Assembly (NCBI GenBank): GCA_038852285.1
Contig: JAWCKG010000001.1
Span: 1 to 64,000 of the forward strand
From: Candidatus Bathyarchaeia archaeon
GTDB taxonomy: Archaea > Thermoproteota > Bathyarchaeia > 40CM-2-53-6 > DTGE01
Direction: 5' to 3'
Length of the DNA stretch: 64,000 nt
Below, in pieces: positions 1-64,000 of this stretch; position 1 is the first letter of the stretch; every line of letters starts with the position of its first letter. A program made the translations under genes and the position numbers. The notes under the pieces were generated by a model. That model was not told the DNA's origin. It did not search any database and saw nothing but the letters and a program-made list of their open reading frames with translations.

Positions 1-130
1 CCAAAATATAAGAACAAAAGTCCATATATAAATTTTCCCATAAGTCCATATATGATCCCAAAAACACAATCTTTCCACCATCAATTCTCCAAGCAAGCTA
101 ATAGAATACTCAAGGAGGCTCCGCTTCTGA

Positions 131-322
131 AGGACAAAACCATGTCGGAACGTAAGGGGCTACTCCTACGTCCTCGACCACTGCGAAGCCCTAAACCAAA
201 TCCTGGAAAAAGGAATAAGCGGGGAAAACTACAACATTATAAGTGGAAACGAGCTTACAAACCTAGAAGTTGTCGAAAGAATCACCCCGCCAACTCCAAC
301 CCGCTTCAAATCCTCAACATAA
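131..322 (+). pseudogene. 3' remnant of dTDP-glucose 4,6-dehydratase-like gene
   Basis: Read in the frame starting at 131, this stretch encodes NVRGYSYVLDHCEALNQIL, then GENYNI, then GNELTNLEVVERI. That pattern matches the conserved C-terminal third of RmlB-type sugar-nucleotide dehydratases (usual form NVR-x-W-x-Y-V-x-DHC, then G-x-x-YN-I-GG-x-E). A TGA at 128-130 closes the frame upstream, no start codon is available, and only about 60 codons survive, so it is a broken fragment. The longer open frame at 52-345 overlaps it in another register and has no family character. The match is by eye to the family pattern; whether the rest of the gene lies before the window cannot be seen. Confidence 0.55.
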
Positions 323-485
323 AATCCAACCTCAACATTTTTTAAACCCACTCAACCTTCACCATAAGCTTAAAAAGTAAAGCTTCAGACTATACGCCTT
401 GAAACCAACATCTAAGTAAAATCTCCATGCGAATCACATTTTAACGATTCATGTGGTAAACTCATTGGGATGAAGGTCTTCAATC

Positions 486-1304
486 ATGGAGATAAAATCC
501 ATTCTAATCGAAGCGTTAGAGTGCGTCAAGAGGGCTAGAGGCATCAAGCCCCTCTCCGCGGTAGAGGCTTCAGCGCTCAGATGGGAAATTTACGCCGCGT
601 TACAGAACACCTTAGACGCCATGGCCATGATAACAGCCGACCTAGGCTTAAGAAAGCCCAGCTCATATTCTGAGCTGGGGCTCATCCTCCACCAAAACGA
701 GTTCATCAACAGAAACATAGCTGAAACCGTAAGAAAGATAGCCGCGGTAAGGAATACACTGGCTCACGCCTATCGAAGAGTTTCAAGGGAAGACCTCATG
801 GAGATAGTTAATAAACTACTCCCTGAAGTCGAGACCGTGGTCAACTCCTCAACCAAACTTACCGAAGAAAAGAGTATAGACCCAAAAGCGCGTATTCATG
901 GAATAACGAAGGACCAAATATCCAAGCTAGCGGACACATTTAAAAAAAATGAGGTTTTGGCAGCGTATTTATTTGGAAGCCGAGCTAGGGAAATTTTCAG
1001 GGAGGACAGCGACTACGACATAGCCGTGCTATTTAAAAGAGAAAACGTCAGCATCCTAACCGAAGCAGATCTAGCGGTGGAAATAGCCGACACCTTAAAA
1101 GTACCATCGGATAAGGTTGACATAGTATCCCTGAACAAGCAAGAGTTTCCATTGATCGCCAGAGTCTTAAAGGAGGGAATACTAATCTACCAGCAAGATG
1201 AAGCGTTTAGAAAAAACTGGGAGAGGAAAGCGTACCTCGAACTGCTTAAAAACATGGACTTATACGCCCCATACCTTAAAAGAGCGCTCAAACATATAAA
1301 ATAA
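486..1304 (+). CDS. HepT-MntA fusion: HEPN toxin and nucleotidyltransferase antitoxin in one chain
   Basis: The 272-residue protein joins two domains normally made by separate genes. Residues about 1-122 are an all-helical HEPN/HepT-like domain carrying the RX4HXY RNase motif (R89, H94, Y96). Residues about 135-272 are a minimal nucleotidyltransferase of the MntA type with the GSX10DXD motif (G164, S165, D176, D178). In characterised HepT/MntA pairs the MNT protein AMPylates a tyrosine in the HEPN RNase motif and so neutralises it; in a single chain the same could occur in cis or within a dimer (inference). Both catalytic motifs look intact. ATG start at 486. The gene stands alone between a decayed sugar gene and a VapBC pair. 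Alternatively it is a regulatory or substrate-modifying fusion. Confidence 0.8.
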   Translation: MEIKSILIEALECVKRARGIKPLSAVEASALRWEIYAALQNTLDAMAMITADLGLRKPSSYSELGLILHQNEFINRNIAETVRKIAAVRNTLAHAYRRVSREDLMEIVNKLLPEVETVVNSSTKLTEEKSIDPKARIHGITKDQISKLADTFKKNEVLAAYLFGSRAREIFREDSDYDIAVLFKRENVSILTEADLAVEIADTLKVPSDKVDIVSLNKQEFPLIARVLKEGILIYQQDEAFRKNWERKAYLELLKNMDLYAPYLKRALKHIK

Positions 1305-1576
1305 ACCTAAAAGACCACATGCCTCGATAGATGCGGAACCTCCATAATGGAGGTTTTCGAAAACCGTTGAGTGGGAAAAATGGTTCGTAGAGGAACATTA
1401 AGGCTTTTAAGATGGTTCATGCCTCATCATATTAGCATTCAACACGTGAAATTTTAAATAGAATTGCTTTGAGGCTTAATTCAATTTTAGATCTAAAAAC
1501 TAAAAGTCTGAGCGATGAGCGTTAATCATATGAAAGCCTTAGAAGTATGAATCTTTCGGTTTTAGTCGGGGAGGTG

Positions 1577-1984
1577 TTAAAAGTTGGTGTTGATCCAAAT
1601 CCTCTTAACTTCTTCAACTTTATCGAAGTCTTCATCTTCGCTTACTATGTAATTTGCCCCCGTCTTTTCTATCGTTGCTAAGTGCATCGCGTCAGATGGC
1701 TTTAACCTGTATTTAAGCAGGTATTTTTCAACTAAGTTTAAATCCCCCTCTCCAATCGACACGACTTCCACGTATGGCAATACGATACTCCTCAAGAATT
1801 TTAACGTAGCCTCATATGAGAGCCCGTACTTTCTTGATACATATAACACTTCATTTACGACTAGTATGTTGATGAAAACCTGGTCTTTAATCAGCCTCAC
1901 GAAGAGCTCGTCAAACTTCCTTCTTTCACCGCTCGTCATAGCGTTTAAATATATCAGGAAGTTCGAGTCTAGAAAAACCTTCAA
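1577..1984 (-). CDS. vapC: PIN-domain ribonuclease toxin, VapC family
   Basis: A 135-residue single PIN domain. It begins with the usual strand and first acidic residue (FLDSNFLIY, D6), has E45 in VNEVLY, D98 in PSDAMHLATIE and D117/D119 near SEDEDF, the set of acids that binds Mg2+ in PIN nucleases. VapC toxins cleave tRNA or rRNA until bound by the partner antitoxin. The start ATG overlaps the last four bases of the upstream AbrB-type gene (1981-1984), the classic translational coupling of a vapBC operon. Length is normal for the family. The RNA target cannot be read from sequence. Confidence 0.88.
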   Translation of the reverse strand: MKVFLDSNFLIYLNAMTSGERRKFDELFVRLIKDQVFINILVVNEVLYVSRKYGLSYEATLKFLRSIVLPYVEVVSIGEGDLNLVEKYLLKYRLKPSDAMHLATIEKTGANYIVSEDEDFDKVEEVKRIWINTNF

Positions 1985-2253
1985 CCCATCTTTTCCTCAA
2001 ATTCCATTTCAAGATAAACCTTCTTAAGGTCGCCTAAGCCTGGACCAGAAACCCCCATCTTCTTAACCTCCTCTACATGCCTCTTCAGCCTATTCATTAT
2101 TTCGTCAGGCGTCGGCCTCCCCCTTATGAGAAGACCTTCAACCCTCGGCTCTATTATAACCTGCCCCCCCTCTTCTATGTCGTATTCATCTCTAAAAATT
2201 TTCGGGATCAGTATTTGCCCCTTATCGCTAACCTTCACTTTAAGTTCAACCAT
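1981..2253 (-). CDS. vapB: AbrB/MazE-type antitoxin of the VapBC pair
   Basis: A 90-residue protein whose first half is a SpoVT-AbrB swapped-hairpin DNA-binding domain (KVSDKGQILIPKIFRDEY, then a hydrophobic strand ending in LLIRG). The second half is a charged tail of the kind that wraps around a VapC active site. It is the first gene of the pair and overlaps vapC by four bases. Family knowledge predicts that it both neutralises the toxin and represses its own promoter, perhaps located in the AT-rich stretch just upstream (about 2254-2290). The start is ATG at 2253. Confidence 0.85.
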   Translation of the reverse strand: MVELKVKVSDKGQILIPKIFRDEYDIEEGGQVIIEPRVEGLLIRGRPTPDEIMNRLKRHVEEVKKMGVSGPGLGDLKKVYLEMEFEEKMG

Positions 2254-3262
2254 AGTTATCTAAAGTTAAACTCAAGTTAGAAATATTTAAACTTCGCTGT
2301 GAAGCTGAGGCCGATGAAAAAGCTCACAACTCCTAACGCTTACGCCCGACACCTCTACCTAGAGGCAGGTTAGGGGATTTAAGGAGGACCCTAGGTCTAC
2401 GTATTTTACAGCTAAGCTGCACCACCTTCTCAACACCATTTTTATAGAAAATGGATTTTCTAAAGCTGTCGTTGTCTACCTGAATTCGATACTGAAAAGA
2501 TAAGCCCCTCCGAAACTCCATACACCCCGGCGTCACCTCACGTTAAACCTGGGGCCTCTCCTCGTAAAAGCCACCTCCCAAAAACCAACGTTTCGATGCG
2601 TCACAAAGTGTTAAAGCGAGGCGTTCCGTGAACAGGTCCGCCTACAACCCTCGCCCTACAGCGGTGAGAACACAACCTAAACCATCAATTAACCCTCAAA
2701 CCCTAAAACATAATCGAGACATCGTCTCAGCTAAAAGGGAAAAATAACTCTGAAAATCCCCAGAGGTCCTCATCCACCTCGACCGCCGTCTTGACCCTAC
2801 TCATCCCGCATTGACGATTTGCCTCCAATCCATATAAATAAAATATTTTCCCGTATAGCTGTATTCACGCCTAGCCTTAGGCTCTTAAAGCATCAGCAGC
2901 TCCGCTTCTTTCAACGTGTTCTTTAGGGCTCTACTTTAAGCCCAGGAAGCTTCGAAATCCGTCTAAATAGAAGATGCTGAACAACCATGCCCACGAATGG
3001 ATCCTCGAATAATTCATGTATTATTGCTGACCCATTAGACGTTTCATTAATCACGACCCCCACAGCTTAGCCCATAGCGAGCTGGTTAAAGGAGCTGATG
3101 TTCTCCTATAATTCCTCTAAAACGCTTCACCCATAAGCTTAGTGGTGGTTCTTTGGCGGTTTGAATGGACCTCCGTTTTATTGGAGAAATTGTACAAAAA
3201 TAATGTTTAAATAATGCATCTCAATAACCGTATCATTAAAGGATGGAAAAATGGTATAGTAA
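2254..3262. other. about 1 kb with no recognisable gene
   Basis: Short open frames here, such as 2333-2536 on the minus strand, show no domain pattern or convincing ribosome site. The stretch 3040-3200 on the plus strand gives short peptide traces but too many stops to name. The best reading is non-coding or decayed DNA in a gene-poor accessory segment. Confidence 0.4.
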
Positions 3263-3502
3263 ATGGTAACGAAAATAGTAACAAAATTTAGTATAGTAAA
3301 AAAATACGGAAAGAATAAAGCCGTTTACAAGTCCCCGCGAATCTACCTGCCAACAAAGCTGACAGAGGACTCGGCCTTCCCCCTAAAAGAGGGTGACCAC
3401 ATCCAAGTAAAGATCGTGGGAAAAAAGCTAATGGTGGAGAAGATCAAAACCAAATCCAAAAAATCGAAGCAATTGCGTAAATTCAATAAATCGAACCCCT
3501 AA
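3263..3502 (+). CDS. small basic AbrB-like protein
   Basis: A 79-residue protein with a strand-rich core (KSPRIYLPTKL, then EGDHIQVKIVGKKLMVEKI) that resembles a SpoVT-AbrB or related beta-barrel DNA-binding fold. It is followed by a very basic tail (about 61-79) with many Lys residues. The order strand, PTKL, acidic turn, EGD, strand is how AbrB-type antitoxins and regulators look, so a DNA-binding role is inferred. No toxin-like gene is adjacent. The ATG lies in an A/T-rich leader without a strong ribosome site. It could be an orphan antitoxin or a small nucleoid-type protein. Confidence 0.5.
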   Translation: MVTKIVTKFSIVKKYGKNKAVYKSPRIYLPTKLTEDSAFPLKEGDHIQVKIVGKKLMVEKIKTKSKKSKQLRKFNKSNP

Positions 3503-4195
3503 ACAGCGACCATACAGCCAAGCACACCTAATACCACGTTTTAAAATATCGACCGCCCACCGGTAAAGCCATAAATTTACCTGAGAAACACTTACGTCCC
3601 ACATAGTTCCCCCCTCACTTAGTACAACGGCGCCGGCTTCAAGCATCGCATACAGTTTATGGAAATGAAACCGTCGAATACTCGATTTCCCAAGCAACAT
3701 TACGCCACCTACACCTAAATAGATGGGCTAAAAAATAGCACTCACAGGACAGGGCATAGCGACCGAAAGCAGGTCTGTCAACGGGATTATCTCCCTCCAA
3801 TAAATCGAATTGATTCCAATCCTCCAAAAAATCGAATCCTGAATGAAAACACCCCCCACGGCAATGCTAATTCAATTCAATGCGATACGATACACTCAAC
3901 CACCCTTAATATAGTCCTAAGCGTAGGCAGTCAGCCTGGGCGAGAGCGTTCATTTAACTATATATGTTAAGAGGCCGTTAACCTCGCCCTCAGACAAAGG
4001 TTAACTGAACATAGGCTGATCCGATCAACGCAAATTCAACCCCTTTAAGAGCCCTAGCCCGATAGGAAGGGTCCCCCGTAAGCATCGTGAAAATGTCTCA
4101 ACCCCGGATACGGTCGTGCGCCTTCGCCTACCGCTCAATTAATTTTATGAAACCATGTCCCAGCATATCTACATGGGATAAACGGTGGTGGTTGA
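3503..4195. other. intergenic stretch of about 690 bases, nothing identified
   Basis: The only longer open frame, 3428-3700 on the minus strand, overlaps the AbrB-like gene antisense and shows no family character. No RNA gene was recognised. A GGTGGTGG ribosome site just before 4196 belongs to the next gene. Confidence 0.4.
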
Positions 4196-4693
4196 TTGGA
4201 TTTCTCTAAAGTTGCAAGATCAGAGCTTGAAGAATACGTAAGCTTCATGCTCAGGCAGTATCGGCTGGTGGATGCTCTATGGTTTCTTGGGGTTGAGGAT
4301 CGATTTGGACTGGATGAGGCTGTGAAGCTTAACGAGAAAATATGGGGGGATATGGCCTACCGGTCGGCGAAAGAGATCAAGCGAAGGTTCAAAGTGGACA
4401 GCAGCGGGATCCACGCCGTTGTTCAAGCCCTAAGCTACTATCCATGGACTATCATCACAGGCTACGAAATCGAGGAGTCCGAAGACGAAGCGACCATAAA
4501 GGTTCCCAGATGCCCTCCCCAAGAGGCGAGATTACGAACCGGGAGGAAAATCTTTCCATGTAAGGTCATGCATCAACTGGATTTTCAAAGCTTCGCCAAA
4601 GCCATCGATGAGAGGGTTAAGGTTGAATGCGTGTTCGCCCCCCCAGATCCTCGGCGGGAGGGGCTATGGTGCGAATGGAAACTGCGACTTTAG
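4196..4693 (+). CDS. DUF6125-like protein of unknown function
   Basis: A 165-residue soluble protein starting at TTG 4196 behind a GGTGG ribosome site. Its layout resembles archaeal and clostridial DUF6125 proteins: an N-terminal helical part (LEEYVSFMLRQYRLVDALWF), a central W/A helix, then a beta region (EATIKVPRCPPQEARLRTGR) with cysteines C102, C122 and C145, and a final strand with ECVFAPPDPR near the end. The Cys and Pro pattern recalls the L-2-amino-thiazoline-4-carboxylate hydrolase-like fold to which such proteins are often compared. Substrate and pathway are unknown. It precedes a toxin-antitoxin pair but has no obvious link with it. Confidence 0.55.
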   Translation: MDFSKVARSELEEYVSFMLRQYRLVDALWFLGVEDRFGLDEAVKLNEKIWGDMAYRSAKEIKRRFKVDSSGIHAVVQALSYYPWTIITGYEIEESEDEATIKVPRCPPQEARLRTGRKIFPCKVMHQLDFQSFAKAIDERVKVECVFAPPDPRREGLWCEWKLRL

Positions 4694-4860
4694 TTAGCTC
4701 AAATTTCAACTTTCAGCCTTACACCATCGGCGAGGTCCCCCTCGCGAAAGCGGGGGAAGAGGGTAGTTCACTGAGGCATGGCTCTACACTAACCATAGTA
4801 CGCAAGTTGAATGCAAAACTTTATAAGGAATTCCTCCATTACGTAAAGGAGGATTGGAGT

Positions 4861-5160
4861 ATGGGAGTAAAAACAAGTTTCATCATAGATGAAAAAACAT
4901 GGAGCAACTTTAAGGCTGTTGTGTTAAACAAATATGGCGTCAAGAAGCTCAGCTCCGCCGTAGAAGAGGCGTTAAAAACATTCACCACCCTAACCGTAAT
5001 CGAGGAGTTTACTGAAAATCTAGGCATAAAAATTTCATACCCCTCCTCGAATGAGCTGAAGAAAAACAGGCCCGCTGTTAGGGCTTCTGCAAGCGCTATA
5101 GTTAGAGAGATGAGAAATGAACGCGAAGCGCATCTACTTGGACTCCAGCGTGATAGTTAA
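4861..5160 (+). CDS. putative antitoxin of the second VapBC pair
   Basis: A 99-residue protein starting at ATG 4861, directly behind an AAGGAGGATTGGAGT ribosome site. The open frame runs back to 4627, but that extension overlaps the previous gene and lacks protein character, so it was not used. The protein has an N-terminal FIIDEKTWSNFKAVV and SSAVEEALKTF, the strand-helix-helix pattern of ribbon-helix-helix antitoxins, then a variable charged tail. Its end overlaps the PIN-domain gene by 44 bases, which implies translational coupling. Role as VapB-like antitoxin and autorepressor is inferred from the pairing. Confidence 0.65.
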   Translation: MGVKTSFIIDEKTWSNFKAVVLNKYGVKKLSSAVEEALKTFTTLTVIEEFTENLGIKISYPSSNELKKNRPAVRASASAIVREMRNEREAHLLGLQRDS

Positions 5161-5605
5161 AAGATACTTGAAGGAAGTTGCAAGCGAAGTCGTAGATGTA
5201 GCGTTCGACAACGCTGAAGTGGGAAAGGTTAAGCTCTACTTCTCCGTTTGGAACATAGGAGAAACCATTGGAGTATTTGATAAATATGGGAAAAAGGGAT
5301 TTTTATCTGAAGATGAGTTAAAAAGAGTATTAGGTGATTTTCTATCCGAAACTATAAAGCTGTCTAAGCTTGGAGGGCTTTACGTAATGCCCATCACACA
5401 CGCCCATTTGACGACCTCCTGGCTGATGGTTTTAAAACACCATATTTATGTTTCAGATGCATTACAAATCGCTTCATCAAAAAACAACTGCGACGTACTG
5501 TTAAGCGGGGATGAAAGACTCGTTAGAATAGCCCATTTAGAAGGGTTAGACGCCGTCAATGTCGAAAAATCTCCTGAAGAAGCTTTAAAACTGATGCCGG
5601 AATGA
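5117..5605 (+). CDS. vapC: PIN-domain ribonuclease toxin, VapC family (second copy)
   Basis: A 162-residue PIN domain with the four expected acids: D9 in YLDSSVIVKRY, E49 in NIGET, D114 in VSDALQIAS and D132 in SGDERL. It belongs to a different subgroup from the VapC at 1577-1984; the two share only the fold and acids. It overlaps the preceding antitoxin by 44 bases. The expected activity is Mg2+-dependent endoribonuclease cleavage held in check by the partner. Length and motif spacing are typical and nothing suggests inactivation. Confidence 0.85.
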   Translation: MNAKRIYLDSSVIVKRYLKEVASEVVDVAFDNAEVGKVKLYFSVWNIGETIGVFDKYGKKGFLSEDELKRVLGDFLSETIKLSKLGGLYVMPITHAHLTTSWLMVLKHHIYVSDALQIASSKNNCDVLLSGDERLVRIAHLEGLDAVNVEKSPEEALKLMPE

Positions 5606-6004
5606 GATTATTCCTAAGATGGCAAAGGAGGATTCCTTCTTACATCACAGACCACGAGGCGAAACAGGGAAGGTAGCCCCTTAATGAAGGAAACGTTGAG
5701 CGGAAACGATATTCTGAATAATATAAGAATTGACGGGCTGATTTCAATTTCCGTCCAGGCATCGGGATGCTGCGACGCCGACTGGACTGGATTCCAAAAC
5801 ATATCAGAATAAACTAAGAAGGGTCAAAGTTCCAGAAAAAGTGAAACATATCAGAATAGCGCGGTCAACCGAAAAACCCGTGAAAATCGACAAAAGAACA
5901 ACCGCCATCATCATCCATCATCAACCTTGACGGCTATTAACCCCATAACAGAGTGTACGGCGGATAAAGCATTAAAGGAAGAACGTAGATTATCCTAAGG
6001 GAGC
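5606..6004. other. intergenic, with one short direct repeat
   Basis: No gene is seen. The 15-base string AAACATATCAGAATA occurs at 5797-5811 and again at 5844-5858, 47 bases apart on the same strand. It may be a regulatory half-site pair or chance. A ribosome site AAGGGA precedes the GTG start of the next gene. Confidence 0.45.
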
Positions 6005-7108
6005 GTGGTAAACGGCGTGATCGACGAAAAATCGTTATCCGTTTTTAAGGAGATGGTTGAATCCTTTGGGCCGGCGGGGTTTGAGCTTGAAACCTCTAGA
6101 ATCGTGAAGAAATATGTGTCCAGCTTCGCCGACGAAGTGGTCACGGATAAGCTGGGATCGGTGATCTTCAAGGTTAAAGGCGAAGTGGAAAGACCACACA
6201 TCCTCGTCGCAGGACATATAGACGAAATAGGCTTCGTGGTTTCAGGGGTAGATGAAAAAACAGGATTCCTAACATTCAACTCCGTTGGAGGATGGTTCGA
6301 CCAAAACCTCTTATCCCAGAGAGTGATCGTGCGAACAAAATCAGGCGACCTCAGCGGCGTAATCGCCTCAAAGCCCCCTCACGTCCTCCAGAAGGAGGAG
6401 ATCGAAAAACCAGTGACAAGGGATAAGATGTTCATCGACATCGGAACAACCAGCAAGGAGGAAACGGAGAAAATGGGCGTGAGAATCGGCGACCCCATCG
6501 TACCCTGGTCACCATTCCAGAGAATAATGAATGGTAAGGTGTTGATGGGAAAGGCGTTCGACGACAGAATCGGAGCCTTCATCACCATGTATACTCTGAG
6601 GAAGTTGAAGGAAGAGGACATCCGACACCCCAACACCGTCTATGGGGCGGCGACGGTTCAGGAAGAGTTGGGGGCGAGAGGCGCCTCCACTGTCCCATAC
6701 GTTGTCGACCCAGACGTCGCCATCGTCGTAGAAGTCGACATAGCAGGCGACGTGCCTGGAATCAAACCCAACGAAGCCCCAGCTAAGATGGGGAAAGGCC
6801 CATCCATAGTTACCTTCGACGCCTCCATGATACCGAACCAGAACTTAAAGGAATTGGTGATCGAAACCGCGGAGCAAAACAAGATACCGTACCAGTTAAC
6901 TCAAAGCCCCCGAGGCGGAACAGACGCGGGTAGGATACATATCCATAAAACAGGATGCCCAAGCATAGTAATCTCCGTACCCACCAGGCATATCCACAGC
7001 CACGTCAGCTTAGCAAGCTTAGAAGACGTCGAAAACACACATAGACTTATCCTAGAGCTGTTGAAAACCCTGGATAGAAAAGCCGTTGAAACCCTCCTAC
7101 CCATCTAA
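6005..7108 (+). CDS. M42-family metallo-aminopeptidase
   Basis: A 367-residue cytosolic peptidase of the M42 (TET/FrvX) family, which releases N-terminal residues from peptides as large self-compartmentalising oligomers. The metal ligands and catalytic acids are in place: H71 and D73 (AGHIDEIGF), D186/D187 (KAFDDRIGAF), E220/E221 (VQEELGARGA), D245 (VEVDIAGD) and H331 in TRHIHSH near the C-terminus. The two-domain order, catalytic split by a dimerisation insert, is normal. The start is GTG 6005 behind AAGGGA. Family members are sometimes annotated as endoglucanase, which the peptidase motifs do not support. Confidence 0.9.
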   Translation: MVNGVIDEKSLSVFKEMVESFGPAGFELETSRIVKKYVSSFADEVVTDKLGSVIFKVKGEVERPHILVAGHIDEIGFVVSGVDEKTGFLTFNSVGGWFDQNLLSQRVIVRTKSGDLSGVIASKPPHVLQKEEIEKPVTRDKMFIDIGTTSKEETEKMGVRIGDPIVPWSPFQRIMNGKVLMGKAFDDRIGAFITMYTLRKLKEEDIRHPNTVYGAATVQEELGARGASTVPYVVDPDVAIVVEVDIAGDVPGIKPNEAPAKMGKGPSIVTFDASMIPNQNLKELVIETAEQNKIPYQLTQSPRGGTDAGRIHIHKTGCPSIVISVPTRHIHSHVSLASLEDVENTHRLILELLKTLDRKAVETLLPI

Positions 7109-7266
7109 ACCCAGTGCCCATACCGCGAACATGTAAAAGCTGTTTCACGATACATCTTTTCACATCGCACTTGTCCATGTGAAAAAAGACCCACATTGGA
7201 AGCCTAATAAATCAAGATCGGCTGAATAAAAAGCAAATAAGCCAATGCCAGATCTACGGGTAGGCG

Positions 7267-7416
7267 ATGAGGATGCAAATGTTCTGCTTGAAATGCCGGA
7301 CACGCGTCGAAGTCAAGGACTCGGAGCTGAAGAAGGAGCAGATGCCCAACGGGAGAAAGATACTGAGGGGCGTTTGCCCCAAATGCGGCACAAAGCTGGC
7401 GAAGTTCACTAAATAA
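7267..7416 (+). CDS. tiny zinc-ribbon protein (DUF5679-like)
   Basis: A 49-residue protein that starts MRMQMFCLKCRTRVEV and ends with VCPKCGTKL and a basic tail. Two CxxC knuckles (C7/C10 and C37/C40) form one zinc ribbon. This is the layout of DUF5679 proteins, common in archaea and of unknown role. It lies 28 bases ahead of a second small zinc-ribbon gene on the same strand, so the two are probably co-transcribed. Confidence 0.7.
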   Translation: MRMQMFCLKCRTRVEVKDSELKKEQMPNGRKILRGVCPKCGTKLAKFTK

Positions 7417-7444
7417 AAACGCTGATAAAAGGGGTTATGGCTAT

Positions 7445-7633
7445 ATGCCGCAGAAAATCGTCTGTAGCGGATGCCACGCCATCTTATACGAAGGATATGA
7501 GGTCGTAGAGCCCATCGAGGTCATATCCCAGTACAATTCAAAGTGTCCGAATTGTGGGAAGAAGCTGGAGTTCGACTACGAGAACGTCGAAGTCTGCTTT
7601 GTTAAACCTCGAAAGATAGCTGAGCTGGCGTAA
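7445..7633 (+). CDS. small zinc-ribbon protein
   Basis: A 62-residue protein with CSGCHAILYEG at the N-terminus and CPNCGKKLEFD in the middle, making one rubredoxin-like zinc ribbon, followed by a short strand and PRKIAEL tail. Similar small archaeal proteins are found beside translation or transcription genes, but no function is established. It follows the DUF5679-like gene closely on the same strand. The ATG is preceded by GGGGTTATGGC. A lone C52 (EVCFV) is present besides the four ligands. Confidence 0.7.
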   Translation: MPQKIVCSGCHAILYEGYEVVEPIEVISQYNSKCPNCGKKLEFDYENVEVCFVKPRKIAELA

Positions 7634-7728
7634 AACAACTTCAACCTACACGTCTTCGAATTTTAAAGCGATGTGTGAAAAAGGGTTTTAAATAGGGAAG
7701 GTAAACCACTCCCTTCGAGGTTTAAAAT

Positions 7729-8460
7729 ATGAGGGTTATGAAGCTGTTCACGGTCGTTTTATTGGTCACAGTAATGTTCTCAGCTGGGGCAGTCACCGCC
7801 TCCCATGGTTGGCGTGTAAATAACGCCCCAAAAAAGGCAGTTTTCATCCTTCCATTCGAGGACATGGCACCACTGTACACGATGGAATCCATATCTGGCT
7901 ATCTCGAGAAATGCGGCTATCAAGTTGAAGCATATGTGAACGAAAACGTAACCGTCGATTTGATGAAATATGTTCTAATAGAGTACGAAGTCATCATCAT
8001 CAAGACGTTTAAGAATGATTTTAAACAGGAGTACTCGCTGCTAACAGGTGAGAGAATAGAAAAAGGAGAGTTGAAACATGAAGAGGACATCTCAGAAGGT
8101 AGGGTAAAGCTTGGATACTACCATACCTACGAGCTCACCTCAAAGTTCTTCGAGCATTACTATGAAGATGGAAGCTTGGAAGGCAAACTCATATACCTCA
8201 TCGCCCCCAAGTCAACTTTCATCCTAAAGGTTTTCATCGATAAGGGAGCGAGGACAGCCGTAGGCTACAGCAAAGACGTTTCGTTAGCCTGGGGATGGTG
8301 CGACCTCATCGCCGAGTTCTTCTTCCGCTACATGAGCTACGGCTACACAGCCGGCCAAGCGGTGAGAATCATCAACAGAAGGCTTCACCCAGCCTACGGC
8401 CCAGCGTACATGCAACTAGCCATCGCATACCTAGGAGACGCATCCTATAAGCTGACGTAA
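7729..8460 (+). CDS. secreted protein with possible caspase-like fold
   Basis: A 243-residue protein with a clear N-terminal signal peptide (residues about 4-24, hydrophobic run ending near AVTASHG), so it is exported. The mature part has alternating strands and helices: KAVFILPFED, a 50-residue helix/strand section, LIYLIAPKSTF, ARTAVGYSKDVS, then WGWCDLIAEFFFRYMSYG and a final AGQAVR helix. The order resembles clan CD (caspase/gingipain-like) domains, where a GYS strand and a closing large-helix segment occur, but I do not see a secure catalytic His-Cys pair. No transmembrane anchor or sortase-type signal is visible. Function is unknown. Confidence 0.6.
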   Translation: MRVMKLFTVVLLVTVMFSAGAVTASHGWRVNNAPKKAVFILPFEDMAPLYTMESISGYLEKCGYQVEAYVNENVTVDLMKYVLIEYEVIIIKTFKNDFKQEYSLLTGERIEKGELKHEEDISEGRVKLGYYHTYELTSKFFEHYYEDGSLEGKLIYLIAPKSTFILKVFIDKGARTAVGYSKDVSLAWGWCDLIAEFFFRYMSYGYTAGQAVRIINRRLHPAYGPAYMQLAIAYLGDASYKLT

Positions 8461-8706
8461 AACGCCGGGGAAAACTAACGATATCCTCCTGACTACGGGC
8501 AAACCCCCTACTCCCCACTTCTTTAAATAATTAGTTTTACAGCGATTCTCAACCCATACTATGGTATTAGCCGAGCCCTCCGTGTAAAATCCGTCGGCAC
8601 ATTGGCGGAAGGACCCATGAGAAATTATACCTAATCCCTGTGATAAATTGGATGGGAGGGCGTTTTAAAGCGTATTCGCATGTTTCGCAGCTTGATGGAC
8701 CTGTTT

Positions 8707-9801
8707 TTATCGAGGGATTTCTCCGCGGATGAACCTTTCGGTTAATTCTTTAGCTTCAGCGTCGCTGTACTGGATAGGTGGCCTTTTCATGAGGTAGCTG
8801 GAAGGTGATGTAAGGGGTCCGCCTACGCCTCTCTCGAGGGCGAGTTTGAGGCATCGAACTGCGTCTATGACGATGCCCGCTGAGTTGGATTTGTCGTCAA
8901 CGGTGAGTTTGCACTCGATCTCGAAAGGCCTATCGGCGAACATGCGGGCGCTGAGGTTTATGTACGCGATTTTTATGTTCCCTAGGAAGGGTAGGAAGTC
9001 GGAGGGCCCGATGTAGATTTTTTCTTCTCCAAGTTTCCTGGTGAGTTGACTTTGAACCGCCTCGGTTTTAGAGATCTTCTTAGAGACCAGCCTTGAACGT
9101 TCCAGCATGTTGGCGAAGTCTGTGTTTCCGCCCACGTTGATTTGGTAGGTTTGATCGATGACGGTTCCCCTGTCGTCAAGCATCTTGGCGAGGACGCGGT
9201 GGAGGATAGTGGCTCCTACTTGGCCTTTCACGTCATCGCCGATGATGGGTAGGTTTTTCTCTTCGAATCGATTTGCCCACTGTTTATCTGAGGCTATGAA
9301 GACGGGCATACAGTTTACCATACCTACTTCGGCTTCTAACGCGACCTCAGCCCAGAACTTCACAGCTTTCTCGCTTCCAACAGGCAGGTAGTTGACGAGC
9401 ATCTCGGTTCCGGTTTCATGAATTTCTTGGACGATGTCCCGTTTCAACTCTTCATCGGGTTTGGTTTGCTTAATCGGGTTGATCATCTTCTCCACGTATA
9501 CGCCTACGCCGTCAAGTATGGGGGCTTCTCTGACTACTGTTTTCATCTTTGGGACGGTGGGAAGCCAGTTGACGCAGTTGGGCGGCTGGTAGATGGCTTC
9601 GTCCAGAGTTTTCCCGATTTTGTTGGCGGCGACGTCGAAGGCAGAGGTGAAGTTTAAGTCGAATATGGTGTAGTCTCCGATTTTTTCATGCATCAACCCT
9701 ATGACGGTTTTATCCGGATTCCTCCTATAGTATTCGATTCCTTGGACTAGGCCGGCGAAGCAGTTTCCCACTCCTATGACGCCGATGTTGATTTTACCCA
9801 T
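8707..9801 (-). CDS. ino1: inositol-3-phosphate synthase
   Basis: A 364-residue NAD-dependent enzyme that cyclises glucose 6-phosphate to 1L-myo-inositol 1-phosphate, first step towards inositol phospholipids and, in hot-living archaea, di-inositol phosphate. The N-terminal nucleotide fold (GVIGVGNCFAGLVQGIEYY) and the central block around GDDVKGQVGAT, followed by NVGGNTDFANM, are characteristic. I chose ATG 9801 because AGGTG lies six bases upstream; an in-frame GTG at 9810 sits inside that ribosome site. A TATA-like element lies about 40 bases further up, so the leader is short. The gene stands alone. In archaea the product usually feeds archaetidylinositol synthesis. Confidence 0.92.
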   Translation of the reverse strand: MGKINIGVIGVGNCFAGLVQGIEYYRRNPDKTVIGLMHEKIGDYTIFDLNFTSAFDVAANKIGKTLDEAIYQPPNCVNWLPTVPKMKTVVREAPILDGVGVYVEKMINPIKQTKPDEELKRDIVQEIHETGTEMLVNYLPVGSEKAVKFWAEVALEAEVGMVNCMPVFIASDKQWANRFEEKNLPIIGDDVKGQVGATILHRVLAKMLDDRGTVIDQTYQINVGGNTDFANMLERSRLVSKKISKTEAVQSQLTRKLGEEKIYIGPSDFLPFLGNIKIAYINLSARMFADRPFEIECKLTVDDKSNSAGIVIDAVRCLKLALERGVGGPLTSPSSYLMKRPPIQYSDAEAKELTERFIRGEIPR

Positions 9802-9837
9802 CTCATACACCTATTTTACGATTATAAAATAGATTTA

Positions 9838-9850
9838 ACTATATAAAAAT
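9838..9850 (-). promoter_or_regulatory. TATA-like element upstream of ino1
   Basis: On the minus strand the sequence TTTTTATATAG lies 37-49 bases before the ATG at 9801. This is the expected place for an archaeal TATA box feeding a short leader that contains the AGGTG ribosome site. The assignment rests on sequence and position only. Confidence 0.45.
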
Positions 9851-10106
9851 TGCCGTCAAAAGGTTCGGTCGTGATTATTATAAGGCATTTTATGTCACTT
9901 TTTTAAGAGGCTTCGTTACTCTTATTCGCTCTCCACGGTCGATGAAGGCCTTCACATGTAAATGTCGCCGCGTTTTCAATGATGTTTTCGACTTGGGTTT
10001 CGGGTTCGAAGAGCGTACCCAACAGGGAATTGAAAGTTAAAGTAGAGGAGGGCCTCAGGATCATGGGGTTTCACCCTATTAACGAACTTTAATCCATCAT
10101 CCTTCG

Positions 10107-10430
10107 TCAACTTACCAACCTAATCATCCTTTTAGCCTCCTTCACATATTCAATCAGGGTCCAGCCTTCGCGGCGCTTGAACTCTAAGCCTAATGAGTTG
10201 TAAAGCCTTTCAGCGATTGTTTCTTCGATGACTTTTTTCGCGAACTGACCCATCAGGCTTAAAAACGCCTCGTTCAACGCGTCAAGCTTCCTTGAAACAT
10301 CCAGCCGAGCAACTTCACTCGTCCTCTCCATATGCTCATAGATTAAACGCCTCGCGTCCTTCCCCAGAATGAGGAGTGCCTGATCAATTTCCTCCCATAT
10401 TTTTCGGTCCAACTCTTTCGACGATCTCAT
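10107..10430 (-). CDS. helical protein of unknown function
   Basis: A protein of 107 residues from ATG 10430; the open frame extends to a TTG at 10478, but that lacks a ribosome site. Sequence is predominantly helical and charged (ELDRKIWEEIDQALLILG, then VSRKLDALNEAFLSLMGQF), with a C-terminal basic helix. I recognise no family with certainty; it looks like a cytosolic helical bundle or a small subunit that oligomerises. No close neighbour on the same strand gives context; it lies between ino1 and the divergent sensor gene. Confidence 0.55.
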   Translation of the reverse strand: MRSSKELDRKIWEEIDQALLILGKDARRLIYEHMERTSEVARLDVSRKLDALNEAFLSLMGQFAKKVIEETIAERLYNSLGLEFKRREGWTLIEYVKEAKRMIRLVS

Positions 10431-10683
10431 CCTCAAACCCTTTTCACGCCGCAAGGAGACGGATTGAGGCTTTTCCAATTTTCAAAATAAACCATTAAAT
10501 ATTATCCATGTTCTGCTAAATTCTATAGTTGACTCAGCTATATGACCCCGCAATTAGGGTAAGTTAATGAAGTTGATTATTGATTCAGAGCTTTTCAAAT
10601 TTACGTTGAACATGGTTTGAAATGTAAAGGTTTATACATCCTGTTCGAGTGTCTTTTACATAGACGACGCGTCGATAAAATAT

Positions 10684-13326
10684 ATGAATGAAATAAGTGA
10701 AACCGGCTTGGTAGGGAAGACTGAAACCCGTAAGCGTAGAAGGCTTGTTGGGAACCTCAGCTTATACAGGTTTCTCTTCGAGCAAGGCCCAAACGTCAAC
10801 GTGGTGATCGGCTTAGACGGGTTGATTAAAGACGTGAACAGTAGGTGGTTGAAGGAGCTGGGATACAGTAAGGAGGAGGTTGTGGGTAGGCCGGCTCTTG
10901 ACTTCGTTGTTCCGGGTGATAAGGCCAAGGTGGCGGCTCAGCTGGAAAAGGACCTCAGGGGGGAGCCTACTCCTCAATTGGAGGTCACCGTACACGCTAA
11001 GGATGGATCAATGAGAACCATACTGTTCACCCCTGGACAGCTATTGCTAAGAAAGGGAGGCAAACCCAGCGCTGTGCTGGTCACCGGCACAGACATCACG
11101 GAGCGCAAACGGTTAGAGGACACGCTGCGGAAAAGCGAGAGCCGATACCGGGATCTGTCTAAAAGCATCACCGACATGTTCTTCGCCATGGACGCGGAGT
11201 TAAGGTATACTTACTGGAATAAGGCCTCCGAGGAGTTCACAGGCATTAAGGCGGAAAACGCCCTAGGAAAAAGCATTTTCGACCTCTTCCCAGATAATGA
11301 GGAGACCAGGAGGGCCGTCGCCATATACCAGGAGGTTTTAAAAACACGACAGCCCAAAAACTTCGTGACTCAATACACTTGGAAGGGGAAAACGTATTTT
11401 TTCGACATCAACGTCTACCCCTTGGAAGACGGAATCCTTGTTCTCGCTCGAGACGTAACTGAGTTAAAGAGCGTTGAAGAAGAACTACGCTCAGCGAAGG
11501 AAGAGCTTCAACTAATCTACGATAACCTGCAGGATAACGTAACGTTTCTGGACAGCGAATTCCGAGTGTTAAGGGTGAACCGACCGGATGACACAGTGTT
11601 CGGCTTGAAAAGGAAGGAGATGGTTGGCCGGAGGTGCTTTGAGGTGCTGGGGGATCCCAGCCTTAAAGGTCCATGCCCAGAATGCCCAGTGAAGAAGGCG
11701 TTGGAAACAGGTCGACCAGGCCGTTCCAGTAGGTGGAGGCGGGACGGCAGATTCATAGAGCTAACGGCCATACCTCTAAGAGGCCCAGACGGACAGGTAA
11801 GCCGAGTCGTGGAGATCGGCCGAGACCTCACGGAGTACAAGGAGGCTGAGGAGAGGCTCAGAGAATACTCCAAGGATTTGGAGCGCATGGTCGAGGAGCG
11901 AACCCAGAAGCTCCAGGAATCCAACAGGTTTTTGGAAACGGTTTTAGAGAATATCCCCGAACCCGTGTTCATTAAAGATAGGAGTTTCAGATACGTGATA
12001 TCAAATCGAGCTGATCGAAGCTTGCTGGGCATGTCTATGGAGGAGGTTATAGGGAAAACAGATTACGACCTCTACCCTAAGGAGGAGGCGGACTTCTTCA
12101 GGAAAGGGGATCTAGAGGTGGTTGGGAAGGGATTCGCTGTGGAGTTTCCTGAGGAGAAGGTGACTGGAAAGGATGGCATAACCCGACTCTACCATGTGAA
12201 GAAGGCGCCTATAAAAGATGATAACGGTGAGGTGGCGTACATCGTCGGCGTATCCAAAGATATCACAGAGTTAAAGCGGTTGGAGAAGGAGTTGGAGCGG
12301 AGTAGGGACGAGGTGAAGAGGTTGAATGAAAGCCTAACGTTAAGTTTAATGCGAAGCAACAAGCTGCTAACCGAGGTTTCCAATCTGAGAGAGAAATTAA
12401 GGAAGGCGGCTGACACTACGGTAGGGCTGGATATGATCTTGAATTCAGCTTTAACAAACCTCAACTTGGAAATGGGGGGAGTTCTGATGTTAGATTCCAC
12501 CGGCGGGAGGGTTAGAGCTCGGGCGTTCCAAGCCCTGTTTGAAGGCTTCAAGTTAAACGACGAGTATCCGTTGAGCAGTAGATACGTAGAGTTGGAGGCG
12601 TTGGAGCGGAGAAAGCCTGTCTCACGGATCCTCCAGCCCGGTGAGTCCAGCATTCTCGGCGCTCGAAGCGTCAACTGCGCGCCCTTTTACATGGGAGGGG
12701 AACTGCGAGGTCTCCTAGCCTTGGGCAGCCGATCGGATCAGGTTCTCCAAGAAAACGAGCTGTACATCTTAGAAGCGTATGGCGAGCTTGTAGCCTCAGT
12801 CCTCGAATCGGAGAGGTTGAAGGTGACGCCGAGCTTGGAGCAGGCCGCGGCTGAAGCGTTAGAAAAACGTTTCCGGTTGGAGCCCGGCTCATCCTACCTA
12901 GTTTTAGGCGACGTGGAGAAAGCCTACGAGATCTTTTTGGATCAAGTGCGGGGAGGCCATCATGGCCTATGCGTGACCAGGGTTTATCCCCCTCTAGTTA
13001 GAAGACAATATGGGCTGGAGCGCACCCCACTGGTGTGGCTGAGCGAGGAGAAGGCTGAAGATGAGCAGACGGTTTTCAGCCTCCAAGACCTCTCCATCAT
13101 TATTAACCAGTTTCTGGAGTCCGTTGAGAAAGCCGTAATCCTCTTAGACGGCTTCGAGTATTTAATCGTTAACCATGGGTTCGAGCCATTCATTCACTTC
13201 CTTCAACTTCAGAGAAGCCGAATCGAGAGAACTGAAAGCGTCTTAATCGCCCCCCTGATCCCTGAAGCCCTAGGACTCAGAGAAGCGAAGCTCATCGAAA
13301 GAGAGATGAAAGCTCTGAAAATTTAG
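10684..13326 (+). CDS. multi-PAS, GAF and DUF835 sensory protein
   Basis: An 880-residue soluble sensor. Approximate layout: PAS1 27-145, PAS2 150-262, PAS3 275-395, coiled coil, PAS4 420-540, coiled coil to 595, GAF 595-720, DUF835 745-870. Several PAS repeats end with the usual D-I/L-T-E linker (for example GTDITERKRLE). PAS3 holds a four-Cys block (C318, and GPCPECPVKKALE) often seen in redox or metal-binding PAS domains. There is no histidine kinase core; DUF835 is a mostly archaeal C-terminal domain of unknown role, possibly a receiver-like NTPase fold. No transmembrane segment is present, so it senses a cytosolic cue. The ATG at 10684 lacks a strong ribosome site. Confidence 0.85.
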   Translation: MNEISETGLVGKTETRKRRRLVGNLSLYRFLFEQGPNVNVVIGLDGLIKDVNSRWLKELGYSKEEVVGRPALDFVVPGDKAKVAAQLEKDLRGEPTPQLEVTVHAKDGSMRTILFTPGQLLLRKGGKPSAVLVTGTDITERKRLEDTLRKSESRYRDLSKSITDMFFAMDAELRYTYWNKASEEFTGIKAENALGKSIFDLFPDNEETRRAVAIYQEVLKTRQPKNFVTQYTWKGKTYFFDINVYPLEDGILVLARDVTELKSVEEELRSAKEELQLIYDNLQDNVTFLDSEFRVLRVNRPDDTVFGLKRKEMVGRRCFEVLGDPSLKGPCPECPVKKALETGRPGRSSRWRRDGRFIELTAIPLRGPDGQVSRVVEIGRDLTEYKEAEERLREYSKDLERMVEERTQKLQESNRFLETVLENIPEPVFIKDRSFRYVISNRADRSLLGMSMEEVIGKTDYDLYPKEEADFFRKGDLEVVGKGFAVEFPEEKVTGKDGITRLYHVKKAPIKDDNGEVAYIVGVSKDITELKRLEKELERSRDEVKRLNESLTLSLMRSNKLLTEVSNLREKLRKAADTTVGLDMILNSALTNLNLEMGGVLMLDSTGGRVRARAFQALFEGFKLNDEYPLSSRYVELEALERRKPVSRILQPGESSILGARSVNCAPFYMGGELRGLLALGSRSDQVLQENELYILEAYGELVASVLESERLKVTPSLEQAAAEALEKRFRLEPGSSYLVLGDVEKAYEIFLDQVRGGHHGLCVTRVYPPLVRRQYGLERTPLVWLSEEKAEDEQTVFSLQDLSIIINQFLESVEKAVILLDGFEYLIVNHGFEPFIHFLQLQRSRIERTESVLIAPLIPEALGLREAKLIEREMKALKI

Positions 13327-13659
13327 GAACATCCGTCCAACTTTGAACCCAAATGTTCGTAGATCTGAAATGTCTGAAGAGACTTTTGAAAAACATGTTT
13401 ACCCTCTGCATTGATAAAGCCTTGAGAGATTTCCTGAATCCAAGATGAGGCGATTTGAGGAGGAATAAACCAGCCGGCGGATGATGGTTGAGCTTTTCAT
13501 AAGCTGAACGAAGTTGAGGGGATTCATCGATCGCGTATTAACGTGCTAAAGGGCTCCGCGATTCAGGAACAGTATCCTTGTGCTACAGTTTAGATGTTAA
13601 ATACGTTTTCAGGGGAAGCTTATCCGCGTTATAGAGGATTCTGAGGGAGGTGAATACAC
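13327..13659. other. intergenic, promoter region of the small membrane peptide
   Basis: No gene is seen in these 333 bases. The last 25 contain GGGAGGTG, a strong ribosome site positioned for the ATG at 13660. Confidence 0.4.
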
Positions 13660-13752
13660 ATGGACGGTAAGAGGAAGGTCTTGATAGGCGGGTTAATAGC
13701 CGGAGTGTTAGCTGCCGTGATCGGTGTGGTGCTTCTGAAATCAAAGCGTTGA
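13660..13752 (+). CDS. 30-residue single-span membrane peptide
   Basis: A tiny reading frame with GGGAGGTG about nine bases before the ATG. It encodes a positively charged N-terminus (MDGKRK), an uninterrupted hydrophobic span of about 19 residues rich in Gly, Val, Ala and Leu, and a basic end (KSKR). This is the layout of a small membrane protein with both ends charged. It is too short for family recognition. It lies in the 500-base gap between the DUF835 sensor and hisG. Support comes from the ribosome site and the clean membrane pattern. Confidence 0.45.
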   Translation: MDGKRKVLIGGLIAGVLAAVIGVVLLKSKR

Positions 13753-13837
13753 TGGGCGGCCTGAGTCGCGAGGCGACCGCATCTTTCAACGTCTACTTCT
13801 TTAAATAAGTCATCGGAGATGGGGAAGCCCCGATTAT

Positions 13838-14767
13838 TCATCGAACCACCTTTTTTATATCTAGTTCCAAGATGTCGGTGGCCCCTGCCTTTTTAAGCTG
13901 CGGAATCAGCTTGATGACGTCCCTGCCGTTGACGGCTACCTCCAAGGCGTATCCGGCCTCGCCTTCGCCGTAAAGCTTGGATATGGTGGGGCTCTTCATT
14001 GATGGTAGAATATTAATCACCCGCTCCAGATCCCTCTCCAAAACATTCATCTTCAACAGCTTCATCTCCCTGGCGTCGATCGCCCCCTTAATCAAAGACG
14101 CGAAGTCTTGGATCTTCCCCTTTTTCCAGGGATCCTCCAAGCTTTTCTTATGAGCGATCAGCCGAGCAGTGGAGGAAAACAACTCGTACACGATTTCCCA
14201 ACCGTTCTCCCTCAAAGTGGCTCCGGTTTCAGAGCAGTCCACGATCATGTCGGCGACGTCGATGAAGGTTTCAGTCGCCCCGTAAGACCGAATCAACCGA
14301 TATGGGAACCCTGAAAACACTTGAGAACAGAGCTGCTCGGTTAAATTCTCATACTCCGACGCTACGATCACCTTCCCCCTCCCCTCCTCCCGAAGCATGG
14401 AGGCAAGCTCGATGAACAAATTTCCACCCCGATCTCGAAGCCTCCGATAATACGCTTGGGGAACAGCGGCCACCACCTTGACACCACCAACTCCTAAATC
14501 CAATAACTCAACAACCTCGATCCCCGTTTCCCGAACCCAGTCAAGCCCTGTCACCCCAAGATCGTAAATTCCCTCCTCAACTAGAGGGCCAATGTTCTGA
14601 GCCCTGTGAATCCTAAACCTTAACTCCGGATCAACCGTCTCCAACGTATAGGATCTCTCACCCCTCAACCTCGGACGGTAACCCGCGAACTCCAGAAGAG
14701 AGACCACACTCTCCCACAAATGACCCTTAGGAAGCGCCACACTCAGACAGGGCATATAAATCACCAA
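13838..14767 (-). CDS. hisG: ATP phosphoribosyltransferase, long form
   Basis: A 309-residue HisG of the long type: two periplasmic-binding-like catalytic domains (about 1-215) plus a C-terminal ACT-like regulatory domain (about 220-305) that mediates histidine feedback. It joins ATP and PRPP, the committed step of histidine synthesis. Typical blocks include LSVALPKGHLWE, GVTGLDW, and the PRPP loop near DMIVDCSETGATLREN. The GTG at 14767 sits six bases behind AGGAG; an in-frame ATG at 14755 is also possible. Unlike many archaea, no other his gene adjoins it here, so the pathway genes must be elsewhere. Confidence 0.9.
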   Translation of the reverse strand: MVIYMPCLSVALPKGHLWESVVSLLEFAGYRPRLRGERSYTLETVDPELRFRIHRAQNIGPLVEEGIYDLGVTGLDWVRETGIEVVELLDLGVGGVKVVAAVPQAYYRRLRDRGGNLFIELASMLREEGRGKVIVASEYENLTEQLCSQVFSGFPYRLIRSYGATETFIDVADMIVDCSETGATLRENGWEIVYELFSSTARLIAHKKSLEDPWKKGKIQDFASLIKGAIDAREMKLLKMNVLERDLERVINILPSMKSPTISKLYGEGEAGYALEVAVNGRDVIKLIPQLKKAGATDILELDIKKVVR

Positions 14768-15046
14768 ACACTCCTAAGCCAACAGAAAACAGTAAACGCC
14801 CCAAACCTTTAACTCTATCGGAAAACCATCAACACGTCCACTCAACCATCGGGCTGTGGTCTAAAGGTAGGTCCGACCAACCACACTCCAACATTCCATG
14901 TCAAAGATGAATCCATCTCCCTATGAAAAATAGACCTGAAAGAATTCATGTAAACCATCCTCTTATTCATCTTCTACCCAGGTCGACTCTAGTAGATGAG
15001 AAATCAGCGCTGCGATGTTGGCTCACCCGGCTCTAAACCTCCGTCT

Positions 15047-16162
15047 CTAAAGTTGCGCGGCGGATTCCACCGCCTCCGCTATGTCAAGGATTTGAATCCG
15101 TCCTCGGGCGGCGTTGAGGAGTTGATGCTTACACATGGGGCATGCTGTGACCAGGGTTTCAACATGAAGGTTTTCAGCCTCCTCTAAAACCTTCACCCCA
15201 ACCTTGGAGGCGTTACCCGGATAAGTAAGCGAGTAGGCGACTCCTCCTCCCCCGCAGTATGCTTTGTCTCGACTCCACCTCAACTCCCGCAAATCCTCAG
15301 AAACGTGTTTCAGAACCAGCCGAGGCTCCTCGTACACTTGGCTTCGCCTGCCCAGGTAGCATGGATCATGGTAGGTTAAGGGTTTCAGCTTCCTCCCGAG
15401 CTTAAGCCTTCTCTCTTCCATCAACATGTTAAGGTATTGGGAGATGTGGTGTACGGGGATGTTTAAGGCGTATCCCAGCCTAGGATAAACTTGGCTGAGC
15501 ATGTAGTAGCATTCAGGGCAAGAGGTGACGACGGCCTCGACTCCTTGGTTCACGATCACTTCACGGTTATGTTGAGCCAGCCTTTCAACGGTTTTCATCA
15601 AGCCCAGCTCGTATTGCGGTAAGCCGCAACACCATTCATCATCCAAGACTCTTGGGGGTTCTCCGCATCGCTCCATCAACCTTAACGCAGCACTGGCCAA
15701 TTCAGGCCTACGATAAGCGGCTGTGCATCCGACAAAATATAGGATGCTTCCCCCCTTCTTGGAGGAGGGTTTCAAAGCGAGGAGGCTGAGCCTTTTCTCA
15801 TGAGGCTCATGATAGGGGTTGTGATGGCTTAGGGTGCTCTGCTCGACTCGCTGAACCGATTGAGGGGTTAGGTTCAGCTCGACGAGATCCATGCGGGCTA
15901 ATCTCAGCTTTTCAGGCACGTCTTGCCTCGAGGCGCACCAGGACTGACATAGGAGGCATCCGGAACACGACTCGTAGAGGATTTCACCCACATCCCTTCT
16001 GTAAGATATCTTTCCCTCCAAGACCATCCATAGAAGGTACTCATGCATGGTTGGTGATAAGGAGTCCCTCTTGGTTTGAGCGTACACGGTGCATATGTCC
16101 TTACACATGAAGGGACAGTAGGCACATATGGCGATTTTTTCAGCGATCTCCCTGATCTTCAT
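15047..16162 (-). CDS. Fe-S oxidoreductase with two CCG domains (GlcF/HdrD-like)
   Basis: A 371-residue protein with two N-terminal [4Fe-4S] motifs (C13, C16, C20, C24 and C66, C69, C72, C76) followed by two cysteine-rich CCG domains, seen as DDEWCCGLPQ and later DPCYLGR plus YCGGGGVAYS. CCG domains hold noncubane clusters or transfer electrons in HdrB/HdrD, GlcF and lactate dehydrogenases. It begins 23 bases after the stop of the FAD-protein gene on the same strand, so the two make one enzyme: the flavoprotein oxidises a 2-hydroxy acid or similar substrate and this subunit passes electrons on. The final acceptor is not visible here. Confidence 0.85.
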   Translation of the reverse strand: MKIREIAEKIAICAYCPFMCKDICTVYAQTKRDSLSPTMHEYLLWMVLEGKISYRRDVGEILYESCSGCLLCQSWCASRQDVPEKLRLARMDLVELNLTPQSVQRVEQSTLSHHNPYHEPHEKRLSLLALKPSSKKGGSILYFVGCTAAYRRPELASAALRLMERCGEPPRVLDDEWCCGLPQYELGLMKTVERLAQHNREVIVNQGVEAVVTSCPECYYMLSQVYPRLGYALNIPVHHISQYLNMLMEERRLKLGRKLKPLTYHDPCYLGRRSQVYEEPRLVLKHVSEDLRELRWSRDKAYCGGGGVAYSLTYPGNASKVGVKVLEEAENLHVETLVTACPMCKHQLLNAARGRIQILDIAEAVESAAQL

Positions 16163-16185
16163 ATCTCACAAGCCTCGAAACTTTT

Positions 16186-17637
16186 CTACCACAATCCTAA
16201 CACACCGGGGTTCATGATCCCGTTGGGATCTAACACCTTCTTGACTCCTTGGAGGACTTTGAATCCAACCCCATACTGCTCAGGCATATAGTCGCCTAAA
16301 ATTCGCCCCACCCCGTGATGATGGTTTAAGACCCCGCCGTGTTTGAGGGCCACCCTCACCAAGGCGCCCCACACCTCCAAGTATAGCCTGATCAACTCCA
16401 CGCCGCTTGGCGGATCGTATAGATGCCACCTCGGGTATAGCATGGCGCCGTTCTTATACCAATGGGAGAAATGCCCGTAAAACCATCCATCATACTTTTC
16501 TCCGAACCGTTTCATGAAGGTTTCCTTCATCTCCCAGTAGATTTTCTCGACGTCGTCGTAGGAGGCGCAGGTGTCCGTGGTGGCCCCGGCCTGCCTACCA
16601 CCCAGCAGGGCCTGATACTCCCTTACGCTTTTAGCCGTCGGGTAATAGTCGTCGTATTTATGCTCCCACCAGTATTCCCCAGGTTCAGCGCCTAAATCGC
16701 GCCCCCCCTCCTCGATGCAAATCTTCAAAGCCAACTCCTCCTCCAAATCCACCATCCTCCTCAACCCGTCAAACCCCAACACTAGAAAGGCCCCTTCTTC
16801 GGACACGCCCCAGGCGTCCTTCACCCTGGTTCGAGTTTCCTCATCGTCATAAAGCCTCGCCAAACATGGCACGAGGTCCATCCTCATGATCCTCCTCATG
16901 GCCTCTAACCCGGAGTGGAGGTCGGGGAACATGACTCCCCGGAAACGCCTCTCCTCGGGCATGGGGTGAATTTTCAACACCGCCTCAGTGATCACCCCGA
17001 AGGCTCCTTCAGAGCCTATGAACAACTGCTTCAAATCTGGGCCTGTAGCGTGGCCGGGGACAGGCGGGGTTTCCAACACCTCCCCGCTGGGTAATACGAC
17101 CCTTAAACCCAGCACCATGTCATCCATCTTCCCATACTTGGTGGATAATCGACCCGCCCCACGACACGCGATAAAACCCCCCACACATGAGCAGAAGAAG
17201 GAAGCGGGCAAATGCCCCGACGTGTATCCAGCCCGGTTCAACTCGTCCTCAAGCTTCCAGCAGCTCACTCCAGCCTCAACCCTCACCCTAAGGGATCTGC
17301 CATCCAGCTCCTTCATCCGATCCAGTTTCTTCACGTCCAGGAGTACGCCCCCATAAAGAGGAATCGTCCCACCCATACCAGAGCTTAATCCACCGAACGG
17401 AGTGACTGGGACTTTCATCCGATTCGCAAACCTCAGAACCTCAGCGACCTGCTCCTCACTCTCCGGTTGAACGATGAAGTCAGCCTTCGGAACCGGCAAA
17501 CCCTGAGCCATCCAAGTCCTCCCCAGCCAACTCCTACCAACAGCGTACAGAGCCCTATCCAACTCACCGGTTAACACGTTTCCCTCACCCACAATATCCA
17601 CCAAGCCGGCGTAGAGAAAATCCCAACGAGAATCCAT
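16186..17637 (-). CDS. FAD-linked oxidoreductase, GlcD / alkylglycerone-phosphate-synthase-like
   Basis: A 483-residue flavoprotein of the VAO/PCMH fold. The FAD-binding part includes PVTPFGGLSSGMGG and ACRGAGRLSTKYGKMDDMVLG; the C-terminal half has YGHFSHWYKNGAM and LNHHHGVGR, which are closest to the alkyldihydroxyacetone-phosphate synthase and D-lactate/glycolate oxidase branch. The ATG at 17637 is chosen because GGAGG lies seven bases before it; an open frame continues to 17676. It is the first gene of a pair with the CCG-type Fe-S protein. Candidate substrates are D-lactate, glycolate or a 2-hydroxyglutarate-like acid. The pairing with an Fe-S partner argues against lipid ether synthesis. 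Confidence 0.82.
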   Translation of the reverse strand: MDSRWDFLYAGLVDIVGEGNVLTGELDRALYAVGRSWLGRTWMAQGLPVPKADFIVQPESEEQVAEVLRFANRMKVPVTPFGGLSSGMGGTIPLYGGVLLDVKKLDRMKELDGRSLRVRVEAGVSCWKLEDELNRAGYTSGHLPASFFCSCVGGFIACRGAGRLSTKYGKMDDMVLGLRVVLPSGEVLETPPVPGHATGPDLKQLFIGSEGAFGVITEAVLKIHPMPEERRFRGVMFPDLHSGLEAMRRIMRMDLVPCLARLYDDEETRTRVKDAWGVSEEGAFLVLGFDGLRRMVDLEEELALKICIEEGGRDLGAEPGEYWWEHKYDDYYPTAKSVREYQALLGGRQAGATTDTCASYDDVEKIYWEMKETFMKRFGEKYDGWFYGHFSHWYKNGAMLYPRWHLYDPPSGVELIRLYLEVWGALVRVALKHGGVLNHHHGVGRILGDYMPEQYGVGFKVLQGVKKVLDPNGIMNPGVLGLW

Positions 17638-17676
17638 CACCATACCTCCACTAAAACGAAGCCATATAGGGAGCAT

Positions 17677-18062
17677 CCCCTCCCGCTTATATATCCCTTT
17701 ACATACGCTTTATTTAATTATTTGACGCGGTTGGAACCCTCACCGGCTCATGGCTGCCTAGCAGGCCGCGCATGGGAGAGGCATAACACGTCAAGCAGGA
17801 CCATTGGCGTGAGCAAAACACATGCTTCCTCAAGCAAGCCGAAAGAACACATTCTCATCCAAGCCGTATAAAAAAATTTGTGAGTAAGATAGAATAAACG
17901 TCGCTAACCAGGTCGAGTAGAAAGAGCGTTAACACGTTAATCTTTAAATGAATTTCTCATAAGCCACGCATACTTCTGAGGAGTTTTTAAGCATGTTCTT
18001 GGAAAACTATATAAAACCAACGTGGTTGAATTAGCTCATCGGGCTGTGTTGAACCTTACTCG
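17677..18062. other. intergenic between divergent FAD oxidoreductase and DNA polymerase genes
   Basis: About 385 bases without a recognisable gene. It presumably holds both promoters. AT-rich stretches near 17710 and 18009 (ACTATATAAAACC) could be TATA boxes, the latter about 55 bases before the GTG used for the polymerase. Confidence 0.4.
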
Positions 18063-20654
18063 GTGCATTTAAAAGTGATCTGTAGCCTTGACTTCTACAT
18101 GGAGAAAAGCACGGGTGGAGTGAAATCTCAATCCTTCATCTCCGAGAGGGAGTCGGATGGCTTTTTCGGGTATTTAGTTGAAGTGGGCTATGATGGAGAG
18201 AAGAAATCCGCTTTCATAAAGTTTTACGAACCTGACCAGCGTAAAATCATTTTATGGTACGATAAAACGGGACATCTCCCTTACTGCTATGTGAAGGAAG
18301 ACTTAGACGCCGTAAAGTCTAATGAAGCCATCATGACTCATCCTGGACTTGAAAGGCTGGAGTCCACGGTGAAATTCGACGCTTTGCGAGACGTTGAGGT
18401 TGAGTTAACTAGAATAGTGGCGAAGGATCCGCTTTCAATCGGCGGCAAACCCTCCGGTTCTATGCGAGACTTGGTGAAGGCCTGGGAAGCGGACATAAAA
18501 TACGTTGAAAACTACATTTACGATTTAAATCTGAAACCCGGGCTTCCATACATTGTGAAAGAGGATTCAATCGTCGAGTCTGGTTTTAAAATCCTAGAGG
18601 AGGTGGAGCGGGCGGTTCAGGAATTAATCCAGGAGAAAGAGGACGAGTACGTGAACTTGGCCTTAAACTGGCTAAACCTCCTTGAATGTCCTATCCCATG
18701 GTACTTGAGGGCCGCGTTGGATATAGAGGTTTACTCCGATGTGGCGAGCAGAGTTCCAGACCCAAGGGAAGCGGAGTACCCAGTCATATGCGTCTCCGTG
18801 GTGGGAAACGACTCTAGAAGCCACGTATACCTGCTTGAAAGAGAAGGGATGGAAAAGGAATATTTACCAGCATTCGACTCGACAGTCCAGTTTTACTCAG
18901 ATGAAAAGCTGCTGCTCGCAGATGTTTTCAAGAAAATCGAAGAATACCCGTTTCTCATAACCTTTAACGGAGACGACTTCGATTTACGATATCTCTACCA
19001 TCGAGCCGAAAGGCTGAACATTCCAAAAGAAACGGTTCCCATCGAGCTGTCGAAGGATTCAGCCTCCCTTCGACGCGGTGTCCACATCGACCTGTACAAG
19101 TTTTTCTTCAACAAGTCCATTCAAGTCTACGCCTTCTCCCAAAAGTATAGGGAAAACACCCTTGACGAGGTCGCGTTATCCATCATAGAAGAGGGGAAAA
19201 TCCAACCCCAAAAGCCAATTTCCGAGTTAAGCTACCGGGAGTTGACTGAATACTGTTTAAACGACGCCGAGCTGACCTTAAAGCTCACAACCTTCAACGA
19301 CGACTTGGTAATGAAGCTCATCACCATGCTGGCGAGGATAAGCTATATGGGCCTAGGAGACGTTTCAAGGCAAGGCGTCTCCAGCTGGATCAAAAGCATG
19401 CTTTACAAGGCTCACAGAGAGAGGAACATGCTGATACCGAGGTCGGATGACATTCTAAGCCTCAAAGGAATCACCACAACCCAGGCCATCATCAAAGGGA
19501 AGAAGTATAAAGGCGCGATCGTCGTGGAGCCTGTTCAAGGAGTCCACTTCAAAGTATATGTTTTGGACTTCGCGTCCCTATACCCCTCCATCATAAAAGT
19601 GTGGAACCTAGGATATGAAACCGTGATCTGCCCCCATGACGATCCCGCTTGTAAAGGTAACCTCGTCCCAGGAACCCCGCTATGGGTGTGCAAGAGGAAC
19701 AGGGCGTTAGAAAGCCTGTTAATCGGAACGTTAAGAGACCTCAGGGTGGAATGGTATAAACCCAGATCAAAGGATCCCCACATCCCGGATGAGAAGAGGA
19801 AGCTGTATCAAGTAGTTCAAAACGCGTTGAAAGTGGTTTTAAACGCCAGCTACGGAGTGTTCGGAGCTGAAACCTTCCCCCTATACTGTCCCCCGGTGGC
19901 CGAGTCCACGGCTGCGATAGGGCGATACGTCATCACAAAAACGATTGAGAAGGCGCGCTCCCTCGGAGTCAGCGTCATCTACGGGGACACGGACTCCATA
20001 TTCCTAGGAAACCCTGAGAGGGAACAGCTGGAGAAGCTGGTAAAGTGGTCTAGGGATGAGCTGGGGTTGGAACTTGAAGTCGACAAGGAGTACAGGTATG
20101 TGGCGTTAAGCTCGAGGAAAAAGAACTATTTAGGCGTATACCCTGACGGCAATGTGGATGTTAAGGGATTAACTGGGAAGAAGAGACATATACCCATCTT
20201 CTTAAAGGAGGCCTTCTCCCAGCTGATCGGGATTCTCAGCCAGGTTCAAAGCAGGGAAGACTTTGAAAACGCCATCGAGAAGATAAAGGGCATCGTGAGA
20301 AAATGCTATTTGGACCTGAAGGCCAGGAGGATACCGATGGAGGACTTAGCCTTCAACGTCATGATCAGCAAGACCATCGAGGGCTATGTGAAGACGACGC
20401 CTCAACACGTTAAGGCCGCCCAACTCCTAAAGGATAGAGGATACGAGGTGAAACCAGGGGACCTCATCTCCTTCGTTAAGGTTGTAAGCGATCCAGGTGT
20501 GAAGCCTGTTCAACTGGCTGTGAAAGAGGAAATCGACGTGGCAAAATACTTGGAATACTTCAACTCCACTTTCGAGCAGGTCCTAGACGCGTTAGGCGTC
20601 GACATGGAGGAGTTGATGGGGGGCACGAGGCTGGAAACGTTCTTCAATTGCTAA
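18063..20654 (+). CDS. polB: family B DNA polymerase, PolB1 (Dpo1)-like
   Basis: An 863-residue replicative-type polymerase. The 3'-5' exonuclease motifs are present (D220-I-E222 in ExoI, FITFNGDDFDLRY in ExoII, YCLNDAE in ExoIII). The polymerase motifs are DFASLYPSI (D502) in A, KVVLNASYG in B and YGDTDS (D642, D644) in C, so proofreading and synthesis should both work. The palm and thumb blocks (GAETFPLYCPPVAES, NTPQHVKAA-like, GVKPVQLA) are very close to crenarchaeal PolB1. The first 30 residues are poorly conserved; the GTG at 18063 or the in-frame ATG at 18099 may be the real start. It converges with and overlaps tpiA by four bases. Confidence 0.93.
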   Translation: MHLKVICSLDFYMEKSTGGVKSQSFISERESDGFFGYLVEVGYDGEKKSAFIKFYEPDQRKIILWYDKTGHLPYCYVKEDLDAVKSNEAIMTHPGLERLESTVKFDALRDVEVELTRIVAKDPLSIGGKPSGSMRDLVKAWEADIKYVENYIYDLNLKPGLPYIVKEDSIVESGFKILEEVERAVQELIQEKEDEYVNLALNWLNLLECPIPWYLRAALDIEVYSDVASRVPDPREAEYPVICVSVVGNDSRSHVYLLEREGMEKEYLPAFDSTVQFYSDEKLLLADVFKKIEEYPFLITFNGDDFDLRYLYHRAERLNIPKETVPIELSKDSASLRRGVHIDLYKFFFNKSIQVYAFSQKYRENTLDEVALSIIEEGKIQPQKPISELSYRELTEYCLNDAELTLKLTTFNDDLVMKLITMLARISYMGLGDVSRQGVSSWIKSMLYKAHRERNMLIPRSDDILSLKGITTTQAIIKGKKYKGAIVVEPVQGVHFKVYVLDFASLYPSIIKVWNLGYETVICPHDDPACKGNLVPGTPLWVCKRNRALESLLIGTLRDLRVEWYKPRSKDPHIPDEKRKLYQVVQNALKVVLNASYGVFGAETFPLYCPPVAESTAAIGRYVITKTIEKARSLGVSVIYGDTDSIFLGNPEREQLEKLVKWSRDELGLELEVDKEYRYVALSSRKKNYLGVYPDGNVDVKGLTGKKRHIPIFLKEAFSQLIGILSQVQSREDFENAIEKIKGIVRKCYLDLKARRIPMEDLAFNVMISKTIEGYVKTTPQHVKAAQLLKDRGYEVKPGDLISFVKVVSDPGVKPVQLAVKEEIDVAKYLEYFNSTFEQVLDALGVDMEELMGGTRLETFFNC

Positions 20655-21355
20655 AACGCCTGTGAGGCGGCTTCAGCGAGCTCGTAGATGGCGACGGCCT
20701 GATCCCTGGCCTTCACCACGCCGCTGGCCACCAAAACCCCCTCAGCCCCCAGCTTCAACGCCGACTTCACATCCTCACCCCTAGTGATCCCCGCCCCGCA
20801 GAGGACAATTACGTCTGGATTAACCTTCTTTATCAGCGAAACCGTGTTAGAAACGATTTCAGGCTTAGCCTTGGACACAGCCCTACCGGTGCCGATCAGC
20901 TCAGGAGGCTCGATGGCAACCATGTCCGGGTTGAGAGCCGCCCCCGCCGCGCTCACATGCTCCGTGTCCACGCATACAATAGACAGGAGACTATTATTCC
21001 TCAGACTGGAAACCAAAACGCCTAGATCTGAAAGCCTCAACCGTTTCTCAGAGTGGTTCAGAAGGCTTCCAGCGACCCCGCAGTCCCTCACGGCGTCTAC
21101 GCTAATGGAGCCAGTGTAAGCCCCTGGGTCGGCTACATCAACGTGTTGGGCGAAGACAGGTAGCCGGCATTCAGCGCGTATCCGCCTCAAATCAACGAAC
21201 TGCGGCGCCACACCAACGGTAACGCCAAGCCTTTCCCCCACATCCTCAGCAGCCCTAGCCAATTTTACAGCCCTCTCCCCTAAACCCTCAACATAGCTCT
21301 TGAAGTTGATCAGAATTATCGGCGGAGTTAACCTATTAAACCCCATCGGAGACAA
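20651..21355 (-). CDS. tpiA: triosephosphate isomerase (archaeal type)
   Basis: A 234-residue TIM barrel of the short archaeal form that interconverts glyceraldehyde 3-phosphate and dihydroxyacetone phosphate. The catalytic set is visible: K19 (NFKSY), H101 (LLNHSEKR) and E149 (AIEPPELIGTG, with the flexible loop following). The C-terminal phosphate loop has GAGITRGED and GVLVASG. It lies back to back with the fructose-bisphosphate aldolase/phosphatase gene, separated by about 70 bases that must serve both, and tail to tail with polB. The pair suggests coordinated gluconeogenic expression. Confidence 0.93.
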   Translation of the reverse strand: MSPMGFNRLTPPIILINFKSYVEGLGERAVKLARAAEDVGERLGVTVGVAPQFVDLRRIRAECRLPVFAQHVDVADPGAYTGSISVDAVRDCGVAGSLLNHSEKRLRLSDLGVLVSSLRNNSLLSIVCVDTEHVSAAGAALNPDMVAIEPPELIGTGRAVSKAKPEIVSNTVSLIKKVNPDVIVLCGAGITRGEDVKSALKLGAEGVLVASGVVKARDQAVAIYELAEAASQAF

Positions 21356-21424
21356 CCTCTCCCCTTAAGCTCTCAATAAACACATATAAAGGCTACCTTC
21401 ATATACGGTTGCCGTGGGATAGAA

Positions 21425-22543
21425 ATGTCCAAAGTAACCATTTCCCTCGTAAAAGCGGATGTAGGATCAACGCCAGGCCACCACGTAACGCATCCGAAAC
21501 AAGTTGAGAAGGCCCGAGAAATGCTGGGAGACGCCGCGAAGCAGGGGATGATCCTCGACTTCCACGTGTTTCACTGCGGAGACGACCTTGAGCTTCTTAT
21601 GACCCATAGAATGGGTGAAGACAGCCAGGAGATTCATGGATTGACGTGGAACATTTTCAAATCGGTCACGGAGGAAGTTTCAAAGCCGTTAAAGCTCTAC
21701 GCCGCCGGACAGGACCTCTTGTCGGACTCGTTTAGTGGCAACGTCAGGGGAATGGGTCCCGGAATAGCTGAAATGGAATTCGAGGAGCGGAGGAGCGAGC
21801 CCATCATAGCCTTCGCGGCGGATAAAACGGAGCCCGGGGCCTTCAACCTGCCGCTTTACCGAGTCTTCGCCGATCCCTTAACCTGCGCGGGGTTGGTGAT
21901 CGACCCAGCCATGCATGGAGGATTCACATTCCGCGTCCTAGACCTAAAAGAAGACAAGTACATCGACCTAAAGTGTCCTGAAGAAATGTACGACTTGGTT
22001 TCCCTGATCGGAACAACCAACAGATACGTTGTCGAAAGGGTTTACAGAACCGTTGACTCAATGATAGCCTGCGTCTGCTCCACCACCAAGCTAAGCCTAA
22101 TCGCCGGAAAATACGTGGGAAAGGATGATCCATGCATGCTGGTAAGATGCCAGCATGGGTTACCGGCGGTAGGCGAGGTCCTAACCCCCTTCGGGTTCCC
22201 CCATCTCGTCTCAGGGTTCATGAGGGGATCCCACATCGGGCCGTTGATGCCTGTGGGGTTGAGGGACGCTAAATGCACCCTATTCGACGGACCTCCAAGA
22301 GTTGTCGCGTTAGGCTTCACTATAACCGAGGGAAAGCTGATCGGCTTAAACGGCTCAGAGCCCGCGGATTTATTCGACGATGTCGCGTTCGACCACGCTC
22401 GGAGAACGGCGAACCTCATCACCGACTACATTCGAAGACATGGAGAATTCATGCCCGCCAGGCTGGGCCCAGAGGACATGGAGTATACAACGCTACCTCA
22501 AATACTTGAAAGGCTCAACTCCAGGTTTAAATCCCACTCCTAG
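21425..22543 (+). CDS. fbp: fructose-1,6-bisphosphate aldolase/phosphatase
   Basis: A 372-residue bifunctional FBPA/P (class V FBPase), the ancestral gluconeogenic enzyme that condenses two triose phosphates and removes the 1-phosphate. Family landmarks are the N-terminal SLVKADVGSTPGHHVTHP, metal-binding residues in HCGDDLELLMTH and AFAADKTEPGAFNLPLY, and the lysine-bearing STTKLSLIAGKYVGKDDP block. Length is standard. The ATG at 21425 lies in the divergent promoter region shared with tpiA. Its presence indicates sugar synthesis from C2/C3 precursors, in keeping with the pyruvate:ferredoxin oxidoreductase and one-carbon genes nearby. Confidence 0.95.
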   Translation: MSKVTISLVKADVGSTPGHHVTHPKQVEKAREMLGDAAKQGMILDFHVFHCGDDLELLMTHRMGEDSQEIHGLTWNIFKSVTEEVSKPLKLYAAGQDLLSDSFSGNVRGMGPGIAEMEFEERRSEPIIAFAADKTEPGAFNLPLYRVFADPLTCAGLVIDPAMHGGFTFRVLDLKEDKYIDLKCPEEMYDLVSLIGTTNRYVVERVYRTVDSMIACVCSTTKLSLIAGKYVGKDDPCMLVRCQHGLPAVGEVLTPFGFPHLVSGFMRGSHIGPLMPVGLRDAKCTLFDGPPRVVALGFTITEGKLIGLNGSEPADLFDDVAFDHARRTANLITDYIRRHGEFMPARLGPEDMEYTTLPQILERLNSRFKSHS

Positions 22544-22565
22544 CCCTTCATCGGAAAAGAAGGGC
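22543..22565 (+). terminator. hairpin after fbp
   Basis: The inverted repeat GCCCTTC (22543-22549) and GAAGGGC (22559-22565) forms a seven-base stem with a nine-base loop beginning at the last base of the fbp stop codon. No T-run follows, so a role in 3'-end formation or mRNA protection is only possible. Confidence 0.35.
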
Positions 22566-22680
22566 GGGGAAGAAGGGTTGTAAATCGACTATCGGAGGAA
22601 GGCGTTTTCAAAAGTTTAGCGAAACCTAGTTCAGCATGGGTTAAAGCTTGGGTCGGAAAGCCTTTTTTAACGTCGACTTC

Positions 22681-23853
22681 CTAATCTTCTACTAGCTCTA
22701 TTCCCTCCAATATTTTTTTCAGGGTTTGCATAAACTCGCCAGCGGGTGCGCCGTCAATAACCCTATGGTCAACGGATAAGCTGAGGAACATGGTGGGTTT
22801 AATGGTGATCCGCCCCTCCTCGACGGTAGGGGTTTCTCTGATTCTTCCAACCCCTAAGATGGCTGTTTCAGGCGGGTTAATGATAGGAGTGAACAAGTCT
22901 ACCCCGTACATGCCTAGGTTTGTGATGGTGAATGTCCCTCCCGTAACATCTTGTCGGGTTAGTCTACCTTCCCTCGCCTTGTTTATCAACTCCCGGCTTC
23001 GCTTAGCGATCTCCGTTAAGGTAAGGTTATCCGCCCCATGTATGACGGGCACCACCAATCCCAAGGGGGAGGCTACGGCCACCCCGATGTTCACGTCTTG
23101 GAAGACTTTAACCTCGTTTCCCGTGAGAGTTGAGTTTAGGATGGGATGCCTCGTCAAGGCTTTGGCCACGGCCTTCACCAATATGTCCGTGTAGGATACG
23201 TCGATGTTCTCGAAGAGCCTCAGCCTCTCCCTAAACCTTTTCATCTCCGAGGCGTCCACCTCGACGATCAACGTGATCCTCGGGTATGTATCTCGGCTTA
23301 GACTCATCTTTTCCGCAACGATTTTCCTCATCCCCGTTAAGGGAATTGTTTCCTTAACCCTTCTCCCCTCAACGGCTGTCGGAGGCCTTTCCTCCAAGAA
23401 CCTTCGAACATCGCTCTCCGTTATTCTTCCCCCGGGGCCTGTTCCTTGGATGAGGGTGAGGTCGACGCCATGCTCCTCGGCTAGCTTCCTAGCCAGCGGC
23501 GAAGCCCTTATGTGAGGCTTCACCGCCTCCAGTCGCTGGGCCTCCACCACCGTCTGGGGCTTTTCAAGGGTTGGACCTATCTCCGCCGTAGGTTTCACCT
23601 CTGGTAGCTCTTCCTCCGGGGCGCCGATGGCCGCGATGACTTCGTCCACCGGGACGTCTTGGTTTTCTCGGTAGTAAAGCTTTTTCACGACGCCTGTGGT
23701 GGTGGCCTCCAGGTCGATGGTGGACTTCTCCTCCAAGATCTGAACCAGCGGTTCGCCCCTCTCAACCCTCTCCCCCTCCTGTTTATACCATTTCAGTATG
23801 GTTCCTTCCTTCATCGTCAGGCTTGACTTCGGCATCTTAACGAACGTAACCAT
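22681..23853 (-). CDS. 2-oxoacid dehydrogenase E2 (dihydrolipoyl acyltransferase)
   Basis: A 390-residue E2 core protein. Order: lipoyl domain 1-78 with the acceptor lysine K43 (LEEKSTIDLEA), a linker, a peripheral-subunit-binding domain about 110-150 (SPLARKLAEEHGVDL), and the catalytic acyltransferase domain to the end with DHRVIDG (H363). It transfers the acyl group from lipoate to CoA. The gene follows E1beta by six bases in an E1alpha-E1beta-E2 operon. An E3 dihydrolipoamide dehydrogenase and a lipoate ligase, both needed for activity, are not in the window. Substrate could be acetoin, branched 2-oxoacids or pyruvate. Confidence 0.92.
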   Translation of the reverse strand: MVTFVKMPKSSLTMKEGTILKWYKQEGERVERGEPLVQILEEKSTIDLEATTTGVVKKLYYRENQDVPVDEVIAAIGAPEEELPEVKPTAEIGPTLEKPQTVVEAQRLEAVKPHIRASPLARKLAEEHGVDLTLIQGTGPGGRITESDVRRFLEERPPTAVEGRRVKETIPLTGMRKIVAEKMSLSRDTYPRITLIVEVDASEMKRFRERLRLFENIDVSYTDILVKAVAKALTRHPILNSTLTGNEVKVFQDVNIGVAVASPLGLVVPVIHGADNLTLTEIAKRSRELINKAREGRLTRQDVTGGTFTITNLGMYGVDLFTPIINPPETAILGVGRIRETPTVEEGRITIKPTMFLSLSVDHRVIDGAPAGEFMQTLKKILEGIELVED

Positions 23854-23859
23854 TCTAAG

Positions 23860-24843
23860 TTAAACCTCTCCTTTTACGATTTTTCTAACGGCATTGACGA
23901 TCCTCTCCTCGCTGGGGATGACGTAGTTCTCTAAGGGTGGGCTGAAGGGTATGGGGGCGTCTGGGTTCGCTATCCTCACCACGGGGGCGTCCAAGTAGTC
24001 GAAGGCCTCTTCAACGATTACCGCGGAGATCTCAGCCGTGATTCCGCACGTCTTTACATCCTCGGAGACAACGACTGCCCTGTTGGTTTTCATAACCGAC
24101 TCCACAATCGCCTTCTTGTCCAGTGGATTGAGGGTTCTCGGGTCAACGACCTCAACCTTTATCCCCTCCTCCGCCAACATGTCAGCGGCCTTTAGGGCTT
24201 TATGAACCATCCACATTGTCGCCACGACAGTGACGTCCTCCCCTACTCTTTTCACGTCTCCGCTTCCGATGGGGACGAGGTACTCCTCCTCGGGCACAGG
24301 TCCCTTAACCCTGTACAGTTGCTTATGCTCGCAGAATACGACGGGGTTTTCATCCCTGATGGATGATTTCAACAGACCCTTGGCGTCGTAGGGCGTGCTT
24401 GGGGCCACCACCTTTAACCCTGGCACGTGGACGAACCAAGCTTCCAAGCTTTGGCTGTGATGCTCGGCAATGTTTACCCCTCCTCCGAACGGTGTTCGAA
24501 GCACCATGGGGCATGAGGTTTGACCTCCGAACATGTAGTGGATTTTTGCGGCTTGGTTGCAGATTTGATCCATTGCCAATGCTGTAAGGTCTCCGAACAT
24601 GATTTCAGCCACAGGTCTCATACCCGTGATGGCGGCTCCTACGGCGGCTCCAACAATTGCTGACTCGGATATGGGTGTGTCCCTTACTCTCTCGGGGCCG
24701 AACTCCTCGATCAACCCCTTTGTCACTGTGAAGGCTCCACCATAGGGGCCAATATCCTCTCCTAACAGGAATACGCGGCCGTCCCGACGCATCTCCTCCC
24801 TTAAAGCCTCCCTCAACGCCTCAACGTAGGTGATCTCCCTCAA
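23860..24843 (-). CDS. 2-oxoacid dehydrogenase E1 component, beta subunit
   Basis: A 327-residue transketolase-like pyrimidine-binding plus C-terminal domain protein. Landmarks are the N-terminal [24 protein letters not shown], the block [15 protein letters not shown], and [19 protein letters not shown], which includes the conserved histidines of the E1beta active site. With the alpha subunit it forms an alpha2beta2 thiamine-pyrophosphate enzyme that decarboxylates a 2-oxoacid and loads lipoyl-E2. The ATG at 24843 is 16 bases after the E1alpha stop. The sequence is also close to acetoin dehydrogenase beta (AcoB), so the substrate stays open. Confidence 0.92.
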
Positions 24844-24859
24844 GGCTCAGGCCTCACCT

Positions 24860-25837
24860 CTAAACGTAGACGTCTTGAACAGCCTCCTCAGGTTCAGGGT
24901 AGGGGCTGTTTAACGCGTACTCAACAGCCTCCCTGATCAATGCTTCAGCCTCCTCCTCTATAGCTGAAACCTCTTCTTGGCTCAGCAATCCCTTAGCCTT
25001 GAAGACTTCGATGGGATCTCGCTTCCTCCACTGCTCATACTCGTCAGGCGAGTATAGCTTGGATTCATGGGACTTCAACCTAGAATGACCCCTCCACCTA
25101 TATGTTTTGCACTCGATCAACGTTGGGCCCTCCCCTTTTCGAGCTCTGCTCACCGCCATGCTGGCGGCTTGGTAAACTTTTAAAACATCCATGCCGTCGA
25201 CGACGACTCCGGGCAACCCATATCCGGCTGCCCTGTCAGCGATGTTCTCAATGGCGAAGGCCTTAAAATACGGGACACTCATAGCGTAAAGGTTGTTTTC
25301 GCACACGAATATGACGGGTAGATTCCAGATCGCCGCCATGTTTAGGCTTTCACCAAAGGTTCCGTTGTTGGCGGCTCCATCACCGAAAAAACATGCCACC
25401 ACTCGATCCAGCCCCTGCAACTTGCATGACAAAGCCGCTCCGACGGCGATCGGTAAACCTGCCCCCACAATACCCTCAGCGCCCAGAATTCCCACGTTGA
25501 AGTCAGCGATGTGCATTGAACCACCCTTCCCCTTACAGTAACCATCCCTCTTCCCCATCAACTCAGCCATCATCCGCTTCACGTCCGCGCCCTTCGCGAT
25601 GCAATGTCCATGACCCCTATGAGTGCTCTCAACATAATCCTCGTTTCTCAAGGCTCCGCAGACACCCGCGGCCACAGCCTCCTGGCCCGCGGATAGGTGA
25701 AGGGTTCCCGGAATCAAATTCTGGCTGAAAAGCTCGTAGGCCTTATCCTCAAACCGCCTAATCAACACCATACTCCTATATAATTGAAGAATCTCGTCCC
25801 GCGGAACCTGCTCCACGTTCTCAGCTTCCACATCCAT
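24860..25837 (-). CDS. 2-oxoacid dehydrogenase E1 component, alpha subunit
   Basis: A 325-residue TPP-binding subunit. The TPP/Mg motif is FFGDGAANNGTFGESLNM followed about 25 residues on by VCENN. Nearby are TYRWRGHSRLKSHESKLY, the loop with conserved Arg, His and Ser that faces lipoyl-E2 and is phosphorylated in other organisms, and ADVKRMMAELMGKRDGYCKG. I prefer ATG 25837; the open frame extends to tandem TTG codons at 25861. It opens the E1alpha-E1beta-E2 operon. The C-terminal region matches the acetoin/pyruvate class rather than the large branched-chain type. Confidence 0.9.
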   Translation of the reverse strand: MDVEAENVEQVPRDEILQLYRSMVLIRRFEDKAYELFSQNLIPGTLHLSAGQEAVAAGVCGALRNEDYVESTHRGHGHCIAKGADVKRMMAELMGKRDGYCKGKGGSMHIADFNVGILGAEGIVGAGLPIAVGAALSCKLQGLDRVVACFFGDGAANNGTFGESLNMAAIWNLPVIFVCENNLYAMSVPYFKAFAIENIADRAAGYGLPGVVVDGMDVLKVYQAASMAVSRARKGEGPTLIECKTYRWRGHSRLKSHESKLYSPDEYEQWRKRDPIEVFKAKGLLSQEEVSAIEEEAEALIREAVEYALNSPYPEPEEAVQDVYV

Positions 25838-25974
25838 CCCGATTAAACCCTCAGGCAACAAATCAACATGCTAAATAAAAGGGTTTCCTCATCTCTTAGG
25901 ATTAAATTTGTTTTTTAAGAACCCCGCGTCGAAAGGTCTATGGGGTTTGAACCATTAAATAGACGATTCACCTG

Positions 25975-26525
25975 TTAAAAACGGTTTTCCATTAGCTCTT
26001 CAAAGGCCTTTACGATGTAGGTTTGGTCGTTTTCGCTCAGGAATCGATACATTGGTGACGCTAAGGCCTTGTCGTGAAGCATGTCGTATACAGGTTTCCG
26101 CCTCATTGATTTAAACCTAGCTGTCAAAATATTGGATTTTCAGGAGGGAAAAGGATCCTATTTGGGTTTCAACTCCATAATTAGACCTCAACTCCTCGAT
26201 TAAACTGTCCCTTAAGTTTTAAACAGCTTCGACCCCCTCATGACGTAGGCTTGAAAAGAATGCCCAGCCCAATCCTTATCTACCGGTGGAATTATTCCCA
26301 TAGACTTAAATGAAAGCTCTTCAGTGCATCTTTTGGCAATTTTTCCTGTACTCCTCTACTTTTTCGTCCCAATATCTTAGCCGACCTAATCCAAGTATCG
26401 CTTCTATGTTGCTTTGTCTGTAGTTGAAACCTAGCAAAGACTTGTCGATTTTCAAGCTCTATGCCATGATTTCTTAACATCATCACTTCCATCGCTTGTT
26501 GTTCATCGATACTGGATACAGTCAT
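25975..26525 (-). pseudogene. degraded DegT/DnrJ/EryC1 aminotransferase
   Basis: Read on the minus strand and switching frames, the stretch yields ordered pieces of the C-terminal part of a PLP-dependent sugar aminotransferase: MMLRNHGIE, then GFNYRQSNIEAILGLGRLRYWDEK split into a neighbouring frame, GIIPPVDKDW, RDSLIEELRSNYGVETQIG, and a tail PMYRFLSENDQTYIVKAFEEL ended by TAA at 25975-25977. Internal stops separate several of these and at least three frame changes are needed. Such enzymes make amino sugars for surface glycans. The remnant adjoins intact glycosyltransferase genes, so it is debris of the same sugar island. The N-terminal part with the PLP lysine was not found. Confidence 0.7.
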
Positions 26526-27319
26526 CTACGGAGTGTGGAGGCGTATCTCTCAGGAAGTTTCACCTTCCGACAACTCCTTAAAGGTAGCTTCCTCGGGTTC
26601 CAATCATTCGGTACCTCCTAACTTCTATTTCTAACACTATTCAACTCGTCATCTTCCATGCATCAGGCGACCCAGTAGTGGGAATCTTAAGGTTCGTAAT
26701 CGTCAACCTCATCTTTACAATCATTAGAGTTATCATATGACACTACGCCAGTTAACGAATCATCAGTTATTCAATTCTTTAAGTCCTCCTTAAATGTTGG
26801 AAGGTAGGCATGGTAATTGGCTGGATTTAATTTAGAGGTGGAAGGAGGTAAGAATCCTTACTACGTTGCTAGGCGTTAGCCTTGGCTCAATCCTTTATTT
26901 TGGAATCCTAATAATCTAGATCCTGAGTAAAGGATTCTGACCCGCCTTCTTTTCGACGGGTTATGGAAAAGGGCGATGATTCTAGTGTATAAGGGTGCGT
27001 TTAGCAAGCAATTCTCCTACCAGAACTAGGTGGAAATCATTTTTGCGAAAGGAAACAAAGGAGAATATTTGTGGAGAAGGTATTCTTCTATCGAACATCT
27101 AACTTAAATAGATTTTAGAAGCCCAATATGTTATTTTTTATGAATCTTAGGGTTTTTCACCATCCCTATCGTAAAGCATGTCATCAGTCCTCCACTGACT
27201 ACGAGGCTTTGCTCCCGTTAGAGCTTTTTACATCGAGTAAGTCGTCCTTGGCTATTCTCGTTACCCTGACAAAAGGAGACAGTTACATTTAAGTGCACGG
27301 GATTTACGATAACCTTTAA
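26526..27319. other. gene-free stretch with possible glycosyltransferase tail debris
   Basis: On the plus strand about 26834-27030 the phrases NPYYVARR, then ILTRLLFDGLWKRAMILV and YKGAF appear in one frame broken by stops. They recall the C-terminal membrane-proximal tail of GT2 rhamnosyltransferase-like proteins, but the match is weak. Nothing else is recognisable; the sequence is more AT-rich than the flanks. Confidence 0.3.
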
Positions 27320-28354
27320 TTATTTTAATCCAGTAAGTCGGAGGATCAATTTGGAGAATGCATTTTCATCCTTAATATGATATTTTAAGACGCAGTCATC
27401 TGGAACTTTCCTTATGGATTGCACAAACCTTCTTTTTAAAATCAATTTCCTTACCGATAAAAGTGTTGTAATCATTGCAAGATAATAAGCTTTAACGTAT
27501 TCTTTTACTGTTTTATTCTTGTTTACGAACAATAATAATTTCAAAGCTTGTTTTATGGCGAAGCATATTTCGAAAATAACATAAGGAACTATGTGTCTTC
27601 TATCTAGATTTTTCAAATTGCTCCACATCATGTTCCTTAAGTAAAAATATTCTCTGCGAAAATATGTCCAGTAAGAATCCCTATCAAAAGTGTATGCATG
27701 AAAATGCCATGAGATTGTTTGGGGATCATACACGCATCTATATCCTGCTAGCCTAAGACGCCAGAAAAAATCTGTTTCATCATATAGAACAAAATAATCA
27801 GGATCTAAAAATCCAATTTTTAATGCAATGGACTTTCTAACCATAAATGCCGAGCCTGGAAGGGATGCCACATCTTCAATATTTCCACTTTCATAATCCC
27901 TACTGAATCCAGATCGTCCACTTGGATATTTAATATGAGCGCCTATGCTATCGATTTTTCCATCAGGTTTTAATACTTTGCCTCCAATAGCTCCAATTTT
28001 CGAATCCTTTTTAATAGAAATAAGCATACGTTCCATCCAATCTACGTTAAGGATGGCATCATTGTTGATAAAAGCAACGTACTCCGAATTCGCATTTTTG
28101 ATCCCAATCCAGCATCCTCCGGTGAAGCCAAGGTTTCGATCATTAATTATTAGCTTATCTATGAAAAATGAGTTAATGACCTTTATGCTATTATCAGTCG
28201 AAGCATTATCTACTACAATAACCTCTATGTTTTTTATTGACTGATTCATAATGGAACTTAAGCATTTATCTATAATTTTCTCTCCATTACGATTTAAAAC
28301 AACCACAGTCGCATTATATCCTTTATTCATTTCCATCAACACCATTATTTTCAA
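27320..28354 (-). CDS. family 2 glycosyltransferase
   Basis: A 344-residue GT-A enzyme that transfers a sugar from a nucleotide donor to a surface glycan or lipid carrier. The N-terminal domain shows ATVVVLNRNGEKIIDKCLSS, VIVVDNASTDNS (first aspartate loop), and AFINNDAILNVDWM with the metal-binding DxD-like NND. Later come PGSAFMVRKSIALKIGFLD and YDETDFFWRLRLAGYRC, the acceptor-site ED block. It is clearly more AT-rich than the adjacent dehydrogenase genes, a sign of recent transfer. A basic, partly hydrophobic C-terminal section (about 240-300) may contact the membrane. It is followed by a methyltransferase gene read in the same direction. Confidence 0.88.
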   Translation of the reverse strand: MKIMVLMEMNKGYNATVVVLNRNGEKIIDKCLSSIMNQSIKNIEVIVVDNASTDNSIKVINSFFIDKLIINDRNLGFTGGCWIGIKNANSEYVAFINNDAILNVDWMERMLISIKKDSKIGAIGGKVLKPDGKIDSIGAHIKYPSGRSGFSRDYESGNIEDVASLPGSAFMVRKSIALKIGFLDPDYFVLYDETDFFWRLRLAGYRCVYDPQTISWHFHAYTFDRDSYWTYFRREYFYLRNMMWSNLKNLDRRHIVPYVIFEICFAIKQALKLLLFVNKNKTVKEYVKAYYLAMITTLLSVRKLILKRRFVQSIRKVPDDCVLKYHIKDENAFSKLILRLTGLK

Positions 28355-28371
28355 TGATTAAGGATCGAAAT

Positions 28372-29100
28372 CTACGTATAAATAACACCTATGCCACAGC
28401 CACTTTGCTTGCGGTTCTCAACGATCTCAGTATGATTAAACTTGGGCTTTATCTCTTTCCAGAACTTCGGTACACCACCAACATACTTAGGATCACCAGG
28501 AACGATATCGTGAAAAGCTATAATTCCTCCATTTCTAACTAATGGAGAATACGTTTCAAAATCCTTTTTAACTCCCTCATAACTATGATCACCGTCTATA
28601 AAGAGAAAGTCTAGCTTCTTATCTAAAAGAATAAATTTGATTTTCTCAAGCGTAGAATGATTATGAGAGTCGGCACGGAGTAAGTAGATTTTTTGTTTGG
28701 CTCTGGCAAAGGATTTAAATATTAAAGCTTTCCCTTTGGAATAGCCACCACCAAAAGGACCACCGGGAAGGTCGACACTAACAATAGTAGCATCAGGGCT
28801 TGATGCCCTAGAGAATAAGAATAACGTTCCTCCACTTGCAGTTCCAATTTCAAGCACATTTTTGGGATTTAGCTTCTTAATAATTTCCAAAAGTCCCTTT
28901 ATTTCATAAGGGATTTGAATAGGTTTAATGCGGATGCCTAAAGCATTAAAATTAAAAGCAAGATTCATCCAATCATCAATTTCATCCCTTAAAAGCTTAA
29001 CCCTTTTTAGCCTAATAATTGTATAAGCGATCTTAATTCCAGCGATAGGCTTTAAAAGAAATCTCTTAAGCTTTTTAAGGATCGATCTATTAGTGCTCAA
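28372..29100 (-). CDS. class I SAM methyltransferase (Methyltransf_24 / CmcI-like)
   Basis: A 242-residue Rossmann methyltransferase. The SAM motif is VLEIGTASGGTLFLFSRAS, followed by acidic VSVDLPGG, DFLFIDGDHSYEGVKKDFE, and RNGGIIAFHDIV, the signature of the Methyltransf_24 / cephalosporin-hydroxylase-like group often found in polysaccharide clusters, where it O-methylates sugars (inference). It lies 17 bases upstream of the glycosyltransferase gene in transcription order, so the two form an operon. Base composition is AT-rich. The ATG at 29100 begins a basic N-terminal helix. Confidence 0.85.
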   Translation of the reverse strand: MSTNRSILKKLKRFLLKPIAGIKIAYTIIRLKRVKLLRDEIDDWMNLAFNFNALGIRIKPIQIPYEIKGLLEIIKKLNPKNVLEIGTASGGTLFLFSRASSPDATIVSVDLPGGPFGGGYSKGKALIFKSFARAKQKIYLLRADSHNHSTLEKIKFILLDKKLDFLFIDGDHSYEGVKKDFETYSPLVRNGGIIAFHDIVPGDPKYVGGVPKFWKEIKPKFNHTEIVENRKQSGCGIGVIYT

Positions 29101-30232
29101 ATTTCTCTACACCCCACTTACATAGATAATTTTCCATTTAAAGTCTAACTAGATTTCTTTAAATTTATTGCGGTCATATCGATTTTTTAAAGAAGAAAAA
29201 TTTTAGATCCAATTTTCTCGGCTAATTCCATCCCAGCTTCTTGAATGCGGATTGTTGGCGATGAGTTTTTCGATGACTTCATCCCCACTTTGGATGCGAT
29301 GTTCAGGCGCTTTTCAGCGATCCTGTATTAATCCAGTTTATACTCTAGAGTAGTTTCCAAATCTTATTGTAGTAGAGCGGATCAACGGTGTGGCCCATTT
29401 AGCTCTTGGTGCTCAGAGGGTTGAAGCCGCCTGGTCTAGCCCTTTCTAAGAGAGATCTTACCATGTCTCAAAGCTCATGTAGTCCGAGGCAGAACTGCTC
29501 GCCCGGCTTAGCCCATCGATCAACAAACTTCAGCATCCTTAACAGCTGCGTATGAGCTTCGTATATACTGTCCCTATTCATCGATTTCTTTTTCTGATCT
29601 ATGGAGGCAGGTTCTCCGAGTTCAGGTCAACCTCTCTTACGCTCGAAGTAGTTTTGCCAAGCCTCCAAAGCGTCGTTGCCGGTCATGTGTTGAAAGGCTT
29701 CATGTTGTCTTTCCGGCCTAAACCGAACCAGAACCTTCTGCAACTCCGGCTAGTGATGCAAGAAAACGCTCCGTACCATCCCATACCGATCCATCCTTTA
29801 AATCGAATTGAATTCCATCCAATTTGGTTTAAAGCTTGAGGAAGTTAAGAATTCCTATTCGGTGAGTGGCATACGCCTTTACAAAAACTACTGATAAGGT
29901 TTTGAGATAAAAGTGAATGTAGTATAGAAGGGGAAAACTCCAAGCCTTAGAGTTATGTCTTGACTCAATATAAAAACTATCGCTCGTGAGTGAAAAAGGG
30001 GTTTTAATCCTCCTAGAGGGATAGATTCCTGTTTTTATATCGCGGAGGGCCGGCTTAGAGAGATAGCCCAGCACTCGTTGAAAGGAAGTTGTTTAAGGTA
30101 GTTTACTCCATCTTGGAAATACGTTTTTAAATTCAATTGTCCCACAATGTTTAAACGTTTAAAACCTAGGTTAAGTCGCGTAAGCCTAATATCTGATGGC
30201 ATAATCACGCTTTTGAGAAGCTGGTAGTCGTC
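29101..30232. other. region without intact genes; decayed minus-strand coding traces
   Basis: On the minus strand between about 29,380 and 29,760 there are coding-like runs such as LQKVLVRFRPERQHEAFQ, MTGNDALEAWQNYFERKR and MVRSLLERARPGGFNPL, each closed by a stop or frame change. I do not recognise the family; transposase or regulator debris are options. The open frame at 29829-30074 minus shows no family character. The segment ends about at a TATA-like AT-rich stretch before the DUF362 gene. Confidence 0.35.
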
Positions 30233-30991
30233 ATGGAAATGTATCGCGGTGGATCAGGGCCAACCCTTCTATGCGACCTAGGCTACGCTGTTCGAGGTTT
30301 GCGTGAAGTTTTCCATAGAGCTGGGTTTAAACTCAGGGTGGGTGGCTTGGGTTTGGTTAAGCCAAATGTTTGCGGGCTATATCATCCCGATTTAACGCTT
30401 ATCCGCCGAGTTGTGGAGTTTCTGTTATCTTCACTGGATCGAGTGGTGATTGGTGAGACGAGGAGCATGATCCATGAGCCCGCCTCACAGTTCGCTAGGC
30501 TGGGTATGAAGTCTTTGGAGGAGTGTTTTAAGGGTCGAGTAAGGGCGGCGGACCTTTCGGATGATGAATGGGTGAAGGTGTCGGTGCCAAATCCTCACGC
30601 GCTTCAATGGATTGATCTACCAAGGACGGTGGTTGACGCAGCGGTGTTGGTGAACGTCGCGAAGGCGGGCACCCATGTCACGACGGGAATGACGTGTGCC
30701 TTGAAGAACCTGTTCGGCCTATTGCCTCAAAAGGAGAAGTACCGTGTATTTCATCGGTTAGGTGTCGACAAGGTGATAGCTGACGTAGCCCAGGTTGTGA
30801 ATCCAAGCATAAACGTCGCGCAGGTGGATGGTAAGGTGATTGTAGGCGTTGATCCCCTAGCCGTGGACGTGTTGGCCTGTGAGCTTATGTCCATCAACCC
30901 GGTTGGAATAGAGCATTTAAAGCTAATCTCCCAGTTGAGAGGTTTGGACCTCGCTCAATTCAGGGGTAGTATGGAGGTTATAAAAATTTAA
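30233..30991 (+). CDS. DUF362-domain protein
   Basis: A 252-residue DUF362 protein. Family landmarks: a KPNVCG strand, VVEFLLSSLDRVVIGETRS, then DLPRTVVDAAVLVNVAKAGTH and a conserved AGTHVTTGMTCALKNLFGL block, ending with VIVGVDPLAVDVLACELM. DUF362 proteins are usually fused to ferredoxin domains; here the iron-sulfur part is absent. Their role is thought to involve redox or cofactor chemistry, but substrates are unknown. The first gene after the sugar island, it faces the Cys-rich protein and ferredoxin genes transcribed from the opposite strand. Confidence 0.8.
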   Translation: MEMYRGGSGPTLLCDLGYAVRGLREVFHRAGFKLRVGGLGLVKPNVCGLYHPDLTLIRRVVEFLLSSLDRVVIGETRSMIHEPASQFARLGMKSLEECFKGRVRAADLSDDEWVKVSVPNPHALQWIDLPRTVVDAAVLVNVAKAGTHVTTGMTCALKNLFGLLPQKEKYRVFHRLGVDKVIADVAQVVNPSINVAQVDGKVIVGVDPLAVDVLACELMSINPVGIEHLKLISQLRGLDLAQFRGSMEVIKI

Positions 30992-31103
30992 TTTGAATGT
31001 CTGTATTCTAATCCACCGGCGTGCTGGACCCCCTAGTTAACGTTGGGCGTTGCGTTGAATGCGTCGTTGGGCTTGGTCTTTAATGGAGTTATAGCTGGGG
31101 TTT

Positions 31104-31397
31104 TTAGCCCCTTGATGATTTTTCTCCTCGTTTGCTGGCCGCGATCAACCTTAAATCGTTCACCCTCTGCTTGGGCACTAGGCCTCTGGATTCGATGTCC
31201 GCCAAGCATTTCTCAGCATATTGACACCAAAGTACGCATGAGGTTTCCACTTCTTTTTTCACGGCTTTTCCGCATTTGGGGCATGCCTGCTCGACTTCGT
31301 ATTCGAAGAACTCCACTTCCTCCCCGCAGTTTGGGCAGGCTCTGAACACTATTTGAGGCTGGATGAGCCTCCTAGCGCCGGGGCAAATGGATTCCAT
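31104..31397 (-). CDS. Cys-rich zinc-binding protein, paralogue A
   Basis: A 97-residue protein with a zinc ribbon (CPNCGEEVEF, then CPKCGKAV) followed by a helical segment holding SCVLWCQYAEKCLADIESRG. The CxxWCxYAxxC cluster after the ribbon is unusual and shared with the paralogue at 58688-58963. N-terminal CPGARRLIQPQ also matches that paralogue. The extra cysteines could bind a second zinc or an iron-sulfur cluster. It lies 21 bases downstream of the ferredoxin gene on the same strand, which suggests a redox or metal-related job. Function unknown. Confidence 0.7.
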   Translation of the reverse strand: MESICPGARRLIQPQIVFRACPNCGEEVEFFEYEVEQACPKCGKAVKKEVETSCVLWCQYAEKCLADIESRGLVPKQRVNDLRLIAASKRGEKSSRG

Positions 31398-31418
31398 TAA
31401 CCTATTCTCCTAACGTGT

Positions 31419-32135
31419 TTAACGTTTGACGGGTCCGGCTTGGCTGAGGACTTTTCCGTTGACGCCGACGACCGTTTCTTCAACTTCAATCGCTGTAGGT
31501 GAGGTGGCATTCTTAACCGCTTGCTCGGCGATGTATCTGAGGCCTCCGCAACATGGAACCTCCATCCTCACCACCTTCAACGCCCTCGGCTGGGAAAACT
31601 TCAATATCTCCGTTAGCTTCCACAGATATAGGTTTACGTCTCCGAACTTGGGGCATCCGGTCACGATTTTTCGGCCTCTGAGGAATTCCCTGTGGAAGTC
31701 GCGGCAGGCGATGGGGGTGCAGTCGGCCGCGACTAAAAGCTCGCAGTCCTTGAAAAACTGCGAGTGGGGGTTCACCAGCTCCAGCTTTACCGGCCACTGG
31801 GATAGGTGTGAAGGCTCCTGAGGGTTTACGGTTAAACGCTTTTCTCGGCGGGGTTTAGCCTTCTCCCAGCCGGGTTGTTTGATGTTTGGCTTTAATCCTC
31901 CTCGGGTTAGATGTAAGGTGAACTCCTCTGCCTCCCTCTCTTCGACGGTGAGGGCTCCTTTTGGACAGGCACCTACGCAGGCGCCTAGACCGTCGCATAG
32001 GCCTTCGAAAACACGTAGCTTACCGTTGACGATCTTTAAAGCTCCCTCGGGGCAGCTGGGTACGCATGCCCCGCTTCCGTCGCATTTCTCCAAGTCGACG
32101 GTGATGACGCTTCTTTTAACCACGCCGGACCCCAA
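31419..32135 (-). CDS. ferredoxin-type protein with C-terminal Cys-rich domain
   Basis: A 238-residue protein. The N-terminal domain has two ferredoxin motifs, but each lacks the second cysteine: C18-x5-C24-x3-C28-P and C47-x5-C53-x3-C57-P, with Ser21 and Leu50 at the missing places. A linker with HLSQWPVKLELVNP leads to a C-terminal domain with AADCTPIACRDFH, GCPKFGD and VPCCGGL, which may bind another cluster. Such proteins occur in anaerobes and are annotated only as 4Fe-4S proteins. It is divergent from an Lrp-like regulator and followed by a zinc-ribbon gene. Electron transfer or cluster sensing is inferred. Confidence 0.75.
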   Translation of the reverse strand: MGSGVVKRSVITVDLEKCDGSGACVPSCPEGALKIVNGKLRVFEGLCDGLGACVGACPKGALTVEEREAEEFTLHLTRGGLKPNIKQPGWEKAKPRREKRLTVNPQEPSHLSQWPVKLELVNPHSQFFKDCELLVAADCTPIACRDFHREFLRGRKIVTGCPKFGDVNLYLWKLTEILKFSQPRALKVVRMEVPCCGGLRYIAEQAVKNATSPTAIEVEETVVGVNGKVLSQAGPVKR

Positions 32136-32225
32136 GTTATGTTTTCTTTTAAATGCTTTATAAATTTTTATTAATAAAAAATAAATATTTGAAGAAGAAT
32201 GATAATATAGTATTTAGGTGAGATA
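32136..32225. promoter_or_regulatory. divergent promoter region between ferredoxin and regulator genes
   Basis: A 90-base gap, strongly AT-rich (for example TTATAAATTTTTATTAATAAA near 32158-32178), separates the two start codons and must carry both TATA boxes. The arrangement makes an operator for the regulator at 32226 likely. No clear palindrome was seen. Confidence 0.5.
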
Positions 32226-32801
32226 TTGAAAGGGGAAAGGCTTAACCGCAAAGACCTAGAAATTATCACCCTATACTCTGAGAACCCGGAGATCTCCCAA
32301 GAAGAGGTGGCGAAAAGGCTTGGATTGTCGCAACCCACTATCGCCATCAAAGTGAAGAAGTTGAAAAGCCGAGGCCTCCTAGCCGTGAAAACGGGACTAA
32401 ACGTCTCAAAGGCTGGATTACACCTGGCGAAGGTGGATGTCACCGCGACCAACGCCACGAAGATTCTAAAAATGTTTCATGGATGTCCATACTTCCTTAA
32501 CGGGTTCATCACCAGCGGCGAAAACAACCTCTGCCTACTCTTCGCCGCGGAGAACATCGCAACCTTAGAATCCATCGTGGACAACCACCTCAGAGCCGAC
32601 TCTACCGTTCAACGCGTAGAATTCAACATCATAGTCGAAGCCGCCATCTCCCTCATCCTACCATTAAAAAGGCTTACAAAATCCACCAACCCGCCATGCG
32701 GAAAGCTAAAACGATGCGAAGCCTGCCTCAGCTACAGGGAAGGAGGATGCCTAGGCTGCCCAGCTATGGGACGTTACGGCGGATGGCTATGGCCCACCTA
32801 G
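32226..32801 (+). CDS. Lrp-like regulator with C-terminal cysteine cluster
   Basis: A 191-residue protein starting at TTG 32226 with GGTGAG just upstream. Residues 8-55 form a winged helix (VAKRLGLSQPTIAIKVKKL as recognition helix); about 60-145 is an effector-type alpha/beta domain like that of Lrp/AsnC proteins; the tail holds C158, C164, C167, C175 and C178 (CEACLSY, then CLGCP). The tail could bind an iron-sulfur cluster or zinc and so report redox or metal state (inference). It is divergent from the atypical ferredoxin gene, the likely target along with its own gene. Confidence 0.75.
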   Translation: MKGERLNRKDLEIITLYSENPEISQEEVAKRLGLSQPTIAIKVKKLKSRGLLAVKTGLNVSKAGLHLAKVDVTATNATKILKMFHGCPYFLNGFITSGENNLCLLFAAENIATLESIVDNHLRADSTVQRVEFNIIVEAAISLILPLKRLTKSTNPPCGKLKRCEACLSYREGGCLGCPAMGRYGGWLWPT

Positions 32802-33337
32802 ATATGAATCTAAGAAATAGCGGGACAAACCAACTGGTAAAATAACCGGAAAAATGAAATTCACGCAGTTCAAGACTTCAGAGGCTACAACGTAAACGAA
32901 TAAGCCAAGCCGTTAAAATTTCGAACTTAATTGTAGTGGAGATGGCTTTAAAGGTTTGTCAGATCGCCCGTCGGGATTCACCGCGTCGGCTGAAAACGCT
33001 CATCAAATCTAGGCGTCATCATCCAACCAATCCATCTACCATCCCCCATATAAATGTAATTCACTTACCGCAGCCCACCCCCAAGTTATAAGTATGCGTC
33101 CACTTATCGCTTTGTTAACTGAAACTCCTTCAACGATCATATCTAAGGCCTTCTCCTTGCCTTTAAAGGGAGACGCAGTATTTTCCTCATAGGTTGAATT
33201 AATCTAACGCTTGAAACAAGTCCATATTCACCTACGCCACCGTGTAATGGAGGAAGTCTGGAATCATGAGATGCCGAGTGAGGAAACGGTTATAGGAGAA
33301 TGGGAAAGGATGGGTCTGAACGCGTTAGATGGGCAAT
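32802..33337. other. intergenic, 536 bases, no secure gene
   Basis: A short TTG-initiated frame of about 45 codons ends at 33353, within the hypA tail, but has no family features. Nothing else was recognised. Confidence 0.4.
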
Positions 33338-33700
33338 TTATGTTTTTACTTTAATGGACTTTAACACGCATGTCTCTTCGCCTTCAAATTCTACATCCCT
33401 GGACCCACATTTACTGCATGTAGCCGTTAGCAACTCTTCTAAACCTTTGAGTTGAAACGGGTTTACGGTGTCACATAGTTTGCATCGGACCTGAACGGGT
33501 AAATGTTTTATCAACACTTCAGCATCCTCTGCTAAGGTGCCTTCAGACAATACCTTTAACGAAAACCTTAGCTGATCGTCGTTGAGATGGGTGAGACCTC
33601 CGATCTCCAACTCCATCGAAAGGATCTTCGAGGCCTGATGCTGCTCAGCAACCTTCAATGCCGCCTCGATGAGCCTCATAGCCATTGAAAACTCATGCAA
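33338..33700 (-). CDS. hypA: hydrogenase nickel metallochaperone HypA
   Basis: A 120-residue HypA. It begins with the invariant MHEFSMA (N-terminal Met-His-Glu binds nickel) and has a zinc domain with CKLCDTV and later CSKCGSRD. HypA works with HypB to insert nickel into [NiFe]-hydrogenase large subunits. Other hyp genes are not in the window, but the hydrogenase large-subunit end at 63.8 kb is a likely client. The gene is transcribed alone, divergent from pyrG. Confidence 0.93.
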   Translation of the reverse strand: MHEFSMAMRLIEAALKVAEQHQASKILSMELEIGGLTHLNDDQLRFSLKVLSEGTLAEDAEVLIKHLPVQVRCKLCDTVNPFQLKGLEELLTATCSKCGSRDVEFEGEETCVLKSIKVKT

Positions 33701-33781
33701 ACTAGAGGAACCTCTTATTATATTAGTTCGAATCGGTTAAATCCTGGAGATGCGAATTCATAGTTGTTAGGTACATCAAGC

Positions 33782-33791
33782 TAATATATTA
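33782..33791 (+). promoter_or_regulatory. TATA-like box upstream of pyrG
   Basis: TAATATATTA lies about 30 bases before the first possible pyrG start (TTG 33821), which suits an archaeal TATA box with a very short leader. Assigned by position and sequence only. Confidence 0.45.
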
Positions 33792-33820
33792 AGAGATTCA
33801 TCGATAAGGATGTTGCGGAG

Positions 33821-35467
33821 TTGGGGTCGGTGGATTCATTGCCTAAATACATATTCGTAACTGGGGGGGTGATGTCGGGGATAGGGAAGGGTATTGTAAC
33901 GGCCTCCATCGGTAAAATCCTCCAGGCCAGGGGCTTTAAGGTGACGGCCATTAAAATCGACCCGTACTTAAATGTGGACGCGGGCACGATGAACCCTACC
34001 ATACATGGGGAGGTGTTTGTAACCGAGGATGGTGGGGAAATCGACATGGACCTCGGCACTTACGAGAGGTTTTTAGACGTGAACCTGACGAAAAACCACA
34101 ACATCACTACCGGTCAGGTTTACTTATCGGTGATCAACCGGGAGCGATATGGCGAATATCTGGGGAAGTGTGTTCAAATCATACCTCACATAACGGATGA
34201 GATCAAGGCTAGGATTAGAAGCGTATCCGAAGGGGAGGGTGTAGATGTCGCAGTCACCGAGATCGGTGGAACAGTAGGGGACATCGAGGGTCAACCCTAC
34301 CTGGAGGCCGCTAGGCAGATGAGGTTGGAGGAAGGCTATGGAAACGTTCTTTATACCCATGTCACCCTTGTCCCCGTGCTCGACGTGGTGGGGGAGCAGA
34401 AGACGAAGCCAACGCAGCACAGCGTCCAAGAGCTTCGAAGGATCGGGATCCAACCGGACATGATCGTCGCCAGGTCCAGTAAACCACTCTCTGAGGGGCC
34501 GAAAAGGAAGATCGCGTTGTTCTGCAACGTGGATGAAAGGTCGGTTTTCACCTCCCCGGACATACAATGCGTCTACGAGTCTCCGCTGATACTGGACAGG
34601 CAGGGGATGGGCGACTACATCGTTGAAAGGTTAAACCTACCCGGTCGAAAGCCCGATTGGGCGGCTTGGAGTAGGCTTGTGGAAAGCTTCCGAAATCCGA
34701 AATACGTGGTGAGCATCGCCATATGCGGGAAATACGCGGAGCTCGCTGACTCCTATGTTAGCATTAACGAGGCTTTAAAGCATGCGGGCGCCTCCTGCGA
34801 CGCCAAGGTACGCATCGAATGGGTTGAAACAGAGCTTTTCGAAGAAGAGCCGGATAAGATCAACATACTCCAACGGTATGATGGAATCTTAATTCCAGGA
34901 GGATTCGGCGCTAGGGGCGTGGAGGGGAAAATTAAAGCCATAGAATATGCCAGAGTGAGTGACAAGCCTTTTTTGGGTATATGCTTTGGATTCCAACTCT
35001 CAGTGGTCGAGTATTCCAGGTGGATTGGGCTTAAGGACGCGAACAGCACCGAGGTGAACCCGCATACTCCCCATCCGGTTATCGACCTCATGCCTGAGCA
35101 GAAAGAGGTCGAGGGGAAGGGTGGCACCATGAGGCTGGGAGCCCACGAGATCAAGATTCAGCCTGGGACCTTGGCGTTTAAGCTGTACGGCGTAGAAGTA
35201 ATCTACGAAAGGCATAGACATAGATACGAGGTAAACCCCGCCTACATTCAACGGTTAAAGGAAAAGGGACTGGTGTTCTCAGGTTCCAGCGACATTGGCA
35301 GAAGAATGGAGATCTTAGAGTTGCCTACTCATCGATTTTTCTTGGCGACGCAATTCCACGGCGAGTTTAAGTCGAGGCCGAGTAAACCATCTCCCCCATA
35401 CCAAGGCTTTATCAGGGCCTGCCTTGATCAAAGGCTCAGCCTAGGAGTTGAGGCGTCGGACCACTAG
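33821..35467 (+). CDS. pyrG: CTP synthase
   Basis: A 548-residue enzyme that aminates UTP to CTP using glutamine. The N-terminal synthetase domain has [12 protein letters not shown] (P-loop-like), and the C-terminal class I glutaminase has FLGICFGFQ (catalytic C388, counted from TTG 33821), HRHRYEVNP and FHGEFKSRP with the catalytic His-Glu. The start is uncertain: TTG 33821 gives a seven-residue extra leader, while TTG 33839 gives the usual [10 protein letters not shown] and has GGTGG just ahead. Length and domain order are standard. Confidence 0.95.
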
Positions 35468-35550
35468 TTCAATCCTCTAAAAAATAATCTAGTGGATTAA
35501 AAATAAAAAAGGGAAGTTTTGCGTAGTGTACTTTTGGGGCGTTTCCGCTA

Positions 35551-35922
35551 TTAAGGTCTTGTAGGCCCTTTTATTCGACCTATTTCTAGGTTTTCTTTGA
35601 CGGTAACTATCTTGGGCATTAAGTTATTTATGGCGAGTACTGTACCCCATGTGGCTGTAATGACGGCGGACATCGCGGCCCCTACCATGACCATTTCATG
35701 AAGCATTACCGGTATGTCTAATGGCGTTGCCATGGCGGTTAGGAACGGCGGCCATGGCGTAACTTCGCCATGCCAAACATGCTCAATTGCCAGTAATATC
35801 GTCCCTCCCCACAATAATGCGTTTAGCATACCTAACTTTAACTTTTCAGCTATGCTGCGAGCCGTTTTCTGCAGTATGGTAGTTGTGATAGCCAGCGCCG
35901 TTGGAATAAGAAAGCATGCCAT
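35551..35922 (-). CDS. small membrane protein with an E-H-V motif (A)
   Basis: A 123-residue protein with three predicted membrane spans: about 1-17, 34-50 (LLWGGTILLAIEHVWHGEV) and 74-97 (MVMVGAAMSAVITATWGTV). The second span carries a charged EH pair inside the membrane, where a metal or heme or proton path could sit. It is divergent from a second small membrane protein with a related LWGASIMVFVDHVMGY block. Neither belongs to a family I can name. Possible roles are accessory subunits of a membrane redox complex (inference). Confidence 0.6.
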   Translation of the reverse strand: MACFLIPTALAITTTILQKTARSIAEKLKLGMLNALLWGGTILLAIEHVWHGEVTPWPPFLTAMATPLDIPVMLHEMVMVGAAMSAVITATWGTVLAINNLMPKIVTVKENLEIGRIKGPTRP

Positions 35923-35994
35923 GCCACTTCCACCGTAATACTTAAATTTAAATGGATAACACCATCTTAATAAACGTATCGGAGGCGCTGAAGA

Positions 35995-36300
35995 ATGTGG
36001 CTTATAGTTCTCGCTTTCAGCGCGATAATAGCTACTGCCCTATGGTACTCCATGGCTGAGGATGATAAGTATATGCTTAGGCTTCTCAGCCTAATTCTTT
36101 GGGGCGCATCAATAATGGTCTTTGTAGATCACGTAATGGGATACGTAATGGATGGTGGAGAATTTCTCGAGATGACCGTGGAGGCCACGGTTTTAGGCGT
36201 AACGCTGCTCCTCGGAGCTCTCATAGCCTGGGAGATCGTCCTGTTGCTAAAGGATCCTAAAGGCGTATTGTACAAAAGAAAAGCGGTTAAACGCGTCTAG
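35995..36300 (+). CDS. small membrane protein with a D-H-V motif (B)
   Basis: A 101-residue protein with three hydrophobic spans: 1-18, 29-47 (LSLILWGASIMVFVDHVMG) and 64-86 (VLGVTLLLGALIAWEIVLL), ending in a basic KRKAVKRV tail. The middle span shares LWG-x-x-I plus acid-His-Val spacing with the divergent neighbour at 35551-35922, suggesting that the two are distant paralogues working together. The ATG overlaps no other gene and the intergenic gap is about 70 bases. Function unknown. Confidence 0.6.
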   Translation: MWLIVLAFSAIIATALWYSMAEDDKYMLRLLSLILWGASIMVFVDHVMGYVMDGGEFLEMTVEATVLGVTLLLGALIAWEIVLLLKDPKGVLYKRKAVKRV

Positions 36301-36612
36301 CCGCTTTATAAAACAAGCTTCCCCCACACACTCGCTAAAAACTCCTAAAGTCTACAACTACCTAAAGCGCTGGATGAAGCTTCCAAGTCATCTGTTTATG
36401 AAAAAATGAATCGATATGGTCTACATCCATCCAACGGATCGATAAAATCTATAAATCATATTTGAGGAGCTTAAGACCCCTAGCTCAAACTTGCACGTCC
36501 TATTAGGGTAAAGGTGACGTGAAATTCTCAGGACCACTTCTTAAGCCTGGGCCCGCCGTCCTATCTCGACTCCTAGAGGATCATCCTCCTCTAAATAAGT
36601 CGTTTTGGGATC
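36301..36612. other. intergenic, nothing identified
   Basis: A gap of 312 bases between convergent genes with no gene or RNA recognised. Confidence 0.4.
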
Positions 36613-37179
36613 TTACTGTTTCGCCCCACATTTTGGACAGTAGATGGCTGACTTAGGGATCCTTGCCCCGCAGTTAATGCAGAAGCCCACTTCCTCGGTA
36701 GGCGCCTCGGGAGCGGCTATGGGCGTTGGAGCCCTGGAAGCCGAGAGCCCAGTTGCTCCCACGACTACTGTTCGGGCGATTCGATCTCCCAGTCTCTGTT
36801 TTTTAGGCGATTTTGCGATGAGGATCATGCCTAGAATGTAGATGAAGGGAAGCGCGTCGACGATTCTGAGGATGTTCCGGATGAAGGCAGCGCCTAGGCT
36901 GCAAGGAGCTCCATCCTCCCTCAACACCTTTAACTTTAACGCCTTTTTTCCAAGGGTAGCTCCCACAGCTCCCTCTAACAACGTAAAATAGAGGAGACTG
37001 ACAACGCCGTTAACCAAGATGATGGGGGCCGCCGCCCCTCCTGTAGCCTGCCAGCTCCATGTTCCAAACGCAGCGAAGCCGATGATAAAATATATGATGG
37101 CCAGAATGATCCCGTCGATGACTTGAGCTCCAAACCTAACTCCAATCCCTTTATACTCTTGTTGAGTCATAAAATCCAC
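36613..37179 (-). CDS. RDD-family membrane protein with C-terminal zinc ribbon
   Basis: A 188-residue protein. The RDD domain (1-140) starts GIGVRFGAQVIDGIILAIIYF and has three membrane spans with the characteristic Arg and Asp residues (R15, D22, and RNILRIVDALPF). A flexible Ala/Pro linker leads to a short zinc ribbon at the end (CINCGARI, then CPKCGAK). RDD proteins are small integral membrane proteins of unclear role, sometimes linked with ion transport. The ATG at 37179 is normal. No operon partner is evident. Confidence 0.8.
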   Translation of the reverse strand: MDFMTQQEYKGIGVRFGAQVIDGIILAIIYFIIGFAAFGTWSWQATGGAAAPIILVNGVVSLLYFTLLEGAVGATLGKKALKLKVLREDGAPCSLGAAFIRNILRIVDALPFIYILGMILIAKSPKKQRLGDRIARTVVVGATGLSASRAPTPIAAPEAPTEEVGFCINCGARIPKSAIYCPKCGAKQ

Positions 37180-37357
37180 TTACAGGTAAACGATGCTTCC
37201 ATACCTTTATAAGATTAACGATATATAAGGTTACGCGGATGCATGCGGGCTTTTCGATCGGTTAACGTAAACGGGTCCTCTGGAAGTTAGGGTTAAGCCA
37301 TCTACCAAATGGTAATGTCTGGTTTACTTTGGCCGGGCTGTTAACCGAGGGGGCGTT

Positions 37358-38176
37358 TCAGCCAACGACGTTGGTGTTTGGCCTTTTCTTTCCAATATTC
37401 GATTTCCCTCGGAATTTCGCTACGCGGTTTGCTATCAGTGTGGCCACCGCTCCGGCCGCTACGCCTCCGTCGATGTTGACTACCGCGAGGCCGAGGGAGC
37501 AGGATTGAAGCATAGCCATCAAAGCGCTGACCCCTCCTTTCCCCAATCCGTATCCTGTTGAGCATGGAACGGCGATGACTGGAACGTCGACCATGCCAGC
37601 CACAATGGTTGGTAGGGCCCCCTCCCTCCCCGCGACCGCGATGATGACATCCACATCTCTAGCTACCATTTCCTTTAAGGCTTGGAAGGTTCGATGAATG
37701 CCCGCCGCGCCTACATCGTACGCTATTACCACTTCGCACCCCATCTCCTCCGAGACGATTCTCGCCTCCTCAGCCACCGGTATATCTGTTGTTCCACCTG
37801 TCAAGATGCCGATCCTTCCACCTGTTTTCTCGACTTCATATCCCATCTGCTTCGCTACCACCATCCCAGCCTTCGAGTACAGCTGGGTAGACCTATCCTT
37901 TGAAAGGACGTCCATCAACGCCTCGACTTGTAGCTGGGAGGCGCGGCTGACGATAACCCTGCCCTTCTCCTTCAGTATCCTCCCAGCCATTTCGACGAGG
38001 TCTTCGAGGGATTTACCCTCGGCGAGAATGATCTCTGGAAAACCCTTCCTAAGATCCCTACCCAAGTCTATTTTAGCCCAGTTCCCCACCTCCTCGATGG
38101 TGAGAACCTTAATGAGCTCCTCAGCCTTCTGCACGCTTATCTCCCCTCTAGCCAGCTTTTCTAGGACCTCTCTCAA
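37358..38176 (-). CDS. larB: LarB, nickel-pincer cofactor biosynthesis
   Basis: A 272-residue carboxylase/hydrolase that starts the nickel-pincer nucleotide pathway by acting on nicotinic acid adenine dinucleotide. The C-terminal half is PurE-like: GILTGGTTDIPVAEEARI, AYDVGAAGIHR, VIIAVAGREGALPTIVAG and CSTGYGLGKGGVSAL. It starts at TTG 38176 behind a G-rich leader. It is divergent from larC over 81 bases, so the two are co-regulated. LarA (lactate racemase or another nickel-pincer enzyme) and LarE are not in the window. Confidence 0.9.
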   Translation of the reverse strand: MREVLEKLARGEISVQKAEELIKVLTIEEVGNWAKIDLGRDLRKGFPEIILAEGKSLEDLVEMAGRILKEKGRVIVSRASQLQVEALMDVLSKDRSTQLYSKAGMVVAKQMGYEVEKTGGRIGILTGGTTDIPVAEEARIVSEEMGCEVVIAYDVGAAGIHRTFQALKEMVARDVDVIIAVAGREGALPTIVAGMVDVPVIAVPCSTGYGLGKGGVSALMAMLQSCSLGLAVVNIDGGVAAGAVATLIANRVAKFRGKSNIGKKRPNTNVVG

Positions 38177-38257
38177 ACCCCTAAACCTCCCTTAGGATTG
38201 AGGCGCAAGGAATATCTTTCCGTCTAGCTTTATATTTACCGGTTACGGGGTTTAAGA

Positions 38258-39505
38258 ATGCCCACTGGCTCGTTAACGGTAATCGACTGTCAAGCCTCAG
38301 GGATCTCAGGGGATATGTTTCTAAGCGCCTTGCTGGACCTCGGAGCTGACGTGAAAAAAATTAACGCGGCTGTGGAACGCATCGGCAGTCAACTGGAGGA
38401 GTGTGGACCCTTAGAGATGCATGTTCAAGACGTCGTTAGATGCGGGTTTCACGCGAAGGCTGTGGAGTTTAAGGCGAGTGGAAACCTGAAGATGACGGGA
38501 CTCGAAGCGTTAAAAACCGTTAAGAAACTAGTCAAAACCTTAGAGGTCTCCCAGGCCGCTGAGCGCTTCGCCTACAACGCGGTGAAAACTCTGTTGGAAG
38601 CTGAGGCTAAGGTTCATGGAAGAAGCTTTGAGGAAATCCATTTACATGAAGCGGGAGAAGTTGACATGCTGGCAGAGGTTCTCGGCTCAGCGGCAGCATT
38701 GGATGACCTGGAAATGTTCGACTCCAAGTTTTACTCAACCCCAGTCGCGGTTGGCGGAGGCTTGTTCACCTTTTCCCACGGAACCCTAACCAGCCCAGCC
38801 CCAGCCACCTTGGAGATCCTCCGATCAAAAAAGTTTCCTCTAGCCGGGGGACCGGTTGAGGTTGAGCTGACAACGCCCACAGGCGCCTCCCTCCTCGTAA
38901 ACCTAGTGGAGGAGACCTCACGGTTCTATCCGCCGCTCATACCCGTTAAAGCCGGCTATGGCGCCGGCGCCAGGGAAATTCCAGGGCTGGTGAACGTATT
39001 AAGGGTGGTTGAGGGGGAGCCCCTAGACTACGGGCTTTCCAGCGACGAAGTCGCCGTCTTGGAAACGAACGTCGACGACATCTCAGGGGAGGTTCTCGGC
39101 TACACGCTGGAAAGACTGCTGCGCGAAGGCGCTAAGGACGTATGCCTCATACCAGTCTACTCCAAGAAGAATAGGCCAGGCAACCTGATCCGAGTCGTCG
39201 CGGATAAACTTGACGTGGAGAGGCTTTCAACCTTGTTGATGAGGGAAACAGGCAGCCTAGGCGCCCGGCTAACCCTCTGCAGCAGACACGTGTTAACTCG
39301 AGGTACGGTGAGGTTGAACGTGGACGTGAACGGTGTTAAAGACGTGGTGAAGGTGAAGGTGGCGAGAAACCGACACGGCCGAATAGTGAAGGTAAAACCT
39401 GAATATGAGGACGTGAAGAAATTGGCCAAGAAAACTGGCAAACCCCTCAGAGAAATAATGAGCATAACTGAAAATGAGGCCTGGAAAATGCTCAAAGAAC
39501 ATTAA
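38258..39505 (+). CDS. larC: LarC, nickel insertion protein
   Basis: A 415-residue CTP-dependent cyclometallase that inserts nickel into the pincer cofactor. Landmarks: DCQASGISGDMFLSALLDLGA, IHLHEAGEVDML, GTLTSPAPATLEIL, and ETNVDDISGEVLGYTLERL, all conserved in LarC. In many bacteria LarC1 and LarC2 are separate or frameshift-linked; here one continuous chain covers both parts. The ATG at 38258 is 81 bases from the divergent larB start. The pair, without larA, implies that the cofactor serves an enzyme encoded elsewhere. Confidence 0.92.
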   Translation: MPTGSLTVIDCQASGISGDMFLSALLDLGADVKKINAAVERIGSQLEECGPLEMHVQDVVRCGFHAKAVEFKASGNLKMTGLEALKTVKKLVKTLEVSQAAERFAYNAVKTLLEAEAKVHGRSFEEIHLHEAGEVDMLAEVLGSAAALDDLEMFDSKFYSTPVAVGGGLFTFSHGTLTSPAPATLEILRSKKFPLAGGPVEVELTTPTGASLLVNLVEETSRFYPPLIPVKAGYGAGAREIPGLVNVLRVVEGEPLDYGLSSDEVAVLETNVDDISGEVLGYTLERLLREGAKDVCLIPVYSKKNRPGNLIRVVADKLDVERLSTLLMRETGSLGARLTLCSRHVLTRGTVRLNVDVNGVKDVVKVKVARNRHGRIVKVKPEYEDVKKLAKKTGKPLREIMSITENEAWKMLKEH

Positions 39506-39585
39506 ACAACCCCCCAATCTTAAAGAATAGATTAAACTAAGCAACCTTAAAGACAACGGTATCCATCCATAAAGATAAACCAATA

Positions 39586-39635
39586 ATGTTGAAACCTCTC
39601 GCGGAGATCAATGTTGAAACCTCTCGCGGAGATCA
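39586..39635. repeat. two exact 25-base tandem copies
   Basis: ATGTTGAAACCTCTCGCGGA (first 20 of the 25-base unit) occurs at 39586 and again at 39611; the copies are exact, adjacent and end in GATCA. There are only two and no spacer, so it is a tandem duplication and not an array. It lies in the 300-base gap between larC and the flavin-reductase-like gene. Confidence 0.85.
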
Positions 39636-39811
39636 CCCCCTCCATATCCTCTTTACACTAGTCGCTTAGCAAGTAAACCCTTCATCCTCTGTGAATCAAG
39701 AATTCATAAGGTTGCGGAAAACGAGGTTGAGCCTACTTCAAGCGGAAGGTTGAGGAAACACATGCCTGAACGTGAAAAGTTTTTAAGGCCATACGTCTCC
39801 TCGAGGTGTTC

Positions 39812-40351
39812 ATGAGAGAGATTCCTCTGGAAGGATCCGTTAGGCTGATCTCTCCACGGCTCACCGTGTTAGTTAACACCCTGGACGAGAAGGGCGAGTT
39901 AAACGCCTCCCCGTATTCTTGGGTGTTTCCCTTAAGCTTTAATCCTCCAATAATCGGCGTGGCGATAGGCGGGAAACATAAACATACTTATGTTAACGCG
40001 AAGAGGAGCGGAGAGTTTGTTTTATGCGTGGTTTCCGAGGACTTTGGCCAGCAAGCCGTTAATTGCGAGGAGCCTCATGAACCCGGTGAGAGGCTCTGGG
40101 CCAAGCATGGTTTGCACACAGCAAGCTCCGTTAAGGTATCTGTGCCTAGAATAGCTGAGTCGAGGGCGGTTTTAGAGTGCGCGGTTGAAGGGTTTTTAGA
40201 GCCGCCGGGGGACCACGTTATCCTCCTCGGCAGGGTCCTCCACGCCGAGGCCGTGGATGGAGGACTTGACGCCGTGAGGCCTCTCCTCCACGATTTAGGT
40301 GAAAAATTCAGGGCCATCGGAACTGAGATCGCCTTGAAAAGGAGGAGGTAA
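39812..40351 (+). CDS. flavin reductase-like (FMN-binding) protein
   Basis: A 179-residue split-barrel flavoprotein. The N-terminal part (SPRLTVLVNTLDEKGELNASPYSW) and FNPPIIGVAIGGKHKHTYVNA match the flavin reductase domain family, which binds FMN and transfers hydride or electrons from NAD(P)H or F420-type donors. I chose ATG 39812, with GAGGTG three bases ahead, instead of GTG 39806, which overlaps that ribosome site. It lies about 100 bases before porC on the same strand; a functional link to Por is only suggested by position. Confidence 0.82.
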   Translation: MREIPLEGSVRLISPRLTVLVNTLDEKGELNASPYSWVFPLSFNPPIIGVAIGGKHKHTYVNAKRSGEFVLCVVSEDFGQQAVNCEEPHEPGERLWAKHGLHTASSVKVSVPRIAESRAVLECAVEGFLEPPGDHVILLGRVLHAEAVDGGLDAVRPLLHDLGEKFRAIGTEIALKRRR

Positions 40352-40455
40352 AGTAGCGTTATAAAGCGAGGCGAGATGAAAGAGGTTTGCGTAAAGGTTT
40401 AAAGCATGAAGGCGCAGGTTTAAGCCTATCGTTTAAATAGGAAGGTGGCGAAGCT

Positions 40456-41010
40456 GTGACCTTAACCGAGATCAGATGGCATGGGCGGGCTGGTCAAGGC
40501 GTGATCACCGTGAGTAGGTTGCTGGCTCATTCCGCGATCAGCGAGGGGAAGCATGCTCAAGCCTTTCCGGAGTTTGGGCCTGAGAGGATAGGAGCTCCCA
40601 TCGCAGGGTTTACCAGAATATCCGAGGAACCCATCCGAATCCACAGCCGAATCTACGAACCGGACATCGTGGTGGTTTTAGACCCCACCGTGTTGAAGAT
40701 GGTCAACACGACGGAGGGGCTTAAACCAGGCGGAGAATACTTGGTGAACGTGAACCCAGCGGAAAAGTTTAAGGTGGCTGTTCCAAAGGCTAGAACCTTC
40801 ACGATTGACGCCACTAGGATAAGCCTAGACGTCTTAGGGAACGCTAGGGCCTTGAACACGATCATGCTGGGCGCATTGATCAAAGCGTCTAAGCTTGTTT
40901 CAATGGAATCCATAGTCAACTCGTTGAAGGAGCGGTTCTCAGGGCCGATTCTCGAGAAAAACCTCATTTTAGCGCGGAGGGGCTTTGAAGAAGTGGAGGA
41001 GCTACAGTAG
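40456..41010 (+). CDS. porC: pyruvate:ferredoxin oxidoreductase, gamma subunit
   Basis: A 184-residue gamma subunit beginning LTEIRWHGRAGQGVITVSRLLA, a block shared by all gamma domains of 2-oxoacid:ferredoxin oxidoreductases, followed by AFPEFGPERIGAPIAGFTRIS. The GTG at 40456 is the most likely start. First gene of porC-porD-porA-porB, all on the plus strand and nearly touching. The complex converts pyruvate and CoA to acetyl-CoA, CO2 and reduced ferredoxin, or runs in reverse to fix CO2. The exact 2-oxoacid cannot be fixed from this subunit. Confidence 0.93.
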   Translation: MTLTEIRWHGRAGQGVITVSRLLAHSAISEGKHAQAFPEFGPERIGAPIAGFTRISEEPIRIHSRIYEPDIVVVLDPTVLKMVNTTEGLKPGGEYLVNVNPAEKFKVAVPKARTFTIDATRISLDVLGNARALNTIMLGALIKASKLVSMESIVNSLKERFSGPILEKNLILARRGFEEVEELQ

Positions 41011-41286
41011 ATGAGTGGGTTGAAGAGTTGGAGGGAAATCCCCATAGGCGGGTATATCCTTGAAGGTAGAACGGCTAGGGAATATAAGACAGGGGACTGG
41101 CGGGTTTTTAAACCAGTTGTCGATAAGGAGAAGTGCATCGGCTGCCTCATATGCTGGATCTACTGTCCGGAGCCGGCGATTTTTAGGGTCGAGCCAAAGG
41201 TGGAGGTTGACTACGAGTACTGTAAGGGATGCGGTATATGCGCTGAGGAGTGTCCTGTGAAAGCCATCCGCATGGTGGAGGAGTGA
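41011..41286 (+). CDS. porD: pyruvate:ferredoxin oxidoreductase, delta (ferredoxin) subunit
   Basis: A 91-residue subunit with two regular [4Fe-4S] motifs: [17 protein letters not shown] and [18 protein letters not shown]. It carries electrons from the TPP site to external ferredoxin. The ATG directly follows the porC stop codon, and porA begins four bases after its own stop, so translation is coupled. The N-terminal [19 protein letters not shown] is typical for the delta subunit. Confidence 0.95.
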
Positions 41287-41290
41287 GATT

Positions 41291-42469
41291 GTGGCGAAAA
41301 CCATCGGTCTAAGCGGGGATCAAGCCGCCGCGTACGCTGCGAAGCAATGCGACGTCGACGTGGTGGCGGCGTACCCGATCACGCCTCAAACGATCATCGT
41401 TGAAGAGTACAGCAACTACGTGGCGGACGGAGAGGTGGATACCGAGTTCATATGCGTAGAGTCTGAGCATTCAGCTATGTCCGCCTGCATAGGGGCCAGC
41501 TTAACCGGCGCCAGGGTGTTCACAGCCACAGCCAGCCAGGGGCTGGCCTTAATGCATGAAATGCTCTACATCGCATCAGGGCTGAGATGCCCCATCGTGA
41601 TGTGCGTCGCCAATAGGGCTCTCTCCGCGCCTCTAAACATACATTGCGACCACTCGGACATGATGGGCTCTCGGGACTGTGGCTGGATACAGGTGTTTGT
41701 GGAAAACGCTCAAGAAGTCTACGACTGGGTGATTCAATCTTTCAGGATCGCTGAGGATGAAGATGTATTATTACCCGTTGCCGTCAACCTCGACGGCTTC
41801 ACGTTAAGCCACGCCCTAGAGGATTTCATAGCCCTAGAAGACGCTGAGGTTAGAGACTTCGTAGGGGTGAGAAAGCCCAAACATTGGTTGGCTCCTGGGA
41901 AAGCCATCACCGTGGGCGCGGCTGTGCTGCCGGATTATTACATGGAGATCAAACATCAACAGGAGGACGCGTTACAGCGATCTATAACGAAGATCGGGAA
42001 GGTTAACGAGTTGTTCGAGAAAGTTTCAGGCAGAAGGTATAAGGCTGTGGACACCTACGGGTTGGATGACGCTGAGGCCGCGGTGGTTTGCCTGGGAAGC
42101 ACAGCTGGGACGGCGAAGGTGGTCTCCGACGCGCTGCGGGAAAAGGGTTATAATGTTGGGGTTGTGAAACCTTGGGTTTATAGGCCGTTCCCAGTTGAAG
42201 AGTTCCTCGACTCTGTCAAGAATGTGAAATCTTTGGCGGTGCTGGAAAGGACGATCAGCTTCGGGGCTCCTAATGAACCCCTGTTTAACGATGTTCTAGC
42301 CACGCTCTATAAAGCCGGCCGTCAACTGAAGATTTTCAACGCGGTTTACGGCCTAGGGGGAAGGGATATCTCACCCCACGAAATGGAAACCCTGATGATG
42401 GAAGCGTATAGAAACGTTGAAGTCGAAGAGATCGATAAGAGGGTAAGGTTCATCGGGGTAAGGGGATAG
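41291..42469 (+). CDS. porA: pyruvate:ferredoxin oxidoreductase, alpha subunit
   Basis: A 392-residue alpha subunit. The N-terminal [26 protein letters not shown] and [20 protein letters not shown], then [24 protein letters not shown], are the signature of the Por alpha domains I/II; the C-terminal part has [13 protein letters not shown]. It binds the 2-oxoacid next to the TPP held by PorB. GTG start at 41291. Length and order are normal. With the beta subunit it forms the catalytic core. Confidence 0.93.
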
Positions 42470-42471
42470 CC

Positions 42472-44493
42472 ATGGTCACGTTAAAAGAGCTAAGCGTAGA
42501 GGAGCTGTTCGGCCCAGGGCATAGGATGTGCGCTGGATGCGGCCCAGCCATAACGGCTAGGATGATGACCAAGGCCTTCCGAGGCCCAACCGTAATCTCT
42601 CAAGTCACCGGTTGCCTAGAGATCTCCCCCACCATCTATCCCCACACATCTTGGGATATACCATGGGTTCACACAGCCTTCGAAAACGCAGCTGCTACAG
42701 CCAGCGGAATAGAAGCCGGATACAAGGCGTTAAGGAGGAAAGGTCTCATCAAGGAGCATGTTGACGTGATCGCGGTGGGCGGAGACGGGGGAACATTCGA
42801 CATCGGCATCCAAGCCCTCTCAGGCGCTTTGGAAAGAGGACACGACATGGTCTACCTATGCTACGACAACGAGGCTTATATGAATTGTCTGCCCGGGGAC
42901 ACCTTGGTGATGACGGAGAACGGTGCAAAAAGGATCGATGAGATCCAGCTGGGCGAAAGATTGTACACCTTCGACAAGGATTCGAAGAGGCTGGCCGTGA
43001 GCAGGTGTTCAGGCGTCTTCGATAACGGCGTTAGACCTGTTTACGAGGTCGTAACCCTACATCACCTCATTAGATCTACACCCAACCATCCATACCTTGT
43101 CGTAAAGAGGCATGGGAGGGGAAGAGCTCGAGAGCTAAAATGGAGGTCATTGTCTGAACTCGGGGTTGGAGACGAGATAGTGGTTTTGAAAAGGCTGAGC
43201 CAAGGTGACGCCTTCAAATTCAACTTCTCCCCTGTGACGAGAAACCAATACAAAGTTCACAGGCTGAATGAGGTCAAGGTGCCAAAGCAGTCTAGTCCTG
43301 AGCTTCTTGAGTACCTAGGCCTCTACGTCGGGGACGGATGGGTAAGGCCTCAAAGAGGAGAGGTGGGGTTCGCGGTGCCTGAAGGGTCGACTAGAAAGAG
43401 GTTGCTGGAGCTTCACACTCAACTGTTCGGTGGGGACGCGGTTGGACGGTTAGAAGAATACTATGTGCACTTTAACTCCGTAAATCTGGCGAGGTTTATT
43501 CACTCACTGGGTTTCGGAAGAGGCGCGAAGAACAAGACGATCCCATCATGGGTGTTCACACTTCCGGAGAAGGAGAAAGAGGCCTTTGTGGAAGGCTTGC
43601 TGCTCTCAGACGGTTACAAATATGGCAAAAGCTACAGGTATGTTTCAAGCAGCCCTGACCTTCTTAGAAGGCTGAGGCTACTCCTTCAGACTATGAACTA
43701 CCGGGTTGGAAAGATCAGCTGGCAGACGGTGAAAAAGGGTAAAAAGTTTCCGCGCAGGACTCTGCTAAACGATACCAGATACGGGGTTCTCTGCTTCAGC
43801 AGAAAGAGGGCTTGGAACCTTGAGAAGTATTGGAATCAGTATCGATACCAAGATCCTCTTATCGAAACCGACAACTTCACCATAGAGGCTGTACGGCAAG
43901 TAGAGTATGTAGGGGATTTGAGAACTTACGATCTAAGGGTTGAAAAAGACCATAACTTCATCGCGGAAGGGGTAGTCGTCCATAACACTGGAATACAGAG
44001 GTCGGGCGCCACTCCCCACGGGGCTTCGACGACGACGAGTCCGGCTGGGAGGAAGATTCCTGGGAAGCCGGAGTGGAAGAAGGATTTGGCGGGGATATGC
44101 ATCGCGCATGGAATTCCGTACGTGGCTACGGCGACGATCGCATACTGGAATGACTTTTTGACGAAGATGAGGAAGGCCATTGAGGTGGAGGGGCCGGCGG
44201 TTGTTCACGTGTTGGCTCCCTGTCCACTGGGGTGGCGTTCTGAGCCTAAGGATACGATTAAGCTATCTCGGCTGGCGGTTCAGACGAGATACTTCCCACT
44301 TTACGAGTATGAGAACGGCCAGTACAGGTTAAACATTAAGGTTTCGAAGCCTCAGCCATTGGAGGAGTTTCTGAAGATGCAGGGTAGGTTTAGGCATCTG
44401 TTCAAGCCTGAGTTTAGGAAGGAGATTGAGGAGTTGCAGCGGTTCGTAGAGTTGAACTATGAGCGTGTAGCGAAGCTTTGCGGCGAAGCCTAA
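42472..44493 (+). CDS. porB: pyruvate:ferredoxin oxidoreductase beta subunit, with in-frame intein
   Basis: A 673-residue precursor of the TPP-binding subunit. The N-terminal extein (1-138) has [31 protein letters not shown] and YDNEAYMN; the C-terminal extein (506-673) continues [15 protein letters not shown] and ends normally. After removal of residues 139-505 the joined protein is 306 residues, the usual PorB size. The cysteines C18, C21 and C48, plus one in PCPLGW, bind the [4Fe-4S] cluster near TPP. The interruption lies inside the TPP/Mg loop, so activity requires protein splicing. Last gene of porCDAB. Confidence 0.95.
42886..43986 (+). mobile_element. LAGLIDADG intein within porB
   Basis: A 367-residue intein. 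It begins with Cys1 in [13 protein letters not shown] (block A), has TPNH at intein residues 65-68 (block B), and ends ATYDL-like [20 protein letters not shown] with the penultimate His and terminal Asn, followed by Thr as the +1 nucleophile. The middle carries two LAGLIDADG blocks, [12 protein letters not shown] (acid at 150) and [11 protein letters not shown] (acid at 242), so the homing endonuclease may still cut. Coding remains in frame through the whole element. The insertion splits YDNEAYMN from TGIQRSG, the most conserved strip of PorB, as expected for an intein adapted to an indispensable site. Confidence 0.95.
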
Positions 44494-44571
44494 ACATGAA
44501 TAAATGACCCGTTGAAACCTTACATACCATATTTTTATTTTTTCAACCATGAGAAAGGGGGTTTAAGGTTA

Positions 44572-45096
44572 GTGGCGGTGGCTGGGAGAAGTGTGTTGGA
44601 GGGGTTGGTCGCGAAGTATCGATGCATCCATCCCTTTGACCCAAAGCTGTTAGATGGGGACGGATACGTGTTAACCGTTAGGGACAGCACATCTCTGCAT
44701 TACTTGGAGCATAAGAACTTGATTTCCCATGAGATTGTTTTTACGCCACCCGACTACGTGGCCCATTTAACGGCTAAAAGCCGCTATGGGAGAATGGGCC
44801 TGTCTTTCCTCAACGCTGCAAAGGTTCACAGCGGATTCGTAGGCAGATTGGCGTTGGAATTGGTTAACCTGAGCAATGAACGTCAACCCATTACGATTAA
44901 CAAGGGGGACCCTTTAATGCACATCGAGTTCATTCGCAGGGAGGGGAGGCCCTCACCCTACAACGGCGAATACATGTTCCAATACCTGAGCGATGAAGAA
45001 ACGCGAATGTTCATTAAAATAATTGAAAAACACTTCGCAAATATGTTCGATAAAGCCTACCTCAACCGCATGTGTGAGAACAGGTTGAAGGGGTAG
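44572..45096 (+). CDS. dCTP deaminase / dUTPase-like protein
   Basis: A 174-residue trimeric-dUTPase-fold protein. The core block is AHLTAKSRYGRMGLSFLNAA followed by VHSGFVGRLALELVN, which corresponds to the nucleotide-binding motifs of Dcd and dUTPase (SR-x-GR-x-G-L, then Gly-Phe/Tyr-x-G). The expected role is to remove dUTP or convert dCTP, keeping uracil out of DNA. I chose GTG 44572 behind GAAAGGGGG; the open frame extends to a TTG at 44512 without support. A tail past the barrel is longer than in dUTPase. Which activity it has is uncertain. Confidence 0.78.
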   Translation: MAVAGRSVLEGLVAKYRCIHPFDPKLLDGDGYVLTVRDSTSLHYLEHKNLISHEIVFTPPDYVAHLTAKSRYGRMGLSFLNAAKVHSGFVGRLALELVNLSNERQPITINKGDPLMHIEFIRREGRPSPYNGEYMFQYLSDEETRMFIKIIEKHFANMFDKAYLNRMCENRLKG

Positions 45097-45108
45097 GATG
45101 ATTGAACC

Positions 45109-46005
45109 TTACCTCCTTTTCTCCACGCGTTTACGAGCTCCCAGCGCTGTGAAGGCGATTGTGCAGGCTAGGAGGCCGATCACCGTGGCAGCCATGTATA
45201 ACTCCTCCTTTCCTTCGCCTAGCTGGAAGTATACTAGGTTTCCTTCAGCGTGAGCTAAGTAGGGAACAGTTACGGTAGCGGTGTAGCTTAGCCTTCCATA
45301 AAACGATTTGGTCACGTTCTCAGATGTGTAGGTGAGGGTCATGTTCAGCCTCGGCTCAGGCTGGATGGTCCACATGGTCGTCATGTTTTCAACCAAGAAT
45401 GTTCGACGCCAACCGCTCAATGGTGGTTCGAGGGATTGAAGGTCCAGCACCGTTAAATTCCCTATAATGTTTAGGGTTTTTTCAGGCTCCACCTGCGTCG
45501 AGCCGTTCCAAATTCTGGCGTAGGCGGGGTTTGAATATTTTTCTAAAACGGGTTTAATGTATTCTTCGCCGACCCTGTTCACCTCCACGCCGGCGATCTT
45601 CACAGGGGTTGAAATGTTAAATGCCTTCCATGAGAGGTCCAGTTTACCCAGCCTTCCCGACTCCTCAGCCATGTTGTAGACCTTAAAGCGCGTCTCCAAT
45701 GAAATTACGTTCTCCTCCACATTAGCCTCCAAGTGAACTTCGTCGATGTAGATATCCGGGTCACGGGTCTTCAAACAGGCCTCCAATAAATCCTCGACAT
45801 AACCCTCCTCGACGCTGCTCGAACGTAGAAGCCGAGGTGTCAAAGATGTGAAATTCTGGTAAAACGCCACCGCAAGTATAACTTCCACCCCTTTATCCTT
45901 CAGCTGAATCCGAACCTCAAAAGCCTCTAGGAACGTTAATTGAGCTGAGGTCAAAATTGTCGTCAATAGGATCACAGCGCATAGATTTCTGAATTTAACG
46001 TTCAA
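45109..46005 (-). CDS. exported, membrane-anchored protein of unknown function
   Basis: A 298-residue protein. From TTG 46005 (five bases after GGAGGGG) it begins NVKFRNLCAVILLTTILTSAQ, an N-terminal signal/anchor segment, and ends with a second hydrophobic span (AATVIGLLACTIAFTALGA) followed by KRVEKRR. The middle (30-260) has repeated N-x-T sequons and beta-strand-like blocks, consistent with an extracellular, glycosylated domain held by the C-terminal anchor. It lies downstream of the A-type ATPase genes on the same strand, but no link is evident. I recognise no family. Confidence 0.65.
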   Translation of the reverse strand: MNVKFRNLCAVILLTTILTSAQLTFLEAFEVRIQLKDKGVEVILAVAFYQNFTSLTPRLLRSSSVEEGYVEDLLEACLKTRDPDIYIDEVHLEANVEENVISLETRFKVYNMAEESGRLGKLDLSWKAFNISTPVKIAGVEVNRVGEEYIKPVLEKYSNPAYARIWNGSTQVEPEKTLNIIGNLTVLDLQSLEPPLSGWRRTFLVENMTTMWTIQPEPRLNMTLTYTSENVTKSFYGRLSYTATVTVPYLAHAEGNLVYFQLGEGKEELYMAATVIGLLACTIAFTALGARKRVEKRR

Positions 46006-46589
46006 CACCACCCCTCCAGTTAATACAGCTCCGACGCTCTTATGGATTGTAGACTCAAATTGAATTGAATGTGGATGTTTAAATGGGTTTCTTCCAAGCA
46101 CTCTCGAACAGGGAACAGAGTTCCCAATGGAGAATATGAGAGCGTTCTTTAAGCATAGAAGGAAAGCGGGGTGGAAAGAGGCTTGGTAGGTTGGTGGTGA
46201 AGTAGGTTAACTTTGAGGACGTCTTATTAACCATTTTGAGGTTTTTTCTGGTTGCGCTGGATTCGTGGAGTATTCGTTCGGTTTAAAAAGTTAAGGGGCC
46301 TCCTATACGGTTCGTCTCTATTTCCCTAACGTTATTTCATCACGGCCATGGAGATGGCGTGAAACGACTTCTAGGGGTTTACTCGCTCTTGGCTATATCA
46401 TAGCCGTATAGAGTCGCTGGAATGAATGGGCACACGCTCCCTCCTGGAAAAATCCATAGGAGAATCCTCAGGAGTTTTCACTTCTTCTTACGCAACCAAT
46501 TGACTATGAAAGTCCCAAGGTTTTGAGGTGAGTCAATCGTTTAAAGATGATGATGGAGAGGTGGTGGAGGGCTTAAGTTATGGGTTGCT
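46006..46589. other. intergenic, about 580 bases
   Basis: Only short open frames with no protein character are present. It separates the exported protein gene from atpI, both read on the minus strand. Confidence 0.4.
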
Positions 46590-48539
46590 TCACACTTTTA
46601 TTCGATATGGGGTGTATGGGATGCCTGTGCCCTTGAAGAACTTGGTTGAGAATTCGTAGTAGAGGAGCCTTAGAGCCTGAATCATCACCACCATCAACTC
46701 GAGGGTTAAAGCGAACATGTTGAGGAATATGAGGCCTAGACCTATTCCTAGAGCGGGGTTTGAGTGGAGGAGCTCGGCGACGACGAGGGCGAAGGCGGCG
46801 TGAGCGATGCAGAACCCGGCGATCCTCGCGTAGGAAAGCATGTTGGCGAAGGAGGATGTGAGGGTTTCGATGACGACGCCGAGGCTCATGGTGGCTCCTT
46901 CACCTGACAACATGGGCTTCACGGCTATGCCGATGACGCCGATGATGGGGACGGCGATTGTCCAATGGCGGATGACGGCTAGCTTCAGCTCCGGGAACCC
47001 AACGCCGGGGAGGATGTTTATGCCTAGGAAGTGGAAAGCCAACAAAACTATGCCTAGGAATGTGATTAATCCAGCTAAACCCTTCTCACCCAGCAACGCT
47101 TCAAGCGTTTCGCCAGCCCTTAGATGGTTTCTTATGCTTAACGTTAATCCGAGGATGATTTGCGCTATCCCGAAGAATACGGCGATCTTGATGAGCCAAA
47201 TCACGTTGGCCGAGTATTTGACCCAAGCCGGCATAAGGCCCGGCCATAGTGGCTGAATTTCCATCAAGAAGAACTCACCAGCCAGCAACCCGAAGAAAGC
47301 CGCGGAGGCTCCGAGGCCGATCATTAATCGGCCAAGCCTCAGGGTGTTTATTCCCATCAAAGGCTTTTTGATGACGTAGGCGAATAGGACGCCTAAGCCT
47401 AAGATCGCTAGGCCTTGACCGAAATCGGGGAACATTAACCCGAACATTGTAATCCACAGGATCGTAGATATGACTGTGGGGTCGCTTTCCCTCGGGTCGG
47501 GGTAACCGTACTGCCTTGTGAGGGTTTCATAGGCCCTGAACAGCTTCGGGTTCTTCATGATCGTCGGCACTTCCTCTTCAGGCAATGGGGTTTCATAGGA
47601 GTAAGCCACGTTTCCGCCTAACTCCCGGTTTAAGCCTTTCAGAAACATGTCCAACTCGTTTATTCGATCCTCTGGAACCCATCCTTGCAGTATGATCATC
47701 ATCCTACTCCTAAGCAGGTGGGATTGAGCTGTGGCGAGGCCTAAAAGATATTTGATTGACGCTTCTAGTGTTAAGGCTTTCTCCACGTATTCTCGTTTTA
47801 AGTTATTCCACTGGTTTTCGAGGCTTTGAATCCTCTGCTCGTTTGTCCGGGACTCATCTTCAACCCATTTCAAGGCCTCGTCTACTTTTTCAGGGGTTTC
47901 GTCCGGCAGCTTAAACTCCTTAAACTCCACCGTGGCGAGAAGCTTTTCAACCCATGGTTTAAGCTCCATCAACCCGCTCACGTAGAGGAAGGTGTCCTTA
48001 GCTGAGAGGGAAGCCTCCCTAAAAGTGATGTCTTTCCGGGTTTTAAGCCTCAACCTTAGAAGGGGCATAAGATTGGTCTTGGCCACGCCGGCCTTGGTGA
48101 AGATATGCTTAAAGTCGCCTAAATCCCCCGGGTTTACTCCTTGAGATTGAAGCGCTTGAAGCGTTGGTTTAATCTCGCTTAAACTCTTCAACCTCTCCCT
48201 TATGTCATGAATTTCGTCGACCAAAGCCTTCGCCGCGTTCTCAAGCCTATCAACCTCTGCTCGAACGTTCTCCAAATCCACCTTAGCTATGTCAAGGTCA
48301 GAAGGCTTACCCTTCAACTCCTCCAAGGAGATGTTCATCTTTTCCCGGAGAGAGTGAAGTCTCTCCAGCAAGGTTTCATACTCTCTCACCTTCTCAGAAG
48401 TCGCTTCCTTGAATCCGGCGAACTCTGTCTCATCAAGCTTTCTAAGGTGGACAACGCCTAAGCGGCCTAAGGAGTGTAAAAGCCTCTCTTCATTTTGACT
48501 CAAGGTGATAAGGGTTAGCTTTTTCACCGAAACGATCAT
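46590..48539 (-). CDS. atpI: A-type ATP synthase subunit I (a subunit)
   Basis: A 649-residue membrane subunit. The N-terminal half (1-330) is cytosolic with long coiled coils (about 65-130 and 220-270) that form the peripheral stalk contact; the C-terminal half has about eight membrane spans ending in GTGIPYTPYRIKV, a conserved tail. The essential membrane arginine lies in the block LSYARIAGFCIAHA. It provides the ion half-channels with the proteolipid ring. The start ATG 48539 faces the atpK start across 192 bases with an AT-rich TATA-like stretch (about 48589-48602). Confidence 0.93.
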   Translation of the reverse strand: MIVSVKKLTLITLSQNEERLLHSLGRLGVVHLRKLDETEFAGFKEATSEKVREYETLLERLHSLREKMNISLEELKGKPSDLDIAKVDLENVRAEVDRLENAAKALVDEIHDIRERLKSLSEIKPTLQALQSQGVNPGDLGDFKHIFTKAGVAKTNLMPLLRLRLKTRKDITFREASLSAKDTFLYVSGLMELKPWVEKLLATVEFKEFKLPDETPEKVDEALKWVEDESRTNEQRIQSLENQWNNLKREYVEKALTLEASIKYLLGLATAQSHLLRSRMMIILQGWVPEDRINELDMFLKGLNRELGGNVAYSYETPLPEEEVPTIMKNPKLFRAYETLTRQYGYPDPRESDPTVISTILWITMFGLMFPDFGQGLAILGLGVLFAYVIKKPLMGINTLRLGRLMIGLGASAAFFGLLAGEFFLMEIQPLWPGLMPAWVKYSANVIWLIKIAVFFGIAQIILGLTLSIRNHLRAGETLEALLGEKGLAGLITFLGIVLLAFHFLGINILPGVGFPELKLAVIRHWTIAVPIIGVIGIAVKPMLSGEGATMSLGVVIETLTSSFANMLSYARIAGFCIAHAAFALVVAELLHSNPALGIGLGLIFLNMFALTLELMVVMIQALRLLYYEFSTKFFKGTGIPYTPYRIKV

Positions 48540-48731
48540 AAACTGTTACCCTTTCGCTCACATGTCAAATAAATAATTCTGATGAGTAAATAAATATATT
48601 AACATATTCATTCTACTCATTGAGAGTTCTCACTCATTTTGGATATGAGCGTGCTAGGATCTTCAAATCCTCTTCAGCATGATAAGCCTTAAAAAGGTGG
48701 TGGAAACCATATTTAGAAGACGGGGTCAGGA

Positions 48732-49031
48732 TTGAAGATTAAAGGCCTAGTGCCTTTAGTGTTAACGGTGTGTTTAATAGGTTTGCTTGGTGCAGCATGG
48801 GCTCAAGGCGAAGCCGGGGCTCCTCAGGAGAATAAAGCCCTCGCCATGGCGATTTCCGTAGGAATCTCTTCCATCGCTGCGGGTCACGCGGTTGCCAAGA
48901 CAGGGGTGGCGGCTTCGGCTACGATAACGGAGAGACCTGAGCTGTTTGGGCGTACGATTGTATACGTGGGGATGGCTGAGGGGATCGCGATCTATGGGTT
49001 ACTTGTAGCCTTCCTTATATGGATCGGGTAG
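48732..49031 (+). CDS. atpK: A-type ATP synthase proteolipid subunit K (c subunit)
   Basis: A 99-residue proteolipid. An N-terminal hydrophobic segment (about 5-24, probable signal peptide, with AWAQ as cleavage area) precedes one helical hairpin: 36-63 (ALAMAISVGISSIAAGHAVAK) and 75-98 (IVYVGMAEGIAIYGLLVAFL). E83 in MAEGIAIYG is the ion-binding carboxylate. TTG start at 48732. It is the only ATPase gene on the plus strand, lying between divergent atpI and the main minus-strand operon. Its ring drives rotation of the complex. Confidence 0.92.
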   Translation: MKIKGLVPLVLTVCLIGLLGAAWAQGEAGAPQENKALAMAISVGISSIAAGHAVAKTGVAASATITERPELFGRTIVYVGMAEGIAIYGLLVAFLIWIG

Positions 49032-49297
49032 GTTCGACGACTGATCTTCATGTTCGCGGAGGGGTGTGGATCCGCATAGCCGCGGAAGATAATGCTAACC
49101 GATCGTTGAGCTCGAAGATCGCCCTCACCTATTTTTTAATCCTAATCCCGATTCAGTTAATTCTTGTTTACATGCTGTTGAAGCGTCCATCGATCCTAAT
49201 GGTGATTTTCGTTGGTTTAAGCGTTGGATTCATCCTCCCAGTACTCTTAGGGTTGGCCGTTGCTAAGTTTTTTAATGTGAGGCTGAAGATAGGATAG
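49019..49297 (+). CDS. small two-span membrane protein after atpK
   Basis: A 92-residue open frame whose proposed ATG overlaps the end of atpK; a GTG at 49064 behind GGAGG would be an alternative start. The protein has two clear membrane spans, about 33-53 (KIALTYFLILIPIQLILVYML) and 60-84, and a short basic end. Its position behind atpK suggests co-transcription and perhaps a small accessory or assembly role, comparable to AtpI/AtpZ-like proteins of F-type loci. I recognise no family. The N-terminal 25 residues read poorly and may not be translated. Confidence 0.5.
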   Translation: MDRVGSTTDLHVRGGVWIRIAAEDNANRSLSSKIALTYFLILIPIQLILVYMLLKRPSILMVIFVGLSVGFILPVLLGLAVAKFFNVRLKIG

Positions 49298-49329
49298 GAA
49301 CGCTGAGTTGTTCAAAAGGTGAATGAGTT

Positions 49330-50331
49330 TTACGTAACTAGGTATTGTTTAAACTCGGTGTTCTGGTTTATTGAATGAGCTATGAAGACAAGATTTCTAC
49401 GCTCAACCTCGCAGAGCTTCAAATAACCTAAAACGTAGGTGAAGTCGATTGGGCCTTCCATCATAAGCCTTTCAGCCTTTGCTTTAACTGTTTTTAACGC
49501 AGCGGTTTCAGCGAGAATTTCATCCCTATCCTCGATTAAAGGCCGTGCAATTTCCCTGTACTCCGCGAAGAGTTTTATCAGGGTAGAGGGGCTTTTAGCT
49601 TCTGTGGCTTCTTGAAGCTGGGGTAGGGTGAGCCTTCCTTGGTATGGTATGAGAAGCTGCTGAACGAGCTCTGGAGTGTACCCGTATAGAAGGGGTGTGG
49701 ACGCTGTGAAGCAGTTGGCCACGTCGATTTCAAGGCCGATGAGCTCTAGAGCTCTCTCCCTATTCCCTAGAGGGAGGTTTTTTAAGGCCTTGAGCAAGGT
49801 AGAATAGTAGGCTTTTCTCAGCCAGTACTCCATAGGGAGTGAACTTTGGTATTTAAGGCACCAGGGAAGGCTTTCACCTAACCCAAAATATGGTGTGGCC
49901 TTTAACAGGTCAATGGCCTTCTCCACGCTGTCGGCCTCAGCGACGGGTTTTAGATCTAGATCCAAGTATCGTCTAGTTGGAAGGGTTTTCATCAACTCCT
50001 CTACGGGGATTTTGGCAAACTTTCCCCTCATTATCCTTGCCATTGCTTGAACCTCCAGCCTCCGCATGTATTGGGTGAGGAACCTCCTGTAACCGCCTTC
50101 GGCAACTTTGAGCACGTACCGGTATCTTTCATGAAGCTTCTCATCGAAAACGTGTTCTAAGGCGAGTAGGTTTAGTTCTGGCAGTGCCCTCAATTCACCG
50201 CCGTAGTCTGTGGCAGCGAGGATGTCAGTCAAGTCCTTAAGGCTTCTCAGGTTAGGCATGGCTTCGAGGACTTGGCTGGGTAGGAGGCGCGTGGAAAGTC
50301 CATGGCATCTTACGATCACGTATTCGGGCAT
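49330..50331 (-). CDS. atpC: A-type ATP synthase subunit C
   Basis: A 333-residue helical subunit that sits on the proteolipid ring and holds the central stalk (V-type AC39/d family). Features are the N-terminal MPEYVIVRCHGLSTRLL, repeated helices with Leu/Arg-rich interfaces and the final block PIDFTYVLGYLKLCEVERRNL. It is the last gene of the minus-strand operon F-H-E-A-B-D-C, and its start abuts the atpD stop by one base. Confidence 0.88.
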   Translation of the reverse strand: MPEYVIVRCHGLSTRLLPSQVLEAMPNLRSLKDLTDILAATDYGGELRALPELNLLALEHVFDEKLHERYRYVLKVAEGGYRRFLTQYMRRLEVQAMARIMRGKFAKIPVEELMKTLPTRRYLDLDLKPVAEADSVEKAIDLLKATPYFGLGESLPWCLKYQSSLPMEYWLRKAYYSTLLKALKNLPLGNRERALELIGLEIDVANCFTASTPLLYGYTPELVQQLLIPYQGRLTLPQLQEATEAKSPSTLIKLFAEYREIARPLIEDRDEILAETAALKTVKAKAERLMMEGPIDFTYVLGYLKLCEVERRNLVFIAHSINQNTEFKQYLVT

Positions 50332-50957
50332 TACCTCCTCCTCGCCGAGATGATGGTTCTCACGAACTTTGTTCTGATAAACTCCTCCAACATGTCCTCG
50401 TCTAGGCGATCCTCGATTTGTTTGATGATCCGCCGATACTGGGGGATCACTATCTTTTCTAAGGCGTTTACCTTTCGGTTTGTTTTCTCTAGGTCGTCTG
50501 CAATCCTTTCGACCCTGGACTCCAGCTCGGCGAGTTGCACAAGGTCGTCGATAAGCTCATAGAAGGCTTGGGCCGCGGACCGAGCGATGGGGCTGTGTTT
50601 GTCGAGTATTGAAGGCTTGTTAAGGATCTTCACGTAGGGGACGAGGATGCCCATTACGCTTTTCGGGAGAACGTCAATTTGCAGGTTTTTCTCAGCCACC
50701 CATGTTTGTGAGGTCATTTCTCCGGTTCCTAGGGTGGCGTAGGCTCGCCCCAGCCTCTTTAGGGCTCCCTGCACCTTTTCCTCAAAGCCCATCCTCCTAG
50801 CCGCTAATTCCTCCAAGCTGGTTCGCAGCTCCTTAGCGAGCTCATCCCTCTTCAATTCAAGGAGCCTATACCCGTCCTCGATGAAGCTGACCCGTTTTTT
50901 AAGCTGAAGCAGGAATCCCTTGGTGGGCTTTAACGCGGCGCCGATGCTGAGCGACAT
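50331..50957 (-). CDS. atpD: A-type ATP synthase subunit D
   Basis: A 208-residue central-stalk subunit made of two long antiparallel helices: N-terminal LKPTKGFLLQLKKRVSFIEDGYRLLELKRDEL (read as one helix, about 10-55), a short middle insert (70-110), and a C-terminal helix with ELESRVERIADDLEKTNRKV and LEKIVIPQYRRIIKQIEDRL. Arrangement and length match archaeal subunit D, the rotor shaft inside the A3B3 head. It lies 19 bases after atpB and one base before atpC, the usual gene order. Confidence 0.9.
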   Translation of the reverse strand: MSLSIGAALKPTKGFLLQLKKRVSFIEDGYRLLELKRDELAKELRTSLEELAARRMGFEEKVQGALKRLGRAYATLGTGEMTSQTWVAEKNLQIDVLPKSVMGILVPYVKILNKPSILDKHSPIARSAAQAFYELIDDLVQLAELESRVERIADDLEKTNRKVNALEKIVIPQYRRIIKQIEDRLDEDMLEEFIRTKFVRTIISARRR

Positions 50958-50976
50958 GTATAAGGACCTCTGAGCC

Positions 50977-52380
50977 TTAACGGTGTTTGCGTTTTGGATG
51001 ATACCTTTCGATGTAGGCTTCCTTGATCCTGATCAACTCGTCCTCAGGCAGCATGGCAAGCAGATCCCACGCGATCTCCAAAGTCCTTTCCAAGGGCCTA
51101 TTCTCGTATATGCCTTGGTTGACGAACCGTTTCTCAAACTCTTCGGCGAACTTCAAGTATTTCCGCTCCCTCTCGCTTAGCCCAACCTCCCCGATAATCC
51201 TCACCAACCCCCTCGCCTTTACACCCTCCGCGTATGACATGTACAGTTGGTTGGATACGTCAGGGTGGTCTTCTCTGGTTCTTCCTGGGCCTACCCCGTC
51301 CTTCATAAGCCTGGACAAGGATGGTAGAACGTTGATAGGCGGATATACGCCTCTGAGGTACAGGTCCTTGTCCAGTATCAGCTGACCTTCGGTAATGTAT
51401 CCGCTGAGGTCCGGTATTGGGTGGGTGATGTCGCCTCCCGGCATGGTTAAGATGGGCATGAGGGTTACAGAGCCCTTTCCCCCCTTAATTTTTCCAGCCC
51501 TCTCGTAGACGGTGGCTAGGTCGGTGTACAAGTAGCCTGGATAACCCTTTCGGGTGGGCACCTCCTCCCTGGCGACTGAAATTGACCTGAGGGCCTCACC
51601 GTAGTTTGTCATATCGGTGAGGATGGTGAGGACGTGCATATCAAGGTCAAAGGCCAAGTATTCAGCGATGGTTTGAGCTATCTTGGGGGCGACGATGCGT
51701 TCGATGATGGGATCGTCGGCTAGGTTGAGGATCATGACGGAGCTCTCCAAGGCTCCGGTTCTTTCAAACTCTTGGCGGAAAAACTCGTATTCCTCATGCT
51801 TTATGCCCATGGCGCAGAACACCACGGCGAACTCCTCCTCCCTTCCTGGAATCGTGGCCTGCCTGGCGACCTGGGCCGCCACAATGTTGTGTGGAAGCCC
51901 TGCCTCGGAGAAAAAGGGCAGCTTCTGTCCCCTTACCAGGCTGTTCATCCCGTCGATGGCGGAGATCCCGGTTTGAATGAACTCGCTTGGTGGTTCACGG
52001 GCCGCTGGGTTTATAACTGAGCCGAAGATCTCCCTCCTCTCCCCGCCTGTGGGTTCAGGTAAACCGTCGAGAGGCCTGAAGCTTCCGCTAAACATACGGC
52101 CAACTAAGTCCTCTGAGAGGGGTATTTTGATCACCTCGCCCGTAAACCTCACTGAGGCTCCTAGCTCCAACCCCTCGGTGGAGCCGAAAACCTGAACGAC
52201 CGCCTTGTCACTGTACGTGTCGAGAACCGTGCCTATCATCTCAGAACCGTCTGGAAGCTTCACCTCCACTAACTCGTTGTAGGCTGAGCCTCTTACTCCT
52301 TCCACGACGAGTAGAGGGCCCTTAATCTCTTGAGTTGACTTAAATACAAGCCCATACTTTTCAACCCCAACCCTTTCCAT
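50977..52380 (-). CDS. atpB: A-type ATP synthase subunit B (regulatory)
   Basis: A 467-residue non-catalytic nucleotide-binding subunit of the A3B3 head. It has a beta-barrel start ([19 protein letters not shown]), the degenerate nucleotide-binding region around [18 protein letters not shown] (no full Walker A GKT, as expected for B), and [18 protein letters not shown] with a conserved Arg near the catalytic interface. It pairs with atpA in the operon, whose stop lies 67 bases upstream. Length is normal. Confidence 0.95.
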
Positions 52381-52447
52381 TTGACCTATTTCACCTCAAC
52401 CCTCTCACTTATTCAATCAACATGATTTCACATTTTTGAGCTAGGAT

Positions 52448-54232
52448 TTACGCGAATGAGGGTTTTATCGCAAGCTCGTATTGTTGGGCAAGTTTTTCAA
52501 CTTCCGTTTTGATCTCAGCCTTCACCTTCTCAATCCATTCGAGGCCTCTCCGCTCCTTTAGCCTCATGGCTTCGACGACGAAGGGCAATCCCCTAATCTT
52601 CTCTACCGGAACCCCGGCTCTGACCAATGGTTCTAGGGAGTCATAGAGCTCTACGAAGAACCTGAGCATTTTGGCCTGCTTCTCTGGTTCGCAGTAAGTG
52701 TCAACTTCATGGTATGCGTGTTGAACTAGGAAGCCTTCCCGGATGATTTCGGAGATAAAAAGGATGAGACGTTGCTCCTCGGGCAGAGCCTTTTCCCCGA
52801 TGATCCTTGCGGTTTCCTCGATTTTTGAGGCCTCCTCTAATAGGGTGAGGGCTCTATCCCTGAAACGCAACCACTCGGGATCATGCTTGAACCAGTAGTC
52901 TTTAAGAAGGTCGGTGTATCGACTGAAGCTTAAAAGCCAGTTGATAGCTGGGAAGTGCCTTCGAAAGGCCAGCTCGGTGTCCAAAGCCCATAAAGTTCCG
53001 ACGAACCGGAGGGTAAGAGAGGTAACAGGTTCGCTGAAATCCCCTCCCGGCGGGGATACGGCTCCCATGATGGTGACGGATCCAATTCTTTCCCCACTTC
53101 CCAGGGTGACCACTCTCCCACTTCTCTCGTAGAACTCAGCTACCCTCTCTGAAAGGTAAGCAGGGTAGCCTCCTTCAGCCGGGATCTCCTCCAGCCGACC
53201 AGATATGTCTCGCAGCGCCTCAGCCCACCGGGAGGTGGAGTCCGCCATCAAGGCGACGCCATAGCCTTGATCCCGATAGTATTCAGCGATGGTGATGCCC
53301 ATGTATATGCTGGCCTCCCTAGCGGAGACGGGCAGGTTGCTGACGTTCGCAATGAAAACGGATCTTTCAATGAGCTTTTTACCTGTCCTAGGATCCTCCA
53401 ACGTGGGGAAGTGGGTGATGACGTCAGCCATCTCGTTCCCTCTTTCACCACAGCCGACGTAGATAATGATGTCGGCGTCAGACCATTTGGCCAGCTGGTG
53501 GAGGGTTACGGTCTTCCCGGTTCCGAAACCCCCTGGGATGGCGGCTGTACCACCCTTGGCGACAGGGAAGAAGGAGTCAACAACCCTTTGTCCCGTAATT
53601 AATGGCTCTACGGCCGGCAACCTGATTTTATATGGCCTGGGAACCCTAACAGGCCAAACCTGCATAAGCTTTAACTCCTCCCCTCGGCCTTCAGGTGTCC
53701 TTAACGCGGCGACTGGATCCTCAACCGTGAACTCGCCTTCCTTCACCTCGGTCAGCACGCCCCTCAATCCAACGGGAACTAAGATTCTATGCTCCACGAC
53801 AGAGGTTTCCTGAACCACTCCGATGACGTCACCTTCCCCCACCTTTTCCCCTCTTTTCACCGTTGGCTTGAAAACCCATCTTTTATCCCTGTCCAGCGGG
53901 GTCATCTTTACACCCTTCTTCATGAATGGCCCTGTGAGTCGCCACATGGCCATCTCTGAGAACTCTAACCCGTCGAATATATTGCCTATCAAGCCCGGTC
54001 CCAGCTCCGCCGAGAGGGGTCTGCCAGTCGAGACAACGGGTTCCCCGGGCCTCAGTCCTCCTGTGTCCTCATAGCATTGAAGCGCCACATCGCCGCCGGT
54101 GATTCTCACAACCTCTCCTATGAGCTTCAGCTCCCCTATGTGAACCACATCACCTATCTTGGCTCCCCGAAGACCCTCAACGACCACTAGAGAGCCGTTA
54201 ACCCTTTTCACCCTTCCCTTTCCAGCAACCAT
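52448..54232 (-). CDS. atpA: A-type ATP synthase subunit A (catalytic)
   Basis: A 594-residue catalytic subunit. Domains: N-terminal barrel, the archaeal-specific non-homologous insert (about 115-190), nucleotide-binding domain with P-loop GGFGTGKTVTLHQLAKW, GCGERGNEMAD with the catalytic Glu, MADSTSRWAEALRDISGRL, and a C-terminal helical domain. ATP forms here at the A/B interface. No intein is present although this P-loop is a classic insertion site in relatives. The ATG at 54232 is 18 bases behind the atpE stop. Confidence 0.96.
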   Translation of the reverse strand: MVAGKGRVKRVNGSLVVVEGLRGAKIGDVVHIGELKLIGEVVRITGGDVALQCYEDTGGLRPGEPVVSTGRPLSAELGPGLIGNIFDGLEFSEMAMWRLTGPFMKKGVKMTPLDRDKRWVFKPTVKRGEKVGEGDVIGVVQETSVVEHRILVPVGLRGVLTEVKEGEFTVEDPVAALRTPEGRGEELKLMQVWPVRVPRPYKIRLPAVEPLITGQRVVDSFFPVAKGGTAAIPGGFGTGKTVTLHQLAKWSDADIIIYVGCGERGNEMADVITHFPTLEDPRTGKKLIERSVFIANVSNLPVSAREASIYMGITIAEYYRDQGYGVALMADSTSRWAEALRDISGRLEEIPAEGGYPAYLSERVAEFYERSGRVVTLGSGERIGSVTIMGAVSPPGGDFSEPVTSLTLRFVGTLWALDTELAFRRHFPAINWLLSFSRYTDLLKDYWFKHDPEWLRFRDRALTLLEEASKIEETARIIGEKALPEEQRLILFISEIIREGFLVQHAYHEVDTYCEPEKQAKMLRFFVELYDSLEPLVRAGVPVEKIRGLPFVVEAMRLKERRGLEWIEKVKAEIKTEVEKLAQQYELAIKPSFA

Positions 54233-54250
54233 TACTCGACACCTCCTAGG

Positions 54251-54874
54251 CTAGGTGAAGAGAATTTTCGCCACCATTCCCCTCAGGGCTTCCTTCAAAC
54301 CTACCATTCTGCCCTCAAGAGTATTGTAGAAGATCCTTGTCCCGTCGGGCGTATAAACTACAATGCCGCCTAGACAGTTGAACGGGTTTTTTTCCAAGGT
54401 GAGCTTAATTTTATATCCTAAGGCTTTCTCCAACCGATTTTCAATTTTCTTTAAATTCTTCTTGATGAGTGCAAGGGTTTTCATGTTGGATTTGAGGGTC
54501 AACTCTCTTTCCCCTATTCTCGACGCGGCTTCCAAGATGAATTTCTCTACTAGGTCCTCGTAGCGATATTCCGGGTCCTTTCCCTCGGCGATTCTCTCCA
54601 ACCTCTCCTCCACCTTCTTGAAAACCTTGGAGAGAACTTCCTCCTTAGCCTTCAGAAGAGCCCTCCTCCCCTCCAATCTGGCTGAGCCTAAGATCCTTTT
54701 CTTCATCACCAAGATCTCAGGTTTAATAGAACGCTCTAAGATTTCCTCAGCTTTTTTCCTAGCCGAGGAGATGATTTCCTCAGCCTCACGCTCCGCTTGA
54801 GCTATGATTCCCTGAGCCTCTTCTAGGCTTCTTTTCATGATTTCTGATTTGATGACTGAGAGAGCATCGCTCAA
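54251..54874 (-). CDS. atpE: A-type ATP synthase subunit E
   Basis: A 207-residue peripheral-stalk subunit. The N-terminal half (1-95) is a long charged helix that forms a right-handed coiled coil with subunit H (SLEEAQGIIAQAEREAEEI); the C-terminal half is globular (GGIVVYTPDGTRIFYNTL) and binds the top of the A3B3 head. Length and the two-part design match archaeal AtpE. The start overlaps the atpH stop by four bases (54871-54874). Confidence 0.9.
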   Translation of the reverse strand: MSDALSVIKSEIMKRSLEEAQGIIAQAEREAEEIISSARKKAEEILERSIKPEILVMKKRILGSARLEGRRALLKAKEEVLSKVFKKVEERLERIAEGKDPEYRYEDLVEKFILEAASRIGERELTLKSNMKTLALIKKNLKKIENRLEKALGYKIKLTLEKNPFNCLGGIVVYTPDGTRIFYNTLEGRMVGLKEALRGMVAKILFT

Positions 54875-55170
54875 ACCCCCAACACCTCCTTCAACACAAT
54901 CTCCACCGCCTTCTGAATCAACTTCTCAGAGGTGGATTGAATCTTCGACGCCGCTTGAAGGTATTTTTCCTTGACCTTCTCAGCCTCATCCAAGGCCCTT
55001 TTCTCTTCACCTTTTATTCGGGCTTCGATAAGCTCCCTTTTCGTAGCCTGGCCCATTATTTCCTCTGCCTTCCTTCGGGCATCGACCAACATCTTCTCAG
55101 CTTTGGCCCTCGACTCCTCGATGAGTCTCACACCCTTCCTCTCTTCCTCAATCAATTCCTCAATGCTCAT
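54871..55170 (-). CDS. atpH: A-type ATP synthase subunit H
   Basis: A 99-residue, almost entirely helical protein with heptad-like charged repeats (LIEESRAKAEKMLVDARRKA, then RIKGEEKRALDEAEKV). It is the partner of subunit E in the peripheral stalk. Its stop overlaps the atpE start by four bases; the upstream gene is atpF, 69 bases away. Assigned by size, coiled-coil pattern and place in the operon. Confidence 0.85.
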   Translation of the reverse strand: MSIEELIEEERKGVRLIEESRAKAEKMLVDARRKAEEIMGQATKRELIEARIKGEEKRALDEAEKVKEKYLQAASKIQSTSEKLIQKAVEIVLKEVLGV

Positions 55171-55239
55171 TAACCACCACCAAACGTTCCCCTACGATTG
55201 CCTATAGATTAGAGTCAATCGAGCGGAGTGCTCCTCTCC

Positions 55240-55554
55240 TCATAATTTTAATTCCGCGCCCACCGCCAAGCTGATGCTTTTCTTCAACTCCTTCAGCCTC
55301 TGGCCCTTCACACCGGTGAAGTCGGGCAAAAAAGTGAAGATTGGGGTTGTTCTGCCCTCCCTGATCAGCCTAAACCGTGTTTCACGGGTACATTCAACAA
55401 ACCGCTCAGGAAGGATGACCAGGCCGTAACCCGCGCTTTCCAACTCCTTCACCAGTTTTAAAGCTTCATCGTCGCTTTCAGCCTCGAAACCCTCTGCCCC
55501 CACCATCATGAAGCCTGAGATGAAGAATCGGTCACCTACCGCGGCAACCTTCAA
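55240..55554 (-). CDS. atpF: A-type ATP synthase subunit F
   Basis: A 104-residue small alpha/beta protein with the Rossmann-like start (KVAAVGDRFFISGFMMVGAE) and a middle strand YGLVILPERFV typical of subunit F, which binds the tip of subunit D and regulates the motor. It is the first gene of the minus-strand operon, so the main promoter should lie in the about 200 bases up to the divergent cutA gene. The usual archaeal order starts H-I-K-E-C-F-A-B-D; here F has moved to the front. Confidence 0.85.
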   Translation of the reverse strand: MKVAAVGDRFFISGFMMVGAEGFEAESDDEALKLVKELESAGYGLVILPERFVECTRETRFRLIREGRTTPIFTFLPDFTGVKGQRLKELKKSISLAVGAELKL

Positions 55555-55752
55555 CCGACAGCCCTCTAAGTGAATTCAGCGAAAATCCATTTAAGAGTTT
55601 CGTGTCACACTCAGGGAGAAAGGCTTAATCCCCTAAACCTGAAAAGCTTTAACAGAAAACCCTTCAACTCGGTAAAGCCTACTTCTCACCTCTTCAATAG
55701 TGATGAAAAAGACCCGTAACAGTTTTAGGCATGCATTCCTTTAATCCAATGT

Positions 55753-56109
55753 ATGAGCTCAGAAACCCTTTCAAGACCGGAAGAGTTCTGCCTAGTTTTT
55801 GTGACCTGTGAAAATGTAGACCAAGCTTTGAAGGTGGCTGAGGCTTTAGTTGAGAAAAGACTCGCCGGATGCGTCAGCGTCCTAACCGATGTATTCAGCG
55901 TCTACCGGTGGAAGGGAAAGGTGGAAAAAGCCGAGGAGGTCCTTTTGATGATTAAGACGCGCACGCCCCTTTTCACCGAAGTAGAAAGGGAGGTGAAGAA
56001 GCTTCACTCCTACACAACCCCCGAGATCGTTGGATTCAGGTTTGACGAAGCATTTCAAAGATATATACGCTGGCTGAGAGAGGAGACAACATCAAAACCC
56101 AGCAAATGA
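55753..56109 (+). CDS. cutA: CutA1-type protein
   Basis: A 118-residue trimeric ferredoxin-like-fold protein of the CutA1 family. It shows FVTCENVDQALKVAEALVEKRLAGCV, RWKGKVEKAEEVLLMIKTR and YTTPEIVGFRFDEAFQRYIRWL, the usual order. CutA1 was first linked with copper and divalent-cation tolerance, but its true role is not settled. ATG 55753. It is divergent from the ATPase operon and stands alone. Confidence 0.92.
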   Translation: MSSETLSRPEEFCLVFVTCENVDQALKVAEALVEKRLAGCVSVLTDVFSVYRWKGKVEKAEEVLLMIKTRTPLFTEVEREVKKLHSYTTPEIVGFRFDEAFQRYIRWLREETTSKPSK

Positions 56110-56290
56110 GCCTCAGCCTCAACATGCGCACCATCCAAAATGCGGATCCGAGGGAAGCGGCCGAAAAAGGTTTTGAAGCCCGAGCGGTTTAGTTGCCTAA
56201 AACTTTTAAGCCTTAAAGAAGATACTCGTCTCTAACTTTCGTGGACTCCTTTAGAGGGCCGTTAAAGATCTTAACAGGTGAAGGCGAAGT

Positions 56291-57664
56291 TTGGGTGTGT
56301 TTAGGGCATATGACATCAGGGGGGTCTACGGGGAGGATCTAACCCCTAAGCTGGGCTTCGATATCGGGATGGCTTTCGCCCAACTGATAGGTGAGGGAAA
56401 GAGGATCTCGGTGGCAAGGGATGCGAGGCTCAGCGGGCCTATCATGGAGTCTATGTTTAAACTCGGAGTCCTCGCTTCAGGTTGCGACACCGTGGAGTTA
56501 GGTCTACAACCAACGCCCATCCTCTACTTCTCCGTCGCCCATCTTAAGCTGAATGGAGGATGCGTCACCACCGCCTCTCACAACCCACCCGAGTATAATG
56601 GGTTCAAACTATGCCGAAAGGGGGGTTTCTCCCTCACATATGAGTCTGGAATCGGGGAGATCGAGAAACTGGTCACTTCTAGAGGAACGAAGTATAAGCG
56701 ATGGAACAAGCTCGGTAAGGAGGAACAATGCGACATTCGACCCATATACGAAAATTATCTGAGGGAGAAAATTCAGCTGAAAAGGATTATGAGAGTCGTG
56801 GTGGACGCGGGCAATGGAACCTGTGGTTTCATGGGCGAGGTATTAAAGCGTTTGGGATGCAAAGTTGATGTTCTTTACGGTGAGCCAGACGGACGTTTCC
56901 CCCATCACGTCCCAAACCCCTTGAGAGAAGAAACTCTCACAGACTTGAAGAAAAGGGTAGTGGAGTTCGATGCCGACTTGGGAATCGCCTTCGACGGAGA
57001 CGGGGATCGAGTCGGCTTTATCGACGACAAGGGAAAAATGGTCAAAGCCGACCATGCCATGATGATCTTCGCCGAAGACCTGATCAAGCGAAGAGGTTTC
57101 TTGAAGTCGAAGATCCTGTTTGACGTCGCGACTTCAAGGGCGGTGGCCGAATACGTCCAACAAGTGGGGGGATCACCGAAGATGACTAGGGTTGGGCACT
57201 CATACGTCATGGAAGCCCTTTATGAAGAGGGCGCGGCGATGGCCGGTGAGATCAGCGGACACTATTATTTCGCTGACGATCACTATGGATTTGACGATGG
57301 CTTATATGCTGCGGCTCGAATGGTCGAAATCCTATCCCACAGCGAATCGAAGCTATCCGAGATTATCAAAGGGCTTCCAAGCTATTTTTCGACCCCTGAG
57401 GAGAGGCGTAAATGCCCAGACGAGAGGAAGTTTGAAGTCGTCGAAATATTAAAGAGAAAGCTGACCTCCATGGGTTATAGAATTATAGATCTCGACGGCG
57501 TTCGAGTCGAATTGGAAGACGCGTGGGCCTTAGTGAGGGCCTCGAACACAGAGCCAGCCGTTGTTCTTAGGTTCGAGGGAGAAACTCAGGAAGGATTGAG
57601 AAATGTGAAGAAACTGGTAGAGGAAGCTCTCTCCGCAGCGTATAAGGAGGCAAGCGCGAGCTGA
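56291..57664 (+). CDS. phosphomannomutase / phosphoglucomutase family
   Basis: A 457-residue alpha-D-phosphohexomutase. The four domains are evident from FRAYDIRGVYGEDLTP (substrate start), the phosphoserine loop TTASHNPPEYNGFK, the metal-binding loop FDGDGDRVGFID, the sugar-recognition loop GEISGHYYF, and a C-terminal phosphate-binding loop RASNTEPAV. It interconverts hexose 6- and 1-phosphates for nucleotide-sugar synthesis. The GEISGH loop favours glucose/mannose over glucosamine. Start at TTG 56291, nine bases behind AGGTGA; GTG 56297 is an alternative. Confidence 0.92.
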   Translation: MGVFRAYDIRGVYGEDLTPKLGFDIGMAFAQLIGEGKRISVARDARLSGPIMESMFKLGVLASGCDTVELGLQPTPILYFSVAHLKLNGGCVTTASHNPPEYNGFKLCRKGGFSLTYESGIGEIEKLVTSRGTKYKRWNKLGKEEQCDIRPIYENYLREKIQLKRIMRVVVDAGNGTCGFMGEVLKRLGCKVDVLYGEPDGRFPHHVPNPLREETLTDLKKRVVEFDADLGIAFDGDGDRVGFIDDKGKMVKADHAMMIFAEDLIKRRGFLKSKILFDVATSRAVAEYVQQVGGSPKMTRVGHSYVMEALYEEGAAMAGEISGHYYFADDHYGFDDGLYAAARMVEILSHSESKLSEIIKGLPSYFSTPEERRKCPDERKFEVVEILKRKLTSMGYRIIDLDGVRVELEDAWALVRASNTEPAVVLRFEGETQEGLRNVKKLVEEALSAAYKEASAS

Positions 57665-57767
57665 ATGAATAACCCCGTTTTCCATTAAGGGCCTATAAGA
57701 AGAATGATGGAATTTACGCCTTTCGCGTAGGGACAGACAATCCTGTGAGGGGGGGACTAGTTAGGAG

Positions 57768-58436
57768 GTGGAGAGAAGGCTGAAGCCCTTTAGATCAGCG
57801 GGCGTGGACTTGGCTGGATCAGAGTCGAGGGCGACCGGATACTGTATACTAGGGGCGGACTTGAACGTTGAAACCCAGGTGTTATTTAGGAACGAAGAAA
57901 TCATCCAACGTATTCAGCGAGACAGACCAGGCATCGTGTGTGTAGACGCTCCGCTGGCCCTTCCAAAGGGCAGATGCTGCTTGAGAGATGATTGTTCATG
58001 TCGGGGAAAAGGCCACTTGAGGGAATGCGATAAAGGCCTTCTCCAGATGGGGATAAAATTCTTTCCCCTAACACTTGGACCTATGAGGAAGCTGACCATG
58101 AGGGGTATGGAGTTGAAGGAGGCGCTGAAGAACCTTGGATTTGGAGTGATCGAATCTTATCCCGGAGCGGCTCAAGACCTGATGGGAATACCTCGGAAAA
58201 AAAGCCTTGAAGAACTGAAAAAAAGCTTAATTCGATACGGGTTGAAGGGAGGGATTACGGGAAACCTCACGGACCATGAGCTGGATGCGGTGACATGCGC
58301 TCTAGTAGGCCGAATGTACTTGGAGGGAAACTATCTCGCATTAGGAGATCCTGAGGAGGTGTTGATGATCCTCCCAAATCCAGCCTCAAGCACCTTGAGA
58401 ATGAAACTTCCAAGTCGAAAACCCTTTAGTAACTGA
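57768..58436 (+). CDS. DUF429 protein (RNase-H-like fold)
   Basis: A 222-residue DUF429 protein. It opens with AGVDLAGSESRATGYCIL, the first acidic strand of an RNase H-like nuclease fold, has VCVDAPLALP with the second acid, a Cys-rich loop (CCLRDDCSCRGKGHLRECD, four or more cysteines), and ends with DHELDAVTCALVGR, whose acids match the third strand/helix of the active site. Predicted to be a nuclease or a nucleotide-sugar-related hydrolase; no biochemical role is established. GTG start at 57768. Isolated on the plus strand. Confidence 0.82.
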   Translation: MERRLKPFRSAGVDLAGSESRATGYCILGADLNVETQVLFRNEEIIQRIQRDRPGIVCVDAPLALPKGRCCLRDDCSCRGKGHLRECDKGLLQMGIKFFPLTLGPMRKLTMRGMELKEALKNLGFGVIESYPGAAQDLMGIPRKKSLEELKKSLIRYGLKGGITGNLTDHELDAVTCALVGRMYLEGNYLALGDPEEVLMILPNPASSTLRMKLPSRKPFSN

Positions 58437-58687
58437 CCCTGGAAAGGCCGAGCAATTAACCGTATATTACGTCTCACTCTATTCGATGAAGCATCCATGG
58501 GAGGCATGTTGAACTGGCTTCTGAGCTAAGGTTTTAGTAATTATCGCGGTGTCACTGTTTCTCGCCGTATCCTAGGGTTTGAAAAGAACTCGGTAAACAG
58601 GGGAAGATCGTCGTTGAATAGTGGAAGGTTAAATGCTAAAAATTAAATAGGGTTACGTGGAAAGTAGATTAGAATTGGTTTCAGATC

Positions 58688-58963
58688 ATGTTTAAAAGAT
58701 GCCCCGGCGTTAGGGAACTGGTGGAGCCCAGCATTGTGATTCGAACCTGTCCCCTGTGCGGCGGGGAGGTTGAGTTTTTCAGCGATGAAACGTTGGCCGA
58801 GTGTCCCAGCTGTGGAAAACCCCTGCATCGAGAGGCCACATCAGCCTGTGTCACCTGGTGTCAATACGCGGAAGCATGCATCGAAGACCTGGAAAACAGA
58901 GGCCTGATCACCCATAACAGGGCTGAAGAGTTGAGGAGAAAAATCAACAGAGCAAAAACGTAA
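58688..58963 (+). CDS. Cys-rich zinc-binding protein, paralogue B
   Basis: A 91-residue protein with CPGVRELVEPSIVI, a zinc ribbon (CPLCGGEVEFF, then CPSCGKPL) and the second cluster SACVTWCQYAEACIEDLENRG. It aligns along its whole length with the gene product at 31104-31397: same cysteines, same WCQYA core, same ending. The two copies in one 64-kb window suggest that the family has an important role in this lineage. Neighbours give little; a DUF429 gene precedes it. Function unknown. Confidence 0.72.
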   Translation: MFKRCPGVRELVEPSIVIRTCPLCGGEVEFFSDETLAECPSCGKPLHREATSACVTWCQYAEACIEDLENRGLITHNRAEELRRKINRAKT

Positions 58964-59324
58964 ACGAAACTCCGTTTCAACAATACGTGAATCAATGGCC
59001 ATCCTCGAGGAGAACCCTTAAAACCGGCAAATTAACCATTAATGCCCTACTTCATCAACAAAGAACTTTGCTGTGCGTGTTGCTCATTCCATTTTATACG
59101 CAAACAGCAACTCGCGTAATCTTTCGATCATAGTTATTCTTTAAGGAAATTTATTCTTTAAGGAAATGAATGAAGTTGATTCGTACGATAATCGCGTGAT
59201 AACTTTTTCAATTTTCATCTCCATGGAGAAGGCAGGTTTATTTAAGGGTTTGTCTCCGGTTAAAGCGTCTTGGAGCATGGGTTTCCAGGGGGTTTAGTTT
59301 AGCTGGTTTGAGGAGGTGTAGGCG
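58964..59324. other. intergenic stretch with a 17-base tandem repeat
   Basis: No gene is seen in these 361 bases. A perfect tandem pair lies at 59134-59167 (separate entry). The region probably contains the promoter for the gene at 59325. Confidence 0.4.
59134..59167. repeat. two exact 17-base tandem copies
   Basis: TTATTCTTTAAGGAAAT is repeated directly at 59134-59150 and 59151-59167. The unit contains TTTAAGG and is AT-rich; it could be a duplicated operator or a slippage product. It lies about 160 bases before the next gene start. Confidence 0.8.
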
Positions 59325-59852
59325 GTGAGGTTGATGGTGGACGTTCCCGACGACGATTACAGGTATCTTGAGTTTTTGAAGAAGCGGCGGCAAATCGCGT
59401 GCGTGGAGGACGCTGTAAGGACCGCTTTGTTCTTTTATAAGAGGCTGAACCTTCATGAATGGGTTCCAGGCTGCTATTCCATCGGCGCCCGAAGGGTGAT
59501 GCTGGTTCCCATGATCGCCATGCTGGATTTAATGCATACGCTGTCGGTGGATGATGTTTACTTAGCTGGGAGGATGACGGCGTTTAAGTGGAGGACCTTG
59601 GAGCCCATGTTGGCGGGTGTTGACTTCAAAAATCCTGAGAACTGGGATATCGTCCTCAACGATTTGGAGTTAATGGGTTGGGGGAGCTTCAAGCGGGTGG
59701 GAAGGGAGGTTAGGATTGAAGGCTGCCCTCTCCCCGTCAGCTACATTAAAGGCTACTTGGAAACATTGTTTAAAACAAGGTTTAAGGAGCATAGGGTGAA
59801 GGTTAAGGGCTTAACGGTGTTGATGGCTGTTGGAGAGGGGGTGGAGGTTTAG
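59325..59852 (+). CDS. protein of unknown function, possible V4R-like C-terminus
   Basis: A 175-residue soluble protein. The N-terminal 50 residues (VDVPDDDYRYLEFLKKRRQ, then VEDAVRTALFFYKRL) resemble a ribbon-helix-helix or antitoxin-like start. The C-terminal 60 residues (WGSFKRVGREVRIEGCPLP, then YIKGYLETLFKTRF) have the strand-helix order of 4-vinyl-reductase-type (V4R) ligand domains. No catalytic motif is clear. It begins with GTG 59325. It is convergent with an Lrp-type regulator. Domain hints are weak. Confidence 0.55.
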   Translation: MRLMVDVPDDDYRYLEFLKKRRQIACVEDAVRTALFFYKRLNLHEWVPGCYSIGARRVMLVPMIAMLDLMHTLSVDDVYLAGRMTAFKWRTLEPMLAGVDFKNPENWDIVLNDLELMGWGSFKRVGREVRIEGCPLPVSYIKGYLETLFKTRFKEHRVKVKGLTVLMAVGEGVEV

Positions 59853-59893
59853 CCAGCCCGGATTGAGGTTTCCCAGCCCATGATCCATGGTGT

Positions 59894-60343
59894 TTAAAGC
59901 CCAGTCCAGGGGCATCTTTTGAATGGGCCAATGACGATGGTGACGATGGTTCCTAGGATGCCCTCGAGTTTAAGCTCCGTTTCCAAGAAGGCGTTTAAAT
60001 CCTCCATTTTCTCGAAGATCACTTCCAAGATGATGTCTGTGTCGCCGCTGGTTCGGTATAGGACCTGTACATCGGGGTGTTTGGCGAGGTGGTCCACAAT
60101 CTCCCTTAAACGTGCGGGTTGAACCCTTAATCCAACGAAGGCCTTGATGGCCCTGCCGAGCTTATGGTAGTCTAAGGATACGGTGAAATGCTGGATGATG
60201 CCGGCTTCGATGAGCTTATCAATCCTCTTCCTCACCGTCGCCTGGTTTGCCCCCACTTCCTTCGCCAGCCTGGTAATGGGCTTCCTAGCGTCGGCTTGCA
60301 GGGCCCTGACGATTTTGAGGTCTAAGACGTCTAAGCTGTTCAC
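59894..60343 (-). CDS. Lrp/AsnC-family transcriptional regulator
   Basis: A 149-residue regulator. Residues 4-55 are a helix-turn-helix (RLAKEVGANQATVRKRIDKLI) and 65-140 the RAM effector domain with YRTSGDTDIILEV, the small-molecule site loop (G-D-x-D-I/L). Feast/famine proteins of this type sense amino acids or other metabolites and form octamers. Upstream, 236 bases separate it from the divergent small gene at 60580 that precedes mer, so it may control the mer region (inference). Confidence 0.9.
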   Translation of the reverse strand: MNSLDVLDLKIVRALQADARKPITRLAKEVGANQATVRKRIDKLIEAGIIQHFTVSLDYHKLGRAIKAFVGLRVQPARLREIVDHLAKHPDVQVLYRTSGDTDIILEVIFEKMEDLNAFLETELKLEGILGTIVTIVIGPFKRCPWTGL

Positions 60344-60579
60344 GCCTTACACCGCCTTATAAGCCGGGGCGATGAACGCTCGCTTGAACTTCCATCCATA
60401 GACTAATTCATCCATTTTCAATTAACAACATTCACTATTTAAACGTTAATATTTTAACTAAAAATGATCATTATTCAAACATAGGATTCCAACATCACCA
60501 CTACAACATCGCCTTTTTATCGAATTGATCATGAAAAAATTTATAGCCTCCAACATCAACTTAATATAAGGGAAAAATC

Positions 60580-60864
60580 TTGAGTTTAAGTGAAGTGATA
60601 TCAAAGGTTCCAGTCGTTTTAAGGGCCACCCTCGCCGACAAGCTCATCGACCTCATCCTCAACTCACCCAGAGGCGATCAACTGCCCAGCGACCTAGCTA
60701 AAACCATTCTCTTCTACTGGCAAAGGGATCAACTGCCCACTGAAACCGGGCTTCAACGCCTCCTAGAAGCCTCCATGATCGTTTCACCCAGTGATACCTT
60801 AAAGCTTTTCGAAGACCTCGGCCTCAGCGAAGCCATACCCCTCCTCGCCCAACTGAAAGCCTAA
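60580..60864 (+). CDS. small helical protein upstream of mer
   Basis: A 94-residue, helix-rich protein of unknown family starting at TTG 60580; a TATA-like TTAATATAAGG lies 20-30 bases before it. It contains two similar segments, GDQLPSDLAKTIL and RDQLPTETGLQRLL, suggesting an internal duplication. It ends 54 bases before the likely mer start, on the same strand, so it probably leads the mer operon. A role linked to methylene-H4MPT reductase or to its regulation is inferred from position only. Confidence 0.6.
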   Translation: MSLSEVISKVPVVLRATLADKLIDLILNSPRGDQLPSDLAKTILFYWQRDQLPTETGLQRLLEASMIVSPSDTLKLFEDLGLSEAIPLLAQLKA

Positions 60865-60918
60865 AACAAACGTGAGAGCCAGCCACCCCATCCAAAGCCC
60901 ACATGGAGGGAATTCGCC

Positions 60919-61911
60919 ATCGTAGAGTTCGGAGTAGAATTTGTGCCCCGAGACCTATATTGGAAAACCACTTACTACGCCGTCCAGGCTGAGAAAAGAG
61001 GGTTCAAAAACATCTGGATCACAGACCACTTCAACAACCGAAACCTATACGTATCCCTCACCGTCATCGCAACCTACACCAATCACATCAAGCTCGGGCC
61101 TGGGGTTACAAACCCATACCTCCACCACCCCGCGACGACGGCTCAAGGCGTCGCCTCCCTCAACGAAATCGCGCCGGGAAGGGTTGTCTGCGGCATCGGC
61201 GTAGGTGACAGAACTACCCTTGAAATGCTGGGGTTCGAGCTGAAAGAACCCCTCCGAGCTATCAGGGAGTCCGTAGAGCTCGTCCGGAAAATGCTATCCG
61301 GTGAAACGGTTCAATACCAGGGAGCCAGGTTTAACGTAAAGGGAGGCAGGTTCAACTTCAAGGTTAAGGATCGAATACCTATATACATTGGCGCCCAAGG
61401 ACCTAAAATGCTCCAGCTAGCCTCCAAAATAGGGGACGGAGTCCTGATCAACGCCTCCCACCCCCTAGACGTCGAGGAAGCGATAAAACATATACGCCTC
61501 GGAGTAAAGGAGTCTGGAAAAGACTTGGAAAGCCTAGACATCGCCGCCTACACCTCAATTTCCATCGACCGGGACAAGAAAAAAGCGGAGAAAGCCGTGA
61601 AACCCGTCGTCGCCTACATCGTCGCTGGAAGCCCCCGACTCATCCTCGAGAGGCACAGCATCCCAGCCCAGCTAGCTGAGGAGATTCGAAACGACATCAT
61701 GAAAGGCAAATGGGGAGAAGCCTTCGCCAAGGTAAACCCTGAAATGGTCGAAGCCTTCTCCATATGCGGAACCCCTGAAACCTGCGTCGAGAAAATCCAA
61801 GCACTCACCAAACTAGGTGTCACCCAAGTGGTCGCTGGATCACCGCTGGGTTTGAACGTCAGAGAATCCATAGACCTCCTAGGATCCAAAGTGCTCCCCG
61901 CCTTCATGTAA
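60919..61911 (+). CDS. mer: F420-dependent methylene-H4MPT reductase, probable ATC start
   Basis: A 330-residue LLM-class F420 enzyme that reduces methylene- to methyl-tetrahydromethanopterin. Landmarks are FGVEFVPRDLY at the start, ITDHFNNRN, LGPGVTNPYLHHPATTAQ and GRVVCGIGVGDR. The first ATG/GTG/TTG in frame is GTG 60943, in the middle of the first conserved strand (after FGVEF). The frame upstream, back to a stop at 60862, holds no ordinary start. GGAGGG at 60905-60910 is eight bases before ATC 60919, which gives I-V-E-F-G-V-E-F-V-P, matching Mer N-termini. I therefore set the start there, as a non-standard initiation codon or a sequence error. Confidence 0.85.
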   Translation: MVEFGVEFVPRDLYWKTTYYAVQAEKRGFKNIWITDHFNNRNLYVSLTVIATYTNHIKLGPGVTNPYLHHPATTAQGVASLNEIAPGRVVCGIGVGDRTTLEMLGFELKEPLRAIRESVELVRKMLSGETVQYQGARFNVKGGRFNFKVKDRIPIYIGAQGPKMLQLASKIGDGVLINASHPLDVEEAIKHIRLGVKESGKDLESLDIAAYTSISIDRDKKKAEKAVKPVVAYIVAGSPRLILERHSIPAQLAEEIRNDIMKGKWGEAFAKVNPEMVEAFSICGTPETCVEKIQALTKLGVTQVVAGSPLGLNVRESIDLLGSKVLPAFM

Positions 61912-61933
61912 CCTGTAGGAGACGTAGCCATCC

Positions 61934-62176
61934 ATGATCACCGCCTTCATTCTCGTAAAGGTGAAGCCTGGCATGGATAGAAACATAGCCGTAAAGCTCA
62001 GGGAGCTGCCTCAAGTCCAATTCGCCACCACGATCTACGGGGAATACGACCTCCTCGCCGAGGTGAAGGTAAACTCCCTACCGGAATTGGACAGCTTCGT
62101 CTTTGACCATTTCCGCAGAATTCCCGGCGTTGAAAGCACTAAGACGTTGATCGCCTCCCAGATCCTCAAGGAGTAG
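61934..62176 (+). CDS. stand-alone RAM domain (Lrp/AsnC effector domain)
   Basis: An 80-residue protein that is just the ligand-binding RAM domain of Lrp/AsnC regulators (FILVKVKPGMDRNIAVKL, then TTIYGEYDLLAEVKVNSL). There is no DNA-binding part. Such SARD-like proteins sense small ligands and may co-assemble with full-length Lrp proteins such as the one encoded at 59894-60343. It follows mer by 22 bases on the same strand and so probably shares its transcript. The ATG at 61934 is certain. Confidence 0.85.
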   Translation: MITAFILVKVKPGMDRNIAVKLRELPQVQFATTIYGEYDLLAEVKVNSLPELDSFVFDHFRRIPGVESTKTLIASQILKE

Positions 62177-62216
62177 CAGGCCCTGCGGACTCAAAGAGAA
62201 ACAACACTCCTCGGCG

Positions 62217-63125
62217 TTATCCTGCTCTCTCGATGATCCTTGGCACTATGTGCTCGAAGCCGATGGCCATCAAGTGGAGGCCCTTAGCCCGAGTTGTCTT
62301 CTTCAACTCTCTGGCTAGGTCGCCGAAGATCTCCACATTCTCCTCTAAAACCGCCGCCTTCCCACCCCTCTTATCAGCCAATCTAATCCGCTCCTGAACC
62401 TCCTCGGGTACAGCGATGCCGGGGACAAACTTCACCATCCAATCCAGCATCCCCACTGACCTGAAAGGCGCCAACCCGATGAGGACCGGTGTGTTCAAGT
62501 AGTCGACCGCCTCCATGAACCTTTTCGCCCGCTCGACATCGTAAACCGCTTGGGTTTGAATGAAGTCAACGCCCAGCTTCACCTTCCTTTCAAGCTTCAA
62601 GATCTCAGGCTCAAGAGGATCCGCGTTGATGTTCGCCGCGATTCCAACGTTGAATTTAGGCGGCTCCTCGACCCTGTTCCCGTTCAAGTCCACCCCCTCA
62701 TCCACGATTTTACTCAGCATGTACACGAAGGTTGTAGAGTCAAGGTCGTATACAGGCTTCGCCTGAGGCGTATCCCCAACAGTTGTGTGGTCCCCGCTTA
62801 AAGCTAGGATGTTCTTGATACCTAAAGCTCCCGCCGCCAATATGTCGGAGAGGAGGGCGATGCGGTTTCTATCCCTCACAGTCATCTGGTAGACAGCCTC
62901 GACTCCAACATCCCTTTGAATCACGTAGGATGGAATCAAAGCGTTCATGTACGCGAATGCGGTGGGGTTGTCAGTGACGTTGACAGCGACTACATGTCCT
63001 TTCAGCGTCTGAGCGCCCTCCAACACCTCCTTGAGGCTGGTTGTCTTCACGGGTTCCAATTCCCCCGTGTAAACGAACTTGCCAGCTGAGATCTCCTTCA
63101 TCAACTCGCTGTAGGCTTGCCTCAT
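62217..63125 (-). CDS. metF: methylenetetrahydrofolate reductase, MetF type
   Basis: A 302-residue TIM-barrel flavoprotein. Family landmarks: FVYTGELEPVKTTSLKEV (catalytic Glu), NVTDNPTAFAYMN, LALSGDHTTVGDT and the barrel end VPEEVQERIRLADK with a late FEHIVPRI. It reduces methylene- to methyl-tetrahydrofolate or a related pterin with electrons from a partner. The gene begins three bases after metV stops, so MetF and MetV form a complex. It is convergent with the RAM-domain gene after mer, so two different methylene reductases lie side by side. Confidence 0.93.
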   Translation of the reverse strand: MRQAYSELMKEISAGKFVYTGELEPVKTTSLKEVLEGAQTLKGHVVAVNVTDNPTAFAYMNALIPSYVIQRDVGVEAVYQMTVRDRNRIALLSDILAAGALGIKNILALSGDHTTVGDTPQAKPVYDLDSTTFVYMLSKIVDEGVDLNGNRVEEPPKFNVGIAANINADPLEPEILKLERKVKLGVDFIQTQAVYDVERAKRFMEAVDYLNTPVLIGLAPFRSVGMLDWMVKFVPGIAVPEEVQERIRLADKRGGKAAVLEENVEIFGDLARELKKTTRAKGLHLMAIGFEHIVPRIIERAG

Positions 63126-63128
63126 GTC

Positions 63129-63797
63129 CTACCCTCCTGAAGCCGAGAACTCCCTGGGATGCTGCATCTCCCTGAAGTCCTTCGGAGCCCTGAAAACCGT
63201 GAACAGATCCAGCCTTTCCCTATCCTTCAATCGGTTATATATCAGAACCCAAGCGCAATCCTTTTTCCATCCACCCACCTCGCATTTCCCCTTCGACTGT
63301 CCTCCGCATGGGCCGTTGAGCAGGGATTTCGCGCACCTCGCCACCGGGCATATTCCACCGGTTTCGTAGAGCAGGCAGCTTCCACACGCCTTGCAAAGCT
63401 CATGGAACATACCGCTCTCCCTATCCTCCACGCCGATGAACATAGTGTCGTGGCCTGGGATGATTAGGGTATTCGGGTACATGTCCGCTAGAACTTGAAC
63501 CCCCACCCCGCAGCCTAGAGAGAGGATGGCGTCGACGTTGTGGATGACCGGGTTGACGACGGAGGCGCAGAAGGATGACTCACACTGCCGTTCCACTACA
63601 TCGGTAAGGATGTTGACCTTCCTCCCTTTTTTCACTTCCTCAGCCATCTCGATAGCCGTTTTCATTAACTCCACCTGTTTTCTCCCACCCTCCTGGTAGA
63701 CGCCGGCGCATCCATCACAACCCAGAATCAACAGGTTTTTACACTCACCTATCATGGCTAAAATCTGGTCCATCGGCTTTTTCCTAACCACTATCAA
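63129..63797 (-). CDS. metV: MetV, zinc/Fe-S partner of MetF
   Basis: A 222-residue MTHFR-C family protein. Cysteine clusters LGCDGCAGV, ERQCESSFC and CKACGSCLLYETGGICPVARC, then LLNGPCGGQSKGKCE, bind zinc and iron-sulfur clusters that connect MetF to electron donors. The start is TTG 63797 behind TAGGAGG, 19 bases after the hydrogenase large-subunit stop. The order hydrogenase, metV, metF on one strand predicts H2-linked reduction of the methylene group. Confidence 0.92.
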   Translation of the reverse strand: MIVVRKKPMDQILAMIGECKNLLILGCDGCAGVYQEGGRKQVELMKTAIEMAEEVKKGRKVNILTDVVERQCESSFCASVVNPVIHNVDAILSLGCGVGVQVLADMYPNTLIIPGHDTMFIGVEDRESGMFHELCKACGSCLLYETGGICPVARCAKSLLNGPCGGQSKGKCEVGGWKKDCAWVLIYNRLKDRERLDLFTVFRAPKDFREMQHPREFSASGG

Positions 63798-63816
63798 CCC
63801 TACACAACCTCCTAAC

Positions 63817-64000
63817 CTAACTTACCTTTACCTCCACGAGGTGTGTAGCGCAGGAGATGCAGGGGTCGTAGGCCCTGATGAGGGTTTCAATCTTCCAGGC
63901 GAGCTGCCGAACGTCTCCACTCCGCAGTAAATCACTATTGGACTCAACCATCGCCTTCACATCCCTTTCCATAGATGGAACATTCTGGCAGGTGGCGACG
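63817..64000 (-). CDS. [NiFe]-hydrogenase large subunit, 3' end (runs off the window)
   Basis: The C-terminal 60 residues of a hydrogenase large subunit; the gene begins beyond 64000. The L2 nickel motif DPCISCATH is complete (two Cys ligands and the His), preceded by LAWKIETLIRAY, and the protein ends seven residues later in LVEVKVS. In related enzymes a maturation protease cuts just after the motif His, so only a heptapeptide would be removed. The sequence fits group 3 (Mvh/Frh-like) enzymes. It is the upstream part of a hydrogenase-metV-metF operon. Confidence 0.9.
   Translation of the reverse strand, partial: VATCQNVPSMERDVKAMVESNSDLLRSGDVRQLAWKIETLIRAYDPCISCATHLVEVKVS

Follow-up and report, generated by a model that had tools for sequence, protein, structure and literature searches.

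The window, by which we mean the whole 64,000-nucleotide stretch analyzed, corresponds to the opening 64 kb of contig C1 in a 1.7-Mb, 42-contig archaeal genome (match to the archaeal SSU rRNA model, 1531.8 bits). On its forward strand, positions 486-1304 carry one uninterrupted frame of 272 residues, running from ATG to TAA without an internal stop, that encodes a HepT-like HEPN domain, a short linker and an MNT nucleotidyltransferase domain in that order. The features of the gene are as follows.

486..851, + strand: HEPN half, a predicted HepT-like RNase toxin, residues 1-122 (PF01934, helical HEPN in the AlphaFold2 model, Foldseek match to 6m6u_H)
750..773, + strand: RX4HXY motif, read from the sequence as RNTLAHAY, residues 89-96, with the RNase site R89/H94 and the predicted AMPylated Y96
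852..920, + strand: interdomain linker, residues 123-145, variable in the alignment apart from an Asp-Pro, D132-P133
921..1199, + strand: MNT half, an MntA-like nucleotidyltransferase antitoxin, residues 146-238 (PF18765/PF01909, NCBIfam MntA, Foldseek match to 7bxo_E)
975..1019, + strand: GSX10DXD motif, read from the sequence as GSRAREIFREDSDYD, residues 164-178, with G164-S165 and D176-Y-D178
1119..1121, + strand: D212, third metal-binding Asp (Asp in 46/48 aligned fusions), its equivalence to D71 of Shewanella MntA being presumed
1200..1301, + strand: C-terminal helix, an MntA-like tail, residues 239-272 (helix 239-271 in the AlphaFold2 model, NCBIfam MntA match)

One frame with a HepT-like and an MntA-like half

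Pfam searches matched residues 28-120 to PF01934 (HepT-like, E-value 1e-16), residues 147-239 to Polbeta PF18765 (1.3e-22) and residues 145-231 to NTP_transf_2 (PF01909). The NCBIfam model MntA_antitoxin scored 76.9 bits against a cut-off of 60, with the match extending to residue 252, and HepT_toxin scored 49.1 bits, which is under its cut-off of 60. The AlphaFold2 monomer was modeled with high confidence in both domains (mean pLDDT 92.6), their relative placement being uncertain (pTM 0.57). The best PDB matches to this model by Foldseek were MntA 7bxo_E (TM 0.81) and HepT 6m6u_H (TM 0.84), both scored by target length and both chains from solved type VII complexes. In Shewanella MntA, D71 coordinates Mg2+ (PMC7641770). 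The original prediction that HepT and MntA are fused here in a single polypeptide was thus borne out by the continuous frame, the domain matches and relatives with the same domain order; both active-site motifs are intact as it had proposed, and its residue numbers Y96 and D176 are correct.

Relatives and surroundings of the fused gene

The gene begins 485 bases from the contig start and several of its relatives are pseudogenes, as might be expected of an assembly error or a decaying pseudogene. We rejected this explanation as extremely improbable, given the open frame, the intact motifs, and orthologues in the same frame in independent genomes, some of them single-contig. A frameshift between residues 122 and 135, of which the original prediction had warned, was looked for, and the linker frame proved equally continuous in independent genomes. 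Nor is the window fusion an assembly accident, because relatives with the same domain order occur in several families of the phylum: one gene (L005 in genome G003, from another family in the same taxonomic order) shares the frame and start position at 43-44% identity over its full length, and 16 genes with the HEPN-to-MNT order besides that of the window, L005 among them, from several families, are at least 33% identical to the window protein.

The HEPN-to-MNT architecture was found in the same frame in many genomes of the phylum and is common there. A search of 121 genomes with PF01934 alone, using no fusion profile, placed 26 matches (counted from the table) inside uninterrupted frames of at least 246 residues, and our own profiles, run against the fetched loci, identified 57 HEPN-to-MNT frames and 25 MNT-to-HEPN frames, these being counts in a similarity-gathered set and not frequencies. 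The search for other fused cases that had been suggested thus provided 48 HEPN-to-MNT fusions for alignment, and uncovered the opposite order too. Two HEPN-to-MNT frames had long N-terminal extensions (L084, 808-2346, 513 residues; L119, 228-1415, 396 residues), and one genome, G219, held at least five MNT-to-HEPN fused paralogues (L060-L064) plus a HEPN-to-MNT fusion (L030).

In a tree of the HEPN halves, the window protein lies within an 18-row clade made up of HEPN-to-MNT fusions only (SH-aLRT 100), which come from families f1, f3, f15 and f21 of its class plus others in the phylum. Other HEPN-to-MNT fusions form further clades, and the MNT-to-HEPN fusions form one clade (SH-aLRT 96). The MNT tree agrees within clades, its deep branches being poorly resolved. 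The domain-order label changes at least twice on the HEPN tree and at least four times on the MNT tree (few columns); these changes leave a single origin for all HEPN-to-MNT fusions unsupported, and the fusion probably happened more than once.

The window's genome contains three arrangements of these domains: the HEPN-to-MNT fusion in the window, an MNT-to-HEPN fusion on contig C3 and separate hepT and mntA genes on contig C11. The C3 gene (L001, G000:C3, 1054-1884) encodes 276 residues with both motifs intact (GSTGRNAAQPLSDVD and RNILAHRY). On C11 (L003, G000:C11, 1004-1902, minus strand) hepT precedes mntA, the gene ends overlap, and the MNT motif is of the short GSX8DXD form; this toxin-first order is the reverse of the one reported as usual (PMC3710099).

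Adjoining the fused gene in the window is a PIN-domain toxin gene with an AbrB/MazE-type antitoxin gene (1577-2253, minus strand), and a second PIN gene lies at 5117-5605 (plus strand), so that the contig start is rich in toxin-antitoxin genes. No conserved gene neighbors were evident across the three HEPN-to-MNT loci read. These surroundings, together with the existence of fused toxin-antitoxins with direct phage triggers such as CapRel (PMC9712102), would suit a single-chain defense sensor in which the MNT half restrains the HEPN RNase and a viral protein switches it directly, a reading that differs from the one we favor below solely in its trigger. We consider such a sensor unlikely, as a search of viral contigs gave no confirmed viral relative and the neighbors read included no defense-system genes. 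A search of plasmids gave three weak matches, each covering 32-42% of the query and confined to the MNT part.

Conservation, selection and decay

Alignment A4 comprised 48 HEPN-to-MNT fusions, including the window protein, whose 272 positions supplied the numbering; one member, L082, has a stop near its start and was read from the next start codon. All 48 matched both the NCBIfam HepT and MntA models at E-values of 0.001 or less. The sole invariant positions were H94, Y96, G164, D176 and D178 (48/48), followed by R89 and D212 (46/48 each) and S165 (42/48), in a set gathered by similarity and not by motif, with a profile that contains the motif columns, so that a bias toward conserved sites is possible. 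Substitutions at R89, S165 or D212 occur in a minority of relatives, among them L005, with Asn at 212. Since Shewanella HepT stays toxic but is neutralized less well when its equivalent Tyr is replaced (PMC7641770), the invariance of Y96 suggests that modification of this Tyr is still selected for, and points to AMPylation being retained rather than RNase chemistry. Six relatives (L093, L097, L100, L102, L113 and L114) failed the GSX10DXD pattern with the HEPN motif intact, Gly replacing Ser where seen in the alignment, and nucleotidyl transfer may be altered in these.

Purifying selection acts on both halves, with dN/dS well under 1 in the HEPN half (0.09-0.45) and the MNT half (0.08-0.39) in closely related pairs whose dS could be resolved. 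Decay, on the other hand, is one-sided. When lesions in broken fused genes were mapped against the nearest intact relative by frameshift-aware alignment, they fell in the HEPN half in 17 genes, the MNT half in 1 and both in 3. Lesions of the HEPN half, or of HEPN plus linker, were found in L171, L172, L173, L174, L175, L176, L177, L179, L182 (with an additional shift close to the C-terminal end) and L183, and further in L027, L029, L088, L094, L082, L140 and L200; L178 is broken in MNT alone, and L180 (whose lesions are identical to those of L181), L188 and L007 in both halves. One-sided frameshifts and stops numbered 13 in HEPN against 1 in MNT (n=14; binomial p ~7e-4 under a length-proportional null, or 0.004 when only the MNT core is counted), with the classification and test devised after looking at the data and some of the genomes being drafts. 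In L176 and L177 the MNT half survives alone, the HEPN half being deleted or unrecognizable.

Such HEPN-biased decay is as expected of a toxin-antitoxin, where loss of the toxin is tolerated and loss of the antitoxin alone is not. An MNT half kept for another use would fit the pattern as well. According to the 2013 survey, MNT-fused HEPN domains typically lack RNase residues and are likely inactive (PMC3710099). That account speaks for a domesticated nucleotidyltransferase, whose HEPN half would merely bind substrate, as in enzymes of the kanamycin nucleotidyltransferase or GlnD/GlnE type, with some other target being modified. This strikes us as improbable for the fusions aligned here, which keep R89 in 46 and H94 and Y96 in all 48, and in whose decaying copies HEPN is the half that breaks. 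Most MNT-fused HEPN domains read in this phylum keep every catalytic residue, which qualifies the published view of them as mostly catalytically dead.

Conservation is lowest in the linker (mean identity to relatives 25%, versus 45-48% in the domains). Within it the Asp-Pro is kept, D132 in 44 and P133 in 46 of the 48 (window 879-884). The low linker identity would be consistent with a fusion that is undone during or after translation, by an internal start or by linker cleavage, to leave an ordinary two-protein HepT/MntA pair, and in some relatives an in-frame start codon, accompanied by a loose ribosome-binding-site-like motif, does lie close to the linker. A conserved internal translation start was sought in the linker across the relatives and not found: none of the candidates is conserved in position, many members have none, and for the window gene the sole candidate listed was an ATG at codon 105 that lacks a ribosome-binding-site-like motif. 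We therefore think an undone fusion quite unlikely.

A single-chain reading and the known systems

The reading we favor, with a probability of roughly 0.68, is that the window gene encodes a single-chain, self-AMPylating type VII-like toxin-antitoxin protein. Counting against it are the sub-threshold NCBIfam HepT score, the low pTM, the toxin-rich make-up of the solved two-gene complexes, and the variation at R89, S165 or D212 in a minority of relatives. In this protein the N-terminal HEPN half would be an RNase, with a HEPN dimer needed for RNA cleavage as in other HEPN RNases. The C-terminal MNT half would use ATP to AMPylate Y96 of its own chain or of its dimer partner and so block the RNase cleft, as might be anticipated from the archaeal two-gene precedent in Thermococcus cleftensis, where HepT is AMPylated by MntA (PMC7641770). 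Fresh protein would be silenced during synthesis while ATP is abundant, and the RNase could be released by low ATP, by removal of the AMP by a phosphodiesterase, or by an invader's factor that disables the MNT half, three candidate triggers that we leave unranked. Models of activation for the two-gene systems invoke low ATP, degradation of the MNT protein, and de-AMPylation by a phosphodiesterase (PMC11586414, PMC7641770).

Because each toxin is born with its silencer, neither toxin excess nor antitoxin decay could serve as the switch without cleavage of the linker. The original prediction that fusion removes differential decay therefore stands insofar as decay of a free antitoxin is excluded short of such a cut; its premise that this decay usually frees the toxin fares less well, as type VII neutralization is covalent and decay was never clearly the main switch. 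Its further point, that fusion fixes expression at 1:1, is upheld by comparison with the solved two-gene complexes, which are toxin-rich (6:2 in Shewanella, PMC7641770; 4:1 in Legionella, PMC11586414) in ratios that a fusion cannot reach without proteolysis. More tentatively, and with the odds against it, these proteins may make up a whole archaeal family of self-AMPylating single-chain RNases that sense ATP level or de-AMPylation: born toxic and silenced by ATP, they would regain activity only through a collapse of ATP, a phosphodiesterase or an invader, and antitoxin decay would play no part. Predictions place HepT/MntA among the commonest toxin-antitoxin pairs. In a one-chain form neither decay of free antitoxin nor surplus toxin can vary, so the trigger that re-arms the AMPylated toxin can be probed directly by expressing just one protein.

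Our search of the open-access literature found no paper on a type VII fusion in which both sites are intact. Already on record are occasional PF01934-MNT fusions, a DPANN MNT-HEPN fusion, and single-chain toxin-antitoxins of other kinds, namely EzeT and CapRel. The toxin and antitoxin families of these last two are unrelated to HepT/MntA, and their antitoxins work by contact and not by AMPylation. The likeness is that a toxin is covalently joined to its antitoxin (EzeT, PMC4826407; CapRel, PMC9712102). The supposition that known systems consist of separate genes is too broad, PF01934 HEPN domains having been described as "occasionally fused to MNT" (PMC3710099) and the DPANN fusion being documented (PMC6393860). 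That DPANN fusion, cls.004259 (NEQ050), likewise joins MNT and HEPN in one archaeal chain, and is set apart from the window protein by its description as unusually conserved and typically in a housekeeping context (PMC6393860). Kanamycin nucleotidyltransferase and the GlnD-GlnE enzymes also unite in one chain a Pol-beta-type nucleotidyltransferase and a helical, HEPN-like domain (PMC3710099), but the KNTase/GlnE-type HEPN lacks the RNase residues, whereas the window protein keeps R89 and H94 (present in 46 and 48, respectively, of the 48 aligned fusions). Nearer at hand, the MNT-to-HEPN fusions of the same phylum and genome, such as that on C3, have the same two domains in one chain and differ in their opposite order, a longer interdomain region and their separate HEPN-tree clade. 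With type VII HepT/MntA (Shewanella SO_3166/SO_3165, Thermococcus cleftensis), the window protein shares the folds, RX4HXY, GSX10DXD, the modification Tyr and the third Asp; it differs in being a single chain from a single gene, with the toxin half leading and the ratio fixed at 1:1. Because one continuous frame, common to the orthologues, takes the place of two adjacent separate genes, we class it as a single-chain type VII variant rather than a standard two-gene member.
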